Assembly (NCBI RefSeq): GCF_045679555.1
Contig: NC_092090.1
Location: forward strand, 25,506,038 to 25,570,037
DNA from: Salvelinus alpinus
Lineage: Eukaryota > Chordata > Actinopteri > Salmoniformes > Salmonidae
Reading direction: 5' to 3'
Length of the DNA: 64,000 nucleotides
The notes beneath the pieces are model-generated. The model did no database searches. It had not been told where the DNA came from and saw only the letters and a list, made by a program, of their open reading frames with translations. The translations under genes and the position numbers were made by a program. Position 1 is the first letter of the stretch. Every line of letters begins with the position of its first letter. Of this stretch, positions 1 through 64,000 are shown piece by piece.

Positions 1-1265
1 CTGTATACATCAATGATGTTGCTCTTGCTGCGGGCGATTCCCTGATCCACCTCTACGCAGACGACACCATTCTGTATACTTCCGGCCCTTCCTTGGACAC
101 TGTGCTATCTAACCTCCAAACGAGCTTCAATGCCATACAACACTCCTTCCGTGGCCTCCAACTGCTCTTAAACGCTAGTAAAACCAAATGCATGCTTTTC
201 AACCGTTCGCTGCCTGCACCCGCACGCCCGACTAGCATCACCACCCTGGACGGTTCCGACCTAGAATATGTGGACATCTATAAGTACCTAGGTGTCTGGC
301 TAGACTGCAAACTCTCCTTCCAGACTCATATCAAACATCTCCAATCCAAAATCAAATCTAGAGTCGGCTTTCTATTCCGCAACAAAGCCTCCTTCACTCA
401 CGCCGCCAAACTTACCCTTGTAAAACTGACTATCCTACCGATCCTCGACTTCGGCGATGTCATCTACAAAATAGCTTCCAATACTCTACTCAGCAAACTG
501 GATGCAGTTTATCACAGTGCCATCCGTTTTGTTACTAAAGCACCTTATACGACCCACCACTGCGACCTGTATGCCCTAATCGGCTGGCCCTCGCTACATG
601 TTCGTCGTCAGACCCACTGGCTCCAGGTCATCTACAAGGCTATGCTAGGTAAAGTGCCGCCTTATCTCAGTTCACTGGTCACGATGGCTACACCCACCCG
701 TAGCACGCGCTCCAGCAGGTGTATCTCACTGATCATCCCTAAAGCCAAAACCTCATTTGGACGCCTTTCCTTCCAGTTCTCTGCTGCCTGCGACTGGAAC
801 GAATTGCAAAAATCTCTGAAGTTGGAGACTTTTATCTCCCTCAACAACTTTAAAAATCTGCTATCCGAGCAGCTAACCGATCGCTGCAGCTGTACATAGT
901 CCATCTGTAAACTACCCACCCAATTTACCTACCTCACCCCCCATACTGCTTTTATTTATTTACTTTTCTGCTCTTTTGCACACCAGTATCTCTTCTTGCA
1001 CATGATCATCTGATGATTTATCACTCCAGTGTTAATCTGCTAAATTGTAATTATTCGATTTATTGCCTACCTCATGCCTTTTGTACACATTGTATATAGA
1101 TTCTCTTTTTTTTCTACCATGTTATTGACTTGTTTATTGTTTACTCCATGTGTAACTCTGTGTTGTTGTCTGTTCACACTGCTATGCTTTATCTTGGCCA
1201 GGTCGCAGTTGCAAATGAGAACTTGTTCTCAACTAGCCTACCTGGTTAAATAAAGGTGAATTTTT
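1..1265 (+). mobile_element. 3' end of a LINE retrotransposon (reverse transcriptase C-terminal part)
   Basis: An open frame enters from the left window edge (frame of base 3) and runs to a TAG at 897-899. It contains the reverse-transcriptase catalytic motif YADD (bases about 48-59), then KTKCMLF, YLGVWLD and a long thumb/connection region typical of Jockey/L2/Rex-like LINEs. The 3' non-coding part ends near 1259 with CTACCTGGTTAAATAAAGG followed by an A/T-rich tail, as expected for a LINE 3' end. The visible frame has no internal stop, so the copy may be fairly young. It sits in an intron of the nfatc3 gene in the same orientation. The exact clade is uncertain, and the 5' part lies outside the window. 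Confidence 0.85.
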
Positions 1266-1983
1266 TATTTTTTTTTTTATAAATAAAAATGTTTCTGGTC
1301 CCCCAGCCAGAACCAATTGAAATCTCTCTGCTTTTCGAAGATTTTCTGTGGTTCATACTGAGCCATGTCTGCTGGGGCAGGGAGTCTTACACTGACATGA
1401 TGATCATTAGGAAAATAGACAGTAACCCAGAAGATATATTACACAAGACTTAAAGATGGGTCTGAAATATAGTGCAATGATCATAGATTGTCTTCATAAT
1501 TAGGTTCTTTGGCCGGAGTGTATTGCATGTCAGGTGCATTGAGCTACTTGACTTATTCAACTCAGCATTACTGTATGATCTTTAGATTTAATGGTCTTGG
1601 ATTTCTATTTGAAAACTATTTGACAGATACTATAATTCACTTCCTCCCAGATTCACATTGATATAGGAATTAGTCCAAGAGCTGGTAATTCAATTAGGGG
1701 AGGATTTGATGGTCCTTCGTGTCAAATGTGTCTGTTGACTCCATCTGTTTGTGGAGGAGGAGGAGGTGGGTTGACTCTATGCTGAATCCCTATGGGTGCC
1801 ATTCTGCCATGTATTCATTAATTCACACATCATTTGAAAAGCAGACCAAGAGCCGAATGCATTGTCTCTCGCCAGGCCCAGCCTGGAGTGGGAATGCTGT
1901 GATCTTGCCGTCTGTCAAAATGGAGTCCTACAATGTGTTTTACTCATCTGTCATGTCTTCTCCCTCTCTTTTTGTCTTTTTAG
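1266..1983 (+). other. nfatc3 intron sequence
   Basis: A-rich sequence follows the LINE tail, then ordinary unique-looking intron. No repeat, RNA gene or additional exon is recognised. A T-rich stretch ending in TTTTTAG leads into the exon at 1984. Confidence 0.5.
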
Positions 1984-4900
1984 ATGGAAGACCCCAGTGG
2001 GAAGTGGAGGCGAAAATCATCCGTGAGAAAAGTCAAGGAGTAAGTAGAACATAAGCTTTCTACACCTCTCTGTAGCTTAGCTGTCACAAACATGATGTAT
2101 ATTATTCTGTATCATTAGGCTATATTTTTACAGCTGTTATATTGATGTAGCATTATTCATGAATTATTACTAAATTATCCTGACTAATGTGAATGTCTGT
2201 GAAAAGTGGAAACGTTGACTGTGTTGGTTCCTTCTCCCAGTCGAGCGTCGTAGTGGAGGTCCCTCCCTACCACAGTAAGACCGTGACCTCGGCTGTTCAG
2301 GTGCACTTTTACGTGTGTAACGGCAAACGGAAAAGGAGCCAATCACAACGCTTCACTTACCTGTCAGGTAGGAGGATCTACATTCTACACCAATCTTGAA
2401 TTGCAAGTCTTTAGAATCACTGGCGGTTGTGTTCCACTGCAGATGGTTAGATCTGGCAACACGTGATGTTTAGCTAACATCTCATCAACCACATTTATAT
2501 GATGTAGCAATTGTGTCGTATGTGTGGCAGTGGGAGTGTTCTAAAGACATACTGGAACAGGATCATGTGGAGTCACGTTGAAACCTGCTTTTCACTCCTC
2601 TGTTGACCTCTCAGGGGGATTGACAGAAAGCAGATACAGCCATGGAAAGCAGTAGCACACGCATACAAACATACACACACTGCCGAGGATCCTGCTTTTG
2701 GGCTTAGCTAACTAACCCGGTTTTGGAGAGCTTTGAACTTTCCCTCCCAGTTTGCATAGCTGTGGTTAAAGAAGGGGCACCTCCACTAACAGTTACATGT
2801 GCACCTGCCAACTGTTCATGTAAAGCACCATGAAACTTTATTGCTGTCTATTTCTGATGTGTATTTGCATTGAAGTTTTAGTATGCAAATCTTTGCTCTC
2901 CAGGAACATTTTATTACACACAGGAATTGTGGGAATTTCAAACGGTGTTGTTTGCCTAAAATGAAATCTCTCCGAGGCTGAATTTTCTTAATTTTTTTTT
3001 ACGTGGATTCTACAGTTTCCTAATGTTTTTCATTAAGTCAAATCCCTGCATAGTTACTTGATATTGTTATTGTTTTCCAACAATAACGTCAAACCAACGT
3101 TAGTCAAAACGAAAACTGTGTTGGCGGAATATAATGACAAGTGAGCAATTTCTGATATCTACCACAGCAGTGTGTGTGTTTAGATGTGTATGTGGCCCTC
3201 CACCCACTCTCCGTTTGCAGCACGTCGCCCACTCTTCAAGTGCTTCCTGTTTTCCACGCTACCCTACCAGGACAGCCAATTAGAGCACAGCACAGGAAGC
3301 CTGCTCTGTCAGTATAGACGCCACTATTGTTACCACGGACACCGCAGGCTTAATTGTGGCGTCACCGGCCCACCAATCACACTGTGCTACCTAGTGTGCG
3401 TGGGTAGTAGGGCCCTGGCTGGCCCGGTTTAGGGATGAACTGTGAGAAAAGAGCATCAGTTATCTTCTGAGATCCCTTAGAGAAGATGTCATGATTAGAA
3501 TGTGTAGGGTTCTCAGGTGTTCCTGGTCAGGTGGTCAAGACAAGAAAAGCTTTGTCATTAGGGTTGGCCAAATATGGATAGGTGCTGTCAGCATAGTCCA
3601 GAGGAAGACCCTTCTGTCTCTACAATATCGCAGTGCCTTTCCCCTTCAAAACGAAAACATGTAAAAAAGCACCATTTAACCCAATCTATCACAGTATCTC
3701 TGTCCCTTCCCCCTCAGACACAAGTCTTCCTGGCTGTATTCTCTCAGTAACATGCCTGTCAGAGGGAGGGCCATGGGAGGTAGTAGGGGTGCTAGGGGCT
3801 GTGAACTGGTTTGTCCTCCTCCTGGTTTCAGCATGGCTGGAAGGCATTTTGCTTCTCCCCATACTGCAGTCAACATGATGGCACCCAAACCCAACAACAT
3901 ATGCTCCCTCTCTCTGATTCAGAGCTGGGTCAAAATAAAACCCTGCCCGGTCACAAGCACCAGATTGGGAAATAGGTTACTGATTGGTACACAGCAGAGT
4001 TGTGCTATGCACTGTTGTAAAGGTGCTCCGTTTAAGTAAAGATTTCTAATCTAGTTAACACATACATTCTGAACTTGTGTGAACCACAGTGCTTTGACTT
4101 GGTGGATGTTGATTGGGAAGTTAATCCTGAGATTTGGCTATTTGTGGTGTTCCAGAATTTGGAAAAATAAATGAGTACTGCCTTGTGTTTTTCATTTTCT
4201 GTTGTTCATAATCATCACATACGTCACCAAAATATTTATGGCTGCAATGAAAGATTTTAATATATTAATGCTGGTATCATGTGAATGGCAATGTGTTGGT
4301 TTCCCGTACTGAGTGTCTCTCTCTCTCTCTCTCTCTCTCTCCCTCTTTGTCTACCGCCCTCCCTCCCTCTCTCTCTCTCGCTCTCACTCTCTCTCTCTCG
4401 CTCACTCTCACTCACTGTCTCCAGTCCTGGTGAAGCAGGAGCACAACAGAGAAGAGATGGAAGGGCCCCCTGCTGTGCCCCCCATGCCTGGTATGTCCAT
4501 GCCCCTGGCCCATGCTGCCAGCCTGGTCTGCAGTACCCACACCCAGCTACCTTCCCCTGAGCAGGGCCACCCACCGGACGGCCTTCTGTCCAGCTCTCCC
4601 CGGGGCCTGGCTGCGGGCCCCGGCTCCAGCCTCCATACTCTGCAGCCTGCCTGCCCCCTCATGGGCTCCCCCTCCTTCCAGCACCTGCCTCACCTCCAGG
4701 GCCGAGGCCTCCACACGCCTGCTGACTGCCACATGACGTTCCATCCGGGCCCAGCCCCTCCCAACAGGCCCTCCTACCAACACCATCCTATGCAGCAGAG
4801 TCACACCCACCCCGGCCACCTAAGCAACCTAAATCCCAACCTGCCCTACAATGGCCAGCCCAGCCTTTCCATGAACACTGGGGGTCCGCAGGGCTATGAG

Positions 4901-6040
4901 AGGATGCCTTACCACCAGCAGCAGTCTGACCCTGGGGCCTCCCACCCCCACCCCATGGGGCTGGGTATGGTGTACCACTCCTCCCCATCTACCTCCACCC
5001 AGCAGGCCTCCAGCCCCCACAGCCCCATCTCCACGGCGCCCCACAGCCAGCCCATGACCCACTCCTCATCTCACCTGCTCTCCATGGGCTACCACTGCCC
5101 CCCCAACCCCAGCCAGGTGCCCTCGCCCACCCGACCCATCCACCCCATGGGCCAGCCCTCACCCACCCACCCCAACCATCCGATGCAGCCCTCCCCCCAG
5201 CTGCAGAGAGCTATGGGGGGCTACCACCCCACCAGCCAGAGGTCTGCCTCCTGTCCCACTACATCCAGTGCCCCTCCAGCCCACATGGTTGCCTCGCCCC
5301 ATTCCGGGCCATCCTCCCCCCAGCTCCACTCCCTGCCCTACCAGTCTCCCACCTCCCCCTCCCCCACCGGCAGCCCTCTGGGCCCCCCAGCACACAGTCC
5401 CCAGGCCAGCAGCCCTGTCATGTCCAGCCTGTCCCCAGGCTCATGCAGCAGCAACCCCGTGCAGCAGCACCCCCTTGCCCCCCAGCAGAGCCCCTTCCCT
5501 ATGGAGGGGGAGAGTGTGAACATCAAGCAGGAGCCGGAGGAGAGAGAGCCCACCTTCAGATCCATCGGCCTGCAGGACATCACATTGGACGACGGTAAGA
5601 CACAGCTCTGTCTGTCAGCCTCTCCATCTCTCTATGTGTCTGTACTCACTACACTCTCTCTGTATCTCATTCTCTCTTGATTAGAGGGAATTTAAAAGCC
5701 CTTACATTTTATTATTTTATTATCCTTTTAGAATAAAAAAAAAGTTGCATTACATTACATTGTTGCATAGCATCCAGCTAACACGTGTTTTACAAAAATG
5801 CTTGTTTTATAACACTGTAAAAAGATACCTTCCACCAGTTAGTGAATTCTCCTGGGTGAAATGATGTCTCGTTGTAGTGATTTGTATTTCATAAATACAG
5901 CACTTAAACCGGCAGTTGGGTTTTGTACACAGTAGGGTTGTTATTGAGTGGTACTGACAGGAGGATTGGACATCATAGCAGCACAATAGACTAATGACTC
6001 TCACACTATTGACCTCGTCACAAATAGCTCATCCCCATCT

Positions 6041-6125
<85 letters not shown>

Positions 6126-9100
6126 TTGCAACAGTGGGAATACTACGAAAATTGTTTTATACTACAGAGACCACAGCCGCTGTAATTACTGTGTGTGGAA
6201 GGCCCTTTCCATTCTGAAGAGGACTAATGTACCTCTATTTACGGTGGTATAACAAACTGACTGGAGAATGATGAGACTAACTCATTAACAGTGCCTCTTC
6301 ACTTCAAGAACACTACAAATCCTAACTCGGCACAAGCCGTCTGAGAAACCACCATTCCCCATTTAGTTTCTAATCTGCCATGCACAGCCACTTCTGCTTC
6401 TCTGCACACTGGTCCCGCTCAGTCACGTATTCAAATAAACAGCAGTCAAATGGCCCATAGTTAATAAACAGCCTGGAGTGGCTGCGATAGAAAGTGTGTG
6501 TGCATCAGGAAGTGCTGTATTGTGTGCTAGCAAGGGCCAGGCTAATTACATGGCCCATTATCAATAAGTCATGTATGAAAGGCCATCAGACACAAGTTCA
6601 CCAGCTGCATAATACACTGCATGTGTATGCCTACACACACTCATACACTCAGACTTAGTCGCACAGTTGTGTGTACGCACGCATAATCATAATCAGTATA
6701 TCCTTAATTACTCACTCTCTATTTTTCTCTCACACTCTCCAACACACATGCACACACACATTGTTAAAGTAAAAGTCTGGCTGCCTCAGTCAATTTCCCT
6801 CAGACGGTGTAGCTACAGGTAACTGCCAAAATAAAGGAAACACCACAAGCCAGAACAGCTTCAATGCGCTTTGGCATAGATTCTACAAGTGTCTGGAACA
6901 CTATTGGAGGAATGCGACACCATTTTTCCATGAGAAATTTGTTGATGGTGGGGGAAAAACGTTCCACAATCTCTCATAAGTGTTCAATTGGTTTGAGATC
7001 TGGTGACTGACACGGCCATGGCATATTGTGAAACATAAGCAAGTTGAGCAGTCTTGGTCACCGAAGCTCCTGCCAAATGTGCCCCCCTCCCACCCAAACT
7101 CACTGAGATCTCTTCTAGCCATGGTAGCCAAAATAATGGGCAACTGGGCCTGCCCAGCATTTTTATATATGACCCTAAGCATGATGATGGGATGTTAATT
7201 CCACACCAGTGTGGAAGCATTTGCTTTCAATATGCTTTGTATCCCTCATTTACTCAAGTGTTTCCTTTATTTTGGCAGTTACCTGTACATACCAAGAAGA
7301 AAAGTGTGAGAAAAGTTGTTGACTGAAAAGACTGACAGGTTCAACCTGGGATTAGTAAGTCCCTGTCTGAGCGAGGCCTAGAAATAGCTTCTGTGCCATG
7401 CAGGCTCTGTAGGACGCACAAACAAACACACACACAAAACACACACGAGCACACACTGGCTCTGTAGGACATCATGAAGCAGTGAATGACTGAGCAGCGC
7501 AGTGCAGCAATGGAACGACTGAGTTTTTAGGAGGTCAGAGCAGCACATGAAATATACCACAGAACAGACCAGGGTTCATGTGTATTTAAGTATTTGTTAT
7601 TTAAATACATTGTTTTGTGTATTTGACTATTTTCAAATAATGTGGCCTGAATTAACTACTTCTATTGGAAGTATTTGAAAGTATTTTCGGTAACACTTTA
7701 TTTGGATAGTCCATATGTAGATGCTCTACAGACTATCAGTGGCATTTGAACTAACTATCTACTAACCCTAGCTCTAACTTTAACCCTAAACTTAATCCTT
7801 ACCCTAACCTTATTCTTAACCTAACCCTAACCGTAACCTTAGCAAGCAGTTGTTTATCAACAGATAGTTTGTTGATAGTATGACCATCTGTAGAAAATCC
7901 GGACTATCCAAATAAAGTGTGGCCGTATTTTCAAATACTTATTTCAAATACAGTACTATATTAAAAGAACTGGGTTAAATGCATGGGAGTGTATTTGAGT
8001 CAGTGTATTTGAGTGTTTTCAAATACTTTCCAAGTGTATTTCTAAGTACATTCCAATATTCAACTACTTGTCTTTTCAAATAAAAACATATCTAAATACT
8101 TACATCTAAATGTCTTTGAAAGTGATTGAACTCTGTTCTACTAGACTATCTGTGTCTTTCTGTTAATGTCTGTATGTCTGTCTATCTGTCTGAGTTCTAG
8201 TAGTCTAACTAAGAGCAGGGTCAGTTAGTTACATGTCAGTCAGTGCTGATATGTACATTTTGATATCATAGTCATTCCCTGGTAGGATTTCAGTATACAG
8301 TAGTATCACCAGGGGTGCAACTTTCACTTGGGAAATGGCATTTTTGTCCGTCCCCCCCCCCCCCAGTTTTATCATTGGAATGTGATACAAAACGAGGCAA
8401 CTGTGCGCTTTAGGATCATGCGGACGCCTCCGAGCGATCGGGTAGGCTGTTTGGAGTGTTTATCCTACTATTATTTTTATATATATTTAAAAAAAAATAT
8501 ATATATATATTAGTTCCCCCCCCCACTTCTAAAACCAAAGTTGCGCCCCTGAGTATCACTGTAGTATTGCCTGCATAGACTCGTGTCAGCACAAGTCTGC
8601 GTGTGTGTACCACCACGTCACAGTGTAAAACTGCTGTGGTGAGCTAACAGATGGCCTTGGTGACTGGTGACGTACGCCACGCAGGGGCATGTAGAGTGTG
8701 TGTGTGTGCGTGCGTACGTACGTACGTGTGTGTGTGCAGTAGGTCTACTGTGGGTGTGGGGGGGTCAGGAGTGGCACAGACTTACTGACAGATGGACAGA
8801 CGAGTTGAGGATCCCACCCAACTGGCAGTATGCACCCAAAAATGCATCCCCACTTCTCATACTCCTCCTAGACGAATTCTCATCTCCAATAAACAGGTTT
8901 ATAACAAAGAGTATGTATTTATCAGTAAGAGGCAGGAGGAGGCAGTTCTTCTGCTGGAGCTAGCAGCTGAAAGGAAACTGCTGTGTACAGGACCTCTGCT
9001 TCTTTATTGGTAGGTACAGTAGTCTATATTTGGTTTAGTGTCCATATTTAGTGTCAATATATTTCCAATCTTCCTGAACATTGTTAATGTGAGTGCACTA

Positions 9101-12100
9101 TTAACAGGGACAGTAATTGTACAGTAGTGTGTATAGCGTGCTGTAGGTGTGTGCAACCTTGCTCTCCCCCTTCCTCTCTTGTGTGAATGTGAGTGAACCC
9201 TCTTGTGAGGGTGATTACGGCCGTCATGGTGACAGACTGAACCACTTGTGGTGCCGACCCGTGTGTTTATCTAATTAATCAGCTGGCCCTGTGTTTGCAC
9301 AGACAACACACATACACAGTGCAGACGGGCTGCGGCGGGGGGTGGGGGGGGTAGCGGAGGCTGTGTGTGTGTGACACGGCGTGCCTGCATCTTATGTTTG
9401 CTCTCCTGCTCGGGCCACAGCTGCCTCTCGCCGTGAGCACGGCATTCTGGGTTAATAATAGGCCGGGCCTGCTGCTCCCGCTCTTCTTGTGAGAGACAAC
9501 GACATAGAGCAGGCACACACACTTATTTCTAGCGCTGTCATAGTGTACACACACAGAGAGAGACACAGGCACATAGTACACACAGTAAATGCACCCACCA
9601 AAAACAGCCATATTCACGTCAGTACTATGAGTATGGCGCCACACATTGTAAACACTGTGCACACAGTAGTTAATCACATACTTTAGGCAGTTTTCTCAGG
9701 CACAACTCTATATACAAATACATGAGCAATGCTGCTTCCAGAGCATGTGGACGATCCCTGTTGACACAGCATAGCCAAAAACACACAGACATAAACACAC
9801 ACACGTGTACATTTACAACATGGGCTAATCTGGATCTGTTACTAAGGCTCCTAAAACATAGCTTTCACCAGACTCCAATCCCCTCCATGAGGTAGGCCCT
9901 GTCCATCTCTACTACTACAGACCCAGGGATCCAACCTCTAGTCTACAGGTTGCACTACCACTAGACGGAAGTCACAGAACCCTGGCACCATGCTGCTGGT
10001 CAGTTTGGGTCAAGCAGGCCTCAGTCTCCAGAGTCCTGAGTTGTCCCCAACAGGGGAAACTCTCCTCTGGTGCTCTGTGGTTTGGTGGCTTTGTGGCTTG
10101 GTCCAAGTCCCAGCCCAGCCAGTGCATGCTTCTAACTTCTAACCGAGCATGGCAGATAAATAACACAACTCTCTATTCATGTGAGGAAAAAACAACAGTG
10201 GTAGGAAAATGCATCAGGCCTGGACCTAACCAAACTCAGCTAGTTAAACACAATCACAAACGCACACCGCCGGCCCTGGAACAAGTGGAAACTGACTTTG
10301 TTTGTCATCTTTCCATACAATTAAAGACTTAGGAATGTAATGAAGGCAGAGGTATTGGCAGTGTAGCACCAGCGTCGGGTGCTGGGCTCTGGGGTTCAGG
10401 TCCTGCCACTGTGCCTTTCTCTCTCTCTCTGTGTGCGTGTGTCTGTTGGTGCATGCTTTTCAGTATGTTTCTCCATCAAGATGTTGGCCAGCGGCAGGCA
10501 GACGGAGTGCCCGGGCAGGCCGGAGATCCTTGGTAATGTTGGAACTTAACATTAACCTTCAGCCAGGAAAACAGAAAGAGAATCCTTTTATTTGTTTACA
10601 GAGTCCCATATCAATGTTTTGAATATAATATTGTCTTGTTTGTATGCAAATGGTCTCTTGTACCAGCTCGTGGGTTGTGTTATCGGTTAGCTTGTCTATC
10701 TTAGATGTCATTGTTGATTTGTGTTTCCTAACATAGAGCCACTGTTATAGTTGATATCCCTATTAAATCCTGTAGTGTGCTTTGTGTGACAGCTGCTGTA
10801 AGGGGAGTGTATCTGTCAAGTGTCTCAGAGAACTGTTGAGTCACTCTGCCCTGCTCTAGTAAACAGTAAAGTGATGTGCATTGCCCCTCCACACTCACAC
10901 ACACACACCATATCACATCTCCACATGGCAGTCAGCTTACTGCAGTTATCCGCCATTCTAGTTATGTGGATGCAGGAATTCTTCTAACTCACTAAACTAG
11001 CCTCCGGTCCGGACAAATCTCTTAAAATGCCATTAGGTGCCATTATGTGTTTAGTCACTGTGAAATGCAGCAGACACATAGAATGTGTCATTATCTGATC
11101 CCTACTGCACATCCTAAGGTGATGGTCTATTGTGGTAGAAGTTTAGATAAATCTTCTGGTTGGCCATTCCGGATCCTATTGGCTTCCATTCCAACATTTT
11201 AGGACGGACATTCTGGCTCCAATCATGATGGCTTCCACCTTGTAACTCACTCTTGTGTTCATTTGATGGCTTCCTGTGAGCAGACATTATAGGGGCCAGA
11301 TCAAAAGACATGTGTCTTGTGAATCACTTACAAATGGGAAATCCACAGAGGATTCACAGAGATGAGTGACTTTGTTAAAACTGCAGCAGTGTTCTAATGA
11401 GGCTCTAGTGTTCTCACTGGAGCTCTACTGTTACTGTGATCTGTCTCTCTGGCAGCGTGTCAGACTAGAGTAACAGACTACAGAGCTACAGTTAAACAGG
11501 CGAAAAAGAGATAACAGATTGACTCAGAGATGTTAGCCTAGCAACCCTGGAACGTTTTTAGTCATCTAGTTTCTGTTACTGAAACTGACCATATATTTCC
11601 AATGAAATATGATCATTAAGTGGACTTATCCATTTGACTTGAACGTCTTATGTTTTCTCTTCTACCCGAGGCTCTCTGAAGATGTGTGCATGTCATTGCA
11701 AGTCTTCCTTTTGACCAACTGAATCTTGGCTTGCCTGTCCCGTGCCTTGCACAAGTGTTATCCATTGTAACATGTTTTCCTCATTTGGTAGAGTGGAGAG
11801 AACAATCACTCAGTCTTCTTGTTATTTTCTTAAGCTGGTTCTCTGTTGGAGCGCCCTACATGCCCTTTTCTACTTCACACGTCAGTGTTTGTCTGTCAGG
11901 GAACGTTTTCTCAATCTGTCAGAGGGGAACCAGGGTGATTACCTGTTTTCCATCCTAACTGACGACTTGTTAATCATAGAAAATCCACATCTGTTTGACT
12001 ATTTCACTTCTGTTTCTCATTGCAGAGATTATTTTAACAGATCCCTTTTAGACATGAAATGTATACATCTAGACATGACGTTAAAGATCACTGTGTGATT

Positions 12101-15100
12101 CGAAACAAAGAAAAGCAAAGAAAAAGAATTGGGGTCAGAAAGGACACGCTATGTAGATTTAATAAGGGCAGTCTGTTTCTCCCCTATGACTGGGTTAGGT
12201 AAAGTGATTAATGTGAGTTTCCCCTTTGAGATAATGACATGACACACACTGAAAACCTTGTTTTACCACCAATCAGTACACTGATGGACTTTGATCGAGG
12301 AGGGACTCTCTGTCTTTGACTGTAATTAGCCTAAGTCACAGTGATTGAAGGGTTCGTTCCCCACTACAGTACTGTCTGAGAGGTGACACCGGTCTGATGG
12401 GGAGGGAAGTCATGTTCATGGGCTGGTTTAGTCACACATTCAGTAACGTAGACTAGCCCTAGGACCAGAGAGGTATGCCTTAGAAGCAAAATGACGGTTC
12501 ACTGTATGAGAAGCAGTTCTCTGGCTTAATAGGGACCCCCCCTCCTAGTCATATAAAGAGGATCTCCCTCCCAGAGGGTTAAAGAGACCCAGGGTTCTCT
12601 GTAGTAAGCTAGGCTAAATCATCACGTTTCTGATGCGGCCATAAAAACAAGCCAATCTGAGACATTGGTTCAGCTATGAAACTACTGAAGTCAAGCACAA
12701 TTTGAAAGATTTTTCCCATATCTACATCAGATTATAGACCTAGTTGATAATATTTTATATAACTGTCAGTCTTGTTCGAGCCCATTTTGAAACCTTACCA
12801 GTAGTCGATTAATAGGATATCTAATGCCCGTGTGAAAGTTTGCATCGTTTTGTGTGTTTTGTGTGTGTTCTGTGGAAAGTTTTCTTAGCAGACACACAAC
12901 TGCAGATAGACATTGTGCTTGAGACTTACATTAAACGAATACAATAATGGTTCATTTTTAGTTGAACGTTTCAGCTTGTGTGCTGTGTTTAGAACGTGGA
13001 TACATTGTTGTAGACTGATGTTTTATGTAAAGCTGTCTGTCGCAGTTAACCGAGAAATACAGTCTATGTGTGAAGATAGATAGCCGTGTGTGATGGGAGA
13101 GGAAGAACCATCCGCCCACGCCAACAGGATAGAGACAGTAGCTAGCCAGCCAGGCACAAAGGCCTGCCCCTCCCTCTGTCACATCAGCAGTAGTAGCAGC
13201 TCACAGATCACACAGACAAACACAAATAAACACCTCTATTTCTATCATGGAACCACCAATAAGTTTTCACTGCTTTTTTTAATGGTAGTCAACTAGCAAG
13301 TACAGTTGAAGCTACAGTATTCATTGTCAATACTGTAAAATTGTTTGAAATAGTCGTATTACTTTTTCTGGGCCAAATTTATTTTGGAGGATTTGACTTT
13401 GAGACGTTGTAATTGTATTCAGATATATAGCTGATGATTCTTAGGGATGGGGGTAACCGTTGATTTATATAGCTGATGATTCTTAGGGATGGTGGTAACA
13501 GTTGATATATAGCTGATGATTCTTAGGGATGGGGGTAACCGTTGATTTATATAGCTGATGATTCTTAGTGATGGGGGTAACAGTTGATATATAGCTGATG
13601 ATTCTTAGGGATGGTGGTAACAGTTGATATATAGCTGATGATTCTTAGGGATGGTGGTAACAGTTGATATATAGCTGATGATTCTTAGGGATGGTGGTAA
13701 CAGTTGATATATAGCTGATGATTCTTAGGGATGGGGGTAACAGTTGATATATAGCTGATGATTCTTAGGGATGGGGGTAACAGTTGATATATAGCTGATG
13801 ATTCTTAGGGATGGGGGTAACAGTTGATATATAGCTGATGATTCTTAGGGATGGGGGTAACCGTTGATTTATATAGCTGATGATTCTTAGGGATGGGGGT
13901 AACCGTTGATTTATATAGCTGATGATTCTTAGTGATGGGGGTAACAGTTGATATATAGCTGATGATTCTTAGTGATGGGGGTAACAGTTGATATATAGCT
14001 GATGATTCTTAGGGATGGGGGTAACCGTTGATATATATAGCTGATGATTCTTAGGGATGGGGGTAACAGTTGATTTATAGCTGATGATTCTTAGGGATGG
14101 GGGTAACCGTTGATTTATATAGCTGATGATTCTTAGGGATGGGGGTAACCGTTGATTTATATAGCTGATGATTCTTAGGGATGGGGGTAACCGTTGATTT
14201 ATATAGCTGATGATTCTTAGGGATGGGGGTAACAGTTGATTTATATAGCTGATGATTCTTAGGGATGGGGGTAACCGTTGATTTATATAGCTGATGATTC
14301 TTAGGGATGGGGGTAACAGTTGATTTATATAGCTGATGATTCTTAGGGATGGGGGTAACAGTTGATACAGTGGGGAGAACAAGTATTTGATACACTGCCG
14401 ATTTTGCAGGTTTTCCTACTTACAAAGCATGTAGAGGTCTGTAATTCTTATCATAGGTACACTTCAACTGTGAGAGACGGAATCTAAAACAAAAATCCAG
14501 AAAATCACATTGTATGTGATAGGGATGGGGGTAACCGTTGATTTATATAGCTGATGATTCTTAGGGATGGGGGTAACAGTTGATATATAGCTGATGATTC
14601 TTAGGGATGGGGGTAACCGTTGATTTATATAGCTGATGATTCTTAGTGATGGGGGTAACAACTGGAATACAGAATATCAAGGCTTTTAATTAAATGAATG
14701 AAAAAGTATAATTCTTGATTTGTGTTAATGAATAAATGATTATTTAACTCCATACACATCAAAATGTGGTTAAGAAATACAAAGGGAAGATCTTAAGATG
14801 AATTAATTTGAACGGACTACCTAATGTCTCGATAATACTCTGAATTTAATCTACACATGATTTGACTGTTCATTTTCCTCTCACTCCATCTACCAATAAT
14901 ATACCACATATATAAATACCCATATATAATATGACCCATATAAAGCAGATGCTGACTTGTCCATCAGACACGGTGGGCCATTAAATGTATGATTTCACAA
15001 CAGACAGTTGCACAACAAGTGGCCAGTTGTAGGTAAGAGAAGAGGAATCCCCAAGCAGCAGGGCTGGTACTGTTACTGTGGTGTATGGACAGGTCTGCCT

Positions 15101-16578
15101 GAATACCTGCGTGTCTATCTGTCTTAATGTGTGTCAAACTGTCAGAGCTCAGAGGACTCACTCACCATCTCCTCGCTCTAAACCAGATAGTCAAACCTTC
15201 TCCTCTCTTTGCCCTCGGTCTCTTTGACCTGCCATGACTTTTGACACCTATGTGCCACATCAGGAAATTAACGGTGTATGAATGCCGCCACTGCTGCACG
15301 AATGCAAAGCTACCAGTCGCTGCTGTGTGGAAAATATCTTCACTTTTTCCACAAATACCAAACCAGGCTACGTATCCTCTCCTTTCACTCTCTATTTCTC
15401 TCTCTTCTCTTTCTCTCTATTTCTCTCCTCTTTCTCTCTTTCTCTCTCTCCCCTCTCTCTTCTCTCCCTCTCTTCTATTTCTTCTCTTTCTCCCTCTCTC
15501 TCTTTCTCACCCTCCTTTTCGTTCCACAGGTACTGTAGTAAACCAGATGCAGCTTCAGTTTAGCGTGATATGGGGGTTAGAAGTTGATTTACATTACGGC
15601 TGTGGTTTTTACAGGCTCCCCGCTGGTCCTCCTGCTGAGCCACGCTGGGCCCGGTGTGAGCTGAAAACAGCTTTGGCACCACTGTAACAGTCAGGCCTCT
15701 GTTGGAGGCATCTCCAACATGCCCCACCGCCAGAGAGCGAGAGAGAAAATAACTTATTTATTTAATATCAGGCCTAGCTAGCTCTGCCTGGCAGAGTAAT
15801 TACCTACAGCACTGTGCTTGAGTGCCTCTCTGGGGTCGACAACATGTGTTGTAACAATGGATTAGTTTTATACAGGTCCATTTACTACGCTCACAAACCC
15901 ACAATAATAGGCCAGAGGAAATGTACTCAAGCTCCATTAAGAGGTGGAAGAAATGAAGAAACGCAATAGAGAGCTGGTGCTCGCTAGGCCATTCAATAAA
16001 TGGAGGATGATATTTATAGGAGTCGACATGTTGTGGTGGTAAAGACTAAATATCTTGGACGCTGTCAAAGGTCAAGTCTGACGGTAATGACACACGGCAG
16101 TGAATGGAATAGTTTCCCCTCGCTTTCTGGTTGTTGACGGTGGTTTTGTCATTCCAAAGCTGTGAGTTGAACCTCTGGGTCTTGCCAGTGTATGTATGAT
16201 TGAGTTTTTCCCTTTGTCTCTCCACTGTGATATGCTGAAGCTGAACTTTTCTGTGTTCAGAGTAGTCAGTAAGTGAGCTGGGCAACATCGCCCTCTGCTG
16301 GTAAACATTTGTATTTTCTCACAGTCCGAATGCATTCAGGAACACAATTTTGATTTGATTTCTTGATAATATATGACAATTAATGTGTCCTCAAAAACTT
16401 TGGGTCAATTGAAGTTGAAGAAAGCCTTGCTAAGGTTAAGTAGCCTATAATAATAAACCCTCTGGACTGTGTTGTTCAGCTGTAGTGAACCTGTATCCCC
16501 TCTCTTTTTGTGTTTCCAGTGAATGAGATCATCGGCAGAGACATGTCCCAGTCCCCTGGTGGCGGTGCCCAGTCGTAG
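1984..16578 (+). CDS. nfatc3: NFATC3-type nuclear factor of activated T cells, 3' coding exons (partial gene)
   Basis: Four coding exons are supported by AG/GT borders and matching phases: 1984-2039, 2241-2367, 4425-5594 and 16520-16578 (TAG stop). They give 470 codons plus stop. The first two encode the end of the Rel-homology C-terminal (IPT) domain, with [33 protein letters not shown] and [14 protein letters not shown]. The third encodes the Pro/Ser/His-rich transactivation region, beginning VLVKQEH, with LLSMGYHC and PYQSP blocks and ending [10 protein letters not shown]. The last gives [11 protein letters not shown] and a short tail. [40 protein letters not shown]-like features match NFATC3 better than NFATC1/2/4. 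NFATC3 is a calcineurin-activated transcription factor that moves to the nucleus after Ca2+ signals. The N-terminal calcineurin-binding and DNA-binding exons lie left of the window. The a/b paralogue cannot be assigned. Confidence 0.93.
2368..4312 (+). other. nfatc3 intron sequence
   Basis: No transposon or further exon is recognised between the exons ending at 2367 and starting at 4425. It has scattered short CA runs and AT-rich sequence. Short open frames here lack splice borders and family similarity. Confidence 0.45.
4313..4422 (+). repeat. CT-rich simple repeat at a splice acceptor
   Basis: An imperfect (CT)n tract with C-rich interruptions abuts the CAG acceptor of the exon starting at 4425. 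On the opposite strand it reads as GA repeats. Confidence 0.85.
4425..5594 (+). CDS. nfatc3: nfatc3 exon for the C-terminal transactivation region
   Basis: This large exon opens with phase-1 TC completing a Val codon (VLVKQEH) and closes with a phase-1 G before GTAAGA. The protein is rich in Pro, Ser, His and Gln, with many PHSP, SPQL and HPM-type short repeats, and has almost no predicted order. A consensus-like sumoylation context, VNIKQEPEE, occurs near the end, followed by the conserved [10 protein letters not shown]. It is longer and more Pro/His-rich than the mammalian equivalent as I recall it. The acceptor is preceded by a (CT)n tract of about 100 bases that serves as a very long polypyrimidine tract. 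Confidence 0.92.
5595..6040 (+). other. start of the last nfatc3 intron, no clear element
   Basis: The intron begins GTAAGACACAG. The following 400 bases have CT-rich then AT-rich sequence, with no recognised repeat or exon. Confidence 0.4.
6041..6123 (+). repeat. (AC)n microsatellite
   Basis: An uninterrupted AC array of about 40 units lies in the last intron of nfatc3. Confidence 0.98.
6816..7285 (-). mobile_element. Internally deleted Tc1-like transposon
   Basis: The ends are inverted: CAGGTAACTGCCAAAATAAA at the left and its complement at the right (about 7266-7285), flanked by TA at 6814-6815 and 7286-7287. At about 470 bp it is far shorter than a 1.3-1.6 kb autonomous Tc1 element. The interior has only degraded transposase-like sequence on the minus strand. 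It is a non-autonomous relic in the last nfatc3 intron. Confidence 0.85.
7580..8110. repeat. AT-rich region of TATTTGA/TCAAATA repeats, split by a hAT-type miniature element
   Basis: Repeated variants of GTATTTGA and TCAAATACT occur on both sides of the miniature element at 7689-7924. The whole looks like an older dispersed repeat into which that element was inserted. Confidence 0.5.
7689..7924. mobile_element. hAT-type miniature inverted-repeat element (MITE)
   Basis: The left end GGTAACACTTTATTTGGATA and the right end form long inverted repeats (about 24 bp, few mismatches). They are flanked by perfect 8-bp direct repeats GTATTTTC at 7681-7688 and 7925-7932. An 8-bp duplication is the hAT superfamily hallmark. 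The core (about 7764-7835) holds degenerate TAACCC-like, telomere-like repeats. There is no coding capacity. Confidence 0.88.
8310..8551. mobile_element. hAT-type miniature element with 8-bp target duplication
   Basis: Inverted ends CAGGGGTGCAACTTT (8310-8324) and AAAGTTGCGCCCCTG (8537-8551) are flanked by perfect 8-bp repeats AGTATCAC at 8302-8309 and 8552-8559. The interior carries poly-C and TA-rich runs and no coding sequence. CAGGGGTG-type termini together with an 8-bp duplication indicate hAT. Confidence 0.88.
8560..13422 (+). other. long nfatc3 intron block without a recognised gene
   Basis: Mostly unique-looking intron with short GT/CA runs (for example 8695-8742 and 10865-10910). 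I see no splice-bordered exon with family similarity, no RNA gene and no complete transposon. Short open frames here are of chance size. Confidence 0.4.
13423..14660. repeat. 40/42-bp minisatellite interrupted by a transposon fragment
   Basis: About 26 copies of a unit containing AGCTGATGATTCTTAGGGAT and a GGGGGTAAC block. Two length variants alternate: 40 bp (GTTGATATATAGC) and 42 bp (GTTGATTTATATAGC). Further point variants (GGGATGGTGG, TAGTGATG) occur in runs, which suggests local unit duplication. The array is broken at about 14367-14520 and resumes in mid-unit. Open frames on either strand are by-products of the repeat. Confidence 0.95.
14367..14520. mobile_element. Terminal fragment of a Tc1-like element inside the minisatellite
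   Basis: The segment begins ACAGTGGGGAGAACAAGTAT after a T and continues through TTTGATACACTGCCGATTTT and a stretch ending near TCACATTGTATGTGAT. That is the left end of a common salmonid Tc1-like family as I recall it. The remainder, including the opposite end, is absent and minisatellite sequence follows directly. Confidence 0.7.
14661..16519 (+). other. end of the last nfatc3 intron, with a CT-rich tract
   Basis: A long CT-rich low-complexity tract occupies about 15377-15525. The rest appears to be unique intron. The intron ends TTTTGTGTTTCCAG before the final coding exon at 16520. Confidence 0.5.
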
Positions 16579-17406
16579 CGCTGTCCGTGGCCAGGCCTCC
16601 ACACACCCAGCTGGGCATAGCAGTGTCCTCACCAGCCCCAACACCACCACCTCCACCACAGGACTTTACCTGCCTCTAGGCAGGACATACTGGGCTGAGA
16701 TTCCCCTTTACACTTCATGGACCTACCAGTCCACAAAAAGACCCTCCAGACACACATGAACAAACCTTTCATATACCCACATGACAGCAAAAGAGCTCAG
16801 ATTCACTCACCTACACATGTATACATCAGATTATAAACAGGAGAACACCGCAGGGTGTTGACAAACTGTAGGATTATTGGGGTCAGTGAGTGTCAGAAAG
16901 ATGAGGAACATGTTCTCTGTTCAGTTGACTTCGGGTTCATTTTTAGCATTAGTTCTCAGGCCTGGGCTCAGATCCCCAGAGGTGATCACTGGTTTAGAGA
17001 GTGATCACCTCCTAAACGGTTTCTATGCAGCTAAACTCTCTGCTCAGGGTGTCTGGTTGGAGTATGTAATATACCCTCTCGTCACAATGTTGCCCCTAAC
17101 AGTGTAGTGCTCAGTGAGGAAAAATAGGATCCCTCAGTAGGAATAAAGAAGTTTGAATACTGTACTCATGATTTTCTCACCAGCATAGACCTCGATGGTA
17201 CAAACACCCCGGTTGGTTGAGTGATGTCACAACAGCACCCCCTGGGAGTGTAGAGGTAGTACTGCAGCCCCACTGCGACCCCCCCCCCCATCACCCTAGT
17301 CCTGCTCTGGGTGCCTGGGAGCCCCTTCTCTTCTTCTCTGGTGCTGGACTGGGATCTGTAATATGCAACATTCCACACTTCTAGTGACCTTCCAGCCATG
17401 TAGATA

Positions 17407-18989
17407 TAGTGCCTTCAGAAAGTATTCACACCCCTTGACTTTTTCCACATTTTGTTGTGGTACAGCCTGAATTTCAACTATATTAAATGTAGACGTTTTT
17501 GTCGCTGGCCTACACGCAATACCCGATAATGTCAAAGTGGACTTGTGTTTTCAGAATTGTTTATAAATTCATAGAAAATAAAAAGCTGAAATGTCTTGAG
17601 TGAATAAGATTTCAACCCCTTTGTTATGACAAGCCTACATAAGTTCAGGAGTAAAAATGAACTTAACAAGTCACACGAGTTGCATGGACTCTCTGTGTGC
17701 AATAATAGTGTTCAACATTATTTTTTTATGACTATCTCATCTCTGTACCCCACATATAAAATTATCTGTCAAGCGGTGAATTTCAAACACAGATTCAACC
17801 ACAAAGACCAGGGAGTTTTTCCAATGCCTCGCAAAGAAGGGCACCTATTGGTAGATGGGTAAAAAAAAAAAACAGACATTGAGCATATCCCTTTGAGCAT
17901 GGAGAAGTTATTAATTATACTTTAGACGGTGTATCAATACACCCAATCACTACAAAGATACAGGCATCCTTCCTAACTCAGTTGCCGGAGAGGAAGGAAA
18001 CGGCTTAGGGATTTCACCATGAGGCCAATGGTGACTTTAAAACAGTTACAGAGTTTAATGGCTGTGATAGGAGAAAACTGAGGATGGATCAACAACATTG
18101 TAGTTACTCCACAATACTAACCTAATTTACAGAGTGAAAAGAAGGAAGCCTGTACAGAATACAAATATTCCAAAACATGCATCCTGTTTGCAACAAGGCA
18201 CTAAAGTAATACTACAAATTGGCAAAGCAATTCACTTTTTGTTCTGAGTACAAAGTGTTATGTTTGGGGCAAATCCAATACAACACATTACTGAGTACCA
18301 CTCTCCATATTTTCAAGCATAGTGATGGCTGCATCATGTTATGTGTATGCTTGTAATCGATAAGGACTAGGGATTTTTTTAGGATAAAAAAATAAGCACA
18401 ATGGAGCACAAAATTCTAGAGGGAAATCTGGTTCATTCTGCTTTCCACCAGACACTGGGAGGTGAATTCACTTTTCAGCAGGACAATAACTCAAAACACA
18501 AGGCCAAATCTACACTGAAGTTCCTTACCAAGAAGACAGTGGATGTTCCTGAGTGGCCAAATTACAGTTTTGACTTAAATCTGCTTGAAAATCTATGGCA
18601 AGACCTGAAAATGGTTGTCTAGCTATGATCAACAACCAATTTGACAGAGCTTGAAGAATTTGGAAAAGGATAATGAGCAAATGTTGCACAATCCAGGTGT
18701 GGAAAGCTCTTAGAGACTTACCCAGAAAGACTCACAGCTGTAATCACTGCTTAAGGTGCTTCTACAAAGTATTGACTCAGGGGTGTGAATACTTATGTAA
18801 ATGAGATTTCTGTATTTCATTTTCAATTAATTAGCAAACGTTTATAGAAACATGTTTTTACTGTCATTATGGGTTATTGTGTGTAGATGGTTGAGATAAA
18901 AAATAATCTTTAATCAATTTTATATTCAGGCTGTAACACAACAAAAGGTGGAATAAGTCAAAGGGTATGAATACTTTCTGAAGCCACTG
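17407..18989 (+). mobile_element. Degraded full-length Tc1-like transposon
   Basis: The left end TAGTGCCTTCAGAAAGTATT and the complementary right end (AATACTTTCTGAAGCCACTG) are flanked by TA at 17405-17406 and 18990-18991. Length 1583 bp is typical for the group. On the + strand, degraded transposase sequence is visible: FQQDNNSKHKAKST and VDVPEWPNYSFDLNLLENLW at about 18470-18600, which correspond to the DDE-domain D and E blocks of Tc1. Many stops and frameshifts make it inactive. It lies within the inferred nfatc3 3' UTR. Confidence 0.88.
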
Positions 18990-19399
18990 TATCTGTAAAT
19001 TATTACTACCTTCTCCTTCTGACTCCCCAAACATCTTCAGGTTGAACAAATGCCTTATAAACATTGTTAAATAACAGCTTTGAATGATAGGATGGTAAAC
19101 ACTTTTGTTGTTTGTTTGCACAGCTGACTCTTCATGCAGAGTATGACTTTGATTTTTATAGAAATTAGATGGATTTATGAGTTTGTGATATGGAAACGCT
19201 TGACTTTCGATTAATATAATGTTTTATGCGATGGATAGATGAACACTGGTTTTCTCCAGACCGAGGTAGCCCGTTAAGACAAGTAAATATATATATTTGT
19301 AGCTGTAAGTAGACTCGTTGGAGTTTAATTAAAGGTGGTGTTTGAATTATCCACAGAGCAAGACGGACCTGTGTTCCTCTGAGCTCTGTCATGCAATAA

Positions 19400-19500
19400 C
19401 TAATGTGCGTCTGAAATGGCACCCTATTCCCTGTATAGTGCACTACTTTTAGCCAGCACACTGGTCAAAAGTAGTGCACTATACAGGGAATCGGGTGTAA
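19400..19500. repeat. Short palindromic repeat (TAGTGCACTACTTTT family)
   Basis: GGCACCCTATTCCCTGTATA and TAGTGCACTACTTTTAGCCA are followed by the complementary arm CAAAAGTAGTGCACTATACAGGGAAT. This foldback repeat is common in salmonid DNA. A second copy lies at 46267-46360. Confidence 0.75.
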
Positions 19501-19530
19501 TTGTGGATGCACACTAACTGTCTTGATGCC

Positions 19531-20416
19531 CTGGGCCCAGTTTTTCAAAACTTTTAGTCTGGATAAGAATGATCCGGATTCTGTAATCCTTTTTTGCAAT
19601 CCAGGATCAGATTGATCTGACTGTTTTTGGGCCAGTTTTTCAGAAAATAATCGGATAGGATCATTCTGATCCACAACATGAAGATCACAGAATCCAGATT
19701 GTCAGTGCTTTCAACAGGCCTACAGACCTTTCCATCTAGGGGACAGATTATGGTACTACTACACTGTCATAGGGAAACAGAGATGAGTAAACTACATGAA
19801 TAAAGGTAACTATATAACAAATAATAGAGCCTGCATATCACTTATAAGTAAGTACATGCATTTATTTGACACTTCTCAATATACCAACTGACCACACACT
19901 TAATACTGCGGTCAATTTAACGTAATGAACCTTTTGTTTTCAGATGTAAGAATGTTTTTAGTTACATTGAAATGTATTGGTTGTGGTGCTTTTCACCTTT
20001 CTAAATCCACCCTGAATCCACCCTTCCAGTGGGATCAAGATCATCCATACATTCTAAATCCACCCTGAATACACCCTTCCAGTGGGATCAAGATCATCCA
20101 TACATTCTAAATCCACCCTGAATCCACCCTTCCAGTGGGATCAAGATCATCCATACATTCTAAATCCACCCTGAATACACCCTTCCAGTGGGATCAAGAT
20201 AATCCTGATTTTAGGCATCAAAACTATCATCATCACTACCTTTTTTGAGTAAGAAAATGCAAAAACTACATTTAATCCCGATTTAATGGTCAGATTGGAT
20301 TACCAAATCTGGAGGATCAGAATAATTTTGTTTTCTTTTGAAAAACCCAATTCTATCATGTCATTTTATCCGATTGCAGAAATCCGATCAGATAACTTTT
20401 GAAAAACTGGGCCCAG
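19531..20416. mobile_element. Foldback element with CTGGGCCCAGTTTTTCAAAA ends
   Basis: The left end CTGGGCCCAGTTTTTCAAAA (19531-19550) is matched in inverted orientation by TTTTGAAAAACTGGGCCCAG ending at 20416. Inner segments (GGATCAGATTGATCTG, AATCCGATCAG) are also arranged as partial inverted repeats. It holds the 53-bp tandem repeat at 20001-20205. No transposase is seen and no clear target duplication was found, so the superfamily is unassigned. Confidence 0.65.
20001..20205 (+). repeat. 53-bp tandem repeat, nearly 4 copies
   Basis: Units start at 20001, 20054, 20107 and 20160 with CTAAATCCACCCTGAATCCA. Copies 2 and 4 share AATACACCC where copies 1 and 3 have AATCCACCC, which suggests the array grew by duplication of a two-unit block. 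Confidence 0.93.
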
Positions 20417-21277
20417 AGACTGTGTGCCTTCCACTTTGTAACAACCATACCTTCTGAGGGTAAAGCAGCTTCAATCGAAATACTATTGGAAATAATATAA
20501 CACATTGAAAACTGCAGATTTAAACTGTTGATAAAAGTATTTTATATATAGTCCTTCATATATACTGTATTTATGTATAGCCACCCCTCCACCACCCCTG
20601 ACGAACAAGGTTAAATTAGTTTTAAAAAACGACTTCCATTTTTGTATGTTGTTGGTTCTTCCACACCCCTTGTGTGTTGCACATCACAACAATCACAACA
20701 AATGATAATTTTGTCTTCAGGATGGTACCTTAACAAAAATATGTATTTGTCAATCTTCCTCCTTGGGGAGACATACAGACTGCGAATGTATGGAATATTG
20801 ATAGCAATAATAAAAAGATTTTCAGTTTGCCTGAGAATTACAACAACAAAAAGTCCAAACAAAATGACAAAGCTGAGTGTTAAAAAGCAACATATTCCAG
20901 TCCAACATCATCATAAAGATGTTTACAGAATGTGATTCTGAATGCTGGATAGATGTATGTATGTATGTATGCCATACATTACTTAGCCATGCTGTAATAT
21001 AACATGTTGATTGGTCTGGGTAGGAACAACTCCTATTGCCTTAACATGTTCTCTGTGATTGGACAATGATATATGTATATTCTTGCATGTATATTTTTTT
21101 CTCTGAGAGGATGTTGCTAATGACAACTGTCCAAGTCCAATCAGAAATATAAAATAATTCTGCTATACACAAATAACCTGCCTGATGCCTTTAAAAAACA
21201 TTTTTTAAATGTTTAAAAAAAGAACCTTGATGCCTATAGTTGTAGATGCAGCAGAGATGCTTGGTTCTGTTACTTCA

Positions 21278-21415
21278 AGGCTCCGTTTACACAGGTAGTC
21301 CAATTCTGATATTTTTCTCACTAATCAGATCAGCTCTGATAAAGTTCTGTGGTTGGTCAAAGAACCAATTAGTGGACAAATATCAGAATTGGGCTGCCTG
21401 TATAAACACAGCCTT
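21278..21415. repeat. Short palindromic MITE-like repeat
   Basis: GGCTCCGTTTACACAGGTAG and CCAATTCTGATATTTTT on the left are mirrored by AAATATCAGAATTGGGCTGC and CTGTATAAACACAGCC on the right. The arms fold back over about 50 bases each. There is no coding content. Confidence 0.75.
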
Positions 21416-22429
21416 CTAGAGTATCAGCACAATACTTATTAGTCCTGCATACCAGAGGGCCAGTCAGTGAATCTGCCTTGTAAAGGACACAGTGCAAGCA
21501 TCTTAGTAGATTATATTAAGTGTGGATGTGTGCGCTTGTACCCAATAAACTGTAGATAAGTGTTTTTTTTACAATGAATTTCAGTTCTGTACAATACAAG
21601 CACACAGATGCATTAGGCTACTATGCAAACCATGACGAAAGCACCATGACAACATGATATTTGGTAGGAAGTACAAAATAACTGGTGTGTTTATAATAAT
21701 AATTTTCAAATAGTGAGGAGAGAATGTCACCATTTGTTTATTTAAACTATAGGAAGGCCTTAACTCATGTGTTGAATATGAATTACTGGTTTGTTATGCT
21801 TTTCTGGGTTAATAATTTACTTGAGAATATACATTTTGGACAGCAGGACGTTAGTTACAAGAGGAAGGGCTGGCTCTTGTGCTGCTTGTGAGACTGTTAC
21901 CTAATTCACAGTATAGAGCTGATCAGAACCGTACTGTGCTGGCTTGGATGTTTCATTTTCACATGGTCCTTTCCAGCACTTTGTAGATGCGTAAACAGGG
22001 CAGCCCAGTACAGCTTGGCTTGGCGCAGTTTGGCCCTATAGTGTGAATGAGGCATATGAGTCCAGAAACAAGAGCAGCATTAAATTCAGTAACCGTTCGC
22101 TCTCTGTCATCCTCTTCTGGAAAACCAAAGATCAAACAATATGTTCCCATTTTACATACTGGTAAAAAGCAACACAGACTGACATTAGAACTCTATTTTT
22201 GATACTTTGAAATGGATGTCATTCCTAACGGTTGGGTACATATATCTATAAATATATGTTTTGTAAAAGAAAAGGGAAATACAGGTTTTAGCTGATGTTT
22301 ACAGGAACCTTGTATTGTCATTTCATGTACATTTTGTATTTTAAAACCATTTTGTAATTTAAGACTTCAGTGCTTTTTGAATTTATTCAAAGGGAATACC
22401 TTGCATTTAGGCTCTTACGGTAGTGTATC

Positions 22430-22435
22430 AATAAA
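22430..22435 (+). terminator. nfatc3: Candidate nfatc3 poly(A) signal
   Basis: AATAAA is followed within 20-30 bases by a GT/T-rich stretch (GGCTTTGTGTTTTTCTC). It is the best 3' end candidate before the convergent esrp2 gene. A Tc1-like element starts about 40 bases downstream. Confidence 0.5.
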
Positions 22436-22475
22436 AATACAAATGTCAAACTGGCTTTGTGTTTTTCTCTTTCTA

Positions 22476-23589
22476 TACTGAACAAAAATATAAACGCAAC
22501 ATGGAACAATTTCTAAGGTTTTACTGAGTTACAGTTCATATAAGCAAACAAGTATATTGAAATAACTTGGGCCTTAATCTATGTATTTCCCATGACTGGG
22601 AATACAGATATGTCATCCAGAACTGGGACATTTTCAGCTTCCAGGAATTGTGTACAGATCCTTGCGAGATGGGTCTGTGCATTATCATGCTGAAACATGA
22701 GGTAATGGGGTGGATGAATGGCACGACAATGAGCCTCAGGATCTCACCATGGTATCTCTGTGCATTCAAATTGCCATCAATAAAGTGCAATGGTGTTCGT
22801 TGTCCGTAGCTTATGCCTGCCCATACCATAACCCCACTGCCACCCATGGGACACTCTGTTCACAACGTTGACATCAGCATACCACATACCATCTGCTCGG
22901 TACAGTTGGAACCGGGATTCATCTGTGAAGAGCACACTTCTCCAGCATGCCAGTGGCCATCGATGGTGAGCATTTGCACACTAAAGTTGGTTATGACGGT
23001 GAACTGCAGTCAGGTCAAGACCCTGGTGAGGACGAAAAGCACGCAGATGAGTTTCACTGAGACGGTTTCTGAGTTTATGCAGAAATTCTTCAGTTGTGCA
23101 AATCCAGTTTATCAGCTGTCCGGGTGGCTAGTCTAAGATGATTCCGTAGGTGAAGAAGCTGGGGGTGGAGGTCCTGGGCTGGCTTGTTTACACATGATCT
23201 GCAGTTGTGAGGCCTGTTGGATGTACTACCAAATTCTCTAAAATGACGTTGGTGGCTTATGGTAGAGAAATTAACATTCCTGCAGTCAGCATGCCAATTG
23301 CAAGCTCCCTCAAAACTTGAGACATCAATGCCATTGTGTCGTGGACATTTGTCGCCTTTTGTCCCCAGTACAAGGTGCACCTGTGTAAGGATCATGCTCT
23401 TTAATCAGCTTGTTATGCCACATGTCAGCTGAATGGATTATCTTGGCAAAGGAGAAATGCTCACTAACGGGGATGTAAACATATGTGCACAAAATTTGAG
23501 AAATAAGCTTTTTGTGCATATGGAAAATGACTGATCTTTTATTTCAGCTCATGAAACATGGGACCAACACTTTATATTTTTGTTCAGTG
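22476..23589 (-). mobile_element. Degraded Tc1-like transposon between nfatc3 and esrp2
   Basis: The left end reads (T)ACTGAACAAAAATATAAACG. The right end is the complement, TATATTTTTGTTCAGTG, with flanking TA. On the minus strand, transposase remnants are seen: GVMVWAGISYGQRTPLHFIDG at about 22780-22840 and a helix-turn-helix-side fragment further right. At about 1.1 kb it is shortened and frameshifted. It fills much of the gap between the two convergent gene ends. Confidence 0.85.
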
Positions 23590-24050
23590 TAAATAAATTG
23601 GTAGTGTGGGAGGAATGATGATCCTGAAGAGATCACCTTATCACTGATAGACAAATCACTTTATTATGCAGGGCCTCATTTTGTTGGAGTCATCCATACC
23701 TACACTGGAATATACATGTAGAATTTACTGGATCAGCCTTTCAAATAGCCTACTAATAGGGATTACTAGGAGACCTTATTTAGGAACGTGTATGTGCCAT
23801 TAACGATCCGAGACATCTTTTGCGCCACAAGTTGTCCAATTCAATCCAGTGTAAATATACACATTTCATTGGTGCATTATGCCATACATTCCAAAAAAAG
23901 TTACTGCTTGTCAATAAGCACACCATCCACAATGTCACAGATTGTTTATTGGCCTCATCTAAAATGTCTGACTTCTTCAATATAATTTAATTGATACAGT
24001 TCAGAACAAATGAAGGCAATTTAAACACTGGGGCAATAAAGTTTCATGTA
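23590..24050. other. nfatc3/esrp2 intergenic remainder
   Basis: AT-rich sequence with no recognised repeat, RNA gene or exon, between the Tc1-like element and the inferred esrp2 3' end. Confidence 0.4.
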
Positions 24051-24056
24051 TTTATT
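24051..24056 (-). terminator. esrp2: Candidate esrp2 poly(A) signal
   Basis: TTTATT on the + strand reads AATAAA on the minus strand, about 1.36 kb past the esrp2 stop codon. No stronger signal is obvious nearer the stop. This sets an inferred 3' UTR of 24.03-25.41 kb. Confidence 0.4.
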
Positions 24057-25412
24057 CAAACAGTTATATACACATACAGTAGTTAAATTCATACAAGTCA
24101 AGTCTCAAACTTGCTTAAAAGAAACAACAAAAAATCCATCTGCCACCAGAGGTCAGCCAAGCCACAGAGGGGGCTGCTATTGCACTCCGGGTAATATAAG
24201 CACAGCGAAGACGAGAAACCAGACACTAGTGTTCTCAGCAGCCCAGTCACAGGAACAACTTATTCTGCATTTTATTTTATTTATATATATTTATACTGTT
24301 TGTCGGTCCAAAAACAAGGGAGAATGGAAAGCATGCTGCAGAAGACCGCGGTTTTCTATAAAATATAGTCTGGAAGAAAACAGAGATGGCACAGAGATCT
24401 ACTCTCTTTAGGGATAAAGGATATTGCTTAAAGATCATGCAGACCAACAGCCAACTCTTTTCACATTTAAATAATGCTAAATTTTAGGAAGAGTTTTTTT
24501 TGGATTAAACAAAGAATCAATATTTGTCATGCTAGTATACTACAGAACTAAATGAGACTTCGGCTACTTGAGCCTTAGCCTAGTCTGATTGTAACAAAGA
24601 CAACAAAGAGTGCTTGGACATATTCTAAATAGAATGGTATGCCACACAAATGCTTTCACAGCAGAAACAAACACTGTTACACAAGTAGCTGTCATTAAGC
24701 TCAGCATCCAGCATGTTACTGTGGCTCTCACTACTGTACATAGTGGCCTTGTCTTTTCTAGTTTTAGAAAAGGGAGTAGTGGAAGGAGCTTCTGATTTCC
24801 CTTCTATCCAGTACAGTAGTAGTTTCAGTTCCAGTCAGTCTATATGGCTCTTATCTATTATTACACTGTAGAGCCCAGCATTGGAAGGCACATCATTTAC
24901 AACTAACATGCATACAGTACATAGTTTTTGCAGACATGCACACGGTAGGCTACATACAGTAGTGTTTTCAGACTGACAAACCAGACACAGGGGAATAGGG
25001 ATTTTGAAGGTATGAACATCTCATATAGTGGGGCTGTAGTGGTCATTTAGCTAAAACAAGGGGAGAAGTGTTTTCATGCTTTAGGTGAGTGGTACATTTC
25101 ATTGGCATCGTCAGTGGCTGTTATGGAAGTATTCACACAAGGCACTTTGTGCCAGACACAGGAAGGAGGATGTGCATCATATATAAATATGTGAACAACC
25201 TAGTGCTGTGGGGAGAGGTGTCTGTCGGTCTGTGTATGAATGTTGAGAGGGAGCGTGAGAAAGAGGCTAAGAGGGAGGAGAGTCGGCAGATTGTTTGTGG
25301 GGAGGTGTGTGTATCAGTAGTGGAGGGAGAGGAAGTGACAAGGAGGGAGAAAAGGAATCAGCGGTTGCGGTCCTCGACTCCTCCCTCCATGGTCGCGGTC
25401 AGCTGGTCGAGG

Positions 25413-47526
<22,114 letters not shown>

Positions 47527-48110
47527 CAGGGACCACAAGGGTAAAAACTACAATTAAAAGCAAAGATGAAATAAAAATAACACGAGGTCCACCTTTCCAG
47601 TGATAAGAGAAGCAAACAAAAGGTCTGGAAATTCAATTGAAGTCAAGTAAACGAATAGGGGGAAAGAAAGATTACTTTCAAGAGGACACGAAAGAGATTT
47701 CGACCAAAGACTCTACCTGATCAAGAACTTGAGCGTGTTCTATCCAGAGATACTGGTTTAACTGGTAAAGAAAATTGGAAAAAAATCCCTGTTTTCTTTC
47801 ACGCTAACTCCATGACAAGCCCAGAAAAAAAATGTAGCCTCGCTATTTTCTGAGTTACCTGTGTATGATTCAGCCGCTTACTTTCTGTCAAGCTCCCAGG
47901 GGAGTTGGCCTATTGGCCGTTTGGCAAAGGTGAGGGCGGGACATAGCGCACCAATACCTATGTAACCTAACCTGATTGGTTTAGCATGTTTGGCGGAAGT
48001 AGTAGCAAATAAGAATCCGGCTGTTCACACACCTTTGAAGTAGCACAGCACCTAACGCCTCGATCACACCGACAGTGTCCTTGCGATTTGGCATTCCAGA
48101 AGTAAGACTA
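47527..48110 (-). promoter_or_regulatory. esrp2: Inferred esrp2 promoter and 5' UTR region
   Basis: This is the sequence upstream of the esrp2 ATG. It has no TATA box that I can place with confidence and contains GC-rich patches (GGGCGGGACATAGCGC at about 47933-47951). The transcription start is not identifiable from sequence alone. Confidence 0.35.
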
Positions 48111-48112
48111 CA

Positions 48113-48575
48113 TTCAAATCAAAATCAAATCAAACGTTATTTGTCACATGCTTGGCAAACAACAGCTGTAGACTAACAGTGAAATGCTTACTTACATGCC
48201 CTTCCCAACAATGTAGAGAAAAACGGAAAAATAATAACAGGAGGAATACATAAACAATGAGTAATGATAACTTGTCTATCTATATACATGGGGTACCAGT
48301 TCCAAGTCGATGTGCAGGGGCACGAGGTAATTGAGATAGATATGTGCTTATAGGCGGGGATAAAGTGACTAGAAAAATATAATAAACAATAGCAGCAGCA
48401 TATGTGATGAGTCAAATGCAGTCTCTCAAAGGGGGTCAATGCAGATAGTCTGGGTAGTTATTTGGTTAACTATTTAGCAGTCTTATGGCATTGGGGTAGA
48501 AGCTGTTCAGGGTCCTATTGGTTCCAGACTTGGTGCATCAGTACCACTTGCAGTAGGGTAGATGAGAGAACACTG
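48113..48575 (+). repeat. Dispersed repeat, TTATTTGTCACATGC family, copy 1
   Basis: It begins AATCAAATCAAACGTTATTT, GTCACATGCTTGGC, then GTGAAATGCTTACTTACA, GGGGTACCAG, TTATGGCATTGGGGTAGAAG and CTGTTCAGGGTCCTATTGG. This order matches copies 2 and 3 in this window. The family resembles a very abundant salmonid interspersed repeat. I do not assign it to a named class. Confidence 0.75.
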
Positions 48576-49194
48576 TGTTTGCCTTGCAGCATTGCTTTGC
48601 ACAGGCAGTTGCAATGCATTCTGTGTGGTGCATAGGTTGGATATATCCAAGGTATGCATCAAATTGTATGTGTAGACTTAACAGAAATAGTAGCAAAATT
48701 GCAATGTTTAACTTTTGTTGAACACATATCCAGTAAAAATGTTGGATTACATAATGATCAAGTTTGACGCCAGAATTTATTACCCAATGATGGCGTCTGT
48801 CCATGTTTTTCAAAGAATATAGGAATTTTAGCTTCTCTTGTGCCAAGTTTGAAAGTGAAACTGTTGCACCACCTAATACAGAAAATACATGTATGTCCCT
48901 GGCTGGTAATGACTAACCATCGCCAGGTTTGTCAAGCTCCTATTTATTTGCTATAGAATCAAATAACATTGTATTTGTCACATGCGCCAAATACAACAGG
49001 TGTAGACTTTACTGTGAAATCCTTACTTACGAGCTCTTTACCAACAATGCAGAGTTAAAAAGTAAGACAAATAAGCTAATTTTAAGGAAATAGTAGCAAG
49101 ATAAAATAGCAAAATAATGAGACTGAATACAAGGAGTACCGGTACCGAGTCAATGTGCAAGGTAGTTGGTACAAGGTAGTTGAGGTAATATGTA

Positions 49195-50794
49195 CAGTTG
49201 AAGTCGGAAGTTTACATACACCTTAGCCAAATACATTTAAACTCAGTTTTTCACAATTCCTGACATTTAATCCTAGTAAAAATTCCCTGTTTTGGTCAGT
49301 TAGGATCACAACTTTATTTTAAGAATGTGAAATGTCAGAATAATAGTAGAGAGAATTATTTCTTTCAGCTTTTATTTCTTTCATCACATTCCCAGTGGGT
49401 CAGAAGTTTACATACACTCAATTAGTATTTGGTAGCATTGGCTTTAAATTGTTTAACTTGGGTCAAACATTCCAGGTAGCCTTCAACAAGCTTCCCACAA
49501 TAAGTTGGGGGAATTTTGGCCCATTCCTCCTGACAGAGCTGGTGTAACTGAGTCAGGTTTGTAGGCATCCTTGCTCGCACACACTTTTTCAGTTCTGCCC
49601 ACACATTTTCTATGGGATTGAGGTCAGGACTTGGTGATGGCCACTCCAATACCTTGACTTTGTTGTCCTTAAGCCATTTTGCCACAACTTTGGAAGTATG
49701 CTTGGGGTCATTGTCCATTTGGAAGACCCATTTGCGACCAAGCTTTAACTTTCTGACTGACGTCTTGAGATGTTCCTTCAATATATCCACAGAATTTTCC
49801 TTCCACATGATGCCATCTATTTTGTGAAGTGCACCAGTACCTCCTGCAGCAAAGCACCCCCACAACATGATGCTGCCATCTCTGTGCTTCACGGTTGGGA
49901 TGGTGTTCTTTGGCTTGCAAGCCTCCCCCTTTTTCCTCCAAACATAACCATGGTCATTATGGCCAAACAGTTCTATTTTTCTTTCATCAGACCTGAGGAC
50001 ATTTTCTCAAAAAGTACGACCTTTGTCCCCATGTGCAGTTGCAAACCGTAGTCTGGCTTTTTTATGGCGGTTTTGGAGCAGTGGCTTCTTCCTTGCTGAG
50101 TAGCCTTTCAGGTTATGTCGATGTAGGACTCGTTTTACTGTGAATATAGATACTTTTGTACCCGTTTCCTCCAGCATCTTCACAAGGTCCTTTGCATTTG
50201 TTCTGGGATTAATTTTCACTTTTCGCACCAAAGTACGTTCATCTCTAGGAGACAGAATGCGTCTCCTTCCTGAGCGGTATGACAGCTGCGTGGTCCCATG
50301 GTGTTTATACTTGCGTACTATTGTTTGTACAGATGAATGTGGTACCTTCAGGCGTTTGGAAATTGCTCCCAAGGATGAACCAGACTTGTGGAGATCAACA
50401 ATTTTTTTTTTGATGTCTTGGCTGATTTCTTTTGAGTTTCCCATGATGTCAAGCAAAGAGTTTGAAAGTAGGCCTTGAAATACATCCTCAGGTACACCTC
50501 CAATTGACTCCAATGATGTCAATTAGCCTATCAGAAGCTTCTAAAGCCATGACACCATTTTCCTGAATTTTCCAAGCTGTTTAAAGGCACTTCTGACCCA
50601 CTGGAATTGTGATTAAATAAATTAAATAATCTGTCTGTAAACAATTGTTGGGAGAAAATACTTGTGTCATGCACAAAGTAGATGTCCTAACCGACTTGCC
50701 AAAACTATAGTTTGTTAACAAGAAATTTGTGGTGGTTGAAAAATTAGTTTTAATGACTCCAACCTAAGTGTATGTAAACTTCCGACTTCAACTG
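49195..50794 (-). mobile_element. Sleeping Beauty-type Tc1 transposon, full length, nested
   Basis: The 1600-bp element has ends CAGTTGAAGTCGGAAGTTTA and the complementary TAAACTTCCGACTTCAACTG, inner IR/DR repeats (GGGTCAGAAGTTTACATACA at about 49397) and TA duplications at 49193-49194 and 50795-50796. The minus strand carries a transposase spanning exactly 341 codons including stop (50444-49422), the length of the salmonid Tc1 transposase. The paired-like domain (HKSGSSLGAISKRLKVPHSS, KYKHHGTTQLSYRSGRRR) and DDE blocks ([23 protein letters not shown]) are clear. One in-frame TGA (50009-50007) lies at a normally Trp codon, so the copy is a pseudogene. Confidence 0.95.
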
Positions 50795-50855
50795 TACATG
50801 TAGGTAGGGGTAAAAGTGACTAGGCAATCAGGATAGATAATAAACAGAGTAACAG

Positions 50856-51012
<157 letters not shown>

Positions 51013-51225
51013 TCTGTGCATGTTGTCGTATGTAGTCTATGTGTGTTGGTGTGTCAGTGTAGTATGTGTAACTGTGTGGGTAGAGTCCAGTGAGTGTGCA
51101 CAGAGCCAGTGCAAATAAAAAGGGTGTCAATGCAAATAGTTAGGGTAGCCATTTGATTAACTGTTCAACAGTCTTATGGCTTGGGGGTCGAAGCTGTTCA
51201 TAGAAACTGGTTGTGTGAGTGACAG

Positions 51226-51794
51226 CACACCTGTGTGGAAGGACATAAAATAACTCAACGGTAAGTCTTGGGAAAATGTCTCATAAAATGCATTATATTT
51301 CCTAAGGCTTATACATACAACATACCGTATGAGGTGTTGCATGCATTATTTTTCCTAAAAATAGTAAAGTAAAGTACAGTTACCTCAAAAAACGACTTAA
51401 GTAGTACTTTCAAGTATTTTTTACTTAAGTACTTTACACCACTGCAACATACAGTATGATGTGTTGCATGCATTATTTTTCCTAAGGCCTAGACATACCT
51501 CATAGCTAGGCTACAAGAAAAAAAACTTCTGTACATTCCTACAGGTACTTGTCCAGGCACATGACACACGTCTGATGCCTCTCGGGAGCCCTGTGAATTG
51601 TTAATACATGGCCTGGTTCCCAGGATGGTGTGTTTTTTTGCTCTCTTGGCCCATTCCTTCTGTACTTTAGGTAACTATGGGCTGTAGACAATACAAAGGA
51701 AAGGACTTTTGTCTCATCATCTCTTTTCACCCGATTATTTCCCCAAGCCTCAGGAGTGGTGGATCCCTTCACATTGAAATTCTTCTGGTGAAGG

Positions 51795-51798
<4 letters not shown>
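51226..51798. other. intergenic sequence with a local duplication
   Basis: Segment 51318-51358 (CAACATACCGTATGAGGTGT then TGCATGCATTATTTTTCCTAA) recurs at 51444-51484. Segment 51276-51326 recurs at 52032-52082. AAAGTAC/GTACTTT sequence separates the two local copies. No gene is seen. Confidence 0.6.

Positions 51799-51888
<90 letters not shown>
51799..51888 (+). repeat. (TC)n microsatellite
   Basis: An uninterrupted TC array of about 45 units. Confidence 0.98.
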
Positions 51889-51891
<3 letters not shown>

Positions 51892-51999
51892 CTCCCTCCC
51901 ACTGAGTGTATGAAACTCAGATGGAAGCTTTTAGGCCCTGCTGTGTCAGAGAAAGTGTGTTTAAGACATTATATGGTTGGTGGTTTCCTATATTACAGG

Positions 52000-53060
52000 G
52001 ACTGTGATGTATGATGGGACTGTGATGTATGATGTCTCATAAAATGCATTATATTTCCTAAGGCCTATACATACAACATACCAGTGGTGGATGATGGGAC
52101 TGTGATGTATGATGGGACTGTGATGTATGATGGGTCTGTGATGTATGATGGGACTGTGATGTATGATGGGACTGTGATGTATGATGGGACTGTGATGTAT
52201 GATGGGACTGTGATGTATGATGGGACTGTGATGTATGATGGGACTGTGATGTATGATGGGACTGTGATGTATGATGGGTCTGTGATGCATGATGGGACTG
52301 GAATGTATGATGGGACTGTGATGCATGATGGGACTGGGATGTATGATGGGACTGTGATGTATGATGGGACTGTGATGTATGATGGGACTGTGATGTATGA
52401 TGGGACTGTGATGTATGATGGGACTGTGATGTATGATGGGACTGTGATGTATGATGGGACTGGCATGTATGATGGGACTGTGATGTATGATGGGACTGTG
52501 ATGTATGATGGGACTGTGATGTATGATGGGACTGTGATGTATGATGGGACTGTGATGCATGATGGGACTGTGATGTATGATGGGACTGTGATGTATGATG
52601 GGACTGTGATGTATGATGGGACTGTGATGTATGATGGGACTGTGATGTATGATGGGACTGTGATGTATGATGGGACTGTGATGTATGATGGGGCTGTGAT
52701 GCATGATGGGACTGTGATGTATGATGGGACTGTGATGTATGATGGGACTGTGATGTATGATGGGACTGTGATGCATGATGGGACTGTGATGTATGATGGG
52801 ACTGTCATGTATGATGGGACTGTCATGTATGATGGGACTGTGATGTATGATGGGACTGTCATGTATGATGGGACTGTCATGTATGATGGGACTGTGATGT
52901 ATGATGGGACTGTGATGCATGATGGGACTGTGATGTATGATGGGACTGTGATGTATGATAGGACTGTGATGTATGATGGGACTGTGATGTATGATGGGAC
53001 TGTGATGTATGATGGGACTGTGATGTATGATGGGACTGTGATGTATGATGGGACTGGCAT
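52000..53060 (+). repeat. 18-bp minisatellite, about 58 copies
   Basis: The unit is GATGGGACTGTGATGTAT. Variants with GATGCAT, GGGTCTG, GGGGCTG, CTGTCATG and CTGG-ATG are spread through it. Since 18 is a multiple of 3 and the unit lacks stops in most frames, open frames of 310-335 codons exist on both strands (for example MYDGTV repeats on +). None has a plausible start context or any resemblance to a protein family. A 51-bp non-repeat segment (52032-52082) separates the first two units from the rest. Confidence 0.97.
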
Positions 53061-53529
53061 GTATTTCCCACGTGTTTTTATCTACACATAAAGGGAATTG
53101 CCGTAAGGTAGTCGGTCTCCATGTTTTGTGTTTCCTTCAGTGAGTGTTAATGGTGAGAAACTTCAATTCTGAATGAACTTGTCCTTTCTCTCAAGACTAG
53201 AGAGACAATCCTACTCTGGCAAGCTGTGACCAATGGTTTACATGTGTTTGACACCCTGCTAACTTTTTCTCACGCACTGACGGTTGTTTCCTCATTTTGC
53301 ACCGCACGTTCAGAACTTGGCAGAGTCCTTTTGCTGATGGGCTCTGCACACATAACTCACATCACACCATTTACCCACTGTGATTTTCCATAATTACATT
53401 GTCACACCAATAACTGTGACTCACAGAAAGTCAAAGAGGAGATGATAATCAGTGTCAAACCTGTTACATCTAATTTTCAGTGTGCAGTTGAGTGTAGCCT
53501 ATTACACTCCATGCAAGCAACATCAGTGA
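53061..53529. other. intergenic, no feature seen
   Basis: Unique-looking sequence between the minisatellite and a SINE fragment; no exon or repeat is recognised. Confidence 0.4.
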
Positions 53530-53690
53530 AGCAAGACAACCGAAAGGTTGCAAGTTCAAATCACCGAGCTGACAAGGTTCAAATCTGTCGTTCTGCCCCT
53601 GAACAGTCAGTTAACCCACTAGGCTGTCATTGAAAATAAGAATTTGTTCTTAACTGTATTGCCTAGTAAAATATATATTTTTTAAATTTA
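53530..53690 (+). mobile_element. tRNA-derived SINE (HpaI/SmaI-like), 5'-truncated
   Basis: ACAACCGAAAGGTTGCAAGT, TTCAAATCACCGAGCTGACA, CTGTCGTTCTGCCCCTGAAC and CAGTTAACCCACTAGGCTGT are followed by AATAAGAATTTGTTCTTAAC and GCCTAGTAAAAT. The GTTAAC (HpaI) site and the tRNA-Lys-like head with box B fit the salmonid HpaI group. The first tRNA part is missing. Confidence 0.82.
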
Positions 53691-54871
53691 GTCAGCAACC
53701 CCAGGCCCCAGAGCAGTGATGAAGACCAGAAGTGAAACTATGAACTCCACAGGAGCCACAGGCTCATCCTCACATAGACTGACCAGGCTGGCTGAAACAT
53801 TCACATTGATTGGTTAGGCTTAGGTTCAGACAAGACAGAAGCACCTGCTGGAGCAGCAGCCAGCACCACCACCCACAGCTGTGATTACTGGAGACAGTGT
53901 CACAGTGTAATTTTTCACAAATATACAGAGGGTAAAGGAGATTACCTTACATTAATATTGTACACACTACAGGAGCAGGTGAAAAACAATTTAGGCAGTG
54001 TTGTCCTGTAATTGGGTTGTGTTGACACAAGCTGCCCTGCCCAGCCCTGGAGAGGTCTCCTGCAGTAAGTCTTCCATTCAGTGTGTGTGTGTGTGTGTGT
54101 GTGCATGTGTGTGTATGTGCATGTGTGTGTGTGTGCGTGTGTGCATGTGTGTGTGTACGTGTGTGTACGTGTGTCTGAGTGACAGCATGACACATTGAAT
54201 AGAGCCAAGCTTACTGGAGCAGGACTCCCAGCCAAACGCTGTGTGACTCAGTCCTTCAGAAGAATACATGTGGAGACACTGTGGAGACTCTTGACGATCA
54301 ACACAGATATAAAGCTAATCACATCTTACCTAATATATAGTGAAATTACACCTTAGCGTACATCTTTTAGGCGGGTTAATTTACAGTTGATTTAAAAGTT
54401 ATATAGAAACTGTGCTATTAAATGGAGAGAGAGGGCAATGACTTGTGAATGTGTCAGAATTCCACAGTCATTGGAAAATAGGTACACTGCCACCTATTGG
54501 ACTATAAGGACTGATGGATCATCATTTACAATCAATAGTATGATATTGGTGAAAATAAAATGTATCCTATTTGAATAAAATGTTTAACTAGATTTAGCCG
54601 ACATAGGAAACCCTCTAGCCCAACAAAAACAATGTGGTTTCTCTCCAATATGACTGTGCCAAAGAGTAGTACACAATTCCTCATTTCGTCAATGGTCAAT
54701 GGTCAAAGGGGACACAAGGCAGATTTTCATGTTGCAATCTCCGTAGATGAGAGGGAAGTTGAAAGCATGACTCGTGCTGTCGCAGAACAGATGTTTCGTG
54801 TAGACCGGAAACAACAGAACTAGCAGATTTATACTTTCTGACTGAATTTTTTGTTGTTGTAACACTTATAA
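53691..54871. other. intergenic with an imperfect TG repeat
   Basis: An imperfect (TG)n run with CATG and TACG interruptions occupies about 54080-54178. The rest shows no recognisable gene or element. Confidence 0.5.
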
Positions 54872-55160
54872 TTAAGCAATAAGGCACAAGGAGGTGTGGT
54901 ATATGGCGAATATACCACGGCTAAGGGCTGTTCTTAAGCACGACGCTTTGCGGAGTGCCTGAACATAGCCCTTACCGTGGTATATTGGCCATATATCACA
55001 AACCCCCGAGGTGCCGTATTGTTATTATAAACTGGTTTCCAACGTAATTAGAGCAGTAAAAATAGATGTTTTGTCATACCCGTGGTATACGATCTGATAT
55101 ACCATGGCTGTCAGCCAATCAGCAATCAGGGCTTGAACCACCCAGTTTATAATGGTCTTT
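54872..55160. mobile_element. Foldback MITE-like element (GTGGTATAT...ATATACCAC)
   Basis: GGTGTGGTATATGGCGAATA, ACCACGGCTAAGGGC and later GCCCTTACCGTGGTATATTG form an internal hairpin. CCGTGGTATACGATCTGATA and AACCACCCAGTTTATAA make up the right side. It is a short, non-coding repeat of a type abundant in salmonids. The exact termini are uncertain. Confidence 0.65.
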
Positions 55161-55234
55161 GAAACACTTTCAACACATTTTTTTAAGTGATATTTAAAAA
55201 AAATAAGTATTATTTTATTTAATAAAAGCATAAA

Positions 55235-55435
55235 GGGCTCCCGGGTGGTGCAGCGGTCTAAGGCACTGCATCTCAGTGCAAGAGGTGTCACTACAGTCCC
55301 TGGTTCGAATCCAGGCTGTATCACATCCGGCCGTAATTGGGAGTCCCATAGGGCGGCGCACAATTGGCCCAGCGTCATGTAAATAAGAATTTGTTCTTAA
55401 CTGACTTACCTAGTTAAATAAAGGTTAAATAAAAC
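55235..55435 (+). mobile_element. tRNA-Leu-derived SINE (SlmI-like)
   Basis: GGGCTCCCGGGTGGTGCAGC, GGTCTAAGGCACTGCATCTC, box-B-like GGTTCGAATCCAGGCTGTAT and AGGGCGGCGCACAATTGGCC are in order. The LINE-like tail is AATTTGTTCTTAACTGACTT plus TAGTTAAATAAAGGTTAAAT. A short internal part between CCAGCGTC and GTAAATAAG is deleted relative to the usual element. The copy at 41286-41496 is the same family. Confidence 0.9.
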
Positions 55436-56089
55436 ATATAAATAAGTATGGCATGGGGTACATACACATGTTCATTGACTTCAACTATAACAATGAAATG
55501 ATCAGTATGAAAACAGTTGGAAAGCTCAGTATGACAGGAAGAGGCTGATATCTGTGGTTGCCATTATCATGAAGGCTAAAGCTGTGGGTGAAATATATTC
55601 TATCCAGATCAGGAGGGTCTAAAATAAATGTAGTGAGGCAAGGCCTCAAGATAAGCAGCTGAATACATACAGTACACTCAGTCATTATACTCATATCATA
55701 TAGCTTCAGACAAACATATAAAGTGACACTATGTTCTTTTTTCTATGAAGCTCTTTTTTCTGTGGCACATGGAATATAAAAACATTTGAGCATGAAATTA
55801 GCATTATACCACAACTGAAAAATGTGTCTAACACATTGGGGCCTACATAGAAAAATGTGTATATGTTAAAAAGTATTTCAAATGTTAATTCAAATTCACT
55901 ACAGGTAAAATTATATACAGAACCTATTTTAATGTTTTTATATGCATTATGTTTGACATAAACATTACTAACAATTGCTTTTCTACATTTTAAGTTAATT
56001 AACATATAGAAACAATGTGACAAATCAAACTTTGTAATTTACACACAAAAATCTTTATCAAAAACATATGAAAAACATCGTTTTCAATC
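55436..56089 (-). other. downstream of the LTB4 receptor-like gene, possible 3' UTR
   Basis: AT-rich sequence without a recognised repeat. It could include the receptor gene's 3' UTR; no strong AATAAA is obvious on the minus strand near the stop. Confidence 0.35.
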
Positions 56090-57148
56090 TCAGGAAGAAA
56101 CATTTTCACATATATTTAGAAGTACATCCATTTGTTCCTTAGGCTCTGTGACACACTGTGAGCTGTGGCTCTGTTTCTGAGAGATGCTTGGTCTCTTGGT
56201 CACAAAGGACAGTTCTTTAGTCCCCTCTCCGGGAGCTGTGCTTGAGATGTGCCGGAACAATTTCTGAATGCCTGTCTCCCTCAGGGAACTCCGGAACATA
56301 CGCGCCACAAACACATAGAGCAAAGGGTTGACCGAACTACTGATGAACACGAGCGCTCCAGCGATGAAAGTCATGGTGGTTCTGACGCTCTCTATACGTG
56401 CTGCGGCCTCGCGGTGGGACCCCTTGATGGTGAGGATGACGAGGGAGAGCACGTTGCCGACGTGGTGAGGGGTCCAGCATAATGCGAACACCACTACCAT
56501 GCTTGCAATCAACCCCATGGACTTACGCTTGGACTTAAAGGTCATCTGTGCGATGCGGCTGTAGAGACAGCTGTAGCAGACGACAAGAATGCAAAAGGGG
56601 ACAGCAAAGCCCACCAGCGTCTCCAGTAGAACACACACTGCCTCCTGGCTGTCTGAGGTGTAGTCCCTGTACAGGCAATGCTCCTCCCCAGGGTCCCCCT
56701 CCACCACCTGGGTGGGAAAGACCGGGGTGCTGAATAGGAACGCAGCAGCCCACAGAACAATAAGAACTTTATTCAAGGCCTTCTTCCTCTTCCAGCCGGC
56801 TGAGGCAAAGGGGTGTCGCACAGCGACAAAGCGCTCGACGCTCATGAGGGTGATGAGGAAGACGCTGCTGTACATGCAGGTGTTGATGACGTACACCATG
56901 GCCTTACAGAATGCCTCCCCGAACACCCAGGAGCGGGCCAGGGAGTAGATCCACAGGGGCAGGGTGATGAGCACCAGCAGGTCTGCAGCAGCCAGCTGGA
57001 GGATGAGCACCACGGTGTGGGAGCGCTGCTGGACGTGCCTCAGGATGGTCCAGATCACCAGCAGGTTCCCCGGGACCCCCACCAGGAACGACAGGCCCAG
57101 GATCACACAGGCCACCACTGTCCCGCCAGCAAACTCATCAGGAGCCAT
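56090..57148 (-). CDS. Leukotriene B4 receptor-like GPCR, gene A
   Basis: An intronless frame of 352 codons from ATG 57148; upstream in-frame codons contain no ATG. It has class-A receptor hallmarks: GN in TM1 (residues 27-28), LAAAD in TM2 (D56), Cys81 before TM3, ERF (105-107) in place of DRY, the second-loop Cys in EEHCLYRDY, FALCWTPHH in TM6 and NPLLY in TM7. The sequence resembles fish LTB4 receptors, which couple to Gi and guide leukocyte chemotaxis toward LTB4. The C-tail is Ser/Thr-rich (phosphorylation). It is tandem with gene B, same strand, 0.8 kb apart. The subtype (ltb4r1 versus ltb4r2-like) is not certain. Confidence 0.88.
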   Translation of the reverse strand: MAPDEFAGGTVVACVILGLSFLVGVPGNLLVIWTILRHVQQRSHTVVLILQLAAADLLVLITLPLWIYSLARSWVFGEAFCKAMVYVINTCMYSSVFLITLMSVERFVAVRHPFASAGWKRKKALNKVLIVLWAAAFLFSTPVFPTQVVEGDPGEEHCLYRDYTSDSQEAVCVLLETLVGFAVPFCILVVCYSCLYSRIAQMTFKSKRKSMGLIASMVVVFALCWTPHHVGNVLSLVILTIKGSHREAAARIESVRTTMTFIAGALVFISSSVNPLLYVFVARMFRSSLRETGIQKLFRHISSTAPGEGTKELSFVTKRPSISQKQSHSSQCVTEPKEQMDVLLNICENVSS

Positions 57149-57954
57149 GGTGGACTCTGAAGCTGAAGACAGCTGATGATCGAACGGTTCTGGTTGATGC
57201 TGCCGATCGCCTTGCCTCACCTCGCCTTACGTGCCTTCTATCTGGTGTACATACTCAGACAGAAAAAAAGTGCTGCACCAGCAAGCTTTCACTTCCCTTT
57301 AACTTTGCTGAGGAGAACAGGAAAGAGGTTGGTTTTTCACAGAGCCATCATTCTGTGAGAGACATAGCACTGAGTCATCCAGTGGGTCCTTATTGTGGCA
57401 CTGTCTGGAAAAATATATCTTCTGAGATATTTTAAGAGTTCAAACAATTGTATTGACCACAAATTACTTTTATTGAAGTGATATGAACTTGAGATCAGAT
57501 GATTTTATTTTATTGTGATCAAATAGAGTAAGGCAGTGTGTTATTTTATGTAACATGAATTTCAATACAAAATAAAGGTTAAATCAAATAAATCAAATAA
57601 TATTCAAGGAATTGTAACATGACCATGAATACATGTTATTTAAATTATACCACTTTATGAGCAAATGCAATAGCTTTATTGTGTTAAATAGTCACAATTG
57701 AATTACTTGTGTAAACTTTTCTCACCGTATATCACAAGCGCCACAACAATATCTACATTTTGTACCATGATCATAAAAATACAACTTATAATCAAACTTC
57801 TAGATTCTAGACATATTTATTTCTCATCAATGCTGACATCTGAATCAATGATCAGGTCACAGTTTTCATTTGACATTTTAGTCATTTAGCAGGCGCTCTT
57901 ATCCAGAACGACTTATCCAGAATGCTCTTATCCAGCGCGACCATCTCTGTAGTC
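57149..57954 (-). other. spacer between the two receptor genes
   Basis: AT-rich spacer containing the 5' flank of gene A and 3' flank of gene B. TTTATT at 57816-57821 is AATAAA on the minus strand and could end gene B. The repeat fragment CATTTTAGTCATTTAGCAGG with GCTCTTATCCAGAACGACTT lies at about 57872-57942. Confidence 0.5.
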
Positions 57955-59046
57955 CTACACGGTAGTTATGTCTGTGGTATTGTTGCAGTCTGGCCTTACT
58001 GAGGACATTGTGTTTTCCGATCCTATTGTGTTGCCAGATCCTATTGTGTTTTCCGATCCTATTGTGTTGCCAGATCCCCTTAGCTTGGAGGAGGTGTGTG
58101 AGGAGAGTTCCTGGAACAGCCTGACCATGCGGGACTCCTGGAGACTGCCCTGGAAGTTCCTTGCAGCGAAGGAATAGAACACAGGGTTCACAGAGCTACT
58201 AATGAAGGCCAGCGCTCCAGAGATAAACACTATTGCAGTCTGGGCCACAGAAACAGGCACAGCATCATCTGGATCCTCTGTCAGGATGCTGACTAGGTCT
58301 ACAGTGTTGAGGACATGGTGAGGAAGCCAGCAGAGAACGAAGGCTACCACCACACTACTGATCAGAACTGTCGACTTCCGTTTGCTGCTGCCGAAATGCA
58401 TTGTCCTCAGGTGTGTTGCTACTAGACAGGAACAGACAGCCAGGGTGGAGAAGGGGACCACGAAGCCCACCAAGGTCTCCAGGCATAAGAACACCACCTC
58501 GTGGGCCCCTGAGCTGTACTCCCTGAAAAGACACTGCTCAGTCCCATCGATCTCATCGATGGAGCGGGTAAAAATGGATGGGATCCCTAAAAGGAAAGCC
58601 AGAGCCCAGATAGCCACTAAAGCCTTGTCCATAATGGCCTTGGTCTTCCAACGCAACATCTTGAACGGGTACCGGATGACAAGGAAGCGCTCAACGCTCA
58701 TGAGGGTGATGAGGAAGACGCTGCTGTACATGCAGGTGTTGATGACGTACACCATGGCCTTACAGGATGCATCCCCAAACACCCAGGAGCGGGCCAGGGA
58801 GTAGATCCACAGGGGCAGGGTGATGAGCACCAGCAGGTCTGCAGCAGCCAGCTGGAGGATGAGCACCACGGTGTGGGAGCGCTGCTGGACGTGCCTCAGG
58901 ATGGTCCAGATCACTAGCAGGTTTCCTGGGACCCCCACCAGGAACGACAGGCCCAGGATCACACAGACTACTGATCGCCCTACGATTGACATTTCTAAAG
59001 ACAATGCATCATCATCGTCTGAGATGGAGGAGCCCGAGCTTTTCAT
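57955..59046 (-). CDS. Leukotriene B4 receptor-like GPCR, gene B
   Basis: An intronless frame of 363 codons from ATG 59046. It opens with an acidic N-terminus (SSISDDDDALSLEMS). TM1 to TM3 are nearly identical to gene A (VILGLSFLVGVPGNLLVIW, ending LMSVERF). The rest is clearly diverged (ALAFLLGIPSIFTRSIDEID, FVLCWLPHHVLN, SSSVNPVFYSFAARNFQ). Conserved receptor residues are intact: GN, LAAAD, ERF, CWLP, NPxxY. The tail ends in a short repeat of GSGNTIGSENTI type before SSVRPDCNNTTD. It is a paralogue of gene A and likely a functional Gi-coupled chemoattractant receptor. Confidence 0.88.
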   Translation of the reverse strand: MKSSGSSISDDDDALSLEMSIVGRSVVCVILGLSFLVGVPGNLLVIWTILRHVQQRSHTVVLILQLAAADLLVLITLPLWIYSLARSWVFGDASCKAMVYVINTCMYSSVFLITLMSVERFLVIRYPFKMLRWKTKAIMDKALVAIWALAFLLGIPSIFTRSIDEIDGTEQCLFREYSSGAHEVVFLCLETLVGFVVPFSTLAVCSCLVATHLRTMHFGSSKRKSTVLISSVVVAFVLCWLPHHVLNTVDLVSILTEDPDDAVPVSVAQTAIVFISGALAFISSSVNPVFYSFAARNFQGSLQESRMVRLFQELSSHTSSKLRGSGNTIGSENTIGSGNTIGSENTMSSVRPDCNNTTDITTV

Positions 59047-59299
59047 TTTGCACTGCAGTCAACTGCTGTTTCCTAAGAAATAATGATTTTGTCTGGGGAG
59101 TACTTCCTTATATCACCCTTGGCCTCAAAAGCAGTAACGGTCACTTTACTTCTGTAATAAAACAAACAAGGGTTTCTGTCTGAGTGTGACAGGAAAGTAA
59201 TGTGGTTAGCTAGATGTGACAAAGAAAAATAAACAGGTTGTTAAATATTTTATGTATTTTTTATTGTATTCATTACAGTTTATACAATAATAATTTTTC

Positions 59300-59300
<1 letters not shown>
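59047..59300 (-). other. 5' flank of receptor gene B
   Basis: AT-rich sequence upstream of the gene B ATG. No promoter element or 5' exon can be placed with confidence. Confidence 0.35.
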
Positions 59301-60010
<710 letters not shown>

Positions 60011-60149
60011 AGGGTTGACTCTTTTCATTGTTATTGTTGATGACTCTACTGCATTGTTGAGGAAGCTAGTGCATAAGCATTTGACTGCACCTTTTATACC
60101 TGCTGTAAACAGAGTTTGTCATGAATTAATTAAAAAAATGTATTAGATT

Positions 60150-60600
60150 TTTTGGATCGGTAGGTTACGTTCTAAATGTAATCTATTACAAACTTGTCAT
60201 CAGTAATGTAACTAGGATAACATAAATTCAGTAACATAATCTGATTACTTTCACAGTTACCAGTTGCCTGTCCAAAACTGTAATCCTAGTTACATTACTT
60301 TTGGATTACTTTTTCCTTAAGAGTCATTAGAAAAAAGATAAAAAGGATCCATCAAACTCATTTGGTGTGTCGTCATACTAGTCTCTGACTTGAACAAAAC
60401 GTTTTTTTTATGTTGAATTGAAAACAGAGATGCAAACATCCTTTCTGAATAAAAAAGTAATCCAAGAAGTAATCATCTAGTTTTTCAAAAGCATCTGTAA
60501 TCTGATTGCAATAGTTTTAGCTGGTAAAGTAAGTGATTACAGGTAATTGTTTTTCCTAATTAGACATGTAGTTGATTACGTGTAGTCAGTTACACCCCAA
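60150..60600. repeat. Teleost repeat rich in TGTAATC/GATTAC motifs
   Basis: Segments such as TAACATAATCTGATTACTTT, CAAAACTGTAATCCTAGTTA and CATTACTTTTGGATTACTTT alternate with their complements. This resembles a common fish MITE-like repeat. The boundaries are uncertain. Confidence 0.5.
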
Positions 60601-60746
60601 CCCTGATTTTACTGGACAACATTGCACTTGATAGACTTTTATTTTGAAAGTTGTTGTGATGACACTCAGAATTTCATGTCCTGGGTCTCCAGCATAGATT
60701 GTATATCTCCAGTCAGTGAGAAATAAACAAGATGTCGTCAACATAT

Positions 60747-60892
60747 GCCGCGTTCCACACTAGACGGAACTAGGAAACTCGGAAATGTCCGACTTGCTAA
60801 CTGGTTGAAGTTATACACGTGCCGCGGTCGACGACTTGGCAAAATGGACATTTCCGAGTTTCCTAGTTCCGACTTGTGTCTGAACGCAGCAA
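60747..60892. repeat. Foldback repeat upstream of amfr
   Basis: GCGTTCCACACTAGACGGAA, CTAGGAAACTCGGAAATGTC (60770-60790) is mirrored by GGACATTTCCGAGTTTCCTA, GTTCCGACTTGTGTCTGAAC near 60847-60888. The arms are about 40 bases with few mismatches, with a CG-containing loop (GTGCCGCGGTCGACG). It is MITE-like and non-coding. Confidence 0.75.
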
Positions 60893-61039
60893 TAACCACG
60901 GATCGGGGAATTTTAACGAAGTCTACTGTCAACCTCAACAAGAGGAAATTGGATGTTGGACATGAAGTTAGCTAGTTAATGTCAAATTGATTAATTTGTA
61001 AGTTGAGTGAAATGTCTTTGCTCAAATTTTAACCAGACT

Positions 61040-61560
61040 GGTTCGGTGTATTTCATAATCACTAGCTAGCTAGTTGCTAATGTACTCTGTCGAGTACGGA
61101 AACATCAGATAGACTCTGGGACAGGTAACTAGAGAGTTTGGACTTTTAACTAGACAGCCAGCAAGCTGAAGTGCTAATTTATAAGCAATATCAGGTCCTC
61201 TATAGGAGTTTGTTTTATTTGAACTATACAACATTGGGTAGCTAGCTAGCTGTCTAAACGTGTAGCTAACAGCTAGCTAGCTTCCATGCTAACATTAGTC
61301 TAGCACTCACTAGCTAGCTGGACCAAAATGGGCGTTGTTTTGATAGCGGTAGCTAGTTAGTTAGCTAGCTAATAACAATATGAACTTAACTAGCAAGTTT
61401 AGCTGCTCAGCTAACCCTCTACAACTGTCTCTGGCCAGTGAAACAACACTAGAAATTAGTACTAGACAGAGAGGGCTTGTTGCTCAGGCTTACTACCGTT
61501 ACACTAGCTAGCTAGTTCCATGCATTACCATTACCTACAGTTGCCTTATTGATTTGTTTT
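61040..61560. repeat. GCTAGCTA-rich sequence before amfr exon
   Basis: Many scattered TAGCTAGCTAG runs occur (for example 61060-61078, 61240-61260, 61270-61285, 61310-61325, 61350-61375, 61505-61520). It is low-complexity, self-complementary sequence in the presumed 5' intron or promoter of amfr. Confidence 0.6.
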
Positions 61561-61572
61561 CCTTCCCTGCAG

Positions 61573-61672
61573 GTTGTTGACAGAGCTAAGGTGTGGTGGA
61601 AATCAGTGTCAAGCCGATTAGGCCTAACTTCACAAGTCTTGTGTGTGAGAGACCTCCAATATTAACATTCCA
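61573..61672 (+). other. amfr: Inferred amfr 5' UTR exon part
   Basis: A good acceptor (TTCCTTCCCTGCAG) ends at 61572, and the sequence after it leads to the ATG at 61673 without another in-frame ATG. A non-coding first exon further left is therefore possible, but a direct transcription start here cannot be excluded. Confidence 0.4.
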
Positions 61673-63953
61673 ATGCCTCTGCTATTCCTGGAGAGGTTTC
61701 CCTGGCCCAGTCTGCAGACCTACACAGCGCTGAGTGTGGTTCTGCTGGCTGGAAGCATCTTCAGCGCCTACACTACTGTGACTGAACAGGGGTTTGGGGT
61801 TCCAGACATGGACGAGCCTCCACCACCACCACCCTTAAAAGGGGATAATAGAGGCGGCCTAGGCCTAGAACATGTGACTAGCGATGATGTTGTGAGTGCA
61901 GATACAGAATTGGCGACCACTGTTATGTGGTACCTGGTCACTGACAGTCTCTTTGTATGGGTAAGTCTTATTCAAGATAGGCTCAGCTCAGCCAAGCAGC
62001 CAATATTGTTGTTACGTTACTTAGTTGTTACATGGTTGCTAAGTTGTCTGCTCTTCTCTACTCAGGTGTTGGTGAATACAGCTTGCTGTTCTCTGATGTT
62101 AATTGCTAAGATGATCCAGTGCATGGTTTTTGGGCCCCTCCGAGTCAGTGAGAAGCAGGTGAGGCTTGGAGTTGTGGTGGTAACCCAATAACTGATATTT
62201 GGGATAATAATGTCACGTTATTGAAGGTTAGGCATCTAACTGTGTTTATGTAAACTATAGTACAAATGTCCTCCACAAATAGTCTGCAAAACAAGATCTT
62301 ATCATTGAAATCCAAACTGGTGGTTTGAGTCTATTAGTGTAGTCTGACCACTCCATCCATGTTCTAATGTCTTGACCTCTCCTCTCTCCACCCCTCTCTC
62401 TTCCCATCTCCTCTCTACTCCACTCCCCTCCTCTCTCTCCTCAGCACCTTAAGGACAAGTTCTGGAACTTCATCTTCTATAAGTTCATCTTTATCTTCGG
62501 GGTACTGAACGTTCAGATGGTGGAGGAGGTGGTCATGTGGTGTCTGTGGTTCTCTGCCCTGGTCTTCCTCCACCTCATGGTCCAGCTGTGCAAGGACCGC
62601 TTTGAATACGTACGTCTCATCAACCTCTAACAGTACATTTTAGTAATTTAGCAGACGCTCTTATTCAGAGCGACTTACATTGGTGCATTCATCTTAAGAT
62701 AGCTTAACACTTTACTGTTGGTGTCTTTATGAATGCATTCATAAACCTTTATAACAGCTATATAACAACATTTGTCATAAGTAGTTTTAAACAATTATGA
62801 GTAACGGCATGATATAAAGGTTCAATTCAAAAAAAGATTATGTTATAAAACTAGTTATATTGGGTAACAAGTGCTATTATCAATTTTTTATTTTTTTTAT
62901 TTTTTTATAATTACACAGTGTGCATGACAACTTATTAGAGTACTGAATAAAAAACTGAAATAAGGAAATTACAAAATGTAGATTGGCCCACTCACTGTAC
63001 TGTAGGGAGAGTGACCTTGTTGACTTGTTTACACTGTAAACATATATACCTATGTTAGATGCCAGTGATATGACGCTGTTGGGTATACATTCAGTCACAG
63101 TGAATGCCATAGACCGGGTCTCTTTCAGGTCCAGGCCAGACCTATTAATAAGCCTAGTTCTTGCTGTATGTATGTAGGCCAGGGTCTTAGGTTTAGCTAA
63201 TGTTTCAGTCACTTCATAGACTCAAACTACAGAGTGGGGGAGTACAAAAAAACTAAGATGAACATTTAGGTAGTGTGCTGTAGCTATAGGAAAACAGAAC
63301 ATCACACCATATTGTGAAGAATGACATCTCTCTGTCTGCAATCAATGGGTGTTAGGTTTGATCCTTATCATATCAACTGACATTGTAGCTGTTGGAATGC
63401 TGTACTTTGTTGCTGCTGTCTGCAGTAAAAGTTGGATGAAAGGCTGCATAACAAGCCTGTATGTGTGTCACTGTACCTGTGTCAATATTGTTGTGTGTCA
63501 CTAGACATGTTATTTGAGCATGTGTTAGTAGTACAGTATGGGGCTGCAGTGACACTGCCCAGATAAAGCTTACCTCTTGACCAAAAACATGCTCAACGGG
63601 AAAGTCTATTGAAAGAGTAGCCATGAAGTCTGCAACCACCCCTAAATTGTTATTCTGTGTGTCGGTCGCTCTTTGTATGAAAGTACAAGTTATATGTAGG
63701 TGTGCATGTCCGTCTACATCTGTGTGTGTGTGTGTTTAGTAATCTCTCTTTCTGAATGAATGTATACAGTAGGTTAATGTGTACCTGTTCCCCCTTGCAG
63801 CTGTCCTTCTCCCCCACTACTTCTATGAACAGCCATGTGCGTGTCCTTACCCTACTGGTGTCCCTGCTGCTGGGCTGCTGTGGTCTTGCTGTGGTCTGTG
63901 GTCTGCTGGGTGCTGCACATGGCATGCACACCCTCTCCTTCATGGCTGCCGAG
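61673..63953 (+). CDS. amfr: AMFR (gp78) ER ubiquitin ligase, first four coding exons (partial)
   Basis: Exons 61673-61960, 62066-62158, 62445-62609 and 63801-63953 all end in phase 0 with AG/GT borders. Together they encode 233 residues. They begin MPLLFLERFPWPSLQTYTAL and continue with LFVW/VLVNTACCSLMLIAK, then VFGPLRVSEKQHLKDKFWNF, IFIFGVLNVQMVEEVVMWCL and LSFSPTTSMNSHVRVL, with GMHTLSFMAAE at the end. This is the multi-pass N-terminal part of AMFR, which anchors the RING-type E3 in the ER membrane for ERAD. The RING, CUE and p97-binding parts lie to the right of the window. The luminal/cytosolic linker after TM1 (residues about 45-85) is acidic and Pro-rich and poorly conserved. Confidence 0.95.
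62632..62700 (+). repeat. Teleost dispersed repeat core (TTTAGCAGACGCTCTTAT)
   Basis: ACATTTTAGTAATTTAGCAG, ACGCTCTTATTCAGAGCGAC and TTACATTGGTGCATTC, just 22 bases after the exon 3 donor of amfr. A related fragment is at 57872-57942. Confidence 0.7.
62701..63800 (+). other. amfr third intron remainder
   Basis: AT-rich start, an A/T tract at about 62880-62915 and a short TG run at 63722-63735. No exon or transposon is recognised. The intron ends TTCCCCCTTGCAG. Confidence 0.5.
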
Positions 63954-64000
63954 GTGAGGACCTGACCCTAAAGAGCTCACCAGCTTGTAGTCCTGATAAA

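Follow-up and report, generated by a model that had tools for sequence, protein, structure and literature searches.

The window, a 64,000-nucleotide stretch of contig 5 (NC_092090.1) of the Salvelinus alpinus genome, carries two tandem receptor genes, termed here A and B, whose likely ATG codons lie at 57148 and 59046, respectively (Table 1). Both products score above the gathering cutoff of the Pfam 7tm_1 model (30.5 bits), with 171.3 bits (E = 3.6e-50) for A and 171.5 bits (E = 3.1e-50) for B, and are thus class A (rhodopsin-like) GPCRs. The best PDB match of each is human BLT1 (7vkt; E = 1.8e-49 for A and 3.5e-51 for B), and both match it better than does L022, the next receptor tried from the same genome (E = 1.2e-33). 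At the level of the predicted proteins, the name "LTB4 receptor" expresses resemblance only. Among the direct repeats of at least 30 nt between positions 54000 and 62500, a 300-nt family at 56808 and 58664 is the only one with a copy in both genes. A search of viral contigs for relatives of the locus found none.

Table 1. Features of the tandem receptor locus and of its counterpart on contig 33 (positions are those of the window unless marked C33, for contig 33)
Feature	Coordinates	Strand	Remarks
Gene A, class A receptor, BLT1-like	56090..57148	-	One open frame, 352 aa
Gene B, class A receptor, BLT1-like	57955..59046	-	One open frame, 363 aa
Spacer separating the coding regions of A and B	57149..57954	.	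13 of 806 aligned bases unlike C33
Tract in gene A, TM1 to ERF motif	56829..57110	-	Change-point fit against B
Tract in gene B	58685..58966	-	Offset 1856 from A; same borders in the C33 pair
TM2 codon, position 2.45	56996..56998 in A; 58852-58854 in B	-	Gln on contig 5, His on C33
Gene A'	C33 28540686-28541744		Frame open, colinear with contig 5 locus
Gene B'	C33 28538788-28539879		Frame open, colinear with contig 5 locus

The shared repeat marks a segment in which two otherwise strongly diverged genes are nearly the same. The sequence-only reading had described colinear blocks of 280 bases at 56831-57110 and 58687-58966, extending from TM1 to the ERF motif and bounded by sharp divergence. The count bears this out: the blocks align without gaps, show exactly 7 mismatches (97.5% identity), and have the coverage claimed. 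The adjoining 100 bases are only 51% identical on one side and 33% on the other (ungapped). The estimate that about half of the residues match beyond the tract likewise holds, with 74 of 162 aligned codons specifying the same residue up to about TM7. A two-state change-point fit of A against B finds 275 of 282 sites identical inside the tract and 393 of 759 outside, a gain of 121 lnL units. The 2-lnL support for each border spans just four bases (57107-57110 and 56829-56832). No zone of intermediate identity surrounds the tract, as the first 24-column bins past the borders match at 11 of 24 and 8 of 17 positions. Neither border shows an indel or a misplacement, and both the frame and the 1856-base offset are exactly maintained. 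In 20,000 shuffles of the sites, no identical run came up to the longest one between A and B, 137 bases (maximum after shuffling, 34); their series of 42 identical silent codons was equally unmatched in 20,000 shuffles (maximum, 33). As a separate matter, these central 137 identical bases were considered as the trace of a second, younger conversion, which fell short of significance (P = 0.07).

The same step is seen at silent sites. With the fitted borders, dS between A and B is 0.073 in the tract and 2.35 in the rest of the gene. A wider tract, which takes in two codons beyond the best-fit borders and is thereby biased against the conversion claim, still gives a dS of 0.10 inside and 2.04 between its end and about TM7, and the 20 aligned codons preceding this wider tract yield 1.09 from few sites. 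Where both genes encode the same residue, the codon itself is identical in 86 of 92 cases within the tract and in 37 of 74 past it (Fisher P = 1.6e-10). For four-fold sites, the corresponding fractions are 50 of 54 and 16 of 34. Because the silent sites show the same step as the protein, constraint on the protein is insufficient as the sole explanation. An overlapping antisense gene was also considered. Stops in the plus-strand frames number 0, 1, and 8 for A and 1, 1, and 8 for B; none of these frames thus runs uninterrupted across the block in A and B alike, and nothing points to an overlapping gene common to the two.

The tract is not confined to this locus. A search of the genome (2.37 Gb in 928 contigs) recovered four copies: the contig 5 pair and a further two on contig 33, which belong to the genes A' and B'. 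The borders of the A'/B' tract fall at matching places, namely 57110 (support 57107-57110) and 56832 (support 56829-56835) in the numbering of the window. In blocks aligned over at least 150 bases, taken from the window plus another 20 kb outside it, substitutions between the two regions amount to 2.95% of 60,873 aligned bases. This divergence is uneven, with a variance-to-mean ratio of 5.7 in 113 windows of 500 bases. The regions on contigs 5 and 33 look like homeologous blocks that were late to separate; regions of this kind, with residual tetrasomic inheritance or delayed rediploidization, are described for salmonid genomes in the pertinent parts of earlier reports (PMC6553544, PMC5470254).

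Comparison of the four genes by segment yields two very different pictures. Outside the tract, every one of the 358 two-against-two sites supports the A-A'/B-B' arrangement, which is ahead by 893 lnL units; 23 more variable sites there are single or of other kinds. Inside it, A-A'/B-B' is supported by 1 site and A-B'/A'-B by 2, and 7 further sites are single or three-state. Here, the A-B'/A'-B topology is nominally best by 3.7 lnL units, and none of the three topologies is rejected: p-AU is 0.34 for A-A'/B-B', 0.11 for grouping by chromosome, and 0.76 for A-B'/A'-B, values that came with a program warning that the number of replicates was too low. Distances among the four tracts are much alike, with differences in 282 bases of 4 for A-A', 8 for B-B', 7 for A-B, 6 for A'-B', and 5 each for A-B' and A'-B. 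The deep A/B split is lost inside the tract, and the gene tree is not positively rejected there. In simulations on a star tree, parallel change produced at least two A-B'/A'-B sites in 0.2-5% of runs and at least two sites of either kind in conflict with the gene tree in 0.7-17%, the percentages varying with the assumed CpG and transition rates. The few conflicting sites hint at further small exchanges within the tract.

Taken with the silent sites and the abrupt borders, these observations make it very probable that the 282-base block arose by gene conversion between A and B, tandem paralogues of old origin. The TM1-to-ERF segment of one gene would have been the template for rewriting that of the other. 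The event that made the tract may have taken place while the homeologous blocks still exchanged DNA, or just before they separated, and both blocks would then have inherited the tract from it. A single event inherited by both chromosomes fits the identical borders on both. Inside the tract, exchange on a smaller scale may have continued between the four copies; elsewhere, A and B are no longer similar enough for recombination. Given that the flanks drop at once to about half identity, discrete events are favored over the slow shrinkage of a larger homogenized region. Divergence as high as that of the present A/B flanks normally blocks strand exchange, and conversion between genes as diverged as these flanks would therefore be hard to start. 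As to the direction of the transfer, 9 CpG sites of the block are common to both genes, 3 are found in A only, and 0 in B only, a tally that suggests later CpG loss in B. Neither this tally nor a comparison of GC3 gives a pointer to the template gene. There is no evidence for selection favoring the tract.

Among the alternatives, the idea that selection alone has kept TM1-TM3 alike in both receptors, without any exchange of DNA, draws on the generally better conservation of this segment, which we gauged in a control set from the same genome. This set consists of 30 of the 112 scored matches to protein B, whose frames were read and compared pairwise; 29 of the 30 loci passed a length filter (L037 was dropped), leaving 406 of 435 pairs, or 402 without the four A/B pairs. 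In these 402 pairs, TM1-3 is indeed more alike than the rest, with a mean identity excess of 0.109 (sd 0.057, maximum 0.223), but in the four A/B pairs the excess is 0.527-0.548. The silent sites speak more directly against constraint: their difference in TM1-TM3 is at least 0.446 in each of the 390 other divergent pairs and only 0.055-0.096 in the A/B pairs. Moreover, the border is a step rather than a slope. A change-point scan of 434 of the 435 pairs, the remaining pair having yielded no tract, gave the four A/B pairs gains of 129-137; the next best gain, 39, was caused by a short divergent end. With the silent sites against it, selection as the only cause is hardly credible. An assembly artefact, in the form of a collapse, consensus copying, or a chimera of two repeats, has to be taken seriously in that a 282-base direct repeat spaced by 1,856 bases is an error-prone place for assemblers and the homeologous block is very similar. 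However, the C33 tracts have differences of their own (4 to 8 of 282 against the contig 5 copies), all four tracts are mutually different, all four reading frames are open, and the window is without any N; the same error would be needed twice, with different base changes. The chimera that the sequence-only reading had itself named as a possible refutation is largely answered by C33, where tract and borders recur on a separate contig; a chimera is thereby very unlikely, and an artefact of any of these kinds is extremely unlikely.

The other alternatives concern the manner in which DNA was exchanged. Two successive unequal crossing-overs within the tandem array would be permitted by the direct orientation of the genes, but this course is less simple, as it needs two exchanges and the loss of intermediate copies, and two copies per locus are what is found; we regard it as very improbable. 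Template switching during replication or repair, by which the patch would have been copied once, outside the usual meiotic conversion pathway, suits the abrupt borders and the low homology of the flanks, both of which are expected of a low-homology mechanism. Against it, the borders are without insertion, deletion, or misplacement, with frame and offset kept, and it appears unlikely. A stronger contender is continuous concerted evolution, in which the segment would be an island that has remained undiverged since the duplication of A and B, maintained by repeated conversion that involves all four copies, the flanks having escaped long ago. It draws on the near-equal distances among the four tracts, which form no clear tree, on the two A-B'/A'-B sites, and on position 2.45 (counted from the conserved Asp 2.50), where the codons CAG in A, CAC in A', CAG in B, and CAT in B' group by chromosome at the protein level. 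The composition of the tract may bear on it as well: its GC3 is above that of the rest of the same gene by 0.21 in A, 0.18 in A', 0.24 in B, and 0.30 in B', which could reflect biased conversion. In 26 other receptors, however, the corresponding difference has a mean of 0.006, an sd of 0.12, and a maximum of 0.229, so that only B and B' lie beyond the range of other receptors, with A and A' inside it. Biased conversion may also be weak in salmonid fishes, as suggested in PMC11703093. A shrinking island should also leave intermediate silent divergence in the flanks, and none is seen. The reticulation among the four copies may stem from homeologous exchange or parallel change, and, the homeologs being so alike, assembly switches between contigs 5 and 33 could also mix sites. 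Continuous concerted evolution is a possibility that we hold as doubtful.

Continuous concerted evolution is itself a form of the conversion explanation and is not exclusive of it. In its fullest version, which we entertain only tentatively, the 282-base island would be one recombining pool of four copies, with continuing four-way conversion and fixed borders, and the pool would be confined to the island because homology remains only there. If true, residual tetrasomy and tandem conversion would be acting together on part of a gene, and the change from Gln to His at 2.45 would have spread to both tandem receptors of one chromosome.

The attribution to gene conversion in the sequence-only reading is upheld by the silent sites and the abrupt borders, but its dating of the event as recent holds only in a relative sense. 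In the tract, dS between A-type and B-type copies is 0.042-0.087 in four comparisons, and dS between homeologs is 0.028 and 0.087 in the tract and 0.028 and 0.033 in the rest. As the A/B values in the tract are about equal to the homeolog values, the tract would have been homogenized around, or since, the separation of the homeologs, a timing based on 14 changes in 279 sites in copies from one genome. The tract is thus not special to the contig 5 locus and is probably older and wider in its reach than first read. Putative ohnologue receptor pairs of the same genome show a wide spread of dS, roughly 0.05-0.5, and the salmonid duplication is dated at about 90 Mya in the account given in PMC11703093. 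If the putative ohnologues date from that duplication, a rough guess for the age of the tract would be some tens of millions of years.

Conversion in tandem fish receptors and in tandem copies on salmonid homeologues has precedents in the sections of earlier work that deal with these genes (PMC3514295, PMC11703093). We found no earlier report of the A/B tract in the open-access literature searched. The RH2 opsins of teleosts are, like A and B, tandem class A receptor paralogues in fish (PMC3514295, PMC4281148), and for medaka RH2B and RH2C a recombination signal is recorded, the pair combining segments that are similar with others that have diverged (PMC3514295). However, the similar segments named in the pertinent passages are introns, and the role of conversion in the cod is left uncertain there (PMC3514295, PMC4281148). 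The A/B tract, unlike what is described for RH2, is coding and in one open frame, has silent saturation outside it, and is common to a homeologous pair. Another counterpart is seen in the salmonid Prdm9 alpha1 a and b copies, a tandem pair thought to be older than the genome duplication and present on both homeologues; the copies are without phylogenetic signal, which the authors ascribe to probable ectopic recombination and gene conversion (PMC11703093). In both cases, a tandem pair on both homeologues has lost its a/b-type signal. In Prdm9 alpha1, as far as the published description goes, the signal is lost across whole copies, whereas in A and B it is lost only in the 282-base tract, and the sequences outside it keep a very strong gene-by-gene tree.

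Gene conversion itself is a textbook process, and in this regard the tract is a good example rather than a surprise. Its value lies in being a clean, well-bordered coding tract in genes that elsewhere approach saturation at silent sites, and in having its own replicate on the homeologous chromosome. It also comes with a warning: trees of fish BLT-like receptors built from TM1-TM3 or from whole proteins may mis-group these genes. More generally, the A/B locus provides a natural test of whether tandem conversion persists once homeologues stop pairing.

With respect to function, the sequence-only reading had further proposed that conversion keeps the ligand pocket and the G-protein-contacting face uniform in the two receptors. 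This is without support, since the key polar residues for LTB4 are absent and most of the pocket residues lie outside the tract. Of the 15 BLT1 pocket residues mutated in PMC8894450, as given in the portion of that study describing the mutants, 6 fall in the tract (2.60, 2.63, 2.64, 3.29, 3.36, and 3.37) and the remainder outside it. The same portion reports that activity of human BLT1 is almost abolished by alanine mutants of H94 (3.29), R156 (4.64), and R267 (7.35). In our alignments, V occupies position 3.29 in A, A', B, and B'; in the same order of genes, position 4.64 is Q, Q, R, and S, and position 7.35 is T, T, V, and V. Of these three polar LTB4-binding residues of the human receptor, then, A keeps 0 and B keeps 1 (R4.64). 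Accordingly, while BLT1 is the best solved relative of A and B, the four genes differ from it in missing H3.29 and R7.35 throughout and in having R4.64 only in B. Among other fishes, zebrafish has Blt1, Blt2a, and Blt2b, and the relevant passage places blt1 and blt2a on one chromosome (PMC4349892); in sharing a chromosome, these two genes resemble A and B.

Divergence between the window and its homeologous counterpart on contig 33 of the same genome is uneven around gene B, one of the two tandem BLT1-like receptor genes: a single base of 600 differs across 57842-58441, as against 23 of 600 in the adjoining 58442-59041. Judged from the aligned bases, this step looks as if a homeologous exchange, or a switch in the assembly, had ended near 58440. 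The long open frames on both strands of 51988-53136 belong to a minisatellite of short repeat units, whose contig 33 counterpart is about three times longer, with matches scattered across ~3.1 kb. Within gene B, the C-terminal tail contains an 18-base tandem repeat (58007-58077) encoding repeated GNTIGSEN-like residues; a long (CA)n microsatellite (59409-59672) lies a few hundred bases upstream of the gene.

Two further receptor pairs of this genome, from the control set of loci fetched with protein B, were compared by region. The nearly identical receptors L022 and L023 (G000:C29:36140582 and G000:C29:36124473, that is, genome, contig, and position), separated by 16 kb, show a silent difference of 0 across TM1-3 and of 0.047 outside that segment. 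In L024 and L028 (G000:C4:18693775 and G000:C4:55860434), dS is lower after TM3 (0.35) than in TM1-3 (0.97), the opposite of the relation between genes A and B, and inspection of this pair by 20 codons found no clear tract.

Among the other open frames in the window, 61673-62191 appears to resemble the start of AMFR, and 4313-5680 and frames in 30278-33960 are presumably reminiscent of NFAT and ESRP; a Pfam search of four of these frames assigned no family. The two stretches with transposase frames, presumably Tc1/mariner-like, are tabulated with a reverse-transcriptase-like frame.

Mobile-element-type open frames in the window
Feature	Coordinates	Pfam match
Stretch with DDE-type transposase frame	49422-50522	DDE_3 in 49425-50006, E 4.4e-17
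Stretch with DDE-type transposase frame	42547-43641	DDE_3 in 42550-43086, E 2.6e-13
Reverse-transcriptase-like open frame at window edge	3-899	RVT_1, E 2.2e-5, under the curated score
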